Positions 1-64,000 of a stretch of DNA of 64,000 nt are shown in pieces. The position numbers were made by a program, and so were the translations under genes. The DNA comes from Candidatus Poribacteria bacterium. GTDB taxonomy: Bacteria > Poribacteria > WGA-4E > WGA-3G. The notes beneath the pieces were generated by a model that was not told the origin of the DNA, did no database searches, and worked only from the letters and a program-made list of their open reading frames with translations. Numbering within the stretch: the stretch's first letter is position 1; each line of letters begins with the position of its first letter. Where the stretch lies: assembly GCA_026706025.1 (NCBI GenBank), contig JAPOZO010000050.1, positions 62,001 to 126,000 on the forward strand, in the 5' to 3' direction.

Positions 1-1
1 A

Positions 2-1045
2 ATGGATAACCTAAACGTTGGAATCGTTGGACTTGGTTGGGTAGCCGGTGCCCATATCGAAGCCTTTAAAGCCGTTACAGGTTCGGATGTCACTGCTATC
101 TGCTCACGGCGCGAACACGATGAATCTGTATTGGCGGAAACTTATGGAACACCCCTTAAAGCCTATACCGATTTTGATAAAATGCTTGCTGACCCGGACG
201 TCCATATTATTGACATTTGTACACCACACCCTTTCCATGCGGAACAAGCCATCGCTGCTGCGGAAGCGGGAAAACATCTCATTATTGAGAAACCAATCTG
301 CCTCACATACGAAGATGCGAAAACCGTTCGCGATGCCGTCAAAAGCAACGGTGTTAATGTCTGCGTCTGCTTTGAGTGCCGATATAGTGCGCATTTCACG
401 ATGATCCGCTCCGTAATTGACAACGGGCTGCTCGGCGAACTCCACTATGCCGAAGTTGATTATTACCACGGTATTGGCCCCTGGTATGGGCAATACGAAT
501 GGAACAAGAAAAAAGATTTTGGCGGTAGCACCCTACTCACCGCTGGGTGTCATGCGCTTGATGCGCTCCTCTTTTTCATGGATGGAAACGTTGAAGAGGT
601 AACTGGTTATCACACACAATCCACAGGTGCTGATTTTCAACCTTATGAATATAAGACGACCAGTGTGAGTCTCCTTAAGTTTGAAGGCGGTGGAAAGATA
701 GGGAAAGTTACCTCTTGTGTAGACTGCTTGCAGCCCTACTACTTCCATATCCATCTCGTCGGCAGTGAAGGCAGCCTACTTGACAACCGTATCTATTCCT
801 CAAAACTTAAAGGGATGGATAAAAGCAAGTGGAGCACACTTGAGACTTCACTCATTGATTCCGGTGATGTTAGTGATCATCCGTATGAACCGCAGTTCCA
901 AGCGTTCATAGACAGTATTGGACGCAATGAACCGATGCCGTTGACCGATTTTGATACTGCGTTTGAAACACACCGCGTTGTGTTCGCTGCGGATATGTCC
1001 GCAGCAGCGGATGGCAGAACCGTTAAACTTTCCGAACTCACTTAA
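2..1045 (+). CDS. Gfo/Idh/MocA family oxidoreductase
   Basis: Predicted NAD(P)-dependent sugar or inositol-type dehydrogenase of 347 residues, the usual length for this family. The N-terminus has the Rossmann dinucleotide motif [12 protein letters not shown] (about residues 7-18), and the family signature [11 protein letters not shown] lies near residue 96, where the Lys of EKP is the usual catalytic lysine. The C-terminal part (about 130-330) has the alpha/beta domain with [19 protein letters not shown]. The ATG at base 2 is the first codon that can be seen, so the ribosome binding site, and possibly a longer N-terminus, lies outside the window. Substrate cannot be inferred. It converges on the leftward gene ending at 1047, leaving almost no intergenic space. 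Confidence 0.88.
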
Positions 1046-1046
1046 A

Positions 1047-1631
1047 TTACCATCGCATCGCTGCCTCGCGATAGAGCTGAATCTGCTCCATATTGCGAGG
1101 CACTGCTATTTGGATAGACTTACGCTTCCGATTCATATCTTTAATCACAATTGGGGCGCGCAGCATGTTCGTCATTGTGACAATACCGGAGTGGTAGAAA
1201 ACCCACATTCGTTGTTCCGTATAAGGATTGAGGACGTACTCCGATGTGTGCTCGGAAGGATGTCCACCTGCACCAGCAAAGAGATCGTGCTTCGGGTATT
1301 CAAGTTCAACACTCATATCATGTCCCTCTAAAACCAATTTTTCAGGCGGTGGCTTGGGGGCGTATCCGCTTAACTTACAGGTCCGAATCCGGATAGGCGC
1401 GGCGGATTTGTTAATTAGATGCAAGGATACAACGATGGCGAGGCGATGGTTGTCATCGCGGTTGATAAACCACGTATCATCTCGGATAACCTCTACTGTT
1501 AACCCTGGAATCTGCCGCTTTTTGTGATAGACAATCGCCAACACGACAAAACTGATGACACCGAATATAACCCAATTTCCAGTAGGTGTGGCTAAAAATT
1601 GTAGCAGCTGCTTTAAAGCTTGTTGTAGCAC
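1047..1631 (-). CDS. Hypothetical single-span membrane protein
   Basis: Unrecognised protein of 194 residues. A hydrophobic segment (about residues 19-36, NWVIFGVISFVVLAIVY) is followed by basic residues (HKKR), which suggests an N-terminal anchor with a soluble C-terminal domain containing beta-type segments. The start is GTG at 1631, chosen because AAGGAG lies five bases upstream; this start overlaps the end of tsaC by 19 bp, so the two are probably translationally coupled. It is the last gene of the dprA-DUF2283-tsaD-tsaC series. Nothing links it functionally to t6A synthesis apart from position. Confidence 0.7.
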   Translation of the reverse strand: MLQQALKQLLQFLATPTGNWVIFGVISFVVLAIVYHKKRQIPGLTVEVIRDDTWFINRDDNHRLAIVVSLHLINKSAAPIRIRTCKLSGYAPKPPPEKLVLEGHDMSVELEYPKHDLFAGAGGHPSEHTSEYVLNPYTEQRMWVFYHSGIVTMTNMLRAPIVIKDMNRKRKSIQIAVPRNMEQIQLYREAAMRW

Positions 1632-2224
1632 GCGAGCTCCTTAGCGAGTGTCTTTTCTGAAATCACGCCGTGCCGTCGGATCAGCGGCGGTGAGACTGAG
1701 ATGTCATAGACTGTGGACGGAATAGGGCCTGGTGTTTTGCCGCCATCGACAATCACATCAATTCGCGATGCGAGTTCGGCACCAATTTCTTTTGGAGAGG
1801 TGGCTGGCGGTTCCCCTGATAGATTCGCGCTTGTTATCGCCGCGGGGCCGCCAAAGGTTTTCAGGATTTTCAGAAGTAGTGGATTGTCCGGAATGCGTAC
1901 GCCAACCGTGTTGCCACCAGCTGTCAATACAGGCAGCAGACCTTTCGCCTCAACAATAATCGTCAAACCACCGGGCCAAAACCGATCCGTGAGGTGAAAG
2001 AAATAGTCTGGTAAGTTTTGGGCAACGCGATAGACATCATCAACCGAACTCAGTACAAGTGGAATCGGTTTACCGTCTGGTCGTCCTTTTAACGTGTAGA
2101 GTCTTTGTACAGCATCTGCGTTAAATGGGTCCGCTCCTAAACCGTAAACTGTGTCGGTAGGGATGGCGATAATACCGCCTGATTTCAAGGTTTTTACAGC
2201 TTCAACACACACATCAGGTTCCAA
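1613..2224 (-). CDS. tsaC: L-threonylcarbamoyladenylate synthase (YrdC/Sua5 family)
   Basis: Makes threonylcarbamoyl-AMP from threonine, bicarbonate and ATP, the first step of t6A37 modification of ANN-decoding tRNAs. The 203 residues match the YrdC domain: GGIIAIPTDTVYGLGAD near residues 16-32, LKGRPDGKPIPLVL near 45-58, and the basic nucleotide-binding region ITSANLSGEPP near 130. No C-terminal Sua5 domain is present, so it is the short TsaC type. The start is TTG at 2224 with AGGAG about 7 bases upstream. It lies 14 bp downstream of tsaD, so both halves of the t6A pathway are co-transcribed here. Confidence 0.93.
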   Translation of the reverse strand: MEPDVCVEAVKTLKSGGIIAIPTDTVYGLGADPFNADAVQRLYTLKGRPDGKPIPLVLSSVDDVYRVAQNLPDYFFHLTDRFWPGGLTIIVEAKGLLPVLTAGGNTVGVRIPDNPLLLKILKTFGGPAAITSANLSGEPPATSPKEIGAELASRIDVIVDGGKTPGPIPSTVYDISVSPPLIRRHGVISEKTLAKELACYNKL

Positions 2225-2238
2225 AATCCGTCTCCTGT

Positions 2239-3294
2239 TTAGACATCCACAATAGAACCGTTTGCAGCAGCATTCAGAGAGAGTTCATCTCGGAGTCCCT
2301 GCTTATATTTTTCGTAAGCGATCCCGGCGATCATTGCACCGTTATCTGTACACAAGTTCATAGGCGGATAGTAGACTTCGGCACCGATTTCAGCGGCGGC
2401 GATTTTCAGCGAAGCGCGAAGTTGGCTATTTGCGGCAACGCCCCCCGTTAGCGTTATCGCTCTGGTACTCGTGGACTTCGCGGCACGGATTGACTTGTAA
2501 ACCAAGACATCTACGACAGCAGCTTGAAAACTTGCTGCAATATCTTCAACGGTTACTGTATCAGGATTTGTATCCTTAGCAGGCTCTTGTTCATTTTCCA
2601 CGAGTACGCCTGCACGCCGTGCTTTCTCTACAAAATAACGGACTGAGGTCTTGATACCGCTAAAACTGAACTGGTAATCCCCACTATTGCGCATCGGTCT
2701 GGGAAATTTTATCGCTGAAGGGTTCCCTTTCTGTGCAAGTTCATCAATGACCTTCCCTCCGGGAAAACCGAGTCCGAGGTACTTCGCAACCTTATCGTAG
2801 ACCTCACCGGCGGCATCGTCTTGCGTGCTTCCCAATACTTTGTATCTCCATCCTTCGTGAACCTCTACGAGTAGCGTATGTCCACCAGAGACTGTGAGAC
2901 AGATATGTGGAAAGGTTAGCGTATCATGCACCATATAGTTGGCGTAGATATGTCCCTCAATGTGATTAATACCGAGTAACGGCAGACCGTGACAATAAGC
3001 GAGGCTTTTCGCTGCTGCGACACCGACAAGCAGTGCCCCGATTAAGCCGGGGCGATTTGTCACGGCTATCGCTTCCAAATCTTTAAATGTGACATCCGCC
3101 TCTGCTAATGTCCTGCTGACAATGTAGTTAATGGCTTCAATATGTTTGCGGGATGCGAGTTCCGGGACGATGCCACCGTATTCTTGGTGTGCCTCAACCT
3201 GTGAAGCGACAACATTAGAAAGCACTTCTTTGCCATCCGCAACGACCGCGGCGGCGGTTTCATCACATGAGGTATCAATACCGAGTATTTTCAT
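2239..3294 (-). CDS. tsaD: tRNA N6-adenosine threonylcarbamoyltransferase
   Basis: Transfers the threonylcarbamoyl group to A37 of tRNA; member of the Kae1/TsaD/Gcp ASKHA-fold family. 351 residues, normal length. Visible motifs: N-terminal GIDTSCDETAAAVV (phosphate 1), the metal-binding HIEGHIYANY (H-x3-H), SGGHTLLVEV, and the adenosine-binding GGVAANSQLR near residue 285. In bacteria it works with TsaB and TsaE, which are not seen in this window, while TsaC is the next gene. The ATG at 3294 directly precedes the conserved KILGIDTS start, although no strong Shine-Dalgarno is visible. Confidence 0.96.
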   Translation of the reverse strand: MKILGIDTSCDETAAAVVADGKEVLSNVVASQVEAHQEYGGIVPELASRKHIEAINYIVSRTLAEADVTFKDLEAIAVTNRPGLIGALLVGVAAAKSLAYCHGLPLLGINHIEGHIYANYMVHDTLTFPHICLTVSGGHTLLVEVHEGWRYKVLGSTQDDAAGEVYDKVAKYLGLGFPGGKVIDELAQKGNPSAIKFPRPMRNSGDYQFSFSGIKTSVRYFVEKARRAGVLVENEQEPAKDTNPDTVTVEDIAASFQAAVVDVLVYKSIRAAKSTSTRAITLTGGVAANSQLRASLKIAAAEIGAEVYYPPMNLCTDNGAMIAGIAYEKYKQGLRDELSLNAAANGSIVDV

Positions 3295-3313
3295 TTTTTT
3301 AAGATGAATATCA

Positions 3314-3550
3314 TCATTCTTCGTTTAACTGTAAACGGGCGGAAATGGGTAAGTGAAATAACTCTTCACGCAACAAACGTGTGGAGAAAAATAAAACCTC
3401 CAGATTTTCGATGTCCCCCGTGTTTGGATTGAAGCGAGCGATGATTTCATCAGTAAGCTCCTCGCTCTCCTGCTCAGGATACGGTGCACAAGTGTTTACG
3501 TACAGAATATCAGCATCCCTGTCATACTGGAAGGTCAAGTTCGTTTCCAT
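3314..3550 (-). CDS. DUF2283-type small protein
   Basis: A 78-residue protein whose N-terminal YDRDADILYVNT, followed later by DEIIARFNPNTGDIENLEVL, fits the DUF2283 pattern (YDxxADxLYI ... D..G.I.G.EIL). These small beta-rich proteins have no established activity; some occur beside toxin genes, but no toxin gene is adjacent here. It sits between dprA and tsaD on the same strand with short gaps on both sides, so it is likely part of the operon. Family assignment is by motif resemblance only. Confidence 0.72.
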   Translation of the reverse strand: METNLTFQYDRDADILYVNTCAPYPEQESEELTDEIIARFNPNTGDIENLEVLFFSTRLLREELFHLPISARLQLNEE

Positions 3551-3587
3551 TCAATATCTCAATTTCTCTCTGCGATGCGGCAATTTA

Positions 3588-4799
3588 TTAACCGCTCTTA
3601 GTGAATTGTTTGCCTGGCAATTGTTGAACGATGCCTTTGAGTTCTAACATCAACAGAACACTCGACACCTGACCAATCGGTAGTTGTGTCGTCCGAACAA
3701 TCGTATCAATATGTGATGCGGGTGCCTCAATAGCGTCAAAGACTGTTCTCTCGTCGGGTGTTAAACCCGGTGGCGGTGCGCTCTGGATGGGTTGTTGCAC
3801 TTTAGCGGGAGATTGTGCGGCTGCAGGTTTCGGATCGCTCTTTTTAGTGGATTGTTGTGAAGATTCCGCCTCTGCACCTGGCATCTGCGATGTTGGCACA
3901 TCGGACTGGATCCGGTTTAATGCGTACGGCGGTATTTCATTGAGGAGGTCGTCCACAGTATTGATGAGTTTCGCGCCGTTGTTAATCAATTTGTGGGTGC
4001 CGGTTGAGAGTTCGGAAAAGATCTCTCCAGGTACAGCGAAGACTTCTCTGCCCTGTTCACCAGCGAGACGTGCGGTAATGAGAGCACCGCTTCGGTTTGA
4101 CGCTTCGACGACAACAGTGCCGAGCGTTAGCCCACTGATGATACGGTTCCGGCGTGGAAAATTCCTCGGTTTCGGCTTGACCCCCATCGGGAATTCGGAA
4201 ATTAGCGCGCCAGATTCCGTAATTTTCTCAGCGAGATCACCATTCGCTGCGGGATAGATGAAATTCAAGCCGCTTCCCATCACAGCGATTGTTCTACCGC
4301 CGGCTTCCAATGCGCCGCGATGCGCCGAGGTATCAATACCTCTCGCTAACCCACTAACGATCGTGAGTCCGCGCTGTGCAAGTTGATAACTCAGTCGATA
4401 ACTCACCTTTCGTCCGTAATCTTTCGCATCGCGAGAACCGACGATCGAAAGGCTGAGTGAGTCTTCCGGTGTGAGTTCACCTCTGATATACAGCACGAGA
4501 GGCGGTGTATCAATTTCCTTCAAGCACTGCGGATATGCGGCATCATAAAGCGTCAGTACCTGACAATCGTATTCGCGTATTAATTCCAATTCGCGTTCTA
4601 TTGGATACTGAATTGGTTTACGCTTCAGGAGGTCCAGCATCGCAGGCGAAAGTTGGTCTATCTTTTCGAGTTCGTCGGGTGTCGCCTGAAGTGTGCGCGC
4701 TGCGCTCCCAAAAGCATCGCGCAGGCGTTGAACGGTTTTTAGTCCAACCCCTTGAATCATGTTTAGATGAATTAGGCTGATTGTCTCGTTAGAAAGCAT
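3588..4799 (-). CDS. dprA: DNA processing protein DprA/Smf
   Basis: Single-stranded-DNA-binding protein that loads RecA during natural transformation. The 403 residues show an N-terminal helix-hairpin-helix-like part (IQGVGLKTVQRLRDAFG, about 15-31), the DprA Rossmann core with SGLARGIDTSAHRGALEAGG, the PRRNRIISGL region and SGALITARLAGEQGREVFAVPG (about 145-260). A Pro/Gln/Ser-rich linker (about 295-340) leads to a C-terminal winged-helix domain (TPDERTVFDAIE to the end), a DML1-like extension found in many full-length DprAs. First gene of the leftward cluster. Upstream bases 4805-4900 hold short CAGTTGTCAGT-type repeats rather than an obvious promoter. Confidence 0.94.
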   Translation of the reverse strand: MLSNETISLIHLNMIQGVGLKTVQRLRDAFGSAARTLQATPDELEKIDQLSPAMLDLLKRKPIQYPIERELELIREYDCQVLTLYDAAYPQCLKEIDTPPLVLYIRGELTPEDSLSLSIVGSRDAKDYGRKVSYRLSYQLAQRGLTIVSGLARGIDTSAHRGALEAGGRTIAVMGSGLNFIYPAANGDLAEKITESGALISEFPMGVKPKPRNFPRRNRIISGLTLGTVVVEASNRSGALITARLAGEQGREVFAVPGEIFSELSTGTHKLINNGAKLINTVDDLLNEIPPYALNRIQSDVPTSQMPGAEAESSQQSTKKSDPKPAAAQSPAKVQQPIQSAPPPGLTPDERTVFDAIEAPASHIDTIVRTTQLPIGQVSSVLLMLELKGIVQQLPGKQFTKSG

Positions 4800-4804
4800 T
4801 TTTA

Positions 4805-4900
4805 GTAGTTGTCAGTTTTAGGAGTCGCCAGTTGTCAGTCCTCAGTTGTCAGTTACAAGAATCCCCTTAACTGAAAACTGATAACCATTCCTCCGATAAC
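4805..4900. repeat. Degenerate CAGT(T)GTCAGT-type short repeats
   Basis: The 118-bp gap between dprA and the next lipoprotein gene consists mainly of variants of GTTGTCAGT, CTGAAAACTGATAACC and similar units. The same kind of heptamer-like repeat recurs at 19078-19190, 20400-20480, 47185-47205, 59965-60000 and 63880-63900, always between genes. Such slippage-prone short repeats are common in repeat-rich genomes; no function can be read from them. Confidence 0.55.
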
Positions 4901-4917
4901 TGCCAGTGGTTCTGGCA

Positions 4918-5505
4918 CTATTCCGCTGTTCCGGCTTCCATCGGGTCGAGCGGGAGTGCATAATAGAGTTCAATCTCTTGAATTTTCTTGTACTCCTGCA
5001 TACTCGGTGCGCCGGTTTCGCCGCGTGTTGAGCGTTTCTGCCCGCCGACGCGCCGTGAGTCCCAACGCCGCGGCACTTTGAGGCGAAACTTAGTCGTTAC
5101 AATTGGGTCCCTCAAGGTAAAGGTGTAAACAGGCCGCATGTTGTCTCGGACATGTTTTACTGTGATCCATTCCCCTTCATCATCCATATACTGTACGTAG
5201 AAGAATTCCAGCTGCCCAGGCTCGGCTTTCACAACGACTTGTTGAATCGTCTGTGGTTGTCGCCATTTGAGTACCGCTTCGGTGTAATCATCAGATTCCT
5301 GCTGGGATGCTTCATCCTTTTCATCTTCAAGAATAGGTCCCGTCTCTCCAACCGAGTACATATTATCGTCATGGTACTTCGTATCCTCACTCGTAGCGTC
5401 AAGTGCGATATTTTTGCTCCGGTTAAACGAAGGGTTTGAGGCGAGAATACAGCCTGATAACCCAACCACTACGGCGAGGGTCATCAAGAATAATATAAAA
5501 CGCAT
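4918..5505 (-). CDS. Lipoprotein with discoidin-like C-terminal region (paralog A)
   Basis: Predicted lipoprotein of 195 residues. The start is set at the ATG at 5505, preceded by AAGGAGAC at 7-8 bases; an open frame continues upstream to 5604, but the signal peptide begins exactly at this ATG. MRFILFLMTLAVVVGLSGC is a type II signal peptide with lipobox LSGC. The mature part contains VVVKAEPGQLEFFYVQYMD and ends in KIQEIELYYALP, the pattern of F5/8-type-C (discoidin-like) beta-sandwich domains. It resembles its upstream neighbour at 5736-6377 in layout and in the closing KIREIELYG/KIQEIELYY motif. Ligand unknown; carbohydrate or surface binding is a guess from the fold. Confidence 0.75.
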   Translation of the reverse strand: MRFILFLMTLAVVVGLSGCILASNPSFNRSKNIALDATSEDTKYHDDNMYSVGETGPILEDEKDEASQQESDDYTEAVLKWRQPQTIQQVVVKAEPGQLEFFYVQYMDDEGEWITVKHVRDNMRPVYTFTLRDPIVTTKFRLKVPRRWDSRRVGGQKRSTRGETGAPSMQEYKKIQEIELYYALPLDPMEAGTAE

Positions 5506-5637
5506 ATATTGTCTCCTTGTCCCGGATAACGACACGCTTGCCGCTCCGGATAGCATGAAGTTGAGGCGGCGTTGTAGAACCAACCGCCTTGGTATCAGAG
5601 CCATTCAGTTTTCGGTTTTTCGGTACTTTTGTCGAAG

Positions 5638-5666
5638 AAGTCGCGATTCGGAGATCGCTCCTATAG
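5638..5666. repeat. GTCGCGA...ATCGCTCCTA palindromic repeat
   Basis: The segment reads GTCGCGATTCGGAGATCGCT and then CCTAT. A close copy with GTCGCGACCGAGAGGTCGCT lies at 47213-47240. The unit can fold into a short hairpin and sits between genes, so it is a REP-like dispersed repeat. Confidence 0.5.
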
Positions 5667-5735
5667 CATTGGAACTTTCAGATATGTCTTCTAAAGAAGA
5701 ATTGAATGACTCTGGCATGGGTATCAATTTCTATG

Positions 5736-6377
5736 TTACTCTAATTGGAGTAAATCATCAAGTTCTTTTTCCCGCTTATCGGTAGCTGCCTCTGCTTCTA
5801 CTTGATCAGCAGTTTTGTAGCCGTAGAGTTCAATTTCTCGGATTTTAGCAGCTGCCCGGCGATTGGCATTCCATCCGCGGAACCCGCCAGACCTTGCGCG
5901 TTGCTGTCGGTTTAGCAAGGCATCATCTTTGGTGCCCAAAACCCGTAGCCGGATTCGACTTGTCGGAAACGGGATCAACAGCGAAACTTGAAATGGACTC
6001 TGCTTGACGCTTTTCACATCCTTAATAAGCTGCCAATCCGCTTCAACCGCGATACTCCCTTTATCTGCGTAAATATCAAACGCTGACAAATTATCCGAGT
6101 GTATGACAATCCGACGGATGACCTTTTTTTCCGGCAATGTAACAATCACCTGCGATGCGGCATTCGCCCCCATGAACCCTTCCATACTTGCGGGGAACGT
6201 TGTTTCACCGATGGTGTTCAATTTTCCATCAATCATTTGTGGACTCGTAGACTGTACACCTTCCATGAGGGCGTAATTGTCGCTCCACTCCTGCTCGGAA
6301 AAAAGAGCACTGCATCCGGTCATGAGAATCAAACAAATTAACGAGAAGGCTACTGTGAATTGATAAAACATTTTCAA
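5736..6377 (-). CDS. Lipoprotein with discoidin-like C-terminal region (paralog B)
   Basis: 213-residue predicted lipoprotein. The N-terminus MKMFYQFTVAFSLICLILMTGC is a signal peptide ending in a lipobox-like MTGC; AAGGAG sits 7 bases before the ATG. The middle has VIRRIVIHSDNLSAFDIYAD and SRIRLRVLGTKDD, and near the end AKIREIELYGYKT, the same beta-sandwich signature as in the downstream paralog A. A short charged tail (EAEAATDKREKELDDLLQLE) follows. The two genes are 230 bp apart and probably arose by duplication. Location is predicted to be a lipid-anchored envelope protein; partner and ligand are unknown. Confidence 0.76.
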   Translation of the reverse strand: MKMFYQFTVAFSLICLILMTGCSALFSEQEWSDNYALMEGVQSTSPQMIDGKLNTIGETTFPASMEGFMGANAASQVIVTLPEKKVIRRIVIHSDNLSAFDIYADKGSIAVEADWQLIKDVKSVKQSPFQVSLLIPFPTSRIRLRVLGTKDDALLNRQQRARSGGFRGWNANRRAAAKIREIELYGYKTADQVEAEAATDKREKELDDLLQLE

Positions 6378-6816
6378 CTCCTTTTTTAAGAAATGGCGTT
6401 ATTCTTCTACCACTCGTGTCGCAGCTTTACGTGAGCCTACTGGGTCTATAGTGTCCAGAACGCGTATTCACAACCGGAATCCCCATCCGTTAGTGGGAAG
6501 GAACTTCTGGGAAGTACACACGCAACAGATGCACGATCGAGTCGCTAAGAAGTATTTTACACGATTTTAGACGAAACGTCAAAAGAATTTTTGACATTTC
6601 AAGGAAATAATGATAGTTCCAATCCGCCATAAAGTTCAGAGCTTTAGCGGTGAGTATTCTCAAACACAAGAAGTTTTTGATATCATGCGTTCGTTAATAC
6701 TCTCAAATGTCAAGGGATTATTGGGAGGGCTATTTAGGGTAGGTTTTAGAATTAAACAGATTTTCATGTTCTTTTTGGGTCCGTCTCAAGGATTGAGCGT
6801 TATGTAACCGATGCGG
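6378..6816. other. Intergenic region with a decayed dispersed repeat
   Basis: No convincing gene. A 65-codon open frame on the + strand (6610-6807) has no good ribosome binding site and no recognisable motif. The right part (about 6744-6816), with GGTTTTAGAATTAAACAG, TTTTCATGTTC and GATGCGGTTAGG in order, looks like a degraded copy of the repeat found at 18685, 33861 and 63393. The left part should hold the promoter of the lipoprotein pair, but no clear -35/-10 pair stands out. Confidence 0.45.
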
Positions 6817-8250
6817 TTAGGAGCGTGCCAAGAATTTCCAGGTTGCCCCTTGGGGCGTATCTTGGATTTCAACATTCAACTCTTTCAGTCGGTCACGAAT
6901 TTTATCGGATGTCTCCCAATCTTTTCGATCGCGGGCATCCTGCCTTATTTCCAAGAGAAGGTTAATGATCTGATCGTGTTGCTGGACGTTGTCGCTATCG
7001 TCATTCTGAGGCTCCACATCATAGATGCCAAGAACTTGACAAGTTTCGGTCAACGCCTGATATGCTTGTGCAAGCGCGGGAGCTGCCGCTTCATCGAACG
7101 TGCTGAGTGATTTGTTAACCTCGCCGACAAGGGTAAAAATAGCACCAAGTGCTTGTGCAGTATTGAAGTCGGTATCCATTGCCTGCGTAAACTCGAACTT
7201 CATCTCCTGAACAGCGTGCTGTAGCGGCACCTCCGTCGTTTCGTTTGTTTCAACGTCCGCGTTGTAGTTTTTTAACGCGTCCAAACAATTGTTTAAACGT
7301 CTGAGTGCGCCTTCTGATTTTGTCAAACTTTCTGGATTGTAGTCAAGCGGATGGCGGTAGTGTGCGGAAATAAGAAAATGACGAATGACTTCGGTGGGAT
7401 AATGGTCCAGCGCATCTCGAAGTAAGATAAAGTTCTGTTCCGATTTACCCATTCGCTTACCATCAATCTTTAGAAAAGCGACGTGCATCCAATAACGTGC
7501 GAAAGTGCATCCGGTGGCTAATTCGCTCTGTGCGATTTCATTTTCATGGTGAGGGAACTGCAAATCCTCTCCACCGGCGTGGATGTCAATCGTTTCACCG
7601 AGATGTTTCATTGCCATGGCAGAGCATTCGATATGCCATCCGGGTCTGCCTCTGCCCCATGGGCTCTCCCACGAGGGTTCACCCGGTTTTGCGGCTTTCC
7701 ACATATCAAAATCTCGGGGATCCTCTTTGCGTTCATCAATTTCAACGCGCGCGCCAGCGAGCAAATCCTCCGGCTTCCGATTGGAAAGTTTTCCGTACTC
7801 AGCGAACTGATTCACCCGATAATAGACGCTCCCGTCAATGACATAAGCCGCGCCCTTCTCAATCAGGATTTGAATCAAATCTATCATCTCGGGGATGTGT
7901 TCAGTTGCTTTCGGATGGACATCCGCGGGTTGAATACCGAGGCGTTGTGAATCCTCAAAGAACGCTTCGCCATTCTGGTGTGCAAGCTGCTTCGCGCTGA
8001 CCCCTAACTCCGCAGCGCGGTTGATAATTTTGTCATCAATATCTGTCAGGTTTTGAACCAGTTTGACGTTGTACCCCTTATACACGAGATAACGTCGAAT
8101 AATATCTGTTATCAAAGCGGTGCGCGCGTTTCCCATGTGAATGTAGTCGTAAACAGTGGGACCGCAACTGTAGATCGACACCTGCTCAGGATTTAGTGGC
8201 ACAAAATCCTCTAACTGTCGGCTCAACGAGTTATAGATTTTCATTCCCAT
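6817..8250 (-). CDS. cysS: Cysteinyl-tRNA synthetase
   Basis: Charges tRNA-Cys. The 477 residues match the class I CysRS length. The N-terminal CGPTVYDYIHMGNART carries the HIGH-equivalent HMGN and the first zinc Cys; ECSAMA and HHENEIAQSE (about 208-240) supply the other zinc ligands; the KMSKS loop is RMGKSEQN (about 266). The end, WKFLARS, is the usual anticodon-binding C-terminus. Two start codons (8250 and 8244) are possible; the first is used here. Last gene of the ispD-ispF-cysS series, an arrangement common in bacteria. Confidence 0.96.
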   Translation of the reverse strand: MGMKIYNSLSRQLEDFVPLNPEQVSIYSCGPTVYDYIHMGNARTALITDIIRRYLVYKGYNVKLVQNLTDIDDKIINRAAELGVSAKQLAHQNGEAFFEDSQRLGIQPADVHPKATEHIPEMIDLIQILIEKGAAYVIDGSVYYRVNQFAEYGKLSNRKPEDLLAGARVEIDERKEDPRDFDMWKAAKPGEPSWESPWGRGRPGWHIECSAMAMKHLGETIDIHAGGEDLQFPHHENEIAQSELATGCTFARYWMHVAFLKIDGKRMGKSEQNFILLRDALDHYPTEVIRHFLISAHYRHPLDYNPESLTKSEGALRRLNNCLDALKNYNADVETNETTEVPLQHAVQEMKFEFTQAMDTDFNTAQALGAIFTLVGEVNKSLSTFDEAAAPALAQAYQALTETCQVLGIYDVEPQNDDSDNVQQHDQIINLLLEIRQDARDRKDWETSDKIRDRLKELNVEIQDTPQGATWKFLARS

Positions 8251-8294
8251 TTTTTATGGTTTGGACTCCTCTTGACCTTGCTTAGAAAAAACCG

Positions 8295-8768
8295 CTACAA
8301 CGAGGAAAGACAGGCAACAGCATGAGCGACAATTGCTTTTCCTTCTCCGATAATGCCCAATTCTTCCGCCGTTGTGGCTTTAATGTTTACCTGCGCCACG
8401 GCAATATCAAGTGTGTTGGCAAGCTGCTTTCGGATTTCTGAAATGTAAGGTGCCAATTTCGGGCGTTGTGCGATAATCGTGCTGTCTATATTTTCGATCT
8501 GGTAGCCACACGCCGTCACTTTCAAAGCGGTATCCCGTAGGAAAACGAGGCTATCCATTCCCTCATAAAGGGGATCCGTATCTGGAAAATGTGTGCCGAT
8601 ATCACCGAGCGCTGCTGCCCCCAGTATAGCATCTACAATTGCATGTGTCAAGACATCTGCGTCTGAATGTCCCAAGAGTCCCAAATGATATGGAATCTCA
8701 ATACCACCTAAAACCAATTTTCGATTTTCGACCAACCGATGAACGTCGTAACCGATACCTACTCGCAT
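8295..8768 (-). CDS. ispF: 2-C-methyl-D-erythritol 2,4-cyclodiphosphate synthase
   Basis: Converts CDP-ME 2-phosphate to MEcPP in the non-mevalonate isoprenoid pathway. 157 residues, full length. The zinc ligands are visible in GIGYDVHRL (Asp8, His10) and GHSDADVLTHAI (His near 42), and the CDP-binding TTAEELGIIGEG lies near the C-terminus. AAGGG precedes the ATG. Upstream, ispD is on the same strand, separated by 238 bp that contain a copy of the ACGTGAGTTTGATA repeat. Confidence 0.95.
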   Translation of the reverse strand: MRVGIGYDVHRLVENRKLVLGGIEIPYHLGLLGHSDADVLTHAIVDAILGAAALGDIGTHFPDTDPLYEGMDSLVFLRDTALKVTACGYQIENIDSTIIAQRPKLAPYISEIRKQLANTLDIAVAQVNIKATTAEELGIIGEGKAIVAHAVACLSSL

Positions 8769-8796
8769 TTTCCCTTCTACAGTTTTATTTTTCTTA

Positions 8797-8812
8797 TCGT
8801 GAGTTTGATAAA
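8797..8812. repeat. CGTGAGTTTGATA dispersed repeat, copy 1
   Basis: ATCGTGAGTTTGATAAAA in the ispD-ispF gap. The same core occurs at 37685-37699 and 51537-51551 and, with one change, at 10880-10893, each time outside coding sequence and in the same + strand orientation. Confidence 0.5.
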
Positions 8813-9006
8813 AGTGGAATGTTGGGTTTCGCTACCGCTATTGACGCAGAGAGTGCCTTGAAAAACGGCACATCTGTCCAAATTATGAGTTTTTTTAGTA
8901 TGTTTACCGCTCTACCGAGGGGAAACACCCAGCAAAAACACCTACAGATTTATTTTCAAGTTCACGTTTAATCAACTTCATGCCGAATAGAGCGAAATAG
9001 AAACAC

Positions 9007-9708
9007 CTACCAGAGTGTTGGATCCGACACCAAGACTTCAGCAATTTGCAAATCGACAGGTGTGGTTATCTTCAAATTCGCGTAACTTCCTTTTACTAAT
9101 TGCACAGGAAAACCGAGTTGTTCAACAAGTGCCGCATCATCGGTTACTGTGAGTTGCTGCTCGCGTGCTGTCTGATGTGCTTCTTGCAATAAAGTTTTCC
9201 GAAAGACCTGAGGTGTTTGCACTGCCCAGAGTCTTTCCCGATCTGGCGTTTCAGTAATAAAACAGTTCTCGTCGGCGACTTTGATCGTATCTTTGACTGG
9301 CACGGCAGCCACAGCAGCCCCGCATTCGTCCGCGGCGGTGAGACAAGCAAAAATGGTTTCGTCAGTCACAAACGGACGTACCCCGTCGTGAACAATAACA
9401 AAATCCACATCTGCCGAAAGCGCACGTACCCCGTTGTAGACAGACCTCTGTCGAGTCTCCCCTCCTGCGACGAGCTTCTGTACCTTTGTAAAGGGATATG
9501 GGTCCAACACGGTTTTACAACATTCGCTGAAATCACCTTCGTCAACGATGACGAAAATCGCATCCACAGCAGTATTTTGCTCAAATCGCTGGATAGTATG
9601 CGCCAAAATAGGCTTCTTTGCCAATTTTAGGTACGGTTTTTTAAGCGAGCGTGCCATCCGGTTCCCTTTACCAGCTGCGGGGATAAGAGTGCACACCTTG
9701 CTGTTCAT
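9007..9708 (-). CDS. ispD: 2-C-methyl-D-erythritol 4-phosphate cytidylyltransferase
   Basis: Transfers CMP from CTP to MEP in the MEP isoprenoid pathway. The start is placed at the ATG at 9708 (233 residues) because the nucleotide-binding signature LIPAAGKGNRMARSLKKPYL begins six residues in; a start 15 bases upstream is also open. Other family motifs: HDGVRPFV near residue 110 and LKITTPVDLQIAE near the end. The gene overlaps the 3' end of the upstream PIN/TRAM gene by 41 bp, suggesting coupled translation. ispF follows. Confidence 0.94.
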   Translation of the reverse strand: MNSKVCTLIPAAGKGNRMARSLKKPYLKLAKKPILAHTIQRFEQNTAVDAIFVIVDEGDFSECCKTVLDPYPFTKVQKLVAGGETRQRSVYNGVRALSADVDFVIVHDGVRPFVTDETIFACLTAADECGAAVAAVPVKDTIKVADENCFITETPDRERLWAVQTPQVFRKTLLQEAHQTAREQQLTVTDDAALVEQLGFPVQLVKGSYANLKITTPVDLQIAEVLVSDPTLW

Positions 9709-10696
9709 CAGTGCCCATTTCATCTTCTTCGATCCGTGTGAAAATCATCTGCCCTGCGCTCGTCCGCAGCATCTGCGTAACCTCAACGTTAAGCGTTTTC
9801 CCGATGTAGGGCTTTCCTTCTTCAACGATGACCATAGTTCCATCATCAAGGTAACCGACCCCTTGATTCGGTTCTTTCCCTTCTTTAAGAAGGAGCACTT
9901 GAATCACTTCCCCAGCAATCACGACAGGACGCACAGCATTTGATAATTCATTGATATTAAGCACCCTCACACTTTGTAATTCCGCGACCTTGTTGAGATT
10001 TAGATCGTTAGTTACGATTGTGGCATCTCGTTTTTGCGCGAGATGTACCAACTTCGCATCCACTTCTGGTAGATGTGGCACCTCCTCCTCAGTGATCTCA
10101 ACAACAATCGCTGGATTATTCTGAAGTGCTCGGAGAATATCAAACCCGCGTCGCCCTTTATTTCGGCGAAGGGGCTCTGTAGAATCTGCAATATGTTGCA
10201 ATTCATTGAGAACAAACCGTGGGATAACAAGCGTTCCTTCAATGAATTTTGTCTGACAGATTTCAAGAATTCTACCATCAATAATAACACTTGTGTCTAA
10301 AATTTTTAAGCTATTTGTAACTTTCCCAGCTCGCGATTCGCCAGTTCGGTTAGACGTATCTGATCCGAAGACATGGGATAAATTCACCGATGTAGAGAGT
10401 CGGTAGCCACCTATAAGACCCGCGTACCCTATACCGAGGCCAATCACCAGCTTGAGATTATCATTAGATAGAGAAAAAAGGCTTAATACACCACAGGAAA
10501 TTAATAGGCCAATAGAGAGTCCTATCGCGCTGGCAACAATACCACGCAGATTAGGTATATGTAGGCAAAATTCTGCGCCAACAAGGATCAGTGCTACAAC
10601 AAACCCAATAATCGTAAATAGTGGATTGTCGTAGACGATGTAACAACCCGCTGCGCTTGCGAGTATAAAAAAGAGACGAATCCCCCAAACTTGCAT
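9668..10696 (-). CDS. PIN/TRAM domain membrane protein (YacL family)
   Basis: 342 residues. The ATG at 10696 is preferred (AAAGGAC about 6 bases upstream) over a GTG further out at 10735. The first about 115 residues contain four hydrophobic spans, then comes a PIN nuclease-like domain starting at LDTSVIIDGRILEI with later acidic residues (ATIVTNDLNLNKVAEL), and a C-terminal TRAM domain (PNQGVGYLDDGTMVIVEEG). This matches the Bacillus YacL-type family, whose exact RNA target is not settled. Heads the ispD-ispF-cysS series. Confidence 0.9.
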   Translation of the reverse strand: MQVWGIRLFFILASAAGCYIVYDNPLFTIIGFVVALILVGAEFCLHIPNLRGIVASAIGLSIGLLISCGVLSLFSLSNDNLKLVIGLGIGYAGLIGGYRLSTSVNLSHVFGSDTSNRTGESRAGKVTNSLKILDTSVIIDGRILEICQTKFIEGTLVIPRFVLNELQHIADSTEPLRRNKGRRGFDILRALQNNPAIVVEITEEEVPHLPEVDAKLVHLAQKRDATIVTNDLNLNKVAELQSVRVLNINELSNAVRPVVIAGEVIQVLLLKEGKEPNQGVGYLDDGTMVIVEEGKPYIGKTLNVEVTQMLRTSAGQMIFTRIEEDEMGTDEQQGVHSYPRSW

Positions 10697-12148
10697 TTTT
10701 TGTCCTTTACTTTCTTTATCCAAATACCCTATCACTCGCAGTCGCGGTTGCTACCCACGCTTACAAGATCCCCGGGTCCTACGCATCTGCTCTCGGATTT
10801 GCAGACGCCCCTTTTGCACACCAATTCAATAACATTTACGTTTAATCTCAATGAAAACTAACAAATCACAAATCGTATCAACGTGAGTTCGACCTAAGCA
10901 TATATAGGCCCTGAGGGTGGGTAACTTGGAAATTGTTAAAACCGAACACATTGAGTTATTTTAAGCAAGTTTCATGCCAATACTCAGTAATACTTAATAT
11001 TCGCGTCAAAATTATCACCGCAATCCCCAGGATACCTTTACTGCCAAGCGTCCAAAATCCATATGCATACTGGTTCATCAAGATAAATAGAAGTACCTGT
11101 TCTTCAAAAAAACTGCCGTTGATGCAGAATTGGTAGATTTTTGCAAATCTCCTCTATTGGGATTCGCAAAAATTGTAGAATATTGTGCAAAAATTGCACG
11201 TAAACTGAAAAAATTGATACCTTGCCAACTCAGATATGGGATTCCTTGTAACATTTACCATTAATATAACAGTCATTAGATAGAAAAATACGGAGTCTTC
11301 AACAGACACTGGTGATAATTCACCCAAGCGATAGAAAGCCCCATAAATGCTTGCCCCCACTTATAGTATAAGCCATCTCATACATAAATTGTAGGTCCGC
11401 GTCTTTGAATCGCTGCTGAAGAGAATAGTATCTATGAGATAGCCGCTGAAACATACAACTATCGAAACAGCATTGATGACGAGACAGGAAACCTGACTTA
11501 CAATAAAGTAGGATTTAGGTTCTAATATGTCTATATATTCCCAATTTTTGCTATACGTTAGCAAAAAATGCCGATTCAATTGCTAAAACCGTATAAAGAC
11601 AATATCATTTCCTTCTTAATTTATTCAATGATAGCATCTTTATAGGGTAATAATAGCATAATCGGAAAAATAAACCAAGATGAAAGTAACAATTTTTACA
11701 GGGAGCAACTTAGGTTGCAACAAAAAAGCAAAATGCGAACGCTATAGTGTATAAACAATTGCTATGCGTCGCGGGGTATTCTTATATTACGACGAATTGA
11801 GGTCTCCTCACACCAAATTGATATTATACCCTAAATTACCACCTTTAAGACACAAATTTAATAATATGTACTTATAGATTAATTATGTCTCATTATAGAT
11901 TTAGTATACTCAGATTCAATTGCCAAGTCAAACTATAGTGGATGAAAAAAATAAAGAACTATTTTCGTTCCGGGTAGGCGGGATTTTGCAGCGTACTCGC
12001 CCCACCAACTCTCACTGTAAAGCAACATGCGCGCTCGGCGTTGATTCATGCGATCAACATTCCTAATTTCGTCGGTGTAGCGTGTCCAATTAATTCTGGA
12101 ATCCACTACAAATCTATATCTGATTTCAATAGGAGGTAACTTGGGTTA
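10697..12148. other. AT-rich intergenic region with only short or broken reading frames
   Basis: About 1.45 kb with no gene that I can support. On the minus strand: a frame from 11579 to 11154 interrupted by a TAA at 11361-11363 (hydrophobic pieces such as VFFYLMTVILMVNV); a 40-codon frame ending at 10956 with one hydrophobic stretch (ILGIAVIILTRIL); and a start-less frame about 12140-11933 reading RMNQRRARMLLYSESWWGEY, whose composition looks more protein-like and could be a gene remnant. A perfect small hairpin (GCAACTTAGGTTGC) lies near 11705. Base composition is visibly more A/T-rich than the flanks. No tRNA or known ncRNA was recognised. Confidence 0.5.
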
Positions 12149-13510
12149 TTATAACAAAGCCGCTAAGCTATCATATACATCATTAACACCGACAAGTTCA
12201 ATGTCGTCATCAATATTTAATCCTTTACGGTTGTATTCGGGAAAGACCGCTCGCTTGAAACCCAATTTTGCGGCTTCTCGGATCCGCCTGTCAACATGTG
12301 TGACAGGTCGAATTTCGCCTCCGAGTCCGACTTCTCCAATCATCACAGTTTGCCGATCTATAGGCATATCCCGATGACTTGAAGATATAGCCATCAGTAC
12401 GCCGAGGTCTATACCGGGTTCATCAATACGTAATCCACCAGTAATGTTAACAAAGACATCGGAATCCCCAACGTCAATCCCCACGCGTTTATTGAGTACT
12501 GCGATGAGCAGTGCGATTCGATGTCGGTCAACACCAGTCGCTGTATTGCGAGGATTTCCGTAGTTGGTAGGTACCACGAGTGCCTGTACCTCCATGAGTA
12601 AGGGGCGTGTCCCTTCCATACTTGAGACGACGACAGATCCTGACACCTGTTCTTCCCTATCGCTCAAAAAAATCTCTGAAGGGTTCATCACATCCGCAAG
12701 TCCAGTGTTCCGCATTTCAAATATTCCGATTTCGTTTGTCGAACCGAATCGATTTTTGATCGCTCGGAGGACGCGATAGATATGATGCCCTTCGCCTTCA
12801 AAATAGAGTACGGTATCGACCATGTGTTCCAAGACGCGGGGTCCAGCAATTGCCCCCTCCTTTGTCACATGTCCGACAAGAAATATCGGAATATTGCGGT
12901 TCTTTGCGCAAATTAGGAGATGTCCAGTACACTCACGAATCTGCGTAACACTCCCCGGGGCAGATTGAATACTTGTCAAATAGACGGCTTGGATAGAATC
13001 GATGACGACGACCTTCGGTTTCCGGGCATCAATATGTTTTTCAATCTGTTCCAAGTCATTTTCACACAGTACATAGAGTGTATCAGACTTTACACCGAGT
13101 CGAGTTGCCCTGAGTTTTGTCTGACTCACAGACTCCTCGCCGGAAACATAAAGTACCTCCCCATAATTCCGGCTCAAGGCATCACTCGCCTGGAGCAATA
13201 GGGTAGATTTACCTATCCCAGGATCTCCACCAATAAGGACGACTGCCCCCGGAACAATGCCACCACCAAGTACCCTATCAAACTCTGACATTCCTGTCAA
13301 GTGGCGTTCTACCTCACTCGCCGTAACCTGTGAGATCGGTTCAGGTTCACGAGAGGCCCGTCCGATCCCGCGATGTCTTGATGGCGTAATGAGGGTTTCG
13401 ACTTCTTCGGCGAAACTTTGCCAACTTTTACAACTCGGACAGCGTCCGAGCGTCTTTGGCGTTATATATCCACACTCTTGACAGACAAATCTACGTTTTT
13501 CTCGTGCCAT
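12149..13510 (-). CDS. radA: DNA repair protein RadA/Sms
   Basis: Branch-migration helicase-like ATPase acting in homologous recombination. 453 residues, normal length. Domains: N-terminal four-cysteine zinc finger (CQECG...CPSCK, residues 10-30), RecA-like ATPase with Walker A GGDPGIGKSTLLLQ and the RadA-specific KNRFGSTNEIG motif near residue 255, and a C-terminal Lon-protease-like domain (RPLLMEVQALVVP to GEVGLGGEIRPV) as in all RadAs. It lies 66 bp downstream of the MCE gene on the same strand, so it may be the last gene of the long rpsF series. Confidence 0.96.
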   Translation of the reverse strand: MAREKRRFVCQECGYITPKTLGRCPSCKSWQSFAEEVETLITPSRHRGIGRASREPEPISQVTASEVERHLTGMSEFDRVLGGGIVPGAVVLIGGDPGIGKSTLLLQASDALSRNYGEVLYVSGEESVSQTKLRATRLGVKSDTLYVLCENDLEQIEKHIDARKPKVVVIDSIQAVYLTSIQSAPGSVTQIRECTGHLLICAKNRNIPIFLVGHVTKEGAIAGPRVLEHMVDTVLYFEGEGHHIYRVLRAIKNRFGSTNEIGIFEMRNTGLADVMNPSEIFLSDREEQVSGSVVVSSMEGTRPLLMEVQALVVPTNYGNPRNTATGVDRHRIALLIAVLNKRVGIDVGDSDVFVNITGGLRIDEPGIDLGVLMAISSSHRDMPIDRQTVMIGEVGLGGEIRPVTHVDRRIREAAKLGFKRAVFPEYNRKGLNIDDDIELVGVNDVYDSLAALL

Positions 13511-13576
13511 CTTTAATACTACCCATCACTCCAATGCTGCGGAAGTTTGAAATAAGCCTTTCTCGCGCTGTTCATA

Positions 13577-15148
13577 TTACCACTCGCTGTTGAAAAAGCG
13601 GAATCCGGTTGTCCAACGTCTTCCATCCGCATCGGTTAAATTCTCAGCACCAAGCAGGAGTTGCCCGTATCTGAAGAATCGCAGTGAGACTTCTGTGTTC
13701 AACTCGGGTTCACGACTTGTCAATCCGACCCCTTCGACACTTAAACCTAAACGTCGGGACCACAACCAGAAATCTACACCCACACCGACCCTGGAACGCA
13801 TGAAGCCAGCCCGCGTGCGAAGGTAGTCTGTTAGATCGTGTGCATACTGAACTTCAAACCGAACTGTTTCGTCCCGAACACCGACACCAATCCTGTAATG
13901 TGCCTTTGATTGTGGTGAGAGAACAAACGCCAGTTCGTTGTAAAGCCGCTCTTCAAGACTCAGATATCGGAGTTCATAATCCCATCCAAACTGTAGCGGC
14001 GATTCAAAACGTCCGATCCGTTCATTGGTTCGTTGTGAGAGTTCTGTTACAGCGTTCATCGTCTCATTAAGATTTCGCAAAGTGCCTCGAACTTCTTGAA
14101 GCGGTTTCGGTGAATTAAGCAGCTGCGCAAAAGTGCCTTCACCCTTATTGAGTGTAGTCAGGAGATGGCTGAAATTCGTCTCTAATGTATTGATTGCGTC
14201 GGTTGTCTTTTGTAAATTCTCCAAGATTGGTGCTATATTGGCTTCCCCGGTTTTAATGGCATCGCTGCCTTGTGAAACAAGCGTGGAAACTTGGTTGGCT
14301 AACGTACTAAAGTCTGAGCGAAAATCCTGTGCGATTTGCCGAAATTCGGATGTAGTTGCGCGTACATCGGTAAAAATGGTGTTCAGTTTTGGTGAGTTTT
14401 GGTTCAGGAGTCTTAAGATTTCGCGCGTAATATCACTCACATGACTACTGACCATGAGAGAATCGCCTTCCAACTGCGTAATAAGATTGTTGACCTTTAC
14501 AAGGGTTTCTTGAAAGCGTTTATCGTTTTCCAATGCAAGTTGTGTTAAAGTTTTGACTGTTTCTCCAGAGTCAACACTTAATTTCTCAATGGTTTTTCCG
14601 GTGAGGGCAACCACTTGTCGAATTTCTTTAATAGCGAGTTGGATCGCTTCCTGGTTGGCTTGCAGGACTTCATTAGCAGCGGTCGTGAGTTCAATCGCCT
14701 GTGTCATGCCTGCACTTGTCTGCTCAAGGAGTTCTAAGGCATTAACAGGATCTTTTCCAACAATCGGCAGATTCGCGGGTTTCAAGGGTGGATACCCAAT
14801 GGGTCCATTGTCAAGTGCGATGTAAACCTCCCCGACGAAGCCATTCATCGAAATCCTTGCCCCGCAGTCTTCCCGCAACCATTTAAATCCATTTTTGACT
14901 TTCGCTCTGATATGGACATCATTGGTATCGGGACGGAGTTCAATAGCCGTCACTTTACCGATCGACACACCGGATAGGTAGACCCCTGCGCCGACATAAA
15001 GCCCGTTGACAGATCGGAATTGGAAAGTTAATTCATCGCCAGCGGCTGCCCAGGGCCAATTTTCGGCATTTATAAGAAGAACGGTCAATAAAATGATTGC
15101 GATTAGAACCATTACACCGACTTTTACAGACGCAGTCCAGAAATTCAT
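13577..15148 (-). CDS. MCE/MlaD family protein with coiled coil and beta-barrel-like C-terminus
   Basis: 523 residues, far longer than E. coli MlaD. From the N-terminus: one transmembrane helix (about 8-28), an MCE domain (about 37-115, GLYVGAGVYLSGVSIGKVTAIE), a long helical, coiled-coil-like region (about 135-385), and a final about 135 residues rich in alternating amphipathic strands (RIGVGVRDETVRFEVQYAHD, RAGFMRSRVGVGVDFWLW) that end in an aromatic residue (NSEW). Known family role: MCE proteins form hexameric lipid-transfer rings in the periplasm with an MlaE permease and MlaF ATPase, both encoded directly upstream. GGGAGG overlaps the end of mlaF. The barrel assignment is inference from sequence pattern. 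Confidence 0.87.
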   Translation of the reverse strand: MNFWTASVKVGVMVLIAIILLTVLLINAENWPWAAAGDELTFQFRSVNGLYVGAGVYLSGVSIGKVTAIELRPDTNDVHIRAKVKNGFKWLREDCGARISMNGFVGEVYIALDNGPIGYPPLKPANLPIVGKDPVNALELLEQTSAGMTQAIELTTAANEVLQANQEAIQLAIKEIRQVVALTGKTIEKLSVDSGETVKTLTQLALENDKRFQETLVKVNNLITQLEGDSLMVSSHVSDITREILRLLNQNSPKLNTIFTDVRATTSEFRQIAQDFRSDFSTLANQVSTLVSQGSDAIKTGEANIAPILENLQKTTDAINTLETNFSHLLTTLNKGEGTFAQLLNSPKPLQEVRGTLRNLNETMNAVTELSQRTNERIGRFESPLQFGWDYELRYLSLEERLYNELAFVLSPQSKAHYRIGVGVRDETVRFEVQYAHDLTDYLRTRAGFMRSRVGVGVDFWLWSRRLGLSVEGVGLTSREPELNTEVSLRFFRYGQLLLGAENLTDADGRRWTTGFRFFNSEW

Positions 15149-15149
15149 G

Positions 15150-15929
15150 TTACCTCCCGAGATACTCTTTCAAAATAGGGTTCTCCATGTTGAGGATTTG
15201 GTCGGGTGCCCCAAATAAGACAAATTGTTGCACAATCGGATTATCAACGTTGATAATTTCGTCAGGATTCCCATAAGCGACCTGCTTGCCTTCATGAATC
15301 ATAGCCATTCGCGTTGCAACGCTAAAGGCACTGTGCATATCGTGTGTGACGACAACAGAGGTGACTTGCAGGCGTTCGTGTAAATCGCAGATGAGTTGAT
15401 TAATTTCCGTACAGGTAACTGGGTCAAGTCCGGTCGTCGGTTCATCGTACAAAATCACTTCCGGATCAAAAGCGAGTGCTCGGGCGAGTCCGACCCGTTT
15501 CCGCATGCCGCCGCTCAATTCCGCGGGGCGTAAATCTTGAACACCTTCTAAATCTACAAGTGCAAGTTTTTCATCAACTATTTTCCGCATCTCCTGTTTG
15601 CTGTAGTCTGTATGCTGATCAAGCATAAAGGCAACGTTTTCAGCGACAGTCATCGAATCAAACAAGGCAGCGGACTGGAATAACATCCCAATTTTTTGGC
15701 GGAGGATATTTATTTTTTTGGTTTTCAGTTTTGAGATTTCTGTGCCATCAAACCAAATTTCACCAGAATCCGGAGAAATTAGTCCGGTGATAATTTTCAG
15801 TAGGATGCTCTTACCAGACCCACTCCGTCCCATAATGACAAGGGTTTCGCCGCGTGGAATCTCAAGGTTCAATCCGTTTAGAACATTCTTCTCACCAAAA
15901 TTTTTGGTAATATTTCTAACTGAAATCAT
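15150..15929 (-). CDS. ABC transporter ATP-binding protein, MlaF-like
   Basis: ATPase that drives the MCE lipid transporter. The start is taken at the ATG at 15929 (259 residues) because MISVRNITKNFGEKNVL matches the family start; a TTG five codons upstream is also open. Motifs: Walker A GRSGSGKSILLK, Q-loop region LFQSAALFDSMTV, signature LSGGMRKRVGLARAL, Walker B VILYDEPTTGLDP, switch THDMHSA. The C-terminal tail carries a tandem near-repeat, VDNPIVQQFVLFGAP then MENPILKEYLG. One base separates its stop from the MCE gene. Confidence 0.92.
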   Translation of the reverse strand: MISVRNITKNFGEKNVLNGLNLEIPRGETLVIMGRSGSGKSILLKIITGLISPDSGEIWFDGTEISKLKTKKINILRQKIGMLFQSAALFDSMTVAENVAFMLDQHTDYSKQEMRKIVDEKLALVDLEGVQDLRPAELSGGMRKRVGLARALAFDPEVILYDEPTTGLDPVTCTEINQLICDLHERLQVTSVVVTHDMHSAFSVATRMAMIHEGKQVAYGNPDEIINVDNPIVQQFVLFGAPDQILNMENPILKEYLGR

Positions 15930-16021
15930 ACTTTCTGAGTGCAAGGCGTGATAGAAGGATCAGTTCATCCGGTAGGGTTGATCGTCTGGTAGCGCGTGAA
16001 GTCCGCCTTGAACGCCGCCAA

Positions 16022-16861
16022 TTATATCAATCCCAAGATGTTAAAGAGGATGTGGTTTAAGACGAAGTCTAAAATAAGAATAGTGATCAGCGAAATAACA
16101 GCGGATCCGGTTGTAGCAATGCCGACCCCTTCAGCACCGCCAGCGGTGGAGATGCTAAATCCCTTGTAGCAGCCCACTGCCGCGATCGCCATACCGAAGG
16201 AGGTAGCCTTAATTAAACTAATGAGCACACTACCGACATAGAGGTTTTTTTGAGCCTCCAAAAGAAAAAAGTAGCCGTTGACATCAAAGAAGGTAACAAC
16301 AGCAATAAACCCGCCAGCAATACCTGCGAAGGTTGAAAAGATAGTCAACGTGGGTAGCATAATAGAACATGCAAGAAAACGCGGGACGACCAAATATTTA
16401 ACTGGATTTGTTCCCATCACTTCAAGCGCGTCGATCTGTTCGGTAACCTTCATCGTTGAAAGTTCAGCGGTAATTGAGGCTCCGATACGTCCAGCGAGCA
16501 CGAAAGCAGTAATCATCGGTCCGAGTTCTTTGACGATCGAAACGCAGACGAATCTTGCGACGGATCCTTCCACGGCATAGGGTTTGAGTTGAATGTATCC
16601 CTGAACGCCTAAGACCATCCCCGTGAAAAACCCTGAAACCATAACAACAGCCAAAGAGTTAAAACCGATCAACAACAACTGCTTCACGAGTAGATCGAAC
16701 TGTAAGGGAGGACGGAAAATTTGAAAAAGTGTTTGAAAAAAGAGCGTAAAGGCTTGCCCTATTTCGGAAAGCACATTGTGCGACCGAATTTTGATATTTC
16801 TTAATATTGGGTGGGCCCGAAACCGACCGGAGGCTTCGCGCGTAGCGGATTGCTGATTCAT
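16022..16861 (-). CDS. MlaE family ABC permease
   Basis: Inner-membrane permease of the MCE lipid transporter, 279 residues with about five to six hydrophobic segments. Family motifs: VMVSGFFTGMVLGVQGYIQL, KELGPMITAFVLAGRIGASITAELSTMKVTEQIDALEVMG (the conserved cytoplasmic coupling segment), and VGIATTGSAVISLITILILDFVL at the end. The N-terminal about 45 residues are basic and probably cytoplasmic. It begins 8 bp after dnaB and is followed, after 92 bp, by the MlaF-like ATPase. Confidence 0.92.
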   Translation of the reverse strand: MNQQSATREASGRFRAHPILRNIKIRSHNVLSEIGQAFTLFFQTLFQIFRPPLQFDLLVKQLLLIGFNSLAVVMVSGFFTGMVLGVQGYIQLKPYAVEGSVARFVCVSIVKELGPMITAFVLAGRIGASITAELSTMKVTEQIDALEVMGTNPVKYLVVPRFLACSIMLPTLTIFSTFAGIAGGFIAVVTFFDVNGYFFLLEAQKNLYVGSVLISLIKATSFGMAIAAVGCYKGFSISTAGGAEGVGIATTGSAVISLITILILDFVLNHILFNILGLI

Positions 16862-16869
16862 GTTTCTGT

Positions 16870-18201
16870 TTAACTTGGGTTTTCAAACCGCATCTGCTTT
16901 TTAGTAAAATAGAGAACGACAGTTCCGGTCGGTCCGTTACGCTGTTTTTTAATCATCAGGTTTGCTTCAACACGGTCACCAGCATCTTCATCTTCGTAAT
17001 AATCTTCTCTGTATAAAAAAGCAACGAGATCGGCATCCTGTTCAATTGCGCCGGATTCGCGTAAATCTGAAAGTTGGGGTTGTTTATCCGGGCGGCGTTC
17101 CACTTCACGGCTCAACTGTGAGCAAGCAACGATAGGGACGTTGAGTTCCCATGCGAGGACCTTCAAAGCACGTGATATTTCGGAGATTTCCTGTTCACGC
17201 TGATTGTACCTGCCTGTCCCTCTGAGCAGTTGCAAATAGTCAACGATAATAAGTGCAAGGTCCCCGTGTTCACCTTTAAGTCGTCGTCCTTCGGCACGTA
17301 GACTTTGAACGGTAAGGCCTCGGTTGTCATTAATGAGAATAGGTGCTTCAGATAATCGGCTCGCAGCTTCTGTCAGGGGTCGCCAATAATCCTCGCTAAA
17401 ATTACCGGTTCGGAGTCGTCCAAAATCAATACGCGATTCAGCAGATAGCATCCGCATGACGATATCCTGTGCGGGCATCTCCAAACTAAAAACGGCAACC
17501 GGACGTTCCTGGTCAATTGCGATATTCTGCGCCATATTCAGGACCAAAGTGGTTTTTCCCATGCTCGGGCGCGCAGCAATAATGATAAAGTTGCCAGGCT
17601 GCAACCCGGATGTCATGTGATCGAAATCCATAAACCCGGTGGGAACACCTAAGAACCGTTCTTGCTTGTGAAATAATTTTTCAATTGCATCAATACTGGT
17701 CGTGACGAGTGGATTAATAGGCTGAAATCCGCGCTGAGCATCAGTTTGTCCGAGTTCAAAGACTGATTCTTGAGATTGGTTGAGTACCTCAGCGAGTTCT
17801 ATGCTCTCGTCTTGTGCCAGATCTCGAATTACGGACCCTGCTTGGATGAGTTGGCGTCGCGTCGCCTTTTCATGCAGAATATCGGCATAAAACTCTGTGC
17901 TCTCTGTTTCGACAATCGGTGCTTGGAGTTCATACAGATAGCCTGCACCGCCCGTCCGATTGATCTGATTCGTGCGTTTCAATTCATCAGCGACGAGAAG
18001 CGGATCAGCGTTGCTAACGCGCTCATATACGGCAAGGATAGCTCCGTAGATAAGTTGATGGTCAGTCGTAAAAAATGCATCAGAGGTGTGCCCAAGCAGT
18101 GCAATTACCCGTGGGATAACAGACTTCTCAGTCATCATAGCCCCAAGTACGGCTTGTTCAGCTTCCTTGTCAGAGAGGGCGTCAACTGCTTGTGCCTGCA
18201 T
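16870..18201 (-). CDS. dnaB: Replicative DNA helicase DnaB
   Basis: Hexameric helicase that unwinds the replication fork. 443 residues. N-terminal DnaB domain starting SDKEAEQAVLGAMM, then the RecA-type motor with Walker A ARPSMGKTTLVLNMA, the B motif LALIIVDYLQLLRG, SRALKVLAWELNVP, SQLSREVERRPDKQPQLSDLRESGAIEQDAD (arginine-finger region) and KQRNGPTGTV near the end. No intein interrupts it. GAGGCG lies at good spacing before the ATG. It follows rplI by 2 bp, the widespread rplI-dnaB arrangement. Confidence 0.97.
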   Translation of the reverse strand: MQAQAVDALSDKEAEQAVLGAMMTEKSVIPRVIALLGHTSDAFFTTDHQLIYGAILAVYERVSNADPLLVADELKRTNQINRTGGAGYLYELQAPIVETESTEFYADILHEKATRRQLIQAGSVIRDLAQDESIELAEVLNQSQESVFELGQTDAQRGFQPINPLVTTSIDAIEKLFHKQERFLGVPTGFMDFDHMTSGLQPGNFIIIAARPSMGKTTLVLNMAQNIAIDQERPVAVFSLEMPAQDIVMRMLSAESRIDFGRLRTGNFSEDYWRPLTEAASRLSEAPILINDNRGLTVQSLRAEGRRLKGEHGDLALIIVDYLQLLRGTGRYNQREQEISEISRALKVLAWELNVPIVACSQLSREVERRPDKQPQLSDLRESGAIEQDADLVAFLYREDYYEDEDAGDRVEANLMIKKQRNGPTGTVVLYFTKKQMRFENPS

Positions 18202-18203
18202 AA

Positions 18204-18650
18204 TTACGCCTCACGTTCAACAACAACGCGGAGTTCAACAACGACATCTGTATGCAATTTGACTGGTACCATGAAGACACCGAGTTCACGGATCGGTTCT
18301 GCGAGTTCGAGGAATCGGCGTTCTAATTCAAGCCCTTCAGTCCTTAAAGCCTCTGCGACATCCATAGAGGTAACAGACCCGAAGAGTCGATCATTTTCGC
18401 CAGCCCGTCTTTTGAGTGTGCACGTAACGCCAGTAATCTGTGCTGCGATTTCCCGTGCGACTTCTTTATCTTTCGCTTCTTGATGATCAATGACTCGTTT
18501 CTGGTGTTCAAGATAGCGACGGTTCCGCTCTGTTGCATGCACCGCCAACTGCATCGGCAGTAGGTAGTTCCGTGCGTACCCATCGGCGACTTTCAACACA
18601 TCGCCCGGTGCACCGAGTCCTTCAACACTTTTCTTTAGAATCACTTCCAT
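18204..18650 (-). CDS. rplI: 50S ribosomal protein L9
   Basis: 148 residues, the normal bL9 length, from the ATG at 18650 (MEVILKKSVEGLGAPGDVLKV, the canonical N-terminus with GYARNYLLP). The frame stays open upstream to 18755, but that stretch is the dispersed repeat at 18685-18746 and encodes no L9 sequence. The N-terminal RNA-binding domain is joined by the long helix (RRYLEHQKRVIDHQEAKDKE) to the C-terminal domain (GSVTSMDVAEAL). Located between rpsR and dnaB. Confidence 0.96.
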   Translation of the reverse strand: MEVILKKSVEGLGAPGDVLKVADGYARNYLLPMQLAVHATERNRRYLEHQKRVIDHQEAKDKEVAREIAAQITGVTCTLKRRAGENDRLFGSVTSMDVAEALRTEGLELERRFLELAEPIRELGVFMVPVKLHTDVVVELRVVVEREA

Positions 18651-18684
18651 AATTAAAAACCTAAAGTCCCTTTTGTAGGTAGAG

Positions 18685-18746
18685 TCATTTAGTTTTAAGA
18701 AATTATCGGGTTTCATGTCTTCTTTTTTCGATCCGGTGCGGTTAGG
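18685..18746. repeat. TTTTAAGAAATTATC dispersed repeat, copy 1
   Basis: About 62 bp containing TCATTTAGTTTTAAGAAATT and ending GATCCGGTGCGGTTAGG. Close copies lie at 63393-63453 and 33861-33917, and a decayed one near 6744. This copy is inserted between rpsR and rplI inside a ribosomal-protein operon and creates an artificial N-terminal extension of the rplI reading frame. Confidence 0.7.
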
Positions 18747-18847
18747 AAACCACACCTACCGGATTTGATTACCCGAAAGCCAAATAAAATAGAAAACTAA
18801 ACAGCCCTATTTGTAGGGGAACCAATTATCTGTATTTGTCCCTACTT

Positions 18848-19048
18848 CTATCGTGTAAATGGCAAGAGTGCCATATTACGTGCGCGCTTCACTGCACGGG
18901 TCACCATTCGCTGTTGCTTCGCTGACAACCCTGTGACCCGGCGACTTACAATTTTCCCACGTTCGTTAATAAATTTTCGCAGCGTATCCACATCTTTGTA
19001 GTCAAAAGATTCAATTTTGTGATAGCGCTGTCTGCGACGGAATGCCAT
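18848..19048 (-). CDS. rpsR: 30S ribosomal protein S18
   Basis: 66 residues from the ATG at 19048 ([20 protein letters not shown]), preceded by AAAGGAA; an upstream in-frame start at 19093 would add 15 non-homologous residues. The S18 core is clear: [29 protein letters not shown], followed by the basic [13 protein letters not shown] end. Partner of S6 on the small subunit, and encoded in the same operon. The ssb-rpsR gap contains short CAGCAATCAGCAGTCAGC-type repeats. Confidence 0.95.
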
Positions 19049-19077
19049 ATCAATTCTATTCCTTTTTTTAGTATAGC

Positions 19078-19190
19078 CGTCAGTGGTCAGCAATCAGCAG
19101 TCAGCAAAGATGGCGTCGTCAACGCGGTATTTGCTGATAGAGAACCGATGGTTAAATAGACTGATGACTGATCGCCGACGGCTGATAGCC
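19078..19190. repeat. AGTCAGCAATCAGCAGTCAGC-type short repeats in the ssb-rpsR gap
   Basis: Tandem-like heptamer variants (GTGGTCAGCAATCAGCAGTC and inverted forms such as GCTGATGACTGATCGCC) occupy most of the space between two co-transcribed genes. The inverted variants could pair into an imperfect hairpin in the mRNA. Confidence 0.5.
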
Positions 19191-19194
19191 ATAT

Positions 19195-19665
19195 TTAAAA
19201 CGGGATGTCATCATCTGTTGAGGAAGGTGCGCTGCTCGCTTCAGGTGCCGGGGCATCCTGATAAGATTCGGCTTGTGTTGGTGCTGCTGCGGGTTGGGCA
19301 TTCGCGTAACCACCGCCCATTTCATCTTCATCACGCCGCCCAACAAATTGGAACCGCATAAGTCTGACTTTGAGTCGATTCCGCTTGGTGCCATCTTCGG
19401 CTTCCCAAGAATCAAATTTAAGAGACCCTTCTATGAAAATTGGGCTACCTTTTTTGAAATATTCGCCTACAAGTTCAGCTTGCCTATCCCAGGCTTCCAC
19501 ATCCACAAAACAGACATTTTCTTTTTGCTCGCCCGACTGCCGATCCGTATAGCGCTCACTCATAGCCAACCCAAAATTCGCGACGGCTGTCCCGCTCGGC
19601 AGGAATTTCACTTCAGGGTCGCGAGTCAGGTTTCCCATTAAGATGACCTTGTTGTAACTTGCCAT
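19195..19665 (-). CDS. ssb: Single-stranded DNA-binding protein
   Basis: 156 residues. The OB fold starts MASYNKVILMGNLTRDPEV and includes GTAVANFGLAMSERYTDRQSGE, VDVEAWDRQAELVGEYFKKG and GTKRNRLKVRLMRFQFVGR. A Gly/Ala/Pro-rich linker leads to the acidic interaction tip DDDIPF. GAGGAG precedes the ATG at 19665. Sits between rpsF and rpsR as in many bacteria, coupling ribosome and replication protein synthesis. Confidence 0.97.
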   Translation of the reverse strand: MASYNKVILMGNLTRDPEVKFLPSGTAVANFGLAMSERYTDRQSGEQKENVCFVDVEAWDRQAELVGEYFKKGSPIFIEGSLKFDSWEAEDGTKRNRLKVRLMRFQFVGRRDEDEMGGGYANAQPAAAPTQAESYQDAPAPEASSAPSSTDDDIPF

Positions 19666-19754
19666 GGTTTCTCCTCTTTATACACTCTTGAGGCTTTCGG
19701 TGCTTTTTATTAGAAGCCCAAAGCCCGCTGTTTAAAATTCAAGCGATACTTATT

Positions 19755-20201
19755 TCAGGCAGACGCTGCTGTATTTTCAGCCGCTGCATCATTATCTGTT
19801 GCTTCTTCTGCTTCCGCATCATCAGGCGTTGATGCCTCTACTTCAGGTGTCGGTTGTTCCGCTTCGGGTGTTGGCGGCTCCGCCTCGGCGGCAATTTCGG
19901 CTTTCAACTTATCTATATCATCTTCGTATTGTACGATCATGTAGCGGAGAATCGCTTCAATAACGTGTAAAGCCTGGTTTAATTCCGCGACAAAACCGGG
20001 TGCGCTCTCAAAAATGTAGAGCACGTAATAGCCTTCACTCCGTTTCCGGATCGGATAGGCGAGTCGCTTTTTTCCCCAAGGATCAAGTTTCACGAGAGTC
20101 CCACCATTTTCGATGATGCCCTTTACTTGGTCAGTAAGTGCTTCTGCTTCGTTTTCATCATGGTCAGGCGTAATGATAAGCAGGAGTTCATAAGGTTTCA
20201 A
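19755..20201 (-). CDS. rpsF: 30S ribosomal protein S6
   Basis: 148 residues. The S6 fold spans about residues 1-95 (KPYELLLIITPDHDENEAEA, GGTLVKLDPWGKKRLAYPIRKRSEGYYVLYIFE, HVIEAILRYMIVQYE). The last about 50 residues are an acidic, Pro/Thr/Glu/Ala-rich tail that is probably disordered. The start is TTG at 20201 behind GAGG; an ATG 12 bases upstream opens only a three-codon frame (ATG AAA ATT TGA) whose stop overlaps the rpsF TTG. First gene of the rpsF-ssb-rpsR-rplI-dnaB operon, with a promoter at 20355-20383. Confidence 0.95.
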   Translation of the reverse strand: MKPYELLLIITPDHDENEAEALTDQVKGIIENGGTLVKLDPWGKKRLAYPIRKRSEGYYVLYIFESAPGFVAELNQALHVIEAILRYMIVQYEDDIDKLKAEIAAEAEPPTPEAEQPTPEVEASTPDDAEAEEATDNDAAAENTAASA

Positions 20202-20354
20202 ATTTTCATGCCTCTCTTCGGACTGATGGCTCCTCTGCCGTTAGCATAAAAGCAGGGAGCAGAGATTAATTGCGTAAACCCCATCTGAATGCGCATGTAC
20301 CGAAAGGACTATGCCTCTCAGATGGAATTTTATTCGTTAAAATTACTTTGTATA
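20202..20354 (-). promoter_or_regulatory. Structured 5' leader of rpsF operon (candidate S6:S18 autoregulatory element)
   Basis: The roughly 150-nt leader has two strong stems in the transcribed orientation: CCATCTGA paired with TCAGATGG (20281-20325) enclosing a second, weaker stem, and GCTCCCTGC paired with GCAGAGGAGC (about 20228-20259) with one bulged A. Many bacteria regulate rpsF operons through an RNA leader bound by the S6:S18 complex. Whether this one fits that motif (a CCG-containing internal loop) cannot be settled by eye, so this is inference from position and foldability. Confidence 0.5.
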
Positions 20355-20383
20355 ATTATACCACATATCGATTCATATATCAA
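20355..20383 (-). promoter_or_regulatory. Sigma-70-type promoter of the rpsF operon
   Basis: On the minus strand TTGATA (20378-20383) and TATAAT (20355-20360) are separated by exactly 17 bp, close to consensus. It points into the rpsF leader. Confidence 0.8.
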
Positions 20384-20399
20384 CCAAAAATCACATTTT

Positions 20400-20480
20400 T
20401 TATGGTTATTAGTTTTCAGTTTTCAGTTGTCAGGAGTCAACAATCGGCGGTCAGTAGTCAGCAATCAGCAATTAGCCACA
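20400..20480. repeat. CAGTTTTCAGTTGTCAG-type short repeats
   Basis: Run of variants TTTTCAGTTTTCAGTTGTCA, GGCGGTCAGTAGTCAGCAAT and similar, directly upstream of the rpsF promoter and bordering the mobile-element-like copy at 20529. Same family as at 4805 and 19078. Confidence 0.5.
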
Positions 20481-20528
20481 TACAGTGGGTTCAATAGGAA
20501 TTTAATTGGGTGCTGGCGAGGTTCCCGC

Positions 20529-20970
20529 ATAGGTATCAATTTAGGGTTTAGATTGCCCGCAGCACCGTAGGTTGGGTTGAACGGATGCCACCGAAACCCT
20601 AAAATCATAGAAAAACACAACTTTCTCCAGATACGCCATAGCCACCAGGGACCGAGTGAAACCCAACGCTTTTACTTTCAAACTCCTCGGACGATGAACG
20701 TGTAAAGTTGGGTTTCACTGCGTTGTTGAATAGATAGAACAGGATATTGACTTTCATGTGTGTTTGGCATATCAATACCCAAGTTCTCAATGGCGTTCAA
20801 CCCAACCTACGCGCCTGAAGGAGTTTTGAAGTCTTTAAGGTTTCCGCGGAGTATCCGGTTCGGTTGGGGGATTTAGTCTGGGAATAGACTAAATCCATTC
20901 CTTGTATCACATTCCGAACCTACCGGACCTGGGTGCCCTGGCGGTTATTTTTTCTAAAATTGACACCTAT
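20529..20970. mobile_element. MITE-like element, copy A, with 21-bp flanking direct repeats
   Basis: Ends are imperfect inverted repeats: ATAGGTATCAATTTA on the left (20529-20543) and the complement of ATAGGTGTCAATTTTA on the right (20955-20970). Immediately outside, 20508-20528 and 20971-20991 are direct repeats (GGGTGCTGGCGAGGTT plus five bases, one mismatch in 21). The right about 155 bp (from CTGAAG at 20814) match copy B at 63497-63773, including the perfect internal palindrome GGATTTAGTCT...AGACTAAATCC. The left interior differs and holds another inverted-repeat block (20566-20811). No protein is encoded, so it is non-autonomous at best. Confidence 0.65.
20566..20811. repeat. Nested inverted-repeat block inside element copy A
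   Basis: A perfect 18-bp inverted repeat, CGTAGGTTGGGTTGAACG at 20566-20583 and its complement at 20794-20811, encloses 210 bp. Within it a second inverted pair, GTGAAACCCAAC at 20656-20667 and GTTGGGTTTCAC at 20707-20718, forms an inner stem. Copy B lacks this block, so it looks like a separate palindromic insertion. Confidence 0.65.
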
Positions 20971-21020
20971 GGGTGCTGGCGAGGTTTCCGCCACCAGCGA
21001 AAAAACTACGCAAGTTCTGA

Positions 21021-21881
21021 TTAAGTTGGGAGTGTTGCGTATGCCGTCACATGCAGCGGTAAAAAGAATGGACGTTTTGAGGCGATAACCTCCTGCCGAA
21101 TCCGTGCGGCTAACGTATTTACATCAACCTGTTCTGCAGTAGCAAGTCCATACTTTTCGAGGAGTGGCAGTAGGCTCTGAAAGATAGTCGCCATGTATCG
21201 GTAACCAGCCCACGTTTTTTCGGCACCGATCGGAGACTCAAGATGCATCGTCGGTGGTGGTAAACCTGTGTCTACAAAAGTCTGATAAAGTCCAATCCCC
21301 ATGTTGAGATGCGCCCCTGAATGCGCAAACACATCCAAAATCCATGTGATGAGCTGATTCATAAGCGGCGTATCTGGATGTAAGAAGGTAGGATAGAGTG
21401 TGTATTCCGGTTCTTGAAATGCGGCGATCCCACCAGGTTTTAAGTGCGTCATGAAGGTAGCGAATGCCTCTGCTGGATCCGCCATATACATCAACACGAA
21501 CCGCCCAACGATCGCATCAAATTTTTCTGGAAATGTGAGGGCGCGCGCGTCGTCTGCGATGAATTCGACGTTCTGCCTACCTGCATCAATTGCGCGTTGG
21601 CGTGCGGTGTCAAGAATATCTGCGTTGACATCCACACCAACGACCTTACCTGTCGGTCCGACAAGTTCGGCAAGCATGAGTGCGACATCACCGGCACCGC
21701 TCCCGATTTCAAGCACACGCATTCCGACTGTAATACCGGCTCGTCTGCAAAGCCGGTGCGTTGACTCGCCATAGATTCTTGATTGCTCAATGAGGCGGGT
21801 TGTTTCGTGGAAGGTGCGTCCTAACGTATAGGTAGCATCGCTATTTAACGCGTGCAAGTTCTTCGCGTGATCTTTCGCCAT
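21021..21881 (-). CDS. SAM-dependent methyltransferase (tandem paralog 1)
   Basis: Class I methyltransferase, 286 residues from the ATG at 21881 (AAAGGGAT upstream; a longer frame to 21914 would overlap the neighbour). The SAM-binding motif I is VLEIGSGAGDVALMLAELVG, followed by VVGVDVNADILDTARQRA and the post-motif DAIVGRFVLMYMADP, typical of UbiE/Methyltransf_25-type enzymes. The last third (HLNMGIGLYQTFVDTGLPPP) is conserved in the adjacent paralog and is probably the substrate-binding cap. Substrate unknown. It is 13 bp downstream of the second copy. Confidence 0.85.
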   Translation of the reverse strand: MAKDHAKNLHALNSDATYTLGRTFHETTRLIEQSRIYGESTHRLCRRAGITVGMRVLEIGSGAGDVALMLAELVGPTGKVVGVDVNADILDTARQRAIDAGRQNVEFIADDARALTFPEKFDAIVGRFVLMYMADPAEAFATFMTHLKPGGIAAFQEPEYTLYPTFLHPDTPLMNQLITWILDVFAHSGAHLNMGIGLYQTFVDTGLPPPTMHLESPIGAEKTWAGYRYMATIFQSLLPLLEKYGLATAEQVDVNTLAARIRQEVIASKRPFFLPLHVTAYATLPT

Positions 21882-21894
21882 ACATCGATCCCTT

Positions 21895-22731
21895 TCACAT
21901 CGGTAGGGAGGCATACGCTGTGATGTGGGGCGGTAACAGGAGCGGTCGCTTTGAGGTCGTGACTTCCGCTTGAATCCGATCTGCGAGTGTGTCGATATCT
22001 ATCTCTTCACTTGTCGCAATGCCATACGCCTCCATGAGCGGAATGAGGCTCCGAAAACTGTTGGCGAGATACTCAAACCCGGGCCAGCCTTCAGGACCGC
22101 CCATGGGCGCCTCAAAGTGTAAGGTAGGCTCAGGCAGACCTGCATCAACGAATACGCGGTAGAGTTCCATACCCATGTTGAGATGTGCGCCTGAACGTTC
22201 AAACACTGTGAGCCCCCATTCAACCAACTGATTTATCAAAGGTGTATCGGGATGTATAACCGTCCGGTAGAGTGCGAGTTCAGTATCTTGAAAGGCGATA
22301 ATACCTCCAGGGCGCAGATGGGTGCTCAACTTTTTAAGTGCCTCTGCTGGGTCCGCCATATACAGCAGGACAAGTCTACCGACGATGGCATCAAAGTCGT
22401 TTGGAAGTTCAAGCGTTCGGGTATCCCCGGCGATGAATTCAACGTTTGAAAAACCGGCTGCATCGGCTCGCTCTTGTGCCGTTTTGAGAATATCTGGGTT
22501 GATATCCACACCGACGACGTTTCCTTCGGCCCCTACAAATTCAGCGAGGGTGAGTGCGACATCACCTGCCCCACTACCAACATCAAGTACTTTCATGCCT
22601 TTAGCGATCCCGCTTCTGAGGAAAAAACGGCGTGTTACATCGTCATAGAGTTGTGATTGCTCGATTAAGCGTTGTGTCTCTTCCTCACTACGCCCCATTG
22701 TATATTCTGCATCTCTGCTCTGATTGCTCAT
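21895..22731 (-). CDS. SAM-dependent methyltransferase (tandem paralog 2)
   Basis: 278 residues, clearly homologous over its full length to the gene at 21021-21881: VLDVGSGAGDVALTLAEFVG, VVGVDINPDILKTAQERA, DAIVGRLVLLYMADP and HLNMGMELYRVFVDAGLPEP all correspond. GAGG lies at good distance before the ATG at 22731. The pair is a tandem duplication with moderate divergence, suggesting different substrates or an old event. No biosynthetic partner is next to them. Confidence 0.86.
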   Translation of the reverse strand: MSNQSRDAEYTMGRSEEETQRLIEQSQLYDDVTRRFFLRSGIAKGMKVLDVGSGAGDVALTLAEFVGAEGNVVGVDINPDILKTAQERADAAGFSNVEFIAGDTRTLELPNDFDAIVGRLVLLYMADPAEALKKLSTHLRPGGIIAFQDTELALYRTVIHPDTPLINQLVEWGLTVFERSGAHLNMGMELYRVFVDAGLPEPTLHFEAPMGGPEGWPGFEYLANSFRSLIPLMEAYGIATSEEIDIDTLADRIQAEVTTSKRPLLLPPHITAYASLPM

Positions 22732-22798
22732 TATAATTTACCTCACTTTCGAGAAATTTGCGAGGCACAGTGCCCTCGCGTCACATAATTGCTAAGTA

Positions 22799-23998
22799 TT
22801 ATGGTTTAACAAATTGATGGAACTGTATCTTTCCATCTTTGACGGTATTAATGACTAAACCCTTGATTGCATGCCGATTTTCATCAAAATAGGATAATAT
22901 TGTTGCACCACTGTAGTCCTGAGTCGCCTCAATTTGATCTCGAATAGCCGCGGGGGTTAGGTCAGTTGTTCTGCGCATCGCCTCAATTACGATGGTAGCA
23001 GCGTCATATCCGAGTGCAGCGGGGCCATCGGGTGCGATGCCGTATTTTTCGGTATAAGCGTCAACAAATTGACGTGCCTCTTCGGTCAATTGACCGTCGG
23101 GTGAAAAATGGTTCGCAAAGAAACTACCTTCAAGTGCGGTTCCACCGATTTCAACCAAGTCGGGTCGATCCCAACCATCTCCACCGAGAAAAGTAGCAGA
23201 AATATTTATAGCTTCAGACCTTGCCTGCTTAACCGCCAGTGGGAATTCGGAGCCCAAGCCTGGTAAAAAGATAATATCAACGGCAGGTTCAACAGCAGTA
23301 ATTGCCATTAACTGTTCGGTGAAATCTGTGGTACTTGTCTCATAAAACGGGTGGACAGCAATCGTCCCGCCCTGTGCGGTAAAGTTCTGAATAAAAGCGG
23401 TTGATAGTCCCTCCGAGTACGGGTTCCCTGTTTCCGTGAGGACAGCGGCTGTCATCGCTTGCAATTCTTGTATGGCGAAATCTGCCATTATCCTTGCCTG
23501 ATACGGATCAATGTAGGCACCCATAAATGAAAAGTTCCCGTTTTGAGGCACATCTGGGTTCGTTGGGTAAGTTGTCACCATAGGTATGCCGTATCGCTGG
23601 ACAACCGCTCCGACCTCCACAGCCACCGTGCTGTAGTCAGGACCTACAATTGCTGATACGCCTGCAGCAATCAACGCTTCCGCGTGTTGAACACTGCGTA
23701 ATGCATCTCGCTGATCGTCTCTAACGAGAAGTTCTATCGGCAGTCCGTTAATTCCGCCTGCCGCATTTGCGAGGGCAACTGCTAATTCCGCACCATTCCG
23801 AGTTGTTCCGGGATCAGGTGGACTATAAATAAAACCAATTTTGACTGTAGATCCGCTATCAGAGATCTCCATCCCATCCGGGGCAACGACTTCTTGAATG
23901 CGATTGCAACTTAAAAAAAATGAGGTAAGAACTCCGAAAATCGCTATACATCTGAGCGTTGCCCTATTCTGTTGAAATAACATAAAACCCCTTTTCAT
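22799..23998 (-). CDS. ABC transporter substrate-binding lipoprotein, branched-chain amino acid type
   Basis: 399 residues, periplasmic-binding-protein type 1 (Peripla_BP_6/LivK-like). The signal peptide ends in a lipobox-like FLSC (about residue 30). Characteristic parts: VKIGFIYSPPDPGTTRNGAELAVALANAAGG, LLVRDDQRDALRSVQHAEALIAAGVSAIVGPDYSTVAVEV, AAVLTETGNPYSEG and LGYDAATIVIEAM. The start may instead be the second ATG at 23983, which has AAGGGG four bases upstream. No cognate permease or ATPase is in the window, so it is an orphan. It follows two TonB receptor genes on the same strand. Confidence 0.88.
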   Translation of the reverse strand: MKRGFMLFQQNRATLRCIAIFGVLTSFFLSCNRIQEVVAPDGMEISDSGSTVKIGFIYSPPDPGTTRNGAELAVALANAAGGINGLPIELLVRDDQRDALRSVQHAEALIAAGVSAIVGPDYSTVAVEVGAVVQRYGIPMVTTYPTNPDVPQNGNFSFMGAYIDPYQARIMADFAIQELQAMTAAVLTETGNPYSEGLSTAFIQNFTAQGGTIAVHPFYETSTTDFTEQLMAITAVEPAVDIIFLPGLGSEFPLAVKQARSEAINISATFLGGDGWDRPDLVEIGGTALEGSFFANHFSPDGQLTEEARQFVDAYTEKYGIAPDGPAALGYDAATIVIEAMRRTTDLTPAAIRDQIEATQDYSGATILSYFDENRHAIKGLVINTVKDGKIQFHQFVKP

Positions 23999-24052
23999 GT
24001 TCGGAAGCCGCTGGAAACCGCTTCCTCACGCGAACGAGTAATCACACGGTTC

Positions 24053-26665
24053 CTAAAAACGATAACCAACTTTGGTGTACCAGAACGCGCCGCCAAACCC
24101 ATAAGGGCTATACTCACCGAAAGGTCTCCCAACGATTCTGGCAGGAAACTCTTTAATATCAAAAGGCACGTCAGGTCCCTCAGCCGAAGTAATATTATCC
24201 GGTTCAACGTTGAGGACATTATTCACACCTACTGTGATCCCCAAGTTTTCGATGAGTGCATAACTCACTTCAATATCCACTAAAAACGCGCCACTATAGG
24301 TTTGTGCCCCAACAGCACTCTCGTACCATGGACCGTAGTAATTAACCCGTCCCAATACTCCCAAACTATCACCAATACCCTGTGTCAGCGTTACATTACC
24401 GCGATGGTGCGGAACTCCTTCCTCTAATAGCCGAACCCGTGTGTCGTCAAGGATATCAGGATTGCGTTTGGTTACCGTGGTTGCCGTGTAGTTATAAGCA
24501 AAACTCAGTGCTCCGTCCAGTAGGGGTGCTGTAAGAATCACATCAAAACCTTGCGTGCTTGTTTCAAATTCATTGGTAAAGAATCGGAATTCCTGCAAAT
24601 TTCCGGCACTGGTAATCCCTTCAGCCACGAGCTGCTGAATCTGTGCTTCAGTAATATCCGTGCCTCGCTGGAAGTCTTTCGACGGTGCTAACCGATCCTC
24701 GACCTTAATGTTGAAATAGTCAAAGGTAATACTCGCAATAGCATGGCTGACAACCGTTCCAACCGTGAAATTCTTTGACTTTTCCGGTTCAAGTGCCTTA
24801 CCACCGACCAAACCTGCAGCAGCGTGTGTAGAAGGAATCGTCCCTTTATTGACTAAGGTATTGTTTTCACCGAATTCCGTTGTGACGTTAAAGGCATTCT
24901 GCTGCCCGGGTGTCGGTGCTCTGAAACCGGTGCTATAACCGCCACGTACCCTTAGGTCAACAATCGGATCAAGCGAAACCACTTCTTTGAGCGTATCGGT
25001 GATGCCGTAGTTCGTTGCTATTTTATAGTTGATTGTGCTTCCAAAATCATCAAAGTATTCACCACGGACAGCAGCACTAACCGTCCAAAAGTTCAAAAGG
25101 CTTAACTGGCTTTCCAAATAGCCTGCGAAGTTAGACCGGGTCCAGCTGCCCTCAGCAATATCACTGAAACCGGGGAATCCATTAGAGCCAGAACTAAATC
25201 CTTGACTTGCCAATGGACCAATTTCCCAAGACTCAATCTGTCCCTGTACAATCTCAAAGGTTTCTGTTCGATATTCCAGCCCCGAGGCGAGGAACAGCAT
25301 GTCATGCAGCGGATAGGTCAGGTCGAGATTAATGTTAGTATCCGCTTGAATGTAATCACCCGGATCAAATTCAGTCGGTGTGTCCGGTCCAAGTGAGGCA
25401 TTGACGGTATTCCTGATAAAGAAATCGGAGGCGTGTCGTCCATAGGAAGCACTCAAATCCCACCCTAAGTCTGCCGCGAAGGTTCCTTTCAGTCCAACAA
25501 GGAGCGAAGCATCTTGGGTATCAGCACCGAAGCGGGGCGTAAACCCACCGGGAAAAAGTTCTTGGAACGTGAAAAGATTTGGGTCAGAGACAACTTGTTG
25601 TAAGGCAACCGGATCAGGGACATTGTTGGTTATTTTGACTACAGGCACTTCACCTGTGCCCGATAACCGTCCAACCAGCAAGGTTTCCCCATCATCATTA
25701 CTAAACACGGCGGGTCGGGTATTGGGATTTCGGAAGTAGAAACCGCCTTCAACTTCCTTCTGTGCATAGTTCGCATGACCATAGAACTTAATATTATCGG
25801 TCATACTTGCCCCGTAGTTTGCAAAAAGTTTGATGTCATTTCTAATAATAGGGTGTCCCCACGGTTGAGCTGGGTCAGCAACATCGGTATTTCCGACACT
25901 GATAAGTGCGGCGGCATCATCGCGTTGTACCGAACGGTCTGTCTCGTTCATGCCCCCGTATTCTAAACTGAGATTCGTCCAGAGCTCTTCGCGCCCCAAA
26001 CCGATATTACCTGCCAGAGAATATGTGAAACCATCGCCAACTTGGAAAATACCGGGTTTGATTTCAAAAGAACCGCCTTCGTAACTGTCTTTGAGCTGCA
26101 GATTCAGGACCCCTGCAATTGCATCAGAACCGTATTGTGCGGATGCGCCATCACGTAGCACCTCCACTTGTTTCAGCGCGATGGATGGGATAGGCGAGAG
26201 ATCAGCCCCCTGTGCCCCATCAGACAATCCGTTTCCGAGCCAAGCAATCACGGAGGCGCGGTGTCGCCGTTTACCATTAACGAGCAGTAAGGTGTGATCT
26301 GGTGCTAATCCGCGTAGGTTCGCTGGACGGACGACAGTGGCTGCATCGGCAATGGGTTGGGCATTAACGTTGTAAGATGGCACTAAGTTTCTCAACAGGT
26401 CTGGCAAATCCGTATTTCCTTGTTTCACGAAATCATCACTCGGTAAAACATCAATCGGGACAGCAGATTCAAGCACCGAACGCGGTTTCGCCCGCGTCCC
26501 GACCACAACTACACCCTCAAGCGTTATAACCTCTTGTTCAGGTGTTGCTTCGCTTGATTCCTCTTCAGTTTCTTGTGCTACTGTCGTAGATGCTAAACCT
26601 ATAAAAATAATTAAAACAACATGCATCAGAAACAGCACCGTTTTAAAATCAAGTGCGACTTTCAT
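24053..26665 (-). CDS. TonB-dependent receptor (paralog 1)
   Basis: 870 residues, outer-membrane barrel. Signal peptide through STTVAQ (about residue 30), an acidic Glu/Thr linker, then ITLEGVVVVGTRAKPRSVLESAVPIDVL leading into the plug domain (GNTDLPDLLRNLVPSYNVNA to VLRDGASAQYGSDAIAGVLNLQLKD, about 75-190). The rest has repeated beta-strand patterns, including GGYSTGFRAPTPGQQNAFN, and ends in aromatic KVGYRF, as expected for BamA-dependent barrel insertion. AAGGAG lies 8 bases before the ATG. Substrate unknown; siderophore, cobalamin or glycan oligomers are possible. Confidence 0.93.
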   Translation of the reverse strand: MKVALDFKTVLFLMHVVLIIFIGLASTTVAQETEEESSEATPEQEVITLEGVVVVGTRAKPRSVLESAVPIDVLPSDDFVKQGNTDLPDLLRNLVPSYNVNAQPIADAATVVRPANLRGLAPDHTLLLVNGKRRHRASVIAWLGNGLSDGAQGADLSPIPSIALKQVEVLRDGASAQYGSDAIAGVLNLQLKDSYEGGSFEIKPGIFQVGDGFTYSLAGNIGLGREELWTNLSLEYGGMNETDRSVQRDDAAALISVGNTDVADPAQPWGHPIIRNDIKLFANYGASMTDNIKFYGHANYAQKEVEGGFYFRNPNTRPAVFSNDDGETLLVGRLSGTGEVPVVKITNNVPDPVALQQVVSDPNLFTFQELFPGGFTPRFGADTQDASLLVGLKGTFAADLGWDLSASYGRHASDFFIRNTVNASLGPDTPTEFDPGDYIQADTNINLDLTYPLHDMLFLASGLEYRTETFEIVQGQIESWEIGPLASQGFSSGSNGFPGFSDIAEGSWTRSNFAGYLESQLSLLNFWTVSAAVRGEYFDDFGSTINYKIATNYGITDTLKEVVSLDPIVDLRVRGGYSTGFRAPTPGQQNAFNVTTEFGENNTLVNKGTIPSTHAAAGLVGGKALEPEKSKNFTVGTVVSHAIASITFDYFNIKVEDRLAPSKDFQRGTDITEAQIQQLVAEGITSAGNLQEFRFFTNEFETSTQGFDVILTAPLLDGALSFAYNYTATTVTKRNPDILDDTRVRLLEEGVPHHRGNVTLTQGIGDSLGVLGRVNYYGPWYESAVGAQTYSGAFLVDIEVSYALIENLGITVGVNNVLNVEPDNITSAEGPDVPFDIKEFPARIVGRPFGEYSPYGFGGAFWYTKVGYRF

Positions 26666-26774
26666 AAATGAAACTCCTTCATTATTTAGGTAAAAGACAC
26701 CCTTATCTAAAACAGGATTTACTTAATAACTCACTATAATATGAATGCATTATAATATAAACTTTATGAATGGA

Positions 26775-26802
26775 ATAGGCGCGGTTTTTTAACCGCGCCT
26801 AT
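26775..26802 (-). terminator. Strong hairpin between the two TonB receptor genes
   Basis: Perfect 12-bp inverted repeat, ATAGGCGCGGTT, a TTTT loop and its complement, 38 bp beyond the stop of the upstream receptor gene. No T-tract follows on the minus strand, so it could be a terminator-like or mRNA-stabilising hairpin that separates expression of the two receptors. Confidence 0.6.
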
Positions 26803-26839
26803 CGTGAGAAGTCCATTTAAAACCTTCATAAGAGAGGTT

Positions 26840-29533
26840 TTAGAAACTGTATCCGACCTTGGCATACCAGAACGCCCCATCAAAACCGAACGGACTGAAT
26901 TGCCCATATTTGTTGCCGACAGAACCAGCAGCATTCGGATTTTCATCGGGAAAGGTATTCAGGATATTTCTTCCACCGAGTGTGAGCGTCAATCCCGCCC
27001 CTACGGTGTAACTGGTTTCTAAGTCGAAAATAACCCTTCCAGTGTATTCGCCAGTCCCTGCCACCTTTGGATTCTGTAAGTAATCTTCAGAATCGAACCA
27101 ACCGCTGAAATAACTGGCGCGTCCGAGCACTCCCCACGCATCCGTTATGGAGTAAACGCCAGTCAGGCTGGCACGGTGTGCGGGTAAATTCTCTTGCAGT
27201 TCCCTGATGCGTTCCTCGTTCAGCGTGTCCGGGTTGTGATCGGTAACTGTGGTGTTCGTGAAGTTATACACGGCAACGACCGTACCGTTCGGTATTGGTG
27301 CCGTAACGACAGCATCAACACCTTGAGTTGTGGTACTGAAGTCATTGGTAAAGAACTGGAATGTTTCCAGATTCGCCGCGCTGGTTACACCTTCAGCGAT
27401 GAGCTGCGCCTTCTGCGAGTCGCTCAATGCAAAGTGTTGTGACACCGATAACCGCTCTTTCAGCCGAATATCAAAAAAGTCCATCGTGAAATTTACCCCC
27501 AGAATATCGACGGTAAATCCACCTGTGAAGTTATTTGATTTTTCCGGGTTAAGGAAATTATCTTCCTTGCCTGTCACAACACCAACAGCGGGGTTGGTGG
27601 AAGGAATTGTTCCTTTATTAACGAGATCACCCTGCTCAAAATCGTATTCAGTGGTAATGTTGAACGTATTTTGCTGTCCGGGTGTCGGTGCGCGGAACCC
27701 GGTACTATAGCTGCCCCGCAACCGCATCGTTTCCGTAACCTTGTAGTTTGCGGCGGCTTTGTAGTTCAGGGTGCTACCGAAAATCTCAAATTGTTCACCG
27801 CGCACAGCAAGTGCGATCAGGAGCGGATCAATCGGTCTGATTTCAGTTTCCAGATACATCGCGACGTTGGAACGGTACCACTTGCCTGCCGCAACTGGGC
27901 TGAACCCCGAAAATCCGTTGGAGGCAGCCGTGAAACCTTGCGCTGCGAGGGGCCCGATCTGATGAGACTCGCGTTCGCCCTCTATGATTTCAAATCCTTC
28001 GTCCCGATATTCCAAACCAGAAGCGAGGAACACCATGTCGCTGAGCGGATAGGTTACATCAAAGTTGAGGTTATAATCCGTCTGGATATAGTCGCCCGGA
28101 TCAAAATAGGTCGGTGTATCTGGACCGAGCGAAGCATTAACCGTATTGAAGATAAAGAAATCAGCATGGTTCCGTCCAAAAGAGCCGCTCAGATCCCACG
28201 TTAAGTCCTTACCCAATGTATCTTTGAGCGCGGTGCCTTTAACGCCAACGACGACGGAACTATCCCACATGAATGCCCCAAATCTGGGGGTGAATCCGCC
28301 TGGGAACATCTCTTGGAAATTGAATAGATTCGGGTCATTCCTGACGGCTTGCAACCGTTCAGGATCAGGAACATTGTTGACTATCGGGATATCGTCAGCG
28401 TCGTGAGGCGAGAGTTCGGTAAACTCCTCACCGGCGGCCTCCGCTGCCGCCTTTCGGGTTTCCCAATCCGCCATCTCGGCTGACAAACCCCGCAGATCCC
28501 CGACGAGCAACGTATCATCCTTCCCGCTTGGGCTAAACACGCCGTTGCGAGTATTTGGGTTTCGGAAATAGAACCCACCTTCAACGCGCTTTCGTGCGTA
28601 GTTGGCATGCCCATAGAACTTGATGGTATCTGTGAGGGTGGCACCGTAGTTGGCAAACAATTTGACATCATTCTCTATAATCGGCTGCCCCCAAATTTGC
28701 GCCGGGTCTTTCACACGGAAATTGCCTGCTTTAATCAAGTTTATAGCATCAGTACGTTGCACAGACCGGATGGTCGGATCTGCACCACCGTATTCAAAAC
28801 TGAGGCTAGTCCACGCGTCTGGATTCCCTAAACCGATGTTACCAGCGAGCGCAAATTGCCTACCGTCGCCGTATTGGTAGATACCGGGTTTAAATTCAAA
28901 TGAACCGCCTTCATAGTTGTCTTTCAACCGAAAATTCATCACACCAGCAATGGCATCAGAACCGTATTGTGCCGATGCGCCATCACGGAGGACCTCTACC
29001 TGTTGCAGCGCAATTGCGGGAATAGGTGCCAGGTCAGGTCCCTGTGAGCCATCAGACAGACCATTTCCGAGCCAGTGAATCACTGCGGCACGGTGTCGCC
29101 GCTTGTTATTGACCAGCACCAGCGTATGGTCTGGAGCAAGCCCTCGTAAATTCGCCGGACGGACCACTGTTGACGCATCACTAATCGGCTGCGTATTGAC
29201 GTTATAAGATGGCACCAAAGTTCTCAGCAAATCCGGCAGATCCGCGCCACCCTGCTTTTCAAAGGCCTCGTTTGACACAATATCGATCGGTACCGCTGAA
29301 TCCAAGACGGAACGCGGTTGCGCACGCGTCCCAACCACAACAAGACTTTCAAGCCGGACAGGCGCATCCCCTTCGGATGCTTCTTCAGTTGCTTCTGCCT
29401 CGGTCGTCGTTTCTGCTTCTTCTTCTGTTTCGGCGTGTTGATCGGCTATAACCGTTGTAAACGTGCACAGCAAAATTCCTATAACCATGCTGAGTACGAA
29501 AACAATCGGCTTAATGTGATTTTTATCAGACAT
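26840..29533 (-). CDS. TonB-dependent receptor (paralog 2)
   Basis: 897 residues from the ATG at 29533 (AAGGA upstream); the frame is open to 29617 but the signal peptide starts at MSDKNHIKPIVFVLSMVIG. An acidic, Ala/Glu/Thr-rich linker follows the cleavage site after VIADQ. Plug and barrel align with the downstream paralog along their length (SAVPIDIVSNEAFEKQGGAD, LRGLAPDHTLVLVNNKRRHR, EVLRDGASAQYGSDAIAGVMNF, GSYSTGFRAPTPGQQNTFNI), with a final KVGYSF. An insertion near residues 350-390 (LRGLSAEMADWETRKAAAEA) is absent from paralog 1. Confidence 0.93.
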   Translation of the reverse strand: MSDKNHIKPIVFVLSMVIGILLCTFTTVIADQHAETEEEAETTTEAEATEEASEGDAPVRLESLVVVGTRAQPRSVLDSAVPIDIVSNEAFEKQGGADLPDLLRTLVPSYNVNTQPISDASTVVRPANLRGLAPDHTLVLVNNKRRHRAAVIHWLGNGLSDGSQGPDLAPIPAIALQQVEVLRDGASAQYGSDAIAGVMNFRLKDNYEGGSFEFKPGIYQYGDGRQFALAGNIGLGNPDAWTSLSFEYGGADPTIRSVQRTDAINLIKAGNFRVKDPAQIWGQPIIENDVKLFANYGATLTDTIKFYGHANYARKRVEGGFYFRNPNTRNGVFSPSGKDDTLLVGDLRGLSAEMADWETRKAAAEAAGEEFTELSPHDADDIPIVNNVPDPERLQAVRNDPNLFNFQEMFPGGFTPRFGAFMWDSSVVVGVKGTALKDTLGKDLTWDLSGSFGRNHADFFIFNTVNASLGPDTPTYFDPGDYIQTDYNLNFDVTYPLSDMVFLASGLEYRDEGFEIIEGERESHQIGPLAAQGFTAASNGFSGFSPVAAGKWYRSNVAMYLETEIRPIDPLLIALAVRGEQFEIFGSTLNYKAAANYKVTETMRLRGSYSTGFRAPTPGQQNTFNITTEYDFEQGDLVNKGTIPSTNPAVGVVTGKEDNFLNPEKSNNFTGGFTVDILGVNFTMDFFDIRLKERLSVSQHFALSDSQKAQLIAEGVTSAANLETFQFFTNDFSTTTQGVDAVVTAPIPNGTVVAVYNFTNTTVTDHNPDTLNEERIRELQENLPAHRASLTGVYSITDAWGVLGRASYFSGWFDSEDYLQNPKVAGTGEYTGRVIFDLETSYTVGAGLTLTLGGRNILNTFPDENPNAAGSVGNKYGQFSPFGFDGAFWYAKVGYSF

Positions 29534-29788
29534 ACAATTTTCCTTATGATTTTGGCATAAACGCCAGATTTTCACTACTGATTTCACAACTGGTGACAAA
29601 TTAACACAACTGTACAACTGTTTATAAAAAATTAAAATAAGTGGAAGTTAGAAAACGTAGCAAATAATCTACGCCTGTTCCTTCGAAACGTGATATATCT
29701 ACACAAAAATGGACATATCTTAATAGTGTTCCTGCTTCAACGTCCACTGCCTCCGTCTATAAGGGCTTACACGGACGCCATCAGGCGT

Positions 29789-29986
29789 TTAACCTCTCCA
29801 CCAACCGATGGCGAAGGTTCTTAGATTTATCGCAGCATTGACATCACGGTCCGCTATGAAACTGCCCTGTTGCGCGAACCATGCGTGATGTTTATCTATC
29901 GCACGCAATGCTATTTTGTGTGATCGTAATACCATTGTAACGTTCCGTATCCGATGCTTTCGCGGCGGTTTAGAGTCAGTTGACAA
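29789..29986 (-). pseudogene. Decayed TnpB (IS200/IS605 OrfB) C-terminal fragment
   Basis: A 65-codon frame ending DRDVNAAINLRTFAIG; DRDVNAAINL is the last RuvC-type motif of TnpB proteins. The zinc-finger cysteines expected just before it are missing (AWFAQQGSFIADRDVNAA instead of the usual C..CG), and the N-terminal three quarters of the protein are absent. Just beyond the stop, another frame reads EAVDVEAGTLLR, resembling the usual TnpB tail. No TnpA gene or intact element end was recognised. Clearly non-functional as a nuclease. Confidence 0.65.
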
Positions 29987-30362
29987 AGCGACCGCATCCG
30001 CATGTGAGAGAGAGGCTCGCTATCTGGTCATATAAGTAAACTATGTTTCAATCAAATGAAATGTCATGAAAAACATAGATTTACTTAGAATTTGAGCATT
30101 ATAGCAACTGCTCCTTTACAAAACGTTACTATAATTATACTGAATTTCAGACCATTATGCAAATTGGTAATACAAAAATTGTAATATATAGCACAAAAGT
30201 TGCTATATTTCAATGACTTCAGGTATCGGCATTTTGATCAGGATTGTTCATCAATTGCCCGAAAAATGGAATATCGGTGTGTCTCGGAAAGAGGCGGGGT
30301 AGGAATCCTATCAACAAAGACAGCAGCGACGGAAAATTTAATAGATATGATAAAATTTAGAC

Positions 30363-30391
30363 TTGACAACGGAAATATGTTGGTATATACT
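30363..30391 (+). promoter_or_regulatory. Sigma-70-type promoter of the 30495 gene
   Basis: TTGACA (30363-30368), 17 bp, TATACT (30386-30391). Twenty bases downstream lies the perfect palindrome CGGTGTTATACACCG (30411-30425), which could be an operator or a small leader hairpin. Confidence 0.7.
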
Positions 30392-30494
30392 TAAAATAGT
30401 GTGCTAAACTCGGTGTTATACACCGTTTGGCATAATGAAAAATCGTTGAAGTGCTCACCAAATAACCACGTTAGTTATAGTAAAATACATTATT

Positions 30495-31769
30495 ATGGCA
30501 AAGAAAAAGGGGCGCCGCACCACAAATGTGGCACGGAAGCGCGAAAAACGGAATCGCGACCGGAAATCCAGACAAAAGCAACTCGCACTTGAGAAGCAAC
30601 GTAGACTCCCCTATGAAAAATCGGAAGAGGAACATCTACACGCCTGCATCTCACAGAGTCGAGAACTGCTTGATGAACCGGAGTTTGAAGGCATACATTT
30701 CGACCCGATCCTGATGCATAAACGGGTAATGGAAGTACTCGAGCAGGATGAACTGGAAAATACAGACGCACCCACGGATATATCGGAGGCACTTCTTGAA
30801 CCTGAAGGAGACCCCGTCTCCCATAGAAATGTAAATGTAGAGGAAGCGGTCATAAATGCGGGTCAATCAGTTCCAATACCGGAAGCAGAAGAGGCCTGCG
30901 ACCATTTTCGCTTAGAGGTGCTCCCGCATTTGGTAACACCGGACTTCATGCAAAAATTAACACAGGCCCTTACAGCATGCGAAAAACGCCTCAAGCTGAC
31001 TGGTAATCGCGAACTCGCCGAGGTCGCTTTCGTTACGCGCTCGCTTTTTGAAGCAGCACCACCGGAGATACTGGCATTTCATCCAATGATTCAAGCCATC
31101 GGTATAGAAACGTTACGGGCACTCGTGGAAGAAATAGACATAATTATTGAGGGTCGTGAAGATGTTAAAGAGATTCTTACAGATGTCCTGGCACAAGAAG
31201 ATTCGGAAACATATCAATCTCAACCTCTTTCCGTCTTTTCAAATACCGGCTTAGATGATGAGATTGAATCCGATCCCACCGAATCCATTTCTCTCACGGC
31301 AGTGATAGATGGAGAAGAAGCCGTTATTAAAGACAGTTTACCTTCGTCTATAGAAACAGAAAGCGATCTGTCTGAAGAATTTCAATCTCTGGAACCAGAG
31401 CCGGCTGTCCTTCAAGAAACAATTCCATCAGAAGCAGTCCCACCTCGACCGATAGTGTCCCCTGATGTGCTGCCTGCCCGCGCGCTTTATAAAAATTTCA
31501 ACGGTTTAGGGATAAAAGAGAATTTTGAGTCGTCAACAGATGACGCGTCTTCACAAGAAGGACTTGTGAACTACACTTTGGTGAAGGAAAACGCAGAACA
31601 ACTTGAATTTGCTGACGTAGAGAACGAGCGTTACATCACAATCACCGAAGAGAGACTACAATTACATGCCCGTTCAGAAACAGAACTTACTATCGCAATG
31701 GCAGAGGTAGAAGCGTGCTGCACATCCGGAGTCATGTACCTCGCCAAAACCGTCGAAGAAAGGGGGTAA
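30495..31769 (+). CDS. Hypothetical protein with basic N-terminus and acidic middle
   Basis: 424 residues, family not recognised. The first about 45 residues are extremely basic (MAKKKGRRTTNVARKREKRN and onward), which suggests nucleic acid or ribosome contact. Residues about 130-230 look like a folded helical domain (FRLEVLPHLVTPDFMQKLTQ, VAFVTRSLFEAAPPEILAFH). About 235-330 are acidic and Ser/Glu/Pro-rich, probably disordered, and the end (about 370-420, TEERLQLHARSETELTIAMA) looks folded again. No signal peptide. No clear Shine-Dalgarno precedes the ATG, but a good promoter lies about 100 bp upstream. Followed 3 bp later by a 39-codon basic ORF. Confidence 0.72.
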   Translation: MAKKKGRRTTNVARKREKRNRDRKSRQKQLALEKQRRLPYEKSEEEHLHACISQSRELLDEPEFEGIHFDPILMHKRVMEVLEQDELENTDAPTDISEALLEPEGDPVSHRNVNVEEAVINAGQSVPIPEAEEACDHFRLEVLPHLVTPDFMQKLTQALTACEKRLKLTGNRELAEVAFVTRSLFEAAPPEILAFHPMIQAIGIETLRALVEEIDIIIEGREDVKEILTDVLAQEDSETYQSQPLSVFSNTGLDDEIESDPTESISLTAVIDGEEAVIKDSLPSSIETESDLSEEFQSLEPEPAVLQETIPSEAVPPRPIVSPDVLPARALYKNFNGLGIKENFESSTDDASSQEGLVNYTLVKENAEQLEFADVENERYITITEERLQLHARSETELTIAMAEVEACCTSGVMYLAKTVEERG

Positions 31770-31772
31770 ATT

Positions 31773-31892
31773 ATGCCAAGAAGTAAAAGCGGACAGGTCC
31801 GGCGCCGGACACAAATCCGTCAACGCCAGCTACGGCGGCTGAAAAGACAGAAAGCGGCATTGAAAGAACTTTTACAGAATCGCGAAGCATAA
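31773..31892 (+). CDS. 39-residue basic microprotein
   Basis: Short frame MPRSKSGQVRRRTQIRQRQL and onward to LLQNREA, with 12 arginines and 4 lysines in 39 residues. AGGGGG lies 7 bases before the ATG, inside the end of the upstream gene, and only 3 bp separate the two genes. Composition and coupling to a protein that also has a strongly basic N-terminus support a real small gene, perhaps RNA- or ribosome-binding. The helix-favouring sequence has no cysteines. Family unknown. Confidence 0.6.
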   Translation: MPRSKSGQVRRRTQIRQRQLRRLKRQKAALKELLQNREA

Positions 31893-31943
31893 TAGACACG
31901 AGCGTGTTGCGGCGGGTCTCCATGCCCGCCGATGTCGCTATCA

Positions 31944-32723
31944 CTACTCTGTCTCTCCGATTTTCTCGAAATGTACAAACTCCGAAGTTTGCAAGCGCAC
32001 AGAGTCCACACCATTTTCCGCAACATATCCCATCCTGAGTAGTGTAATCACCTCATGAGAAGTAGGAATATTGAAAAGTTGGCGGATCTGCTCACGATCC
32101 GCAACGCGTTCAAGAGGTGCGCTGACAAACTGCACACCGATTTTTAGGGCAGTTGCGGCGAGGAGCATGTTTTGGATCAACATCCCCATGCTCAACCACA
32201 TCCACCGAGTTCCGCCTTCACCGGGTGGATACCTTTTACAATTCATTGTTACCAACATGAGCAGCGGTGCCTCGCGTACCTGTGCGGCAATCTCTTTGGC
32301 AGGCATTTTCCCCGCGCCTAAATGCCCCAAAAGCGTGAAAGATTTCGCATTTTTTAGTAACCCTTGCAATAATTTTTCAGGCGCGTTCTGAAGCGGCTTC
32401 GGTAGCGTGACGTGTTCTTCAAGTAGAACACCATCACCATGTTCCTGCCATTCCGCTTCTGTCAGACGCATCCACCGACTGTTGTCATCCAGAAACTTAG
32501 CATCCTTGAATTGGTCAACAATAGCTTGTTCCGTCACACTGGCAAGCGCGGTTTTGCCCTCCGCTTCCTGAATGATCACAAGTTCCCAAGGTTGGACATT
32601 GAAGGGTGAAGGTGCCCATCGGGCAGCTTCAATGAGCTTCTCAAGGTCAGGGGCATCTATGGCGCGTTCCTGAAACGTCCCGCGATGGCTTCGGCGCTGT
32701 GTTATCGCATCAAAAAGATTCAT
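31944..32723 (-). CDS. Nitroreductase family protein
   Basis: FMN-dependent oxidoreductase of the nitroreductase fold, 259 residues, somewhat longer than average because of an insertion at about 85-150. Family motifs: MNLFDAITQRRSHRGTFQ with the FMN-phosphate-binding RRSHR, RWAPSPFNVQPWELVII (about 35-51), and the C-terminal LLRMGYV. Its ATG overlaps the stop of the upstream kinase gene as ATGA, so the two are translationally coupled. Substrate unknown; the coupling suggests the same pathway as the sugar kinase, but this is not demonstrable from sequence. Confidence 0.87.
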   Translation of the reverse strand: MNLFDAITQRRSHRGTFQERAIDAPDLEKLIEAARWAPSPFNVQPWELVIIQEAEGKTALASVTEQAIVDQFKDAKFLDDNSRWMRLTEAEWQEHGDGVLLEEHVTLPKPLQNAPEKLLQGLLKNAKSFTLLGHLGAGKMPAKEIAAQVREAPLLMLVTMNCKRYPPGEGGTRWMWLSMGMLIQNMLLAATALKIGVQFVSAPLERVADREQIRQLFNIPTSHEVITLLRMGYVAENGVDSVRLQTSEFVHFEKIGETE

Positions 32724-33763
32724 AGATTCACAAGGCTCCGATGGCGTTCAAGGATTTCTGCGGGTGAAGCAGTACCAGTCGTACCGATTTTGGTGACCGT
32801 AATTGAAGCCACCAGATTCCCAAAAGAAGCAGCATCAACAGCAGCATCAACGCCAAGACTACAAAGTGTCGCCACAAGTCCTGCTGAAACACTGTCTCCC
32901 GCGCCAACAGGATCAGTCTCATCATCAATTGGCATCCCCGGGATGTGGGTGAATTCACCCTCACAATAGACAAGGATACCGTTTTCACCGAGGGTGATGT
33001 ACACGGTATTTTGGGTTCTCTCTGCCAGGGCGACGGCACACTGCTTTGCCTCCTGAATGTCAACTTCCTGTCCACTCCATTCTGGCTGAACAGCACGTTT
33101 TGCCTCAAACCGGTTCGGTTTAATGATGACGTTTTTATATTTACCACTCCGCGTACGTGAGTCGGCAAAAAAGATAATTTCAGGAAATGCTAACGCTAAT
33201 TCACACAATTCCGCTCTCACGCGGTTTGTGACAACGCCTAAGTTCTCAAATGGCATCTGATCCCCAACGATTATACCGTCAACAAGCGGAATACACGCTT
33301 GGAGCGCGTCAATAACCGACGCTTCAACTTCCGTCGCCATTGGGGATCGATTCTCAATATCAAAGCGCGGTCCCTCCGTTTCTACACCTTCATAGCCGCG
33401 GTGAATCGGTTTAAGATAGGTAGGTGTCACCCGATTTGGGACCTGTATCATAAAATCCGTCAGGCATCCACTCGCCTGCAGACAATTGCGGAGTGTCCCT
33501 CCAAATCCGTCTTCACCGATAACACCTAACGTATAGACCGTCCCTACACCTAACGCTTTCAGGTTATTTGTGACGGTCCCTGCTGCGCCAGGGCTATAGC
33601 GTTGTTCAACAACCGGATTCGTGTGCCACGGCGTTTCTAACGACAGTGTCGAGCGGGTTTTGTCAATGTACCAGTAGGCATCAAGATAAAAATCTCCGAC
33701 GACCAAGATTCGCTGGTCGCGAAATTGATTGAGAATTGTTTTCAGGCGCGCTTCGCTAATCAA
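32720..33763 (-). CDS. PfkB-family carbohydrate kinase (HldE/RfaE kinase-like)
   Basis: 347 residues, ribokinase/PfkB fold. The N-terminal ILVVGDFYLDAYWYIDKTRS and PGAAGTVTNNLKALGVG resemble heptose-7-phosphate kinases; the PfkB active-site signature is DETDPVGAGDSVSAGLVATL, with the catalytic Asp in GAGD, near residue 290. IIKPNRFEAKRAVQ near residue 205 is also typical. No nucleotidyltransferase domain follows, unlike bifunctional HldE. The start is TTG at 33763, with CGGAG about 8 bases upstream. Exact sugar unknown. Confidence 0.84.
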   Translation of the reverse strand: MISEARLKTILNQFRDQRILVVGDFYLDAYWYIDKTRSTLSLETPWHTNPVVEQRYSPGAAGTVTNNLKALGVGTVYTLGVIGEDGFGGTLRNCLQASGCLTDFMIQVPNRVTPTYLKPIHRGYEGVETEGPRFDIENRSPMATEVEASVIDALQACIPLVDGIIVGDQMPFENLGVVTNRVRAELCELALAFPEIIFFADSRTRSGKYKNVIIKPNRFEAKRAVQPEWSGQEVDIQEAKQCAVALAERTQNTVYITLGENGILVYCEGEFTHIPGMPIDDETDPVGAGDSVSAGLVATLCSLGVDAAVDAASFGNLVASITVTKIGTTGTASPAEILERHRSLVNL

Positions 33764-33860
33764 GGTGATGCTCCGATGTTAGAAATATATCGCAATGCCG
33801 ATACCCATTATAGCATATCAACGTTTTTTACGGAAATACCAATTTCCCGTACCATCAGGA

Positions 33861-33917
33861 CCATTCAATTTTAAGAAATTATTGGATTGGACGGCTTTTT
33901 TTGCAGGATCCGGTGCG
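33861..33917. repeat. TTTTAAGAAATTATT dispersed repeat, copy 3
   Basis: CCATTCAATTTTAAGAAATT, then GGATCCGGTGCG, related to the repeats at 18685 and 63393 but with more changes in the middle. Lies in the divergent pfkB-leuB intergenic region. Confidence 0.6.
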
Positions 33918-33949
33918 AAATCTAGCGAAATCCAGCGAAATCCAGCGAA
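33917..33949. repeat. Decamer tandem repeat GAAATCYAGC
   Basis: Three consecutive units GAAATCTAGC, GAAATCCAGC, GAAATCCAGC and a partial fourth (GAAAA), starting exactly where dispersed repeat copy 3 ends. Looks like slippage expansion at the repeat boundary. Confidence 0.65.
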
Positions 33950-34062
33950 AATTTCTGGTTTTTTTAAAAATACATAATATATATTAAGTATTATCACCTG
34001 CGAAAAGGACAACACCAAAAACTGACAATTGAATGACCCTGCCCGTACCACCCTTTGCGAAT

Positions 34063-34091
34063 TTGCAATATCAGCCCAGATGTGGTAAAAT
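34063..34091 (+). promoter_or_regulatory. Sigma-70-type promoter of leuB
   Basis: TTGCAA (34063-34068), 17 bp, TAAAAT (34086-34091), 46 bp upstream of the ATG at 34138, which has AGGAG at good spacing. Confidence 0.7.
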
Positions 34092-34137
34092 ATAAGGAGT
34101 CCAAAATTCAAGAAATGATATATTTAGGAGATAATCA

Positions 34138-35190
34138 ATGTACAAAATCGGTCTCATCCCTGGCGATGGAATCGGCCCCGAAGTGACGCGTGAAGCGATG
34201 AAAGTCTTCGGGGCAGCAGCTGAGCAATCAGGCATTCAATATGAAACAGTCGAATACGATATCGGTGGCGACCGGTATCTTGCGACCGGTGAGGTGTTAC
34301 CGGATTCCGTATTAGAAGAACTCCGAGGACTTGATGCTATCTACCTCGGTGCGATTGGACACCCCGACGTTAAACCCGGTATTTTAGAGAAAGGCATCCT
34401 GCTCAAGGTCCGGTTTGAACTCGATCTCTACATTAACCTAAGACCTGTCAAACTCTATCCGGGTGTGCCGACCCCGGTGAAAGACAAGGGTCCCGAGGAA
34501 ATCGATTTTATCATCGTTCGCGAAAATACCGAAGGCTTATACGCCGGCATCGGTGGTTTTTTGAAACGTGGTACCCGTGATGAAGTCGCTATTCAAGAGA
34601 TGATCAACACCTATAAAGGTGTGGAACGTTGTGTCCGTTATGCTTACGAACTCACACAAAAGCGGAACAAGGAAAACACCTTGACTCTCTGCGATAAAGC
34701 AAACGTCCTGACCTACGCCCACGACCTCTGGCGGCGCGTTTTTGACGAGGTTGGTGAGGACTATCCTAACATCAAAAAAGAATACGCATTCGTCGATGCG
34801 ACCACGATGTGGATGGTGAAAAATCCAGAATGGTTTGATGTCGTTGTGACGTGTAATATGTTCGGGGACATTATCACCGATCTCGGTGCGATGATTCAAG
34901 GTGGTATGGGCGTCGCGGCGTCTGGGAATTTGAACCCGGAGAGCGTGGCTATGTTTGAGCCGATTCATGGTTCCGCGCCACGTTATACTGGCAAAAATCA
35001 GATTAATCCGATAGCAGCGATCGGCGCAGCAGGCATGATGCTTGATCACCTCGGTCATGCAGACGCGGCAGACCAAGTGGAAACATCTATTAGCGATCTA
35101 CTCGCAAGTGGAAAAATCAAAGATCTCGGAGCCGGACGTATGGGTTATACGACCGAAGAGGTCGGCGATCTCATCGCAGAAGGGCTGTAA
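34138..35190 (+). CDS. leuB: 3-isopropylmalate dehydrogenase-type beta-decarboxylating dehydrogenase
   Basis: Oxidises and decarboxylates 3-isopropylmalate in leucine synthesis. 350 residues. Motifs: [18 protein letters not shown] at the N-terminus, substrate-loop arginines in [34 protein letters not shown], the catalytic Lys-bearing [14 protein letters not shown], and the metal-binding [26 protein letters not shown]. The adenine site [16 protein letters not shown] favours NAD. Tartrate or isocitrate/homoisocitrate dehydrogenase relatives share these motifs, and no leuA or leuCD is nearby, so the exact substrate has some doubt. Confidence 0.85.
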
Positions 35191-35204
35191 AAATTTACAG
35201 ACAG

Positions 35205-35224
35205 GCGCGCTTCTCAGAGCGCGC
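35205..35224. terminator. GC-rich hairpin between convergent leuB and methyltransferase genes
   Basis: GCGCGCT, loop TCTCAG, AGCGCGC, a perfect 7-bp stem 14 bp after the leuB stop. No adjacent T-tract on the leuB strand, so Rho-independent activity is uncertain; it could serve both convergent genes. Confidence 0.5.
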
Positions 35225-35272
35225 ATCTTGAAAGTCCATACAGCTATAGGAAGCGTTTGGAGCGTTACCATC

Positions 35273-36031
35273 TCAGGCGAGACGTGCCGTAAAGTTAATT
35301 CGGTCTGAGTAGCGGTTCCACCGGTTAAAAGTGTACATATCGTAAGCACTCAAGGGTTTGTATCCAGCCGCCTTGAGTAAGTTATTAACAGTGGGTACTT
35401 CAAAGATCCGCTGCTGGTGTACCTCCTCATAGCGTCGAAACAATTCGCCTTCACGGATAAAAAAGGTCAGCAGGGTGCGGCACATCTTGGAATGGTGGAG
35501 GTAGTTATTTTTCCAGATGTAGGTATAGTCCTCATGGTTTGAGGCAAACGTTTTATTGTGAAAATGCTCAACGATATTCCGTTCTGTCGTCACATCGAAG
35601 ATAAACAATCCACCGGGTTCGAGATGCTCAGCAACGCACTTGAAGACGTTACTTAACTCGGTTTCGTCGTAAGCATAGTTAATGCTATCGTATGTGCAGA
35701 GGACAGCGTCAAACTGCTGGTTCAACTGAAAATCCCGCATGTCCCCGTAATGCAGTTCAATGTCCAGTTCGTGCGCTGTCACCTTCTCCTTGGCAATATC
35801 CAACATACCGACAGCCCGGTCAACACCTGCCATCTGATAGCCTTTTAATGCGAGTTGTATCGTCAAGGCACAAGTGCCGCATGCTAAATCGAGGACGCGA
35901 AGGGGTTTAGAATCATATTTCTCAAAAAGTGACTCAATGTAATGTGTCCAGCGCGTATAATTGACGTTTGTCATCATCCGATCGTATGCGTAGGCAAATT
36001 TTTCATAAGGGGTAATCAAATGTGTCTGCAT
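35273..36031 (-). CDS. Class I SAM-dependent methyltransferase
   Basis: 252 residues. SAM-binding motif I is RVLDLACGTCALTIQLALKG, followed by MAGVDRAVGMLDIAKEKV and the motif DAVLCTYDSINYAYDE. The N-terminal YEKFAYAYDRMMTNVNYTRW is shared with small-molecule methyltransferases of the Methyltransf_25 type. The C-terminal half has a mainly beta pattern. Substrate cannot be deduced. It differs from the tandem methyltransferase pair at 21-22.7 kb. No clear ribosome binding site. Confidence 0.82.
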   Translation of the reverse strand: MQTHLITPYEKFAYAYDRMMTNVNYTRWTHYIESLFEKYDSKPLRVLDLACGTCALTIQLALKGYQMAGVDRAVGMLDIAKEKVTAHELDIELHYGDMRDFQLNQQFDAVLCTYDSINYAYDETELSNVFKCVAEHLEPGGLFIFDVTTERNIVEHFHNKTFASNHEDYTYIWKNNYLHHSKMCRTLLTFFIREGELFRRYEEVHQQRIFEVPTVNNLLKAAGYKPLSAYDMYTFNRWNRYSDRINFTARLA

Positions 36032-36065
36032 TGTCTAAGTGTCGCTTGCAAGTTGATAATGCAAG

Positions 36066-36455
36066 TCACTCGGTCCCTCCTTTAACCCCGACAGAGGCGT
36101 TCATCATTCGTAGGAGCGTGTTAATTTCATCAGCGTCCCAAACTTGATCATCGTTTGCTTGAATCGCATATCTACCAACGGCTCTAATCTTGCGGAGACT
36201 GATTTTTCCAGTGAGAAAACTGAATGGGAGTTGCATACCAGCGGTTTTGACCCGATCAAACGTCATTTCGATGTCATACCGTTCAACGCCTTCAGGTGCC
36301 TGTTGAATCAGTGCGTCCTTCACCATATCTACGCCAAAACCGAATAACTCTTTGATGATGAACCATTGCAAAACTGCAAGGCATACCGTGAAGATTAAGA
36401 GAACCGTCAAACCTTTGACGATGTACCGCCGCCACTTCCCGTTGAGGACGCTCAT
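36066..36455 (-). CDS. Hypothetical membrane-anchored protein
   Basis: 129 residues from the ATG at 36455, chosen because GGAGGTGA lies 7 bases upstream. One transmembrane helix (about 13-34, VKGLTVLLIFTVCLAVLQWFII), then a soluble part with YDIEMTFDRVKTAG and RAVGRYAIQANDD. No family recognised. It is divergent from the YchF gene and 34 bp upstream of the methyltransferase gene on its own strand, so the two may be co-transcribed. Confidence 0.68.
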   Translation of the reverse strand: MSVLNGKWRRYIVKGLTVLLIFTVCLAVLQWFIIKELFGFGVDMVKDALIQQAPEGVERYDIEMTFDRVKTAGMQLPFSFLTGKISLRKIRAVGRYAIQANDDQVWDADEINTLLRMMNASVGVKGGTE

Positions 36456-36585
36456 GTTCAACTCACCTCCGAGTCGGATTCCCTATTTACCCTTATACTA
36501 CCAGTTTACACAGCCCTTGTCAATTAGATTTTGCCAATATCAGCGAGGTTAGCATCTCACCCTCGAAATAAATGGGTTAAAAAAA

Positions 36586-37674
36586 ATGAAGATAGGTATC
36601 GTAGGCAGACCACAAGTCGGAAAAACGACAGTGTTTAACACTTTAGCAGAATCCAATGCAGAAGTTGGGGGTTACACCAGCCGCGGACAAATAAACCTCA
36701 GCACTGCGAATATCCCAGACGAGCGGCTGACGCGTTTGGCAGAAATCCTTGACCCCTCAAAAATAACACCCGCTACAATTGATTATGTAGATGTTGCAGG
36801 CGTAACCAAATCGGACGTAGAACAAGCGGAATTAGATTCAGGGATGCTTGCGGAACTCCGCACCGTCGATGCCCTTGCGCATGTCGTCAGGCTTTTTGAG
36901 GACGAATCGGTTCCACATGTTGATGGTAGCGTTGACGCGGAACGCGATATTGAAAGCGTCTCCGTTGAGTTCGCGTTCGCAGACTTGCAAATTGTTGAAG
37001 GTAGACTTGACCGGCTCCGCAAACAATATCAAAATCAGAAGCTGCCAGAGCAGCAAAACGAGATTCGGCTTTTAGAGGTGTGCCAGCAGACCTTAGAAAG
37101 CGGAAAACCGCTGCGTGCCCTTGAGTTATCTACCAATGAAGAGAAGTTGATACGCGGCTACGGGTTTTTGACGCAGAAACCGTTGTTGCTGGTCTGCAAT
37201 ATCGGTGAAACGCAACTGGAGCTGGCAGATGAAATTCTCAAATACTTCACTAAATACGAAACAGAACCGCAAACAGCAGTCATTGTACTCGCTGCACAAT
37301 TAGAGATGGAACTCTCAGAACTTGATGAAACCGATACTGAGATTTTCATGGAAGAGATGGGGTTGCGCGAGTCCGCTTTAGAGCGATTTATTCAGACCTC
37401 GTATAGGCTATTAGGGATGCTGACGTTCTTCACAATCAACCCAACGGAGGCGCGCGCCTGGACGCTGCGCGAAGGGCAAACCGCCGTTGACGCAGCAGGA
37501 CGTATTCATACCGACTTTGCGAATGCTTTCATCCGTTCAGAGACAATCAACTGGAAAGACTTAATAACTTGTGGGAGTTACATAGAAGCGCGCAGCAAAG
37601 GCTTACTGAGAGCCGAAGGCAAAACGTATCAAGTCCAAGAGGGGGATGTCCTACTCATTCTGGCGAACCCGTAA
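36586..37674 (+). CDS. YchF/Obg-like ATPase family protein, divergent
   Basis: 362 residues, the YchF length. P-loop GRPQVGKTTVF (7-17; usual YchF is GLPNVGKSTLF), G3 DVAGV (69-73), CNIGE near residue 204 in the place of the NxxE adenine-specific motif, a helical coiled-coil insertion (about 120-180), and a C-terminal TGS domain (TFFTINPTEARAWTLREGQT, HTDFANAFIRSETINWKDLI). Canonical YchF hydrolyses ATP, binds ribosomes and responds to redox stress. Here the switch II loop is remodelled: the usual GASKGEGLGNQF is replaced by TKSDVEQAELDSG, so catalysis may differ. The upstream Shine-Dalgarno is weak. Confidence 0.86.
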   Translation: MKIGIVGRPQVGKTTVFNTLAESNAEVGGYTSRGQINLSTANIPDERLTRLAEILDPSKITPATIDYVDVAGVTKSDVEQAELDSGMLAELRTVDALAHVVRLFEDESVPHVDGSVDAERDIESVSVEFAFADLQIVEGRLDRLRKQYQNQKLPEQQNEIRLLEVCQQTLESGKPLRALELSTNEEKLIRGYGFLTQKPLLLVCNIGETQLELADEILKYFTKYETEPQTAVIVLAAQLEMELSELDETDTEIFMEEMGLRESALERFIQTSYRLLGMLTFFTINPTEARAWTLREGQTAVDAAGRIHTDFANAFIRSETINWKDLITCGSYIEARSKGLLRAEGKTYQVQEGDVLLILANP

Positions 37675-37684
37675 ATTTCAATTT

Positions 37685-37699
37685 AACGTGAGTTTGATA
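37685..37699. repeat. AACGTGAGTTTGATA dispersed repeat, copy 2
   Basis: Between the convergent ychF-like and plsC genes; identical over the core to copies near 8797 and 51537. Confidence 0.5.
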
Positions 37700-37716
37700 T
37701 TAGAGTTTAGGATAGT

Positions 37717-38373
37717 TCACCTGTCGATTAACATCTCATCTCGCAAATCTGCGATTGCGCCCATCATCTGGTTGCCCATCTGCTGATACTTTTCGCGCCG
37801 CGTTTCAAAATCTTTAGCGATAGGTTCAAGCGGTTGACCAAATATAACAGTGAGTTTCGATCGGCGGAGCCGTTTGCTGTTGCGCGGCAATATCCGTTCC
37901 GCGCCCCTATGAAACACCGGTATCGTCGGCACATCGGCTCGGTCCGCGATAAAACATGCGCCATCATGCGCCTTACCTAACGTACCATCAACGCTACGGG
38001 TCCCTTCTGGAAACATCAACACAGCGTTGCCGTCTTGCAAAAGTGAGATTGTCTTTCGCAATGCGCCTAAGTCTGCTGCGCCTCTATTGACAGGGTAGGC
38101 ATTATAAATTGAAATGAGTTTCCCTAAACCCGGGAGGTCGAATGCGTTACTTCGTGCCATGAAATGAATCTCACGACTCGCGGCGGCACCGACAATTACC
38201 GGATCAAGGAAACTGACGTGATTTGCCACGAATAACACGCCACCTTCCCTCGGAATATGGTGAAGACCTCGTGCTTCAAGTCGCCCCACGGTTTTACAAA
38301 AAATGTTTGTGATCCGATGTCCCCATCGATAGATCGGACGGGAAGTCCAAAATTGATTATTGGTATACCACAT
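37717..38373 (-). CDS. plsC: 1-acyl-sn-glycerol-3-phosphate acyltransferase (PlsC family)
   Basis: Acylates lysophosphatidate to phosphatidate at the membrane. 218 residues. Motif I NHVSFLDP (H-x4-D catalytic pair, about residues 51-58), motif III FPEGTRSVDGTL, and the later TIPVFHRGAERILP. The N-terminal WYTNNQFWTSRPIYRW is short and amphipathic rather than a full transmembrane span. Lies 4 bp downstream of cmk, the last gene of the tyrA-cmk-plsC operon; the cmk-plsC pairing is common. Confidence 0.9.
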   Translation of the reverse strand: MWYTNNQFWTSRPIYRWGHRITNIFCKTVGRLEARGLHHIPREGGVLFVANHVSFLDPVIVGAAASREIHFMARSNAFDLPGLGKLISIYNAYPVNRGAADLGALRKTISLLQDGNAVLMFPEGTRSVDGTLGKAHDGACFIADRADVPTIPVFHRGAERILPRNSKRLRRSKLTVIFGQPLEPIAKDFETRREKYQQMGNQMMGAIADLRDEMLIDR

Positions 38374-38377
38374 AATT

Positions 38378-39061
38378 TTACTTTGAATCGATTTCGGCGT
38401 TACATACCGTCGCTATAATAAAATCAACGACTTCATCGATCGTTTTATCGGTTGTATCAAGGATAATCGCGTCGTCAGCGGCACGGAGCGGACTGTGTGC
38501 CCGTGTTTTATCCTTCTCATCGCGATCAGTAATCTCCGCTTCAACTGCTGCCAACGTTATATCTACGTTTTGTCTTTGGAGTTCGGCGAGTCTCCGCTTC
38601 GCGCGTTCTGTCACAGAGGCATCAAGATAGAACTTAAAATCGGCGTTTGGAAAAACAATCGTCGTTAAATCTCTGCCTTCAGCGATGATACTCCCCTCGC
38701 CACCGATACGTTGTTGATGCTTGACGATCTCATGGCGAATCTCTGGTATTTTTGCAACATCTGCGACGCGCCTATTAACTGCCGGTGTGCGGATCAGGAG
38801 AGATACATCTTCGGCATTGAGCAAAATCGTTTTACCGTTATCCTGAAATTCAATGTGGCACGCCTTTACCTGCTCAAACAGTTCAGGGCTATCGGCTGCA
38901 AGTTTACCTCGGATCGCCAACACGGTCACTGCCCTGTACATAGCACCGGAATCGAGATAAAGCAGCCCGAGTTTTTCTGCGACGTGACGCGCGACCGTGC
39001 TTTTCCCAGACCCGGCAGGTCCGTCTATCGCAATCGTTACCTGAGATCCAATCTTTTTCAT
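38378..39061 (-). CDS. cmk: Cytidylate kinase
   Basis: Phosphorylates CMP and dCMP. 227 residues. Walker A IDGPAGSGKSTVARHVAEKL, the CMP-binding YLDSGAMYRAVTVLAI, the IIAEGRDLTTIVFPNADFKFYLDA segment and the LID region RDEKDKTRAHSPLRAADDAIILDTT are all present. Its ATG overlaps the tyrA stop by 4 bp (ATGA), so it is translationally coupled to tyrA. Confidence 0.96.
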   Translation of the reverse strand: MKKIGSQVTIAIDGPAGSGKSTVARHVAEKLGLLYLDSGAMYRAVTVLAIRGKLAADSPELFEQVKACHIEFQDNGKTILLNAEDVSLLIRTPAVNRRVADVAKIPEIRHEIVKHQQRIGGEGSIIAEGRDLTTIVFPNADFKFYLDASVTERAKRRLAELQRQNVDITLAAVEAEITDRDEKDKTRAHSPLRAADDAIILDTTDKTIDEVVDFIIATVCNAEIDSK

Positions 39062-39966
39062 GCGCCCCCTATTTTTTCGCTGCGCTTTTTGACGGTAACT
39101 TGTGCCTCCAGAAGTACACGTTCAACCTCAGCCAAGTCATCAGTCTGAAGCAATGTTTTGAATGCTGTTAAGTTTTCAACGATGTCGCCGATCAAGGATA
39201 CAAGTACATCTCTATTCTCTGTGAAAATGTCGGTCCATAAGTCCGGCGAACCTGCGGCGATCCGGGTAGAATCCCGAAAACCGGTTGCCGTAAAATCCAA
39301 CGCCTTACCCTCTTCGGTTTCCACATTCGCAACCGTATTGGCGAGAAGACTTGCAACAAGATGCGGGAGATGGCTTGCAGCACCGATGAGGAGATCATGG
39401 GTTTTCGGGGAAAGGAGATGCGGTACTGCCCCAACGAATTCCCATAGATTTTTGATCAACCCTAAGGCATCCGGGTCAGTGTTTGGAGTCGGTGTCAAAA
39501 TACACGTTGCTTTTTGAAAAAGTGTTGCCCGTGCGGCACCGACCCCGGTCTCATGAGAACCTGCCATCGGGTGCCCACCAATAAAAGAGAGGGCATCCAC
39601 CCTCTGTTCCTGTAGCTGCGCCTCGATTGCCTCAACGAGTGTTGATTTTGTGCTACCGACATCGGTCAGGACGATCCGATGCTGCTGTGTGTTAACAGAT
39701 TCAATGATCCGCTGTACCAACCTCGGAACCAAGGCAACAGGTGTACACAGCACGACGAGATCCGTTTCTCGAAGCCCTTCCGCTAACTCCGTCGTTATTA
39801 CATCAACGGCATCGTGTTCAAGAGCATCCCCAAGTCTACCGATGTTTCGTCCCAACCCGACGCGTTGTCCCTGAAATCCGTTCTTTTTCAACGCAAGCCC
39901 AAGCGAACCTCCGATTAACCCGACACCCCATATCGTAATTCGACGAAGTTGTTGTATCTGTTTCAT
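39058..39966 (-). CDS. tyrA: Prephenate dehydrogenase
   Basis: NAD(P)-dependent conversion of prephenate toward tyrosine. 302 residues. Rossmann motif ITIWGVGLIGGSLGLALKKN at the N-terminus, DVGSTKSTLVEAI, the substrate-binding FIGGHPMAGSHETGVGAA, and the helical dimerisation half with ASHLPHLVASLLANTV and FRDSTRIAAGSPDLWTDIF. No ACT or chorismate mutase domain is attached. First gene of the operon, behind the promoter at 40034-40063. Confidence 0.94.
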   Translation of the reverse strand: MKQIQQLRRITIWGVGLIGGSLGLALKKNGFQGQRVGLGRNIGRLGDALEHDAVDVITTELAEGLRETDLVVLCTPVALVPRLVQRIIESVNTQQHRIVLTDVGSTKSTLVEAIEAQLQEQRVDALSFIGGHPMAGSHETGVGAARATLFQKATCILTPTPNTDPDALGLIKNLWEFVGAVPHLLSPKTHDLLIGAASHLPHLVASLLANTVANVETEEGKALDFTATGFRDSTRIAAGSPDLWTDIFTENRDVLVSLIGDIVENLTAFKTLLQTDDLAEVERVLLEAQVTVKKRSEKIGGA

Positions 39967-40033
39967 AGCAAGTCTCAGAAGCCTTCAATCTTCAAATATA
40001 TCGCGGTATACTCCATTGATAGAAGTCTTGTAT

Positions 40034-40063
40034 ATTTTACGGGAATTTGCCAATCTTTGTCAA
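40034..40063 (-). promoter_or_regulatory. Sigma-70-type promoter of tyrA-cmk-plsC
   Basis: On the minus strand TTGACA (40058-40063), 18 bp, TAAAAT (40034-40039), about 68 bp upstream of the tyrA start. Confidence 0.75.
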
Positions 40064-40115
40064 GTGAAAACGTTCACTGCCACGGGTAGATATGACTTAA
40101 AACCGCGTCCATTCG

Positions 40116-42026
40116 TCACCAAATAAACCGATACATCGGCATCTGCAGGAAGATACCGAGGAGTCCCCAGACACTTCCGACAAGGAATTCGCCTAAAATC
40201 AGCCCTAAAAAGAAGGGAGCGACACGTCGGTAAGTCCGTACCCCCCCGAAACGGAGAATGGCTAACTTGATGAAATAACTGATAAAGACCGAGAACCAGA
40301 AAAAGTTGACTGCCCAGGTCCCAGAGATCGCATATCCAATCGGATATAGGGGCCACCAGAAAAAGCGGAGTCGAACCAACGTGAGGCAAAACGCAAACAG
40401 CAGTCCGAAAACCATAGCAATCAATGACGGAATGTTCACAGGCATTGGGTTCGTCAACCAGCTCTGCGTGCGGTTAAATACAGAGCCTGACCAGACTTCA
40501 ATCGCCCCATGTTCATAACCGATATGAAGCGCGCCCCAAAAAGCGGCAAGTGGACTGATTACCATTGCGAGGAGTATTGCGACAGCCATCCGTCGCGAGG
40601 CACTGCGCGAGCGTTCCGCCAATTTCAAGCCCTCTAATTGATGTGGCATGGTATTGCCTCGGTAGGCACGATTGAAACAGAACACAAGCGAAAATAGCGA
40701 TAGGTTCTGCCCGCCAAGTCGGCGCATCCCGAACATTTTGGGAAGTAAGACATCGGGTCCCATGGAGCGTAGATCGTGAATCGGTGGTCCCAATTCAGCG
40801 CGGACGCGGGTAATGACTGTCACAGTTATCAGGTGGATCGCAAGAACGAGGACTGCCACCCAGAGTGACATGCCCGCGACCCACCAGAAACCGGTTAGTA
40901 GCAGAAAACCGCTGATCAATCCTAACACCGCAGCGCGATAGGACATCGGTTCGTTTGATTGCACTTTTCTGTTCGCACGCCACGCCTGTCTGAGAACATC
41001 GCGCAGATGGTGCCGCGCACTCCACAACGCCATCAATAACACACCGACACAGACGCCAAACGATTGGTCAAAGATAAATGGAAATCCCGGAATCCGCTGC
41101 AAGCCAGCAATGCTGCCGAAAATCATCTCAAATTTCCAGAAGATATAGAAAAACCAGAATGTGAAGGAGAGGTCAAGCGGAATAAAGTACGCCATCCCGA
41201 TAACAAAAGGGAAAAAGACTATTGGTGTCCAGCCAATGGCGTTCCACGGTTTCGTTGTGAACAGGGGACGGAGATCGTAGAATTCACCGCCGAGTCCAGG
41301 AAAATTGGGAAACAGAAAATGTAAGCCGTTAATCACGTCTATCCCACCTGCGAGGGCAATACCCATCCACAACGACTTTGATCGGAAAAAGCGCGCCGTC
41401 GTCATCTGGAACGGCAGCTCAATAATTGGGTAACTGAGCCGTTCAACTTCAATCCACTGCCTTCTCAGAATCACGTTGATACAAAATGTTGTGAAAAGCA
41501 GCACAATGATAAACCCACTCCACGCCAGCACCGGTTGCCACCATAACTGGAGGTGCGGACGCAGATAAAGGGTAGATTCACCCGTAAAATAGACGGTCAA
41601 CTTACTTTTATCCGTCAAGGCGAGCCAGTCAGGGAGATAGCGGTGAAAGAGTGTACGCCACTCATTCTCTTCTGTTGCTAACCATCCAACGGTGGCAATA
41701 TTTGTAATGATGACCTCAAACAGGTCGTGTCCACAAATGGCGGAGGCTATGGATAGCATCACGTAGAGTGTCAACAATTCGCCTTGGGTGAGTGCAGCGC
41801 GCGGTGTAAATCGGTGAAGGAGCGTGTTGAGAGCTATCAACACAACGAGTGCGAAAATCGCGTTGAAAAAGAGGGACATCGTCGTCGGGAAACCTTGATC
41901 CCAACGTAGCGATGCGAAGACCCAATAGTTATTGAAGGGAATCAGCGCGAGCCCGATCCAAATAATCCGCCAACGAATTTTCTGGTGAGGAGGAGATGTA
42001 GAAAGGGCAGGCGCGTGTTGCTGCAT
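40116..42026 (-). CDS. Large polytopic membrane protein (DUF6785/DUF6784-like)
   Basis: 636 residues with roughly a dozen hydrophobic segments spread over the whole chain. Segments such as IIWIGLALIPFNNYWVFASL, SLFFNAIFALVVLIALNTLL, LTLYVMLSIASAICGHDLFE and LRFGGVRTYRRVAPFFLGLI resemble the large uncharacterised membrane proteins annotated DUF6785/DUF6784 in planctomycetes and Poribacteria, which are distantly like oligopeptide transporters. Function unknown. A single gene with no obvious partner; the next gene to the right, the TPR gene, is divergent. Confidence 0.75.
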   Translation of the reverse strand: MQQHAPALSTSPPHQKIRWRIIWIGLALIPFNNYWVFASLRWDQGFPTTMSLFFNAIFALVVLIALNTLLHRFTPRAALTQGELLTLYVMLSIASAICGHDLFEVIITNIATVGWLATEENEWRTLFHRYLPDWLALTDKSKLTVYFTGESTLYLRPHLQLWWQPVLAWSGFIIVLLFTTFCINVILRRQWIEVERLSYPIIELPFQMTTARFFRSKSLWMGIALAGGIDVINGLHFLFPNFPGLGGEFYDLRPLFTTKPWNAIGWTPIVFFPFVIGMAYFIPLDLSFTFWFFYIFWKFEMIFGSIAGLQRIPGFPFIFDQSFGVCVGVLLMALWSARHHLRDVLRQAWRANRKVQSNEPMSYRAAVLGLISGFLLLTGFWWVAGMSLWVAVLVLAIHLITVTVITRVRAELGPPIHDLRSMGPDVLLPKMFGMRRLGGQNLSLFSLVFCFNRAYRGNTMPHQLEGLKLAERSRSASRRMAVAILLAMVISPLAAFWGALHIGYEHGAIEVWSGSVFNRTQSWLTNPMPVNIPSLIAMVFGLLFAFCLTLVRLRFFWWPLYPIGYAISGTWAVNFFWFSVFISYFIKLAILRFGGVRTYRRVAPFFLGLILGEFLVGSVWGLLGIFLQMPMYRFIW

Positions 42027-42128
42027 GGATAGTCCGAGTCGGGTTTTGTAGTCAGAATGCGTGTTGTTTTATCTATAAATTTGCTGTGTTATTATACCTC
42101 AAAATTGAAATGCACTCAAGAATTTTGC

Positions 42129-42157
42129 TTGCCTCATTAAGGCAAATCTGGTAAAAT
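42129..42157 (+). promoter_or_regulatory. Sigma-70-type promoter of the TPR gene
   Basis: TTGCCT (42129-42134), 17 bp, TAAAAT (42152-42157), 44 bp before the ATG at 42202. The spacer forms part of a small inverted repeat, TTGCCTCATTAAGGCAA. Confidence 0.65.
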
Positions 42158-42201
42158 AATACTAAAATTAAAAGTATCTGATATTCCTTTAACAAGACAA
42201 A

Positions 42202-44427
42202 ATGAACGCTATAAAAGAAGCACATTACAACCTTGGGATCGCCTATCTGGAGGCGGGACAATACAATAGAGCCGTTCCTGAGTTCGAGGCAGCCATAAAG
42301 CTGGATCCGAATTTTATAGGTGCACACGCTGCGCTCTGTCGCGCCTACCTCGAACAGAACGAACTCGAAAATGCAAGTACAGCGGTCGCATCGGCATTAA
42401 AACTTGATGCCAATTATCAACCAGCATTGCTGCTGTACGGTACTATCATAGAGGCATACCATGACAAGGGCAAAGCCTATTTAGATGATAGACAATATAC
42501 CGAAGCCGTTGCAGCACTCCAGAAAGCCATAACGCTTGACGCAGATTTAGACGATAACTCACAGGACTCCCATCCGGAAAATATACATCTCTATGTCCAT
42601 CTTGGTGCTGCCTATATCGGCATGAAGGCGTATCAGGAGGCGGTTGAAGCGTTACAATACGCGATCGCACAAGATGCCGATCTCGTTGACGCGCACTACA
42701 ACCTCGGTTATGCTTACGTAGAGCAGGGAGCATCCGACAAAGCGATACCACACCTTGAACGCGCTATTGCCATTGCTCCGCATCTCAAACGTGCGCACTA
42801 CAACCTTGCACGCGCCTACCGAGAATCGGGCAATTTGGAAGCTGCAACGAATGCCATCACAGAGACACTAAGACTTGACCCGAACTATCAACGGGCACAC
42901 GAACTCACAGATAGAATAAAACAGGAACATTACAACAGAGGTATCACCTATCTGAATGATGAACGTTATAGTGAAGCCGTTACCGCCTTCCAAAACGCCA
43001 TCACCCTCGATTCCGATTTAGCGGTTGCACATTACAATCTTGGGTTGGCTTATCTCAAGATGGAGACGTACCCTCGCGCCGTCTCATCGCTTGAAAAGAC
43101 GATAGTCCTTGATCCAAACCATACAGCTGCACACCATGCGCTTGCACTCTCCTACCTTGGACAACAAGAACTTGGAAAGGCAAGAGATGCGGCGAGAGAA
43201 GCGTTAAAAATAGATGCCAATTATCAACCCGCGCGCTCGCTTTTGGAAGCCATTGATCCGAGTTTCACGCCACCACCGAGTCCTTCAACGCCAGGAGTGC
43301 AGGATGTTACGCCGTCAGTACCAGAACACACCGCAGACCCACAGTCGGCTGCAAAACCCACACAAGAAACGCACCACGAACTCGGTCTCGCTTATTTAGA
43401 CGCGAAAATGTACACAGAAGCAATTGCGGAGTTCCGAAAGGCGATAGATTTGGATCCGGATTTTGTAGAAGCGCACACGAGTTTAGGCGAAATCTATTTT
43501 GAAATGCAACAACTTGATGACGCAGAAAACGCGGCGAAAGCGGCATTAGGGATTGATGCCGACTCGCAATCCGCCCGTCAACTTTTAGAAGCCATCGAAC
43601 AGGCGCGCCCTGTTCGTCCCGAACCTGAACCGGCAAAGCAAACACCTACACCGACAGACCCGTCCGATATGAAGCAAGACTTAGAACGCGGACAGGTTTT
43701 TCTTAACAGCAGACAGTATGATCAAGCCGCGGCTGCGTTCAAAAGGGTAATCAAGGCAAATGCAAGTTCGATAGAAGGGCACTTCGGCTTGGGGCAGGCG
43801 TATCTTGAAATAGGTGCGTTTGACGATGCCAAAACTGCGGTGGATACCGTGTTAATACTCAATCCGAACCATCGGAAGGCACGCGAATTGATTCAAGTGA
43901 TAAAGTTCGCCAGTAATATAGAGAGAAATAAGAAAATTCGGAAGAAAGTTTTGTCTTATGCCGTTATTTTAGGCATTATTGCAGTGGCAATCTTCGGGGC
44001 AGTCAGGTTAAACCTAATTCCGTGGTCAACTTCGTCGGCACCTCCAAACCTCTCAATAGCAGCCTCCTTAGAGGAGCCTTCAGGAAACGGTTTCCTTGAT
44101 GCAGGCGAAACAGCGCGGCTTAAGTTCATCATTCGTAACAACGGTGGCACAGCGCGTAATATTCAAATTAGGTTTGAACCATCATCTATAGCCGGGTTGC
44201 GTTTTAAGAAACCGGAGCCAATTCCAAAAGTAAGTGCAAACAGTGATGAAACCATTAGAATTCCTATTACTGCTGATAAGAACATACAAGGCAGAAACCA
44301 AGCCTTGCAAATCCAATTACTCGGGAAGATTAGTTCGTTCGGAAAGATGGAGCCGCTCGTGACTCAAGACTTTTCTTTTAAAATTGTACCAACTCTACAA
44401 AAACCAACATCGCAACGACGGAAGTGA
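42202..44427 (+). CDS. TPR-repeat membrane protein with C-terminal CARDB-like domain
   Basis: 741 residues. About twelve tetratricopeptide units fill residues 1-560 (repeated AHYNLGLAYLKMETYPRAVS-type helices with Pro near the end), interrupted by a Pro/Thr-rich linker around 355-390. A transmembrane helix (about 583-601, YAVILGIIAVAIFGAVRL) precedes a beta-sandwich-like domain (SIAASLEEPSGNGFLDAGETARLKFIIRNNG), similar to CARDB-type adhesion modules. With no signal peptide, the TPR part should be cytoplasmic and the C-terminus periplasmic. Probable scaffold; partners unknown. No Shine-Dalgarno is visible. Confidence 0.85.
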   Translation: MNAIKEAHYNLGIAYLEAGQYNRAVPEFEAAIKLDPNFIGAHAALCRAYLEQNELENASTAVASALKLDANYQPALLLYGTIIEAYHDKGKAYLDDRQYTEAVAALQKAITLDADLDDNSQDSHPENIHLYVHLGAAYIGMKAYQEAVEALQYAIAQDADLVDAHYNLGYAYVEQGASDKAIPHLERAIAIAPHLKRAHYNLARAYRESGNLEAATNAITETLRLDPNYQRAHELTDRIKQEHYNRGITYLNDERYSEAVTAFQNAITLDSDLAVAHYNLGLAYLKMETYPRAVSSLEKTIVLDPNHTAAHHALALSYLGQQELGKARDAAREALKIDANYQPARSLLEAIDPSFTPPPSPSTPGVQDVTPSVPEHTADPQSAAKPTQETHHELGLAYLDAKMYTEAIAEFRKAIDLDPDFVEAHTSLGEIYFEMQQLDDAENAAKAALGIDADSQSARQLLEAIEQARPVRPEPEPAKQTPTPTDPSDMKQDLERGQVFLNSRQYDQAAAAFKRVIKANASSIEGHFGLGQAYLEIGAFDDAKTAVDTVLILNPNHRKARELIQVIKFASNIERNKKIRKKVLSYAVILGIIAVAIFGAVRLNLIPWSTSSAPPNLSIAASLEEPSGNGFLDAGETARLKFIIRNNGGTARNIQIRFEPSSIAGLRFKKPEPIPKVSANSDETIRIPITADKNIQGRNQALQIQLLGKISSFGKMEPLVTQDFSFKIVPTLQKPTSQRRK

Positions 44428-44785
44428 TAATGAGCGTTAGCATAAAATTCCACACATATTTGTGCCCGCTCTGTTCATTTTTTCCATATTATGCACCTTT
44501 CCCGTTCCAAAATTGTCTCTTTAATAAATAGCTGCTATAGACATATTGCTCCGCCCCAGCAAAACCCAACAGCAAAATTTGTTTATCAAGACTTACCCCA
44601 AGTTGCTATTTTTAAAAGCTATCACTTCATCTTAGTTTATCTTTTACATTATGCCATCATTACATATAAGCATAGAATTATCAAATAAATCATAATATGA
44701 ATAATAGTACCTTTATACGGTTTTAGTATTGAATCTACGTTGTCGCCAAGGTGGCAACTTAGGTTAATTTAATAGAGGAATAATT
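44428..44785. other. AT-rich intergenic region
   Basis: 358 bp between the TPR gene and the TonB-anchor/DUF4159 gene, same strand. No gene. Near its end GTTGTCGCCAAGGTGGCAAC (44739-44758) is an imperfect hairpin followed by AACTTAGGTT, a string also seen near 11706. No convincing promoter pair was found. Confidence 0.4.
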
Positions 44786-45085
44786 ATGAACACACGCATG
44801 ATTGAAAAATATTATGCCAAACAACGCAGAAATAGAGCACTGATATATTCTTTAGTAGTGCATGTAATTTTAATTATCGCAACCGCGATATGGTTACTCA
44901 AACCGCTGGTAGAACAAATAGAAGATAAGTTCACTGTGGATTTTGTACGCCCACCGCAGCGAATACATAAGCCAAAAAAGATAGTGCGACAAGTCGAACT
45001 GAGCAAGGAAGCTTGCTACAACATCCATTCAGGACTCGGCAGCGAAGCGTTTGCCCTCATCTATGTCATCACTCCCACGACTTGA
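44786..45085 (+). CDS. N-terminal fragment (TonB-like anchor) of a frameshifted DUF4159 gene
   Basis: A good start (GAGG at 7-8 bases) opens a 99-codon frame: NRALIYSLVVHVILIIATAI, a TonB-type inner-membrane anchor with the S-x3-H pattern, then FTVDFVRPPQRIHKPKKIVRQVELSKEA. After about residue 76 the sequence loses character and stops at 45083-45085. The neighbouring +1 frame, open from 45003, continues with ATTSIQDSAAKRLPSSMSSL into the Pro-rich linker and DUF4159 domain. A single-base shift near 45000-45012 therefore splits one gene; a perfect inverted repeat AGCAAG-GAAG-CTTGCT sits exactly there. Confidence 0.7.
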   Translation: MNTRMIEKYYAKQRRNRALIYSLVVHVILIIATAIWLLKPLVEQIEDKFTVDFVRPPQRIHKPKKIVRQVELSKEACYNIHSGLGSEAFALIYVITPTT

Positions 45086-46172
45086 ATCCCAACCGAAGTT
45101 GGAGGCACCACCGCTCGCCACAGTGGCAGACCTTGCCCCTTCACCAGAGGCCATTCTCGCCCCTACCGATGTCAACTCACCTACGGTAGAAAGAGGTAGT
45201 GGAGAAATTGAGGACGGACGCGGTTTAACAATGAACGGAAAAGGCACCGGGGTTGGAAATACCATCGGCAAAGGCACAGGGGGTGGAGGTTCAGGGACGG
45301 GGCTCGGTAACGTAACGCAATCAAGTGGTACCGGACAAGATGCATTCGGTGAAGGGATTCCAGACACTATTGGTAGTTACAGAGATGAGATTGGGGATAA
45401 ACTCGGGAGCATCATTGATGAAGAGGGCGGCATCGTGCGTGGCCATATCCGACTGATACGCCTCAAGCACCAAATGAGCGACTGGTGGCAGGACCCAACA
45501 GCGGTTCCGTCGTTAATAAAATGGTTGCGTGAGAATGTGCGAACGATTACCGCTGATATGAAATACGCGGGTGGCGCGTTGCCGCTCACAGACGACCGCA
45601 TTATGGATGCCCCCCTCGTGATCATGACAGGACACGATCAAGCGATGTCGGTGTCCTACCAACAACTCGCTGACCGCAATTCACAGACATCAAGGTTCAC
45701 CGATGCCGAGCGCGCAGCCCTGCGCAAATATATTCTCGATCATAACGGTATGTTGTTTTTTGACTACTGCGGGGACGGCGGTAACGAAAAATCGTTCGCG
45801 AATCTTGTAGAAACCGAGTTACGCGAGATATTCCCTGAGTATCCGATGAAAACCCTGGATGATATACGACATGAGATTTTTCAGTCCTATTACAAACTGA
45901 AAAAAACGCCTGTCGGCGGTTCGGCGTTTTGGGGAACAGGTTACGAAGGCGGGAACACAAAATGGCGATATATCAAGGGCATCTTGGTGCCGGGACGGTT
46001 AGGTAAACCTCGTCTGGCAGTCGTATTTTGCCCGCTCGATTACTTATGCAGTATGGAGACGGCTGAGATCGATAGCCGTGCGCCACTTGCGTCGAGACGT
46101 TCCTCGGATGTCTACCGGTTCATGACGAACATGTTTATCTACCAAATGAGACAAAGGGCTAACAACGAATAA
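45051..46172 (+). CDS. DUF4159 domain protein (C-terminal part of a frameshifted gene)
   Basis: The best start in this frame is a TTG at 45051 or an ATG at 45063, neither with a ribosome binding site, so it is probably the continuation of the frame starting at 44786 after a frameshift. Residues about 1-110 are a Pro/Ser- and Gly-rich linker (GKGTGVGNTIGKGTGGGGSG). Residues about 130-370 form the DUF4159 domain (VRTITADMKYAGGALPLTDD, LRKYILDHNGMLFFDYCGDG, PVGGSAFWGTGYEGGNTKWR, VVFCPLDYLCSMETAE), related to the glutamine-amidotransferase-like fold and often encoded with MoxR/DUF58-type genes, which are absent here. Confidence 0.8.
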   Translation: MPSSMSSLPRLESQPKLEAPPLATVADLAPSPEAILAPTDVNSPTVERGSGEIEDGRGLTMNGKGTGVGNTIGKGTGGGGSGTGLGNVTQSSGTGQDAFGEGIPDTIGSYRDEIGDKLGSIIDEEGGIVRGHIRLIRLKHQMSDWWQDPTAVPSLIKWLRENVRTITADMKYAGGALPLTDDRIMDAPLVIMTGHDQAMSVSYQQLADRNSQTSRFTDAERAALRKYILDHNGMLFFDYCGDGGNEKSFANLVETELREIFPEYPMKTLDDIRHEIFQSYYKLKKTPVGGSAFWGTGYEGGNTKWRYIKGILVPGRLGKPRLAVVFCPLDYLCSMETAEIDSRAPLASRRSSDVYRFMTNMFIYQMRQRANNE

Positions 46173-46183
46173 GGAAAAAAATA

Positions 46184-46206
46184 GGGCGCGCTTCATAAAC
46201 GCGCCC
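46184..46206 (-). terminator. Rho-independent terminator of the ferredoxin-NADP reductase gene
   Basis: GGGCGCG, a 9-base loop, CGCGCCC; on the minus strand the stem is followed by TATTTTTTT. It lies about 80 bp past the stop at 46285 and could also help end transcription of the convergent DUF4159 gene at 46172. Confidence 0.8.
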
Positions 46207-46284
46207 ATATCAGTATTACATCAATGTGCTATTGCTGTTCAGATAAAGTCCTTCTGCAAGCGTGGATGACCTCACCCATCGCCA

Positions 46285-47055
46285 CTATTCCTTAATCACA
46301 AAGAATTTTTCCTCTTTAATCCGTTCTTCAGGGAAACGTGCGCGCGCCCAGATCGCTTTTGAATTCTCAATCATTTGCGGATGTCCACACGCATAGACGA
46401 CAGCGTTGGTATGGTCAAAGCCGAGTTGGTCGCCGTACTTCCGAATTACATCTTCGGCACGACCACTCTCGCCTTGCCAGTCTGGATCTTCCCACGGACG
46501 ACTGACCGTTGGAACAAACGTGAACCACTCTTCCTGCGCCGCGAGTTCATTGAGTTCATCCATATAATACCCAAGTTCCCATGAACGGCTTGCACCGACA
46601 ATCGCTATGATTTGATGCGGACTCGATTTGCCCTGTTCCTGCTCAATTTTTTGTGTCCGCGCAATGCTAATATAGGGTGCAGCACCGGTCACAGTTCCCG
46701 CCATGACGTGGCGTGTCATCCCGCTCTCCGTGTCCATCACGAATTTTCCGACGAGGCGGTCTCGAATAAACACGGTGTCGCCTAACTCCAATGCCCAAAA
46801 TAGGGGGGTCGTAGCGCCCTCTGGCACTAATTCCACGAAAACCTCCATGAAAGGTTCGTGTGGGGAAGAAACTATCGAATACGGACGTTGGACGATCTTT
46901 CCGTCAACCTCAAAACCGATAGTGGCGTATTGTCCGGGTATAAATGGTAACTGCTTATCAACACGGAATCTGAACGCGGCTAAATCTTCAGAGAAGTCCT
47001 CACGTTCAATGAGTTCACCTTTACAATATTGCGTTCTGGCGCGTCTTCTTTGCAT
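46285..47055 (-). CDS. fpr: Ferredoxin--NADP reductase
   Basis: FAD-dependent electron transfer between NADPH and ferredoxin or flavodoxin. 256 residues from the ATG at 47055, set by AAGGA 7 bases upstream; a TTG five codons earlier is in frame. Motifs: FAD-binding RPYSIVSSP (about residues 50-58), NADP-binding MAGTVTGAAPYISIAR (usually GGGTGIAP; here GTVTGAAP), VYACGHPQMIENSK, and the C-terminal EERIKEEKFFVIKE. Resembles bacterial Fpr rather than plant-type FNR. Monocistronic, with its own terminator. Confidence 0.88.
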   Translation of the reverse strand: MQRRRARTQYCKGELIEREDFSEDLAAFRFRVDKQLPFIPGQYATIGFEVDGKIVQRPYSIVSSPHEPFMEVFVELVPEGATTPLFWALELGDTVFIRDRLVGKFVMDTESGMTRHVMAGTVTGAAPYISIARTQKIEQEQGKSSPHQIIAIVGASRSWELGYYMDELNELAAQEEWFTFVPTVSRPWEDPDWQGESGRAEDVIRKYGDQLGFDHTNAVVYACGHPQMIENSKAIWARARFPEERIKEEKFFVIKE

Positions 47056-47460
47056 AATTATTTCCTTCAAACTTTCTATAGCAAGTTTCGGCTCGTAAGT
47101 TACGCCGAAAAGAAAATCACAGAATTTAGACTAACTCTTCATATATTATACGCAAAACGAAAACGCATATCAAGTTTTTTTCAAAGGCAGTCAGCAATTA
47201 GCGGTCAAGGATGTCGCGACCGAGAGGTCGCTCCTACAATTGTTGGGTGCTTGCAATTCTGGTGGTTTTGTGATAAATTACAACAGTAGCGGTGGATGCG
47301 ATTGCCCCTTTTGGTGCAATTGTGGACAAAGCCTGCCCTATTTTGTGCAGATTTTTTGGGTATCTTGCTAAAAGTCAGTTGTGGGGTATTATTCAGATAG
47401 GCACGGAATTTGCTCACAAATATGATATAGATTAATCTCCCCGAAAAAAGGAACGCAATT
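47056..47460. other. Divergent intergenic region with repeat
   Basis: 405 bp between the leftward fpr and the rightward WD40 genes. Holds GGCAGTCAGCAATTAGCGGT (short-repeat family), the GTCGCGACCGAGAGGTCGCT palindromic repeat (47213-47240, second copy of the one at 5638), and a plausible + strand promoter at 47365-47392. No open frame of note. Confidence 0.5.
47365..47392 (+). promoter_or_regulatory. Possible promoter of the WD40 gene series
   Basis: TTGCTA (47365-47370), 16 bp, TATTAT (47387-47392), about 68 bp upstream of the first WD40 gene. Weaker match than the other promoters listed. Confidence 0.45.
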
Positions 47461-49446
47461 ATGAAAAAGCCAAAACTTCTCTATATCGTGTGTCTCTTAA
47501 TTCCGTGTTTACTATTATCAAAGGGTTTCGCGCAAGAATATGCAGCACAATGGCATTTACCGGAAGGCGCGAAAGCGCGCCTCGGAAATGGGAAATTAAA
47601 CAACATCATATTTTCACCGGACGGCACGCGAGTCGCAGTGCCAACTTCTATCGGCATCTGGGTTTATGACGTACACACCACCAAAGCCGTCTCGCTGTTT
47701 AGCGGGATACAGACCGGTGAAATCGGAAAGTACCTACCCACCGTACCACCAGAAGCACTAACGTTCTCTGATGATGCGCTAATTGTCGCCAGTGCTCACG
47801 CTGACAAGATCTACGTCTGGGATACCGCAACAGGCACGGCATTTGCGATGCTTGACGAACACCCGAACGCAATTAAAGCGATTGCACTTTCACCTGACAA
47901 CACAAAACTTGCTACCGCAGGTGGAGACTGGATTGTGCGGTTGTGGGATGTTGGAACGGGTAAATATATCAATAGTCTTAGCGGACATCCAGGAGCAGTC
48001 AACGCGATCGCATTCTCGCCAGATGGCAAAATCCTTGCCAGTGCTGGAACCAGACTACGACTCTGGAATGCCGATACCGGCGAACTCCTGAATGCAGATA
48101 ACAATGACTTAGGTTCTATTGACCATCTCGTATTCTCACCAGATGGAAAAACCCTTGCCAGTAGTAATGGATGGTCGCATGCGGTACACCTGTGGGATGT
48201 GGATACCAGCACCATCAAGAAAAAATTCAAAAAACACAACAGCAAAATCCGTGATATTGCGTTTTCACCAGATGGTAGACGACTCGTCAGTGTGAGTTCC
48301 GATGGAGAAATGCGTTTAACGGATCTTAGTACGGATGCCGAACCAAAGCGTCTACCGACACCGGAAGACAAAACACCGCAACCCGTACCCGCCATCCTAA
48401 AACTCGAAGCACTTAAGCAGGCATACCTACCAAGGCGACGGGATGATGTTTATTCAGTGGGATTCTCTGAAGACGCGACACAACTCATCAGTGTCAGTAA
48501 GGACGGCAGCCTTCATGTTTGGGACGTTGAAACCGGACGCTACCGGACATCCTTCTCCCTTGGCGCGTATAGCGATCAAGTCTATCATATCGCTTTCTCT
48601 GAAGATGGTAAATTCCTCGCCAGTAACGACGGATTTGAAGAACGGGTCCGCGTCTGGGATGTCGAAAACGCCACACAACACGCCATTCTGACACCCGGGC
48701 AAGGTAATGTTTTTAACCCGCTTCGTCACCTAATAGTCTCCTCAGGCATCAAAAAAATTGTCGGACGCGAATTACAAGGGGCAATTCAGACCTGGAATGC
48801 TGAGACCGTAGAGCATCTATCTTCCATACCGACAGACCGAATGATACATTACTGGCCGCTGCTACTTTCACCTGATGGAAAATTCCTCGCTGGGACAGAC
48901 ATACTATCCAAGAACCAAATTGAGCTTTGGGAGACGGATCTGGGTGCCCCGCTATTCACACTTGAAGGGCACGCAAGTCCAGTGACGGAATACGCATTCT
49001 CCCCAGACAGTAAGATCTTCGTTAGTGGTGGTAGAGACGGAACTATTATTTTATGGGATGTCAAAACAGGCGACCAACGCAACAGTCTCACAGGACATAC
49101 AGCGTCTATTAGTGCATTAGCCTTCTCTGCAGATGGTAAAACACTCGCAAGTGGAAGTGGCAACGAAATCCGCCTCTGGGATCCTGACACCAGCACTCTA
49201 ACAGGTATTCTTGATACCGGATTGAATGTCCAAGCATTAGCCTTCGCTCCCGATGGAAAGAGACTCGCCTGCGGAACCGAGGATGGACGGATTCAGGTCT
49301 GGGCTTTAGTTCCAAATTTCCAAGTGCAGTCTACCTTCGCGGGGCATCAAGGCGCAATTTATGTGTTGATGTTCTCACCAGATGGCAAAACGCTCGCAAG
49401 TGGGAGTAACGATGGGACCGTTCTTCTTTGGGATATGGAACGGTAG
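47461..49446 (+). CDS. Secreted WD40-repeat protein 1
   Basis: 661 residues. Signal peptide MKKPKLLYIVCLLIPCLLLS ending KGFAQ, so exported. The mature start LPEGAKARLGNGKLNNIIFSP is shared with the two following genes. The rest is WD40 blades with FSPDGKTLASGS...LWDVETG patterns, about 13 recognisable units, enough for two propellers. An insertion around residues 300-325 (EPKRLPTPEDKTPQPVPAIL) may separate them. WD40 proteins are protein-interaction platforms; no catalytic domain is attached. First of three tandem paralogs. Confidence 0.88.
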   Translation: MKKPKLLYIVCLLIPCLLLSKGFAQEYAAQWHLPEGAKARLGNGKLNNIIFSPDGTRVAVPTSIGIWVYDVHTTKAVSLFSGIQTGEIGKYLPTVPPEALTFSDDALIVASAHADKIYVWDTATGTAFAMLDEHPNAIKAIALSPDNTKLATAGGDWIVRLWDVGTGKYINSLSGHPGAVNAIAFSPDGKILASAGTRLRLWNADTGELLNADNNDLGSIDHLVFSPDGKTLASSNGWSHAVHLWDVDTSTIKKKFKKHNSKIRDIAFSPDGRRLVSVSSDGEMRLTDLSTDAEPKRLPTPEDKTPQPVPAILKLEALKQAYLPRRRDDVYSVGFSEDATQLISVSKDGSLHVWDVETGRYRTSFSLGAYSDQVYHIAFSEDGKFLASNDGFEERVRVWDVENATQHAILTPGQGNVFNPLRHLIVSSGIKKIVGRELQGAIQTWNAETVEHLSSIPTDRMIHYWPLLLSPDGKFLAGTDILSKNQIELWETDLGAPLFTLEGHASPVTEYAFSPDSKIFVSGGRDGTIILWDVKTGDQRNSLTGHTASISALAFSADGKTLASGSGNEIRLWDPDTSTLTGILDTGLNVQALAFAPDGKRLACGTEDGRIQVWALVPNFQVQSTFAGHQGAIYVLMFSPDGKTLASGSNDGTVLLWDMER

Positions 49447-49520
49447 AGATGACTCTCTCTAATAGGTAAATGCTCGGATCGCACCGGTAAAATGCCTTTC
49501 ACAAAACGGAGATTTATTTC

Positions 49521-51521
49521 ATGAAAAAACTGGGACTGTTTTACATTGTCTCTCTGTTGATTGTCGGAATTTTGCCAAATTGGAGCCTTGCACAGGACCA
49601 GACACAAGGCCCTTTTTCTGAAGGCGCGAAAATGCGACTTGGAAAAGGCAGGATAAACGACATCAAGTTTTCACCGGACGGCAGCCGGTTCGCAGTCGCA
49701 ACTCCTATTGGTATCTGGATGTATGACGCGCACACTGGTGAAGAACTTTCCTTAATCGCTGTGCTTCCTGGGGAGGGACGCGAAATCACAACTATAGCAT
49801 TCTCACCAGATGGGCATACCCTTGCCAGCGGTGAATGGGGTGGCATCGGAAGGTTATGGGATGTCCTTACCGGCAAACCGATAGCCACTTTGCAAGAGAT
49901 CTCGCACCGACACGACGTAGAACTGAGAACACTCGCCTTCTCTGCGGATGGCATGAAATTGGTCGGGGCAACTATGCATAGAGAAATTAGCACGTGGGAA
50001 CTCGGGGTAGACATAAAATCACCAACCATTTTGCGGCGGATCAAAGGTCAAAATCCGTTGATATCTCCTAAGTGGACGCTACTTTCACCGGATATACGTC
50101 TGCTTGCCGACACAGATGAGGATTGGAAAAATAAAAAATTCCAAATCCAGCTATGGGACACTACTACTGGTAACCTGTTACATACCTTGGTCCATACACA
50201 AGAGATTGAATCTATAGCGTTTTCAGCCGATAGCAGGACGCTGGTGAGCAATGGGGACTCAACGATTCAACTGTGGGATACCGCGACTGGGAAACTACAA
50301 TCGACATCGAACTGGAGGCGCGTCCCTTCAACCCACACGTTAGCGTTTTCGCCGAAAGGTAGGTTCCTCGCGAGTGGGCATCGGGATGGTGCTCGGTTAT
50401 GGGATAACACCATCAAACAGAAACAACAAGCGGTCTATGCTATTGGCGATTATCAACATAGTTTAGAAATCCACGGACATAAAGACTATATTTATAGACT
50501 GGCATTCTCGCCAGACGAAAAAACATTGCTCACGGGAAGTAAAGATGGGACGATACAAGCGTGGGATACTGCAACTGGTAGACATCGCTTTACTTGTACG
50601 GGATACCTTGAAGGTTTTCGAGGATTGGCATTTTCACCCGATGGAGATACCCTCATAACTCTGCATCAGCCAGTCAACCCACCGGGGATAGTTCAGCAAC
50701 AACGATGGGATCTCAACACTGGGGATCAACTGTCCACCCGGCTTTTAGGGATAAAATTAGTCAGCATGGTCCTGGCACCAAATGGTAAAACGCTTGCTGG
50801 GCACGCCTCCGCGAATAAATATGTTTTATGGAATATTAACACTGACCCACCACGTATCATGGATCAATTGACTTTAGAAGGGTTTCCGAGATCCGGTTTA
50901 AATGTTAAAAGCGCATTCTCCTCAGATGGCAAAATGTTAGCAGCCGGGGGTGAAGATGGTTTAGTTCATGTGTGGAACCTTACCGCATCCAATAAGGTTC
51001 GACATCAGTTTACAGTCAAGCGGCATAATGACTGGATTCGTACATTGGCATTTTCACCCGATGCAAAGATGCTCGCAAGCGGCGATAAAGGTAGAACGTT
51101 CTGTTTGTGGCATGTGGCAGATGGTGCTTTGCTTTTTACATCCACAGCGCATAAATCATTGGTCGACGCATTGGCATTTTCACCCGATGCAAAGATACTC
51201 GCAAGCGGTAGTAATGAGCTCTTTTTCTGGGATACAACCACCGGCGGACAACTTCGGACAACCTCTCGAGAGTTGACTGCGCGGCTCTCAGCTTTGGTTT
51301 TTTCACCGGACGGCAACACGCTTGTTGCTGGGAATTGGGACGGCATCCTCGAATTGTGGGATGTCCGCACGGGTGGGCTTTTGTCCACTCACACAGGACA
51401 CACACGGGGAATTAATGCCCTGAAATTTTCTGCTGATAGCAAAACTCTGGTTAGTGGCAGTTTTTGGGGGACAATCCTCGTCTGGGACTGGGAAACACTC
51501 AAGAAAACTAATAATAGGTGA
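49521..51521 (+). CDS. Secreted WD40-repeat protein 2
   Basis: 666 residues, same organisation as the preceding gene: signal peptide (MKKLGLFYIVSLLIVGILPN to SLAQ), the common start FSEGAKMRLGKGRINDIKFS, then WD40 blades up to the C-terminus (LKFSADSKTLVSGSFWGTIL). The blade array diverges from protein 1 in the middle, with insertions such as VLRRIKGQNPLISPKWTLLS. Lies 74 bp after gene 1. The gap to gene 3 contains two perfect or near-perfect hairpins and a dispersed repeat. Confidence 0.88.
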   Translation: MKKLGLFYIVSLLIVGILPNWSLAQDQTQGPFSEGAKMRLGKGRINDIKFSPDGSRFAVATPIGIWMYDAHTGEELSLIAVLPGEGREITTIAFSPDGHTLASGEWGGIGRLWDVLTGKPIATLQEISHRHDVELRTLAFSADGMKLVGATMHREISTWELGVDIKSPTILRRIKGQNPLISPKWTLLSPDIRLLADTDEDWKNKKFQIQLWDTTTGNLLHTLVHTQEIESIAFSADSRTLVSNGDSTIQLWDTATGKLQSTSNWRRVPSTHTLAFSPKGRFLASGHRDGARLWDNTIKQKQQAVYAIGDYQHSLEIHGHKDYIYRLAFSPDEKTLLTGSKDGTIQAWDTATGRHRFTCTGYLEGFRGLAFSPDGDTLITLHQPVNPPGIVQQQRWDLNTGDQLSTRLLGIKLVSMVLAPNGKTLAGHASANKYVLWNINTDPPRIMDQLTLEGFPRSGLNVKSAFSSDGKMLAAGGEDGLVHVWNLTASNKVRHQFTVKRHNDWIRTLAFSPDAKMLASGDKGRTFCLWHVADGALLFTSTAHKSLVDALAFSPDAKILASGSNELFFWDTTTGGQLRTTSRELTARLSALVFSPDGNTLVAGNWDGILELWDVRTGGLLSTHTGHTRGINALKFSADSKTLVSGSFWGTILVWDWETLKKTNNR

Positions 51522-51536
51522 TAACCTTATAACTAT

Positions 51537-51551
51537 AACGTGAGTTTGATA
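51537..51551. repeat. TAACGTGAGTTTGATA dispersed repeat, copy 3
   Basis: Directly after WD40 gene 2, core identical to 37685-37699 and 8797-8812. Here it is followed by the hairpins at 51563-51614. Confidence 0.5.
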
Positions 51552-51562
51552 AAACTATTGTA

Positions 51563-51614
51563 GCGAAAACTTTATAGTTTTCGCCCAAAGCACACAAACT
51601 GGGAAGTTTGTGCT
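51563..51614. repeat. Two adjacent hairpins between WD40 genes 2 and 3
   Basis: GCGAAAAC-TTTATA-GTTTTCGC (51563-51584) and AGCACACAAACT paired with AGTTTGTGCT (51589-51614, one bulged base). Either could limit read-through or protect mRNA ends. Confidence 0.55.
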
Positions 51615-51729
51615 ACGGGGGCTCGCAAGGTGGATTTTCGGAGAAAGGACCTATTATTGAAGGCACATCATTTATTATCAAACTGGTGTAACTATAGTGT
51701 GTCACCAATACTGTAAAAGGGAATTTAAA

Positions 51730-53313
51730 ATGAAAAAGTCGATAACTCTCTACGCCATTTTACTGTCAATTTCGAGCCTATTCCTGTCAAATGGATTCGC
51801 CCAAGACGATACGCAATGGCAGTTACCTGAAGGTGTGAAAATGGACATTGGCAAAGGTGCGGCAAGTGACATCACCTTTACCCCAGATGGCACGCAATTT
51901 GCTGTCACTACCAATATTGGCATCTGGATATATGATGCGAAAACTGGTGCAGAAATCAGCGTGCTTAAGCAACTGGGTCGCGGTTACGGGAAAATAGCAT
52001 TTTCACCAGATGGGAACGTCCTCGCTTGTGCAACGGACAGTAATGGACGTGGAGAAGTTCAATTGTGGGACAAAGCTGCTGGACAACTTCTCACAACGCT
52101 ATCCTCACCTACGGGCATCTCCTCTCTATTTTTTTCTGAGGATGGCACGAAACTCGCCTGTGCAGGTTCTGTTGGGCGTGTTCATGTATGGGAGATTCGC
52201 CCCGAAACACCTCCCGCGCTTGTTACAGACATAAGATTATATTTTGAAAGTTGGAATGATTCTTGGCTAACTGAACTCTCACCAGACGGGCGTTTTCTTG
52301 CTATCACAATACTCAATTGGCAAGATAAAGACTTCTCAATCCAATTGTGGGATGGTCAGACCGGCGAACGCTTGCATGCTTTGACGGGTCATAAACGATC
52401 GGTCACTGCGCTAACATTTTCACCCGACAGCAAGACCTTAGTCAGTGGTGATGAATATGAAACACTTCGTGTGTGGGATACCGAATCCGGTAACCTACAA
52501 TCGACAATGCGGTGGCGGGGTCGCACTCCAACCCATGCGTTAGCATTTTCGCCGAAGGGTAGATTTCTTACCAGTGGACATGGTGATGGGGTTCGCTTGT
52601 GGCATTATACACTTGGCGAGGTGCAACCGTGGGATTATGCAATCGGTGCATATCAAAACATCATGGATTTAAAAGCACACAAAGATTATGTTTACAGATT
52701 CGCATTTTCGCCTGACGAATTGACGCTGCTCACTGTTAGTAAAGACGGCACTATTATCGCATGGAATACGACCACCGGTAACCAACGTTTTAGGTGCGAA
52801 GGTCACCAGCAAGGTATCCAGGTTTTAGTAAGTTACCAAAAGTTCCACGTCGTTGCTCACAATCTGGATGAGACTCAGAACCTCAAGGCTGAATGTAAAG
52901 CGTACCTCGGTGAAGGCGTACGACTCGCTGACTGGAACGACCTCCTCGCCTATTACCGAGAAGGCGGTTCAATGGCGAATTTCATCACCGAACTCAAAGT
53001 ACCGCTCGAGTATGGCAATCCCGAGGATATGGAAGCCATACCGAACACCGCCTACCGTATTTCAAGGAACGGCGCGCTGCGATGGCAAGGGGATCGCCAC
53101 TATTTCTTTGCGCGGCACGATCACGTCAAACGCGCAGATTTTTTAGCACACGACAACATCGACAATTACTTACTATCACTGGGTTCATGGTTCGGCAAGG
53201 GCGGTTTCGCACTCTGTTATGGGGACCTCAATAGCACAGAGCCACCGCCAGATCCTCCAGAACCACCAGAGGTCATTTTTTCACCCCTCGGAACTCAACT
53301 GCTCGATCAATGA
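51730..53313 (+). CDS. Secreted WD40-repeat protein 3 with distinct C-terminal domain
   Basis: 527 residues from the ATG at 51730 (AAAAGGGAA upstream; the frame is open 11 codons further with a GTG). Signal peptide MKKSITLYAILLSISSLFLS to NGFAQ, then the shared LPEGVKMDIGKGAASDITFT and WD40 blades to about residue 365. From VLVSYQKFHVVAHNLDETQN on (about 366-505) the sequence is no longer WD40: YLGEGVRLADWNDLLAYYRE, AYRISRNGALRWQGDRHYFF, SLGSWFGKGGFALCYGDLNS. A Pro-rich tail (EPPPDPPEPPE) closes it. The C-terminal domain matches no family I recognise and is absent from paralogs 1 and 2. Confidence 0.84.
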   Translation: MKKSITLYAILLSISSLFLSNGFAQDDTQWQLPEGVKMDIGKGAASDITFTPDGTQFAVTTNIGIWIYDAKTGAEISVLKQLGRGYGKIAFSPDGNVLACATDSNGRGEVQLWDKAAGQLLTTLSSPTGISSLFFSEDGTKLACAGSVGRVHVWEIRPETPPALVTDIRLYFESWNDSWLTELSPDGRFLAITILNWQDKDFSIQLWDGQTGERLHALTGHKRSVTALTFSPDSKTLVSGDEYETLRVWDTESGNLQSTMRWRGRTPTHALAFSPKGRFLTSGHGDGVRLWHYTLGEVQPWDYAIGAYQNIMDLKAHKDYVYRFAFSPDELTLLTVSKDGTIIAWNTTTGNQRFRCEGHQQGIQVLVSYQKFHVVAHNLDETQNLKAECKAYLGEGVRLADWNDLLAYYREGGSMANFITELKVPLEYGNPEDMEAIPNTAYRISRNGALRWQGDRHYFFARHDHVKRADFLAHDNIDNYLLSLGSWFGKGGFALCYGDLNSTEPPPDPPEPPEVIFSPLGTQLLDQ

Positions 53314-53394
53314 AACTAACGCAGAAAACCTTAATAATTGTAAATTGACTACAACCTATCCGATAAGTTGTGGGAGGAACTTCGTAAGTCTGGT

Positions 53395-54831
53395 TTACAT
53401 TTCCGCCAACTTCTTTTGGAGCCATCGTGTCATTGGGGCATATCCGGGATCGCAGACCTCAATGAAATGTCCGGGCAAGGGTTGACCGATCAACGCCTCA
53501 ACATCCCGTCGCCGTTCTGCGACAACTGTCGGATGATCACTCGCAACGTTTACCTTCTCCTCTGGGTCGTTCCGAGTATCAAAGAGTTCATCGCCTCTTT
53601 CATCGTTATAGCCTACAGACGTACAGAAGTTCCAGTGGTCATCGCGCACACTGACGCGTCCGCGTGCATTGCCCGTAGCAAAGCCAGCCCACCCCGTGAT
53701 AATCCGTTCACGGAGAGCCGCTTTCTCTTGTGTAACGAGTTGCCACATATCCTCACCATCCGTCCAACCGCACGGTATGCCAAGTTGATTCAGGAGCGTC
53801 GGCATTAGATCGTGATTCTGCACAAACGCGAAAATCTCCTTGTCGCTCGGTCCTTCAGGATGTCGGATCATCAAGTTTAGCTGCGTGTTGAAGGGGTGGA
53901 GCTTGTTCGCGCCCTTCCCGAAACTCCCGTGGTCGCGGAGTTGTGTGCCGTGGTCGGACATCAGCACAACCAATGTATCGTCTTTGATGTTCAATTGCTC
54001 TATTTTATCAAGCAGCACACCGACCCATTTATCGACAAAGGTAACCTCTCCGAGGTAGAGTGCCTCAATGCGGCGCAGTTCATCTTCCGTAGGACCGTCG
54101 CCTTCGTTTGCGCCGCCCGGTGTGATGAAATCTTTACCGGAATAGTCTGGGAAATAGATATCTGCGTAGGACTTCGGGGGATCCCAGGGTTCATGCGGAT
54201 CGAAACTATCCACCCATAAGAAGAAGGGACCGACAGTGTGATTATCTTCAAGCCAATCCGATGCAGCACGGAAGACGCGCGCGCAACTATAGTCATCTTC
54301 TGATTGCCGGTGGCGTTGCGACAATAGATAGTTAACGAGCCCGGCATGTCGTCGCCAGTTGAGCGGTTCACGGACATGTTTTCGGAGTTGTTCCTCAATC
54401 AACCTCGGATCACCGCTGTGCCAGTTATCGGATTCCTGTCCGCGGATGAAATCGAAATGTGCAAATCCGCGCGAGAAATTCATCGTCGGTTTGAACATGT
54501 GATACGTATCGGCAATCAAGGCAGTGAGGTAACCACGTTCCAGCAAAACCTCGGCAATCGTGTCCTGTTCAGGCGGAATCTTATGCCAGCCGGGTGCGTG
54601 GTGCCAATGTCCCCGCCGATCGAAATTATATCTCCACGGGAAACTCCGCATTCCTGTGAAGTTACCACGGCGTATCTGAAGTGTCGGTTGCCCCTCGCCA
54701 AATGCGCGTGTGAAACGGACAGACTCCGATGCGAGCGTGTCGAGGTTCGGGGTTTGCACGTGGCTATACTTTTTACCTTCACCGATGATGTCGGCGCGGA
54801 ACGTATCTAAACAGATACAGACAATATTCAT
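53395..54831 (-). CDS. Alkaline-phosphatase-superfamily protein (sulfatase-like, without Cys/Ser nucleophile)
   Basis: 478 residues with the sulfatase fold: metal-binding NIVCICLDTFRADIIGEG (Asp9), FFLWVDSFDPHEPWDPP, VVLMSDHGTQLRDHGSFGKG and NLMIRHPEG. The position of the sulfatase C/S-x-P-S-R motif reads T50-L-Q-I-R54-RGNFTG, so the formylglycine-forming Cys is replaced by Thr. Threonine nucleophiles occur in phosphodiesterase and phosphotransferase branches of the superfamily, so a phosphoester substrate is as likely as a sulfate ester. No signal peptide, so probably cytoplasmic. GGAGG overlaps the end of pyrF, 3 bp upstream. Confidence 0.85.
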   Translation of the reverse strand: MNIVCICLDTFRADIIGEGKKYSHVQTPNLDTLASESVRFTRAFGEGQPTLQIRRGNFTGMRSFPWRYNFDRRGHWHHAPGWHKIPPEQDTIAEVLLERGYLTALIADTYHMFKPTMNFSRGFAHFDFIRGQESDNWHSGDPRLIEEQLRKHVREPLNWRRHAGLVNYLLSQRHRQSEDDYSCARVFRAASDWLEDNHTVGPFFLWVDSFDPHEPWDPPKSYADIYFPDYSGKDFITPGGANEGDGPTEDELRRIEALYLGEVTFVDKWVGVLLDKIEQLNIKDDTLVVLMSDHGTQLRDHGSFGKGANKLHPFNTQLNLMIRHPEGPSDKEIFAFVQNHDLMPTLLNQLGIPCGWTDGEDMWQLVTQEKAALRERIITGWAGFATGNARGRVSVRDDHWNFCTSVGYNDERGDELFDTRNDPEEKVNVASDHPTVVAERRRDVEALIGQPLPGHFIEVCDPGYAPMTRWLQKKLAEM

Positions 54832-54834
54832 ATT

Positions 54835-55548
54835 TTAAGCCTCCTTCATTTCATCAAGGATCATTCCGGCAGCCTCTAATGGATCATCAGCCTCAATAAT
54901 AGGTCTACCGACGACAATGTAATCCGCGCCTCGACGGATCGCCTCTGCTGGTGTGGTAATTCGACGCTGGTCGCCAGTCTCCGCCCACTCCGGCCGGATT
55001 CCGGGTGTGACAATCAAAAAGTTATCGCCGCACGCTTTTCGGATTGGCTCAATCTCCAACGGCGATGCGACGACCCCGTCTAACCCTGCTTCTTGTGCCA
55101 ATTGTGCCAGATAGACAACCTGCTTTGTAAGTTGCCGTTCTGAACCGAAATTTCGCTGAAATCCGGTCTCATCAATGCTCGTCAGAATAGTCACGCCGAG
55201 CAGAATGGGTCTCGGAATATCTGCTTTGTATGCGGCATCATCTGCGCTGTTTCTTGCGGTTTGCATCATTTCAAATCCACCGGAGGCGTGCATGTTAATC
55301 ATGTTTGCGCCGTGTTTCGTCATCATGCCGACATCGCGTGCGACTGTATTCGGGATATCGTGGAATTTCAGATCAACAAAGACTTTATGTCCGTTCTGTT
55401 TGAACCAAGGAAAAGCTTCCACTCCAAGCGCACTGAACGCCTGAAAGCCCATCTTAAACCAACGGACTGTCTCAGCAAGTGTTGCAGATAACCAATCAAT
55501 CTCTTTACCATCATCCGTATCCAATGCGACGATTAATCTGTCTTTCAA
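54835..55548 (-). CDS. pyrF: Orotidine 5'-phosphate decarboxylase
   Basis: Final step of UMP synthesis. 237 residues. The start is TTG at 55548 with a full AAGGAGG four to five bases before it. Motifs: LIVALDTDDGKE at the N-terminus, the catalytic FVDLKFHDIPNTVARDVGMM (Asp/Lys/Asp array), LLGVTILTSIDE, IVTPGIRPEW and ADYIVVGRPIIEADDP binding the phosphate. A TIM-barrel enzyme, cytoplasmic. The sulfatase-like gene follows after 3 bp. Confidence 0.95.
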   Translation of the reverse strand: MKDRLIVALDTDDGKEIDWLSATLAETVRWFKMGFQAFSALGVEAFPWFKQNGHKVFVDLKFHDIPNTVARDVGMMTKHGANMINMHASGGFEMMQTARNSADDAAYKADIPRPILLGVTILTSIDETGFQRNFGSERQLTKQVVYLAQLAQEAGLDGVVASPLEIEPIRKACGDNFLIVTPGIRPEWAETGDQRRITTPAEAIRRGADYIVVGRPIIEADDPLEAAGMILDEMKEA

Positions 55549-55559
55549 TTTTCGCCTCC

Positions 55560-55967
55560 TTATTCGTGTTTAAGAGTATTGGTGTTTTCTGGATCTTGCG
55601 CTTCCGAGTAGCGAGTGGGACCGGATTTCGCGTTAGGGACCTGTTGTGCTCTACAGTTTTCAATATGCGCAGCCAGTTCTGGCATCTGTGTATGGTCATA
55701 TTTTTCAATAAGTAGGATAGCAAATTCCATCAATGGCGCGAAAATGTGATTTTCGTCATCACGCACGACATCGGTTAAGTCACCAAGCAGGACTACAAGG
55801 TGTTCGTAGTCGTCTTCAGTCACAGTCGGGATACTGTCGTCTTTACAAACACCAACTGCATGAATTAACACTTCTAAGGCTACCGCAAGTGACTGCGGAT
55901 TGCTATGCGGGTCGTGCTTCAACTCCACTCGCGATACGTCAGATATACGATGTTCTTCAGTTACCAT
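55560..55967 (-). CDS. Hypothetical protein with HigA-N-terminus-like segment
   Basis: 135 residues, GGAG at good distance before the ATG. The central part, VTEDDYEHLVVLLGDLTDVV to FAPLMEFAILLIEKYDH, recalls the N-terminal dimerisation region of HigA-type antitoxins (TEADYE..L..L..L......L..LIE.YE), but no helix-turn-helix domain follows and no toxin gene is adjacent. The C-terminus is polar and probably disordered. It ends 11 bp before pyrF. The similarity is weak and only suggestive. Confidence 0.65.
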   Translation of the reverse strand: MVTEEHRISDVSRVELKHDPHSNPQSLAVALEVLIHAVGVCKDDSIPTVTEDDYEHLVVLLGDLTDVVRDDENHIFAPLMEFAILLIEKYDHTQMPELAAHIENCRAQQVPNAKSGPTRYSEAQDPENTNTLKHE

Positions 55968-56143
55968 AATTTACTCCTCACATTTTTTAGTAATAGATTT
56001 CCCCTCTCAGGGTCTCCATTTATCAATCTATACCAATGGTTGAGTGCAGATCTGGTATTCGGATGCTGCTGGGCAAAATCCCGCAATAGTGTGTACGGAC
56101 CTGTATGCATTGATGCTTTATATTCGTTCGCTTACAATATTAT

Positions 56144-57640
56144 CTAAACCGGCACTTCTAAAACTTCGTCAACGATTCGGAGCGTCTCTCGATGCGCGTC
56201 TCCAATTTGCGTCTGGCAATTATAGATATTTAGATCAACTGCCTCAAGTTGCGCTTCAAAATTATCTATCATCCGATGAACTTCCACGGGAGAGGTACCG
56301 CCGAGGCTCTGATTATTCTGAATCGCTGACTCTGCATCCAAAACCTGTTTCAACTGCGAAATCGGTATATCAATATTTTTTTCTTTCAAGAGTTCCTGCG
56401 TGAGTTTCCAATCCGAAAAGGTTTTTCCGCGCTGTACCAACTCACCAACAAGCCATCCGACAATCTCGTGGCACTCCCGGAAACTGATCTGATGCTCTTT
56501 AACGAGATAGTTCGCCAACTCCGTTGCGGTCGCGAAATTCGCATTCGCCAATTCAGCCATCCGGTCTGTCTGGAAATCTGTCGTTTTGAGGAGTTCCGGT
56601 AGTAGACCGAGGCACGCCTTCACAACATCGAACGCCTCCCACAGGGGCGGTTTATCCTCTTGGAAATCACGGTTATACCCCATTGGCAAACCCTTGAGGT
56701 TCGTCAACAAGTCGAGCAATGCACCGTAGACGCGTCCGGTGCGCCCGCGTGTGAGTTCGGCGATGTCTGGATTCTTCTTCTGGGGCATGATGGAACTCCC
56801 GAAACTATACGCATCATCAAGCACCGCCATCCGAAATTCATAGGTCGTCCAGTAGACAATTTCTTCGCTGATTCTTGAGAGATTTGCCATCACGAGCGAT
56901 AACGCAAAAAGCACCTCGGCAATAAAATCTCGGCTGCTGATAACGTCAAGGGCGTGTTCGTGTGGTGCGTCAAAACCGAGTAGTTTCGTTGTCAATTCTC
57001 GGTCGATTGGGAAGGTCGTGCCAGCCAAGGCACATGCGCCGAGGGGGTTCATATTGGCGAGTGCATAAGCAGACTGCAGACGTTTCTGATCCCGCAAGAA
57101 CATACTGACATAAGCCGTCGCCCAGAAACCGAGACTGATCGGTTGCGCGTGCTGTGTATGCGTATACCCCGGCATTACGGTGTCGGCGTGTGCTTTCGCA
57201 ATTTGCAGGAAGGCTTCGCAGAGTGTGGAGAGTCCACGCTGGGTATTGAGAATCTCATCTCGGATGTAGAGATGGGCATCTACGAGTACCTGATCGTTAC
57301 GGGAACGCGCTGTGTGGAGTTTACCGCCGAACTCGCGTCCTGCGTTCTCAATCAGATACGATTCAACGTTCATGTGGACATCTTCTTTATTGGGATCAAG
57401 CACAAAATCGCCGTTTTGAAAATCCTCTTCCGCTTTGTGGAGCCACCGTAAAATCTCGCGTAGATCAGCATCGGAGATGATTTTTTGCCGAGCGAGCATA
57501 ATCGCGTGCGCTTGGCTCCCCCAAATATCGTATCCGATGAGGCGTGTGTCGGCTTCAATGGAGTGTGTGAAGGCTATAGTCTCTGTGGTGAGGTTTGTGC
57601 TAAAACGTCCACCCCAGAGTGTTTTTTTCGGTTTTCCCAT
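56144..57640 (-). CDS. argH: Argininosuccinate lyase
   Basis: Cleaves argininosuccinate to arginine and fumarate. 498 residues, slightly longer than the usual about 460. Motifs: LWGGRFSTNLTTETIAFTHS, NVESYLIENAG, HTARSRNDQVLVDAHLYIRD, PGYTHTQHAQPISLGFW and the fumarase/aspartase signature GSSIMPQKKNPDIAEL near residue 280. A complete tetrameric-type enzyme. It starts 6 bp after the stop of the chimeric toxin-antitoxin remnant, so the two share a transcript; no argG is in the window. Confidence 0.96.
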   Translation of the reverse strand: MGKPKKTLWGGRFSTNLTTETIAFTHSIEADTRLIGYDIWGSQAHAIMLARQKIISDADLREILRWLHKAEEDFQNGDFVLDPNKEDVHMNVESYLIENAGREFGGKLHTARSRNDQVLVDAHLYIRDEILNTQRGLSTLCEAFLQIAKAHADTVMPGYTHTQHAQPISLGFWATAYVSMFLRDQKRLQSAYALANMNPLGACALAGTTFPIDRELTTKLLGFDAPHEHALDVISSRDFIAEVLFALSLVMANLSRISEEIVYWTTYEFRMAVLDDAYSFGSSIMPQKKNPDIAELTRGRTGRVYGALLDLLTNLKGLPMGYNRDFQEDKPPLWEAFDVVKACLGLLPELLKTTDFQTDRMAELANANFATATELANYLVKEHQISFRECHEIVGWLVGELVQRGKTFSDWKLTQELLKEKNIDIPISQLKQVLDAESAIQNNQSLGGTSPVEVHRMIDNFEAQLEAVDLNIYNCQTQIGDAHRETLRIVDEVLEVPV

Positions 57641-57646
57641 ATTCCG

Positions 57647-57919
57647 TCAGTTTTCCGTTTTATCAAGCAAATCAAAAACCTCTGCTGCTACTGAATTTTG
57701 ATCCCATTCCGTCCAGACCCCATAGTCGTCATAAAAAATGATAGTTTCATGACGCGCCCGATATAAATCGTGAATAACCTGTTCAATATGAAGCAGCTCA
57801 TCGGTGCTTAAGTTCGGCAATGCTGCGATTATTTTTTGAATTGTCCGCATTTGGTAAAAAGTCTGTTGTGGGCTGTCCCGCATGAGCTCCGAGACGACAT
57901 TAGTGTCAAGAACAATCAT
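57647..57919 (-). CDS. Chimeric ORF: VapC (PIN) N-terminus fused to an antitoxin-like sequence
   Basis: 90 residues. MIVLDTNVVSELMRDSP is the start of VapC/FitB-type PIN toxins, including the first catalytic Asp, but it stops after about 16 residues. From MRTIQKIIAALPNLSTDELL on (residue 24) the sequence resembles a PIN-associated antitoxin, with IIFYDDYGVWTEWDQNSVAA and EVFDLLDKTE at the end. The remaining PIN acidic residues are absent, so it cannot be a nuclease. A deletion or recombination between two toxin-antitoxin modules is the simplest explanation. It sits 9 bp after a complete VapB-like gene and 6 bp before argH. Confidence 0.68.
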   Translation of the reverse strand: MIVLDTNVVSELMRDSPQQTFYQMRTIQKIIAALPNLSTDELLHIEQVIHDLYRARHETIIFYDDYGVWTEWDQNSVAAEVFDLLDKTEN

Positions 57920-57928
57920 GGTTGGTAT

Positions 57929-58177
57929 TTAGTCAAAGCGAGGTGGTTCTCGTGCCGGTTCCCGTTGGGGTATCTCAAGTTCCACTCCACCAAAAGGTTT
58001 GAACAGTTCGTGGATCGCCGTTCCCAGATTTTGTGATGGAATTTCGTGATCAGAAGAGACATTTCGCGTCTCTGCATCTTGAAGATAAACGAGATAATCA
58101 ACAGCAGATTTGAGCCTTTCGGTAGAAAGTTGTCTGATTAACGTAACTGCTTGCTGTTGTAAATCAACTTTTCGCAT
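57929..58177 (-). CDS. VapB/DUF2281-type antitoxin
   Basis: 82 residues. ERLKSAVDYLVYLQD near residues 20-35 is the helical hallmark of short antitoxin/DUF2281-like proteins, and the C-terminal GGVELEIPQREPAREPPRFD fits the toxin-binding tails of PIN-toxin partners. AAGGAG lies 9-10 bases before the ATG at 58177. The gene that should encode its toxin begins 9 bp downstream but keeps only its first 16 codons, so this antitoxin appears orphaned. Confidence 0.75.
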   Translation of the reverse strand: MRKVDLQQQAVTLIRQLSTERLKSAVDYLVYLQDAETRNVSSDHEIPSQNLGTAIHELFKPFGGVELEIPQREPAREPPRFD

Positions 58178-58194
58178 GATATATGTCTCCTTTG

Positions 58195-59049
58195 CTACGT
58201 AACTTGTGGTGGACGGCGTATTGACATCGGTTGGATAATCTTACGTTGGTCTGGGGTCAACCGCGCCAACAATTCATCTGAATGCGGATAGTCGAATCGT
58301 TCACGGACATATCTCGGAGAGTAACGATAAACGATTGATCTGCGATACCCCTCATTTGTTCGCTCCGCCGACCCGTGCGTAATCGCGTCTGTGAACATGA
58401 CGACATCGCCCGCCTTGAGATAGATTTCCTGTGTCGCGAAGGCTGTCCCTGCCGGTTTCCCGGTCACACCGTCATAGACCATACCTTTCCCGTTCTGCTT
58501 TAAACGCGGGTGTATCTCTGTGCATTTATGGCTCCCTGGGACGAGTACCGGTGCGCCATCACCCGGCCCAATGTCGTTGAGTGCCATGAGAACGTTAATC
58601 TGTCCTACCATCCATTCGCCAGTATTCTCCTGCCGGAATGTCAGGTAACTCAACGGAACATGCCCACCGCAGTGGATATGAATGAAACCACCGGGGCCGC
58701 GGACATTGAGGAAATTCTCGTGGATCGAAAGCCCATTGACTTCATGGATGTATTTCCGAACAAGCCCGATCCACGCGGGATGGTCGATTAACTTCTGAAA
58801 AACATCGCCGCCCTCAATGATATTCTGGAAATTCACACCGTTCTCGATGTTGTAGGTATGCGTCTCAATATTGCCGATCCAACGTGGAATCCGTTTATCC
58901 TCTGTATTTTCTTCCCAAGGTTGTTCAACGTAAGCCCAATGTGCGTCGATCCACACGTTCATCTTATCCAGATCGTCTTTCGAGATGGCGTTCTCCAAAA
59001 TGAGATAGCCTTGTAGGTCAAACAGATAATCTTGTATCTCTTGATCCAT
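58195..59049 (-). CDS. Phytanoyl-CoA dioxygenase (PhyH) family protein
   Basis: Fe(II)/2-oxoglutarate-type cupin, 284 residues. YLFDLQGYLILENAISKDDL at the N-terminus and ALNDIGPGDGAPVLVPGSHK (about 156-175) are typical of PhyH-like proteins. The distal metal ligand is His225 in FTDAITHGSAER and a 2-oxoglutarate-binding Arg is at 236/237. The proximal site reads H124-I-H126-C-G-G-H130, so the usual H-x-D is H-x-G. Substrate unknown; PhyH-like genes are often numerous in Poribacteria-like genomes. GGAG precedes the ATG. Preceded on the same strand by the ThuA-like gene. Confidence 0.86.
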   Translation of the reverse strand: MDQEIQDYLFDLQGYLILENAISKDDLDKMNVWIDAHWAYVEQPWEENTEDKRIPRWIGNIETHTYNIENGVNFQNIIEGGDVFQKLIDHPAWIGLVRKYIHEVNGLSIHENFLNVRGPGGFIHIHCGGHVPLSYLTFRQENTGEWMVGQINVLMALNDIGPGDGAPVLVPGSHKCTEIHPRLKQNGKGMVYDGVTGKPAGTAFATQEIYLKAGDVVMFTDAITHGSAERTNEGYRRSIVYRYSPRYVRERFDYPHSDELLARLTPDQRKIIQPMSIRRPPQVT

Positions 59050-59093
59050 GTTCTGTCTCCTGAGCCAGTAGGTGCGGTTGAATGAAGCTGCAC

Positions 59094-59897
59094 TTACAGA
59101 TATGCGTCCAATTCCGCTTCCGTCGGTGTCGGTGTCGAGATACCGCCTTCAGGGATTTCTAACTTGGCTGTCCATACGATTGCGTTGAGAATGAGTTTAC
59201 GGATCTGGTCATCTGCCCAATTGCTGTGGAGATGCCCACCAGTAAACCCGAACCCGCGCCCACCATCTGGACGCTCTACACACCATCCTAAGTGCTGCGG
59301 TTCACCATTCGCAACGGATGCGCGGACGTGCGGGTTCCCGCTATGGGGTCCGTCGGGTCTTTCAAGTGTTGATTCAGGTGCGATTGCGCTCAATAGCGGT
59401 GTCACACCCTGCATATTCTCACGGAAACGCATGTGATAATACCACTCGTCTTCGAGTGAGAACGGTTCCAACCCTTGCGTTATCGGGTGTTCAGGAAATC
59501 CGGTAAATGTTGCTGTCCAATACGGGTTGACCGAAAGATGTGTTTCAAAGTAACCGCCGATCCAGTCCAAGAAACGATCTCCGGGTTCACCTTTCGGCAC
59601 TTCGACTGCATAATGCAACATCGCAAGTCCAACGCCTTGATCTATCAGTTCAGAGATCTGTTCAAGGTGCGGAATGCTAAGGTGTCGGGCACCACCATCA
59701 GAATAAACAATGATTGCATCTGTATCAGCGAAAGTTGCCGGATCCTCGGGCCAGCCCTGAGAGACCACGGCTTCCACACCTTCAACATGTTTGTTCAATA
59801 GATCCGCGAAAAGTGCGCATCCAGCGGGATGCTCATGCGAACCGCTGCCATGACTCGCGCTCCCTGCCACCATAACAATTCGAGACTTTTTCGACAT
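59094..59897 (-). CDS. ThuA-like (trehalose utilisation) domain protein
   Basis: 267 residues with the class-I-glutamine-amidotransferase-like ThuA fold: VMVAGSASHGSGSHEHPAGC at the N-terminus, DAIIVYSDGGARHLSIPHLE, GVGLAMLHYAVEVPKGEPGD, DEWYYHMRFRENMQGVTPLL, and GRGFGFTGGHLHSNWADDQI near the end. ThuA-domain proteins are common beside sugar dehydrogenases, but their chemistry is not established. GAGGAG is well placed before the ATG. Lies 44 bp upstream of the PhyH-like gene on the same strand, probably an operon. Confidence 0.87.
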   Translation of the reverse strand: MSKKSRIVMVAGSASHGSGSHEHPAGCALFADLLNKHVEGVEAVVSQGWPEDPATFADTDAIIVYSDGGARHLSIPHLEQISELIDQGVGLAMLHYAVEVPKGEPGDRFLDWIGGYFETHLSVNPYWTATFTGFPEHPITQGLEPFSLEDEWYYHMRFRENMQGVTPLLSAIAPESTLERPDGPHSGNPHVRASVANGEPQHLGWCVERPDGGRGFGFTGGHLHSNWADDQIRKLILNAIVWTAKLEIPEGGISTPTPTEAELDAYL

Positions 59898-60047
59898 ATT
59901 TTACTCCTCTGTTTGGAATATCTATCAGTTTATCACATCTCACGTCTTTTTGCCAAAACTTTTTGCTAAATAGCAATCAACTGTCAGCCATTAGTACTCA
60001 GTTCCATTCGTTTTGATTAGCGTGTATACTAACCGTAAAAGAAAATA

Positions 60048-60076
60048 TTGACAAACCTCAAAAGACGGACTAAAAT
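60048..60076 (+). promoter_or_regulatory. Sigma-70-type promoter of the amidohydrolase gene
   Basis: TTGACA (60048-60053), 17 bp, TAAAAT (60071-60076), 34 bp before the ATG at 60111. Perfect -35 and a one-change -10. Confidence 0.8.
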
Positions 60077-60110
60077 AGAGGCAAACCCGATACAAAATAG
60101 GAGGACCTCA

Positions 60111-60965
60111 ATGGAAAAATTCCCGATCGTTGACACACACGTTCATCTCTGGCACCCGGAACAGTTGCGCTATCCGTGGCTTTCGGAAGTCCCTCCCTTA
60201 AACAGACCTTACCTCCTAAAAGATTACATCGCAGCGTACGGTGCGTTAGAAATCGAATCCATCGTCTTTGTCCAATGTGATACACACCCGGATGACGGCT
60301 TGAAAGAGACAGCGTGGGTCACCTCGCTCGCGGCGGTAGAACCCCGGATTCAAGGGATCGTTGCGTGGGCACCGCTCGAAGAAGGTGAACAAGTTGCCCC
60401 ATTCATCGAAAAATTGGCAGCGAATCCGCTTGTCAAAGGGATCCGCCGCCTCATCCAATCCGAAAGCATAGACTTCTGTGTCCAACCGAATTTTGTGAGC
60501 GGTGTCAAGACGCTTTCTCACTACGATTTGAGTTTTGACATCTGTATCTTCCACCCACAACTCGCCAATGCGATTCGGCTTGTCGAACAGTGCCCGCATG
60601 TCCGATTCATTTTGGATCATATCGGCAAACCGGACATCAAGCACCAACTTTTTGACCCGTGGAAAGAGGAGATCCAGGTGCTTGCGTCGTTTCCAAACGT
60701 CCACTGTAAAATATCTGGCTTGGTAACAGAGGCAAACCTTGAGGGGTGGACCCCTGCCGACTTACAACCGTATATTGAACACGTCATCAGCTGTTTCGGT
60801 TTTGAGCGTGTTATATACGGCAGTGATTGGCCCGTCTCCACACAAGCCAGTGATTATCCACACTGGGTGCAGACATTGCAGGATGCAGTATCAGGCTGCT
60901 CATCCGAGGCATTAGGCAACCTTTTCCGTGATAACGCTATTAAATTTTATCGCCTCAATGGGTAA
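60111..60965 (+). CDS. Amidohydrolase family protein (fuconolactonase/PDC hydrolase-like)
   Basis: 284 residues from the ATG at 60111, which has AGGAGG upstream; the longer frame from 60048 would start inside the promoter. A TIM-barrel metal-independent or single-metal hydrolase of the COG3618 type: DTHVHLWHPEQLRYPWL (HxH), VQCDTHPDDGLKETAWVTSL, GIRRLIQSE, RFILDHIGKPDI, VHCKISGLVTEA and VIYGSDWPVSTQ. Family members open sugar lactones such as L-fuconolactone or L-rhamnonolactone, which would fit a sugar-degrading life style; the exact lactone is unknown. Single gene, convergent with glcB. Confidence 0.9.
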   Translation: MEKFPIVDTHVHLWHPEQLRYPWLSEVPPLNRPYLLKDYIAAYGALEIESIVFVQCDTHPDDGLKETAWVTSLAAVEPRIQGIVAWAPLEEGEQVAPFIEKLAANPLVKGIRRLIQSESIDFCVQPNFVSGVKTLSHYDLSFDICIFHPQLANAIRLVEQCPHVRFILDHIGKPDIKHQLFDPWKEEIQVLASFPNVHCKISGLVTEANLEGWTPADLQPYIEHVISCFGFERVIYGSDWPVSTQASDYPHWVQTLQDAVSGCSSEALGNLFRDNAIKFYRLNG

Positions 60966-60975
60966 AAAAAGAAAA

Positions 60976-61018
60976 GGGAAGCATGGAAGGACAGATTTTC
61001 CACCCTTCCACGCTTCCC
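60976..61018. terminator. Long hairpin terminator between convergent amidohydrolase and glcB
   Basis: GGGAAGCATGGAAGG pairs with CCTTCCACGCTTCCC (15 bp, one mismatch, 13-base loop). On the minus strand it is followed by TTTTCTTTTTTT, a typical Rho-independent terminator for glcB 20 bp after its stop; in the other orientation it lies 10 bp past the amidohydrolase stop. Confidence 0.82.
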
Positions 61019-61038
61019 TCTTGTAGCAATCCGTTTCA

Positions 61039-63222
61039 TTAACTTCCTGCTTTAACCTCTCGTCGACGTGGATGTAAGACAAACTCTGTATAGCCATTCG
61101 GCAGTTCGCATCCCTTAAACACCAAGTCTAACGCCGCCTGAAACGCCACACTCTGGTCATAATTGGGTGCCATGTTTCGATAGTTTGGATCACCGGCGTT
61201 CTGTTCGTCAACGATCTGTGCCATCCGCTGGAATGTCTCGGTCACCTGCGCCTCCGTGACGATCTGGTGGTGTAGCCAATTTGCGATATGTTGACTCGAA
61301 ATCCGCAGGGTCGCCCGATCCTCCATCAAGCCGACATTGTTAATATCGGGTATCTTGGAGCAGCCAATCCCTTGGTCTACCCAGCGGACGACATAACCTA
61401 AGATGCCTTGTGCGTTGTTGTCCAACTCACGCTGAATCTCATCGGATTTTAACGGGCGCGCCTTCAAGAGGGGTGGTGTTAACAGATCCGCCAAACTCGC
61501 GCGCTGCCTCGCCGCCAACTCTTTTATCCAGTTTCCAACATCAACGCGGTGGTAGTGCATCGCGTGCAGCGTTGCAGCCGTTGGCGATGGCACCCACGCC
61601 GTTGTTGCACCCGCCAGCGGATGATTCACCTTCGTTTCGACCATCTCTGCCATCTGGTCAGGTTTCGTCCACATCCCTTTTCCAATCTGTGCGGTTCCGA
61701 GCAAGGCGGTCTCAATTCCGATATCAACGTTCCAATCCTCATAAGCGAGCATCCAGGGTTCGTTGCGAATGTCCATTTTCGGAATCATCGCGCCCGCCTC
61801 CATACTGGTATGGATTTCATCGCCGGTTCTATCCAAAAAGCCAGTGTTAATAAAGACGAGTCGTTCCTGCGCGACGCGGATCGCTTCTTTGAGATTGACG
61901 GTTGTCCGCCGTTCCTCATCCATAATCCCGATTTTAATCGTATTCGTCGGCAGTCCAAGAGCGGACTCGATCCACTCAAACAACCGAATCGTCATATCGA
62001 CTTCTTCGGGGCCATGGAACTTCGGCTTGACGATATAGATACTCCCCGTTTTGCTATTGGTGAGGGGACCGTCGCCTTTTAGATCATGCATTGCAGCGAA
62101 GCTCGTTACCATGGCATCAAGGATACCTTCTGGAATTTCCTCACCCTCTGCTGTTATGACGGCATCGGTGTACATGTGGAGTCCAACATTCCGAATAAGA
62201 AGTAGACTTCTGCCGGGTAATGTCAAGGTACTTCCATCGGGAGCGGTAAACGTCTTATCGGGTGCGAGGCGGCGGGTCAGCATTTCGCCATTTTTCTCGA
62301 AAGTCGTCTCCAGCGTTCCCTTCATGATACCGTTCCAGTTGCTATAGACGCGGACCTTGTCTGCCGCGTCTACTGCAGCAACAGAATCTTCGCAATCCTG
62401 AATTGTCGTGATTGCGGACTCAAGGATAACATCAAACACACCGGCAGGGTGTGCCTTCCCAACCGGATGCTCGTTGTCTATCTGTATTTCAATGTGCAGC
62501 CCGTGATTTTGGAGCAGAATCGCGCTGAGTCCAGCGTTGTTTTGGGTAAACCCTACAAATTTGCTTGGATCCGCTAAACCGACTTCACTCCCGTCCTTGA
62601 GTGTTGCGCGTAACTGTTGATCGCCATGAACAGCTTTAAGGGAAAATTCTGTAACGTCAGAGAAACTCCCGGCTTCAAGCCCTGTCATTTCATCTAAAAA
62701 CTGTTCGGTGTACGCGATGACTTTCGCCCCTCGGATCGGGTTATAGGTAGCACTCCGCGTAGCACCGTCCGACTCATCAATCACATCGGTGCCGTAGAGT
62801 GCATCGTAGAGACTTCCCCAGCGCGCGTTCGCGGCATTGAGTGCATAGCGCGCGTTATCGGTCGGTACCACAAGTTGCGGACCTGAGATGAGTGAAATCT
62901 CCAAGTCAACATCCTCGGTAATCACAGTAAAATCCCGACCTTCCGGGAGTAGATAACCGATTTCAGTAAGGAACGCCGAATACGCCTGGCTGTCCAGCGG
63001 TTCATCTCTGCGCGCCAGATGCCATGCGTCGATCTGTTGCTGGAGCGTATCTCGTTTCTCCAAAAGCGATTTGTTCTCTGGTGCGAATGCCGCAACGATG
63101 TCGCCAAGTGCTCTCCAGAATGCTTCTGTTTCTACCCCCGTGCCGGGAGCAATCTCATCTCTTACGAGTGCGTACAAACCTTCATCTATTTTGAGATTCC
63201 CGATTTCAATCCGGTTTCCCAT
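61039..63222 (-). CDS. glcB: Malate synthase G
   Basis: Condenses glyoxylate with acetyl-CoA to malate. 727 residues from the ATG at 63222 (GGAGAAAA upstream), the normal MSG length and much longer than malate synthase A. Motifs: [54 protein letters not shown] (catalytic Arg/Glu region), [38 protein letters not shown] and [20 protein letters not shown]. No isocitrate lyase is nearby, so glyoxylate probably comes from glycolate or purine catabolism here. Its own promoter and terminator are visible. Confidence 0.96.
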
Positions 63223-63343
63223 GCTATTTTCTCCATTGCGAAGTGCCGTAGGGCGTTGCTTTGAACCCATATTGCGAATGCCAATTTTCTGTCAACCGAT
63301 GCGCCGTTGCAACGGTGTCCATCTGCCTCAAATCCTCATTATT

Positions 63344-63372
63344 ATGATAGCAACACATCCTGTTTGTGTCAA
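63344..63372 (-). promoter_or_regulatory. Sigma-70-type promoter of glcB
   Basis: On the minus strand TTGACA (63367-63372), 17 bp, TATCAT (63344-63349), about 120 bp upstream of the glcB start. Confidence 0.75.
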
Positions 63373-63392
63373 TCATTTTTATTAGCGCAGGA

Positions 63393-63453
63393 TCATTTAG
63401 TTTTAAGAAATTATCCGATTTCATATCTTCTTTTACAGATCCGGTGCGGTTAG
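63393..63453. repeat. TTTTAAGAAATTATC dispersed repeat, copy 2
   Basis: TCATTTAGTTTTAAGAAATT through TTTCATATCTTCTTTT to GATCCGGTGCGGTTAG; the best match to copy 1 at 18685-18746, with only a handful of differences in about 60 bp. Confidence 0.72.
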
Positions 63454-63496
63454 AATGCAGGTCGCATTTGGGCGAGTACGCCGCAAAACACGCACC

Positions 63497-63773
63497 ATAG
63501 GTGTCAATTTAGTGATTTTTTGATGGCATTTTAGCATAAATGATATAAACATGCCGCCCTTACAGGGCTGAGGAAACGAGGGAAACGCGTTTCTATAAAC
63601 ATTGCGTCCCTACGGGACTGAAGAGGGCTTTGAGATCTTCAAGGTTTCCGCGTAGTATCCGGTTCGGTTAGGGGATTTAGTCTGGGAATAGACTAAATCC
63701 ATTCCTTGTATTACATTCCGAACCTACCGGACCTGGGTCCGAGGCGGTTTTTCTCCTTAAATTGACGCTTATG
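63497..63773. mobile_element. MITE-like element, copy B, with 21-bp flanking direct repeats
   Basis: Left end ATAGGTGTCAATTTA (63497-63511), right end TAAATTGACGCTTAT (63758-63772), inverted repeats with two mismatches. Outside, 63476-63496 and 63774-63794 are direct repeats (GTACGCCGCAAAACACGC plus three bases, one mismatch in 21). From CTGAAG at 63614 onward it aligns with copy A at 20814-20970, including the palindrome GGATTTAGTCT...AGACTAAATCC (about 63676-63703). Non-coding. Confidence 0.65.
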
Positions 63774-64000
63774 GTACGCCGCAAAACACGCCCCTACCGG
63801 GCCTGGGGAAAATCGGAATTACCGATTTAAATAATTAAACTTCATGAAACCGCCCCTACCGGGCCTCTTAACCGAGTCCTGAGTCCTGATAACTAATAAC
63901 TGAAAGGTTTTCGTAGAAAACCGTACTGACAACTACTATAAAATCTTGCCAACATCCTCTATAACTGATATAATACACACAGATTTAATTCATCACCTCG

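Follow-up and report, generated by a model that had tools for sequence, protein, structure and literature searches.

The stretch of DNA analysed here (the window) comprises 64,000 nucleotides of a contig from a Candidatus Poribacteria genome (G000) and contains two short elements, A and B, each bounded by terminal inverted repeats and set between two copies of a target duplication. Element A (20528-20971) is a 444-bp MITE without a transposase gene, with a left terminal inverted repeat on the forward strand (20528-20543; CATAGGTATCAATTTA) and a right one on the reverse strand (20956-20971; CATAGGTGTCAATTTT on that strand), each with one mismatch against the consensus. The 19-bp copies of its target duplication, GGTGCTGGCGAGGTTCCCG on the left (20509-20527) and GGTGCTGGCGAGGTTTCCG on the right (20972-20990), are identical at 18 of 19 positions. 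Element B (63496-63773), a 278-bp MITE, starts with a perfect consensus repeat on the forward strand (63496-63511; CATAGGTGTCAATTTA) and ends with a repeat carrying two mismatches on the reverse strand (63758-63773; CATAAGCGTCAATTTA on that strand). It is flanked by the 20-bp copies GTACGCCGCAAAACACGCAC (63476-63495) and GTACGCCGCAAAACACGCCC (63774-63793), identical at 19 of 20 positions. The inverted ends and flanking direct repeats that the first-pass annotation had described are thus present at both loci where it placed them. Within element A there is also a perfect 18-bp inverted repeat (CGTAGGTTGGGTTGAACG; 20566-20583 and 20794-20811, 210 bases apart), and an Rfam search at locus A returned no match. 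The target of copy B lies in a REP-like unit of about 70 bp (ATCCGGTGCGGTTAGAATGCAGGTCGCATTTGGGCGAGTACGCCGCAAAACCGCACCTACCGGGCC type; window 63440-63500), which recurs at many loci across the genus.

The two elements have a right-end block in common (20806-20971 in A, 63609-63773 in B), which is 88% identical over the 167 columns of a pairwise alignment. The shared right end of about 155 bp noticed earlier is therefore real, but it incorporates a separate dispersed repeat, copies of which (L012, L022) have no element end within 1.5 kb; since this repeat also occurs away from element ends, the block is not purely element sequence. The end motif is strongly enriched. Allowing up to three mismatches, the window contains five occurrences of CATAGGTGTCAATTTA, where 0.54 would be expected, and four of them are the ends of A and B. 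Across the whole genome, 189 ends match with up to two mismatches, compared with three for a reversed-pattern control; the genome contains about 95 such elements. Of 24 genomes sampled within the genus, 22 have these ends; of 16 from outside, one does. In all, 133 elements bounded by terminal inverted repeats were collected, 131 of them from the genus.

Among the loci examined, a full-length relative carrying a transposase between matching ends, as the first-pass annotation had proposed to look for, was found at L073/L096. This 1.46-kb IS has the same ends as the MITEs and a single 466-aa ORF, which terminates within the right end. Its product matches DDE_Tnp_1 (PF01609; E 4.9e-25) and the NCBIfam IS4 model NF033592 (197.4 bits, cutoff 115), and a search of PDB sequences gave no match. 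The catalytic D, D and E residues align with those of relatives, and their spacing (D71D132-133E) in a single ORF falls within the D(60-110)D(100-150)E arrangement of the IS4 family, as do the 5'-CATAGG ends within the 5'-CA rule. The Y(2)R(3)E(6)K signature is incomplete: R, E and K are present, and the tyrosine position holds V or I in the genus and A in L130/L131; tyrosine is retained in the relatives from Methylobacter (L133) and Chlorohelix (L321). Matches to the transposase occur in 12 of 38 genomes of the genus; one of them (G018) holds five identical full-length copies, four of which sit at separate loci between undamaged duplications. With respect to this IS, A and B qualify as MITEs, being short, devoid of a transposase and equal to the autonomous element in their ends and duplication length. 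They share only about 20-27 bp with it at each end and are therefore not simple deletion products. No transposase gene was detected in the 6.27-Mb assembly that contains the window, so the elements may at present be immobile there; multi-copy ISs are frequently missing from such assemblies.

The length of the duplication depends on where the element is taken to begin. The terminal C of the element is invariant, and the next base outward may come from the target. When duplications were scored with the two bases beside ATAGG set aside at each end, the repeats comprised 17 or 18 bases only. The inner of these two bases deviates in four elements (L007, which is window copy A, L201, L254 and L271), where it represents target sequence; consequently, C is the first base of the element, which leaves a duplication of 19 or 20 bp. 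The same four elements exclude counting CC as element sequence, which would give 17-18 bp, and leaving the terminal C out of it, which would give 21-22 bp. As target duplications, the 21-bp repeats reported earlier amount to 19 bp in A and 20 bp in B, the terminal C/G being part of the element. In the genus, 62 of the 131 elements retain a direct duplication, which is 19 bp long in 25 and 20 bp long in 37, with no other length. The remaining 69 have no recognisable duplication, which we assume to reflect recombination between copies, nesting or decay.

These lengths lie outside the duplications of about 10 bp (7-13 bp) published for IS4 subgroups (PMC2266710). On the strength of that published range, the elements might be regarded as ordinary IS4-type MITEs with duplications of about 10 bp, the longer repeat being an alignment coincidence in palindromic DNA. 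This is scarcely credible, as it is contradicted by perfect 19-20-bp duplications at non-palindromic sites and by the 20/20 duplication of the Chlorohelix relative. At non-REP sites, 22 of 43 elements have a duplication (nine of 20 bp, 13 of 19 bp), whereas re-pairing of left and right flanks gave 0.35 on average and never more than 3; at REP sites the corresponding figure is 40 of 88 (28 of 20 bp, 12 of 19 bp), against 7.7 on average and at most 16.

Empty sites were sought by querying joined flanks for uninterrupted loci, followed by base-level alignment, and single-copy empty sites were obtained for three insertions. A 277-bp MITE (L050, contig C26 of G000) has such sites in G015 (97%) and G011 (95%), a full IS of G010 (L098) in G047 (90%) and G013 (83%), and a MITE of G006 (L085) in G011 (88%). 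Two candidates were not counted, namely the empty loci of L208, which have extra bases at the target, and the match of L258, which is a diverged paralogue. For copy B, the empty-site search gave REP-level matches only. At locus A, the gene neighbourhood is preserved in five relatives, all without the element; the spacer has diverged, the exact target is not conserved, and this divergence precludes an empty site at single-base resolution. Element B has a twin on another contig of the same genome (G000:C34:92708-92984), identical at 277 of 277 bases and flanked by a different 20-bp duplication, GTGCGGTTTCCTAACCGCAC.

It might be argued that tandem or paired repeats pre-existed around the insertion point, or that the flanking palindrome belongs to the element ends, given that the palindromes are dispersed (72 perfect cores) and that many of them carry no element (L091, L094). 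We consider this very improbable: the empty sites hold one copy, which refutes it for the three insertions above, the flanks match within a copy and differ between copies, and unique non-palindromic sequences are duplicated as well. The insertion signature recognised by the first-pass annotation is borne out by distinct repeats at each site, by identical elements with different repeats and by the single-copy empty sites. The two outcomes that it named as fatal to this reading, a lack of further copies with distinct flanks and empty sites already containing both repeats, were checked, and the reading was not refuted. Its choice between an unusual enzyme and pre-existing repeats falls mostly to the enzyme, as the duplication is newly made at insertion and measures 19-20 bp also at unique non-palindromic sites. 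The other option holds insofar as the elements insert preferentially into a dispersed REP palindrome, but the second copy of the repeat is new. Taken as a whole, the earlier interpretation is partly supported.

The commonest duplicated sequence is a palindrome core, GGTGCGGTT-N3/4-AACCGCACC, present in 72 perfect copies in the genome and often found within CCCGGTA...TACCGGG arms, one on each side of the element. These target palindromes have the form expected for GTAG-type REPs: they are GTAG-led, conform to CCCGGTAGGTGCGG...CCGCACC, are dispersed, and accompany a gene for a RAYT (REP-associated tyrosine transposase; NF047646, 122 bits, cutoff 80), which palindromes adjoin. A REP-like palindrome flanks 88 of the 131 elements, compared with six of 4000 random 24-mers, and REP palindromes without an element exist in number. 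The non-REP targets show a weak inverted half-site, with G at -1 (70%), G at +1 (89%) and T at +2 (64%). The preference for REPs, together with the finding that 21-bp REP palindromes yield 19-bp duplications and 22-bp ones 20-bp duplications, would fit a process in which the palindrome is cut as a hairpin. Such hairpin cutting is unlikely to be the source of the duplication, since the 22 non-REP sites, many without any palindrome, show the identical 19 or 20 bp, and since the length is always 19-20 bp, whereas copies of IS1630 reportedly range from 16 to 26 bp (PMC3317919).

The presence of RAYT genes in the same genome and the use of REPs as the usual target could also suggest that the RAYT itself moves the elements. 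To our knowledge, HUH enzymes of the RAYT kind make no target duplication and need no long terminal inverted repeats; both properties count against this possibility, and the genus has a DDE transposase encoded between precisely these ends, so that mobilisation by the RAYT appears highly improbable. A RAYT gene was itself observed between IS4-type ends at several loci (L194:4260-5248, that is G000:C10, about 109260-110247; L088; L119:737-1424). The loci of this unit in G000 and G015 are orthologous (97%), with an identical 20-bp REP duplication flanking both, and in G004 the unit, about 690 bp long, lies within an array of three elements at a non-homologous locus. Owing to this difference in position, the RAYT gene appears to have been mobilised together with its IS-type ends. 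In a few copies (L123 1486-2952, L215 1501-1864 and L133), the central bases of the REP flanks are inverted between the two sides; we did not take this as a sign of hairpin processing, because recombination between copies explains it equally well.

Considering these data together, A and B are very probably MITEs moved in trans by an IS4-related, cut-and-paste DDE transposase with a 19-20-bp stagger and a preference for REPs. The transposase of the parent IS would pair both CATAGG... ends of a MITE and join them to the target on opposite strands, at positions separated by 19 or 20 bp, and gap repair would then generate the duplication. The action of this transposase on the MITEs in trans is an inference, and so is a stagger of two helical turns, a full turn longer than that of IS4 relatives. 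The target would be an inverted pair of half-sites, roughly G^GTG...CAC^C, best matched by the REP palindromes of the genome, which would explain why most copies are located within REPs, with the core of the REP duplicated. As the duplication rebuilds the REP on both sides of the element, insertion can recur and produce arrays (L248, L252, L119).

In the transposase tree, the Poribacteria proteins form one clade with those of Methylobacter and two Chloroflexota, Chlorohelix and Herpetosiphon (98/98; 100% of 200 bootstrap trees), while the other group, comprising the 9-bp cases and IS231-like proteins, is by label not one clean block. The duplications of the Methylobacter, Chlorohelix, Herpetosiphon and outside relatives each rest on single copies. 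The Methylobacter luteus element (L133) lies in a REP with 41 copies found, and its 20-bp flanks match at 18 of 20 positions, the two central bases differing; one copy is the whole basis for this case, as a search for further Methylobacter copies found only that one. The Herpetosiphon duplication (L322) is about 20 bp long. A search of viral contigs with the Chlorohelix and Methylobacter proteins gave no match. Three relatives from outside the clade, from Chitinophagaceae (L141), Bacteroidales (L145) and Sphingobacteriaceae (L146), resemble the parent IS in their related transposase and in insertion into REP-like palindromes. They have ends of the CATAGCCGTCA or CATTGCCGTCA type (CATAGCC-type) and, in contrast to the Poribacteria elements, duplicate 9 bp at the palindrome centre (L146 with one mismatch), about one helical turn less. 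The D2-E spacing is 132-133 in the 19-20-bp clade, compared with 135-137 in the 9-bp relatives. In three further relatives outside the clade (L144, L148 and L143), the IS is flanked by inverted, not direct, repeats.

Compared with the IS231 and ISH8 subgroups of the IS4 family (PMC2266710), the Poribacteria IS is similar in its single DDE ORF, D71D132-133E spacing, R(3)E(6)K residues, 5'-CAT ends, length near 1.46 kb and expected cut-and-paste transposition, and differs in the 19-20-bp duplication, the replacement of the YREK tyrosine by V or I and its separate clade. As two IS4 hallmarks, the duplication length and the YREK tyrosine, fail, we regard it as an IS4-related group outside the named subgroups. 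ISRm22, an IS4-family element of Sinorhizobium, inserts only into REP palindromes and duplicates 6 bp at the palindrome axis (PMC1525189), whereas the Poribacteria elements duplicate the whole REP core. IS1630, an IS30-family element of Mycoplasma fermentans, has duplications of 16-26 bp in M64, and the title of a study cited in that source (Calcutt 1999) refers to targeting and duplication of inverted repeats (PMC3317919). It belongs to another transposase family with variable lengths; the Poribacteria IS has neither an IS30-type transposase nor variable duplications, its length being fixed at 19-20 bp, non-palindromic sites included. The IS1202 family contains one subgroup with 16-28-bp duplications beside relatives with 3-5 bp, and is characterized by a TnsB-like transposase, 5'-TGT ends and no reported REP target (PMC10132070), unlike the Poribacteria IS, for which DDE_Tnp_1 was the only hit and whose ends are 5'-CATAGG. 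A literature search, with ISfinder itself outside its scope, revealed no paper describing this IS4-related group.

More tentatively, the elements of Poribacteria, Methylobacter and Chloroflexota might constitute a cross-phylum IS4-related subgroup that joins its ends two turns apart, on REP palindromes in the Poribacteria and Methylobacter cases, combined in Poribacteria with a loop between REPs, RAYT and IS. In such a loop, the RAYT would spread REPs, and the IS and its MITEs would use them as regenerating targets; every insertion would leave two intact REPs, leading to arrays, and the RAYT gene would itself be carried between IS-type ends.

Duplication length reflects the geometry of strand transfer and serves in IS classification. 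A duplication of about 20 bases is roughly double the published amount for the IS4 family, and this IS4-type case joins the short list of long-duplication ISs (IS1202, IS1630). The 19-20-bp clade beside 9-bp relatives with similar catalytic spacing provides a natural pair for examining what determines the stagger of a DDE transposase. The preference for REPs gives these elements a self-renewing target, and this is one way to account for the tandem arrays in which MITEs and REPs occur in these genomes.
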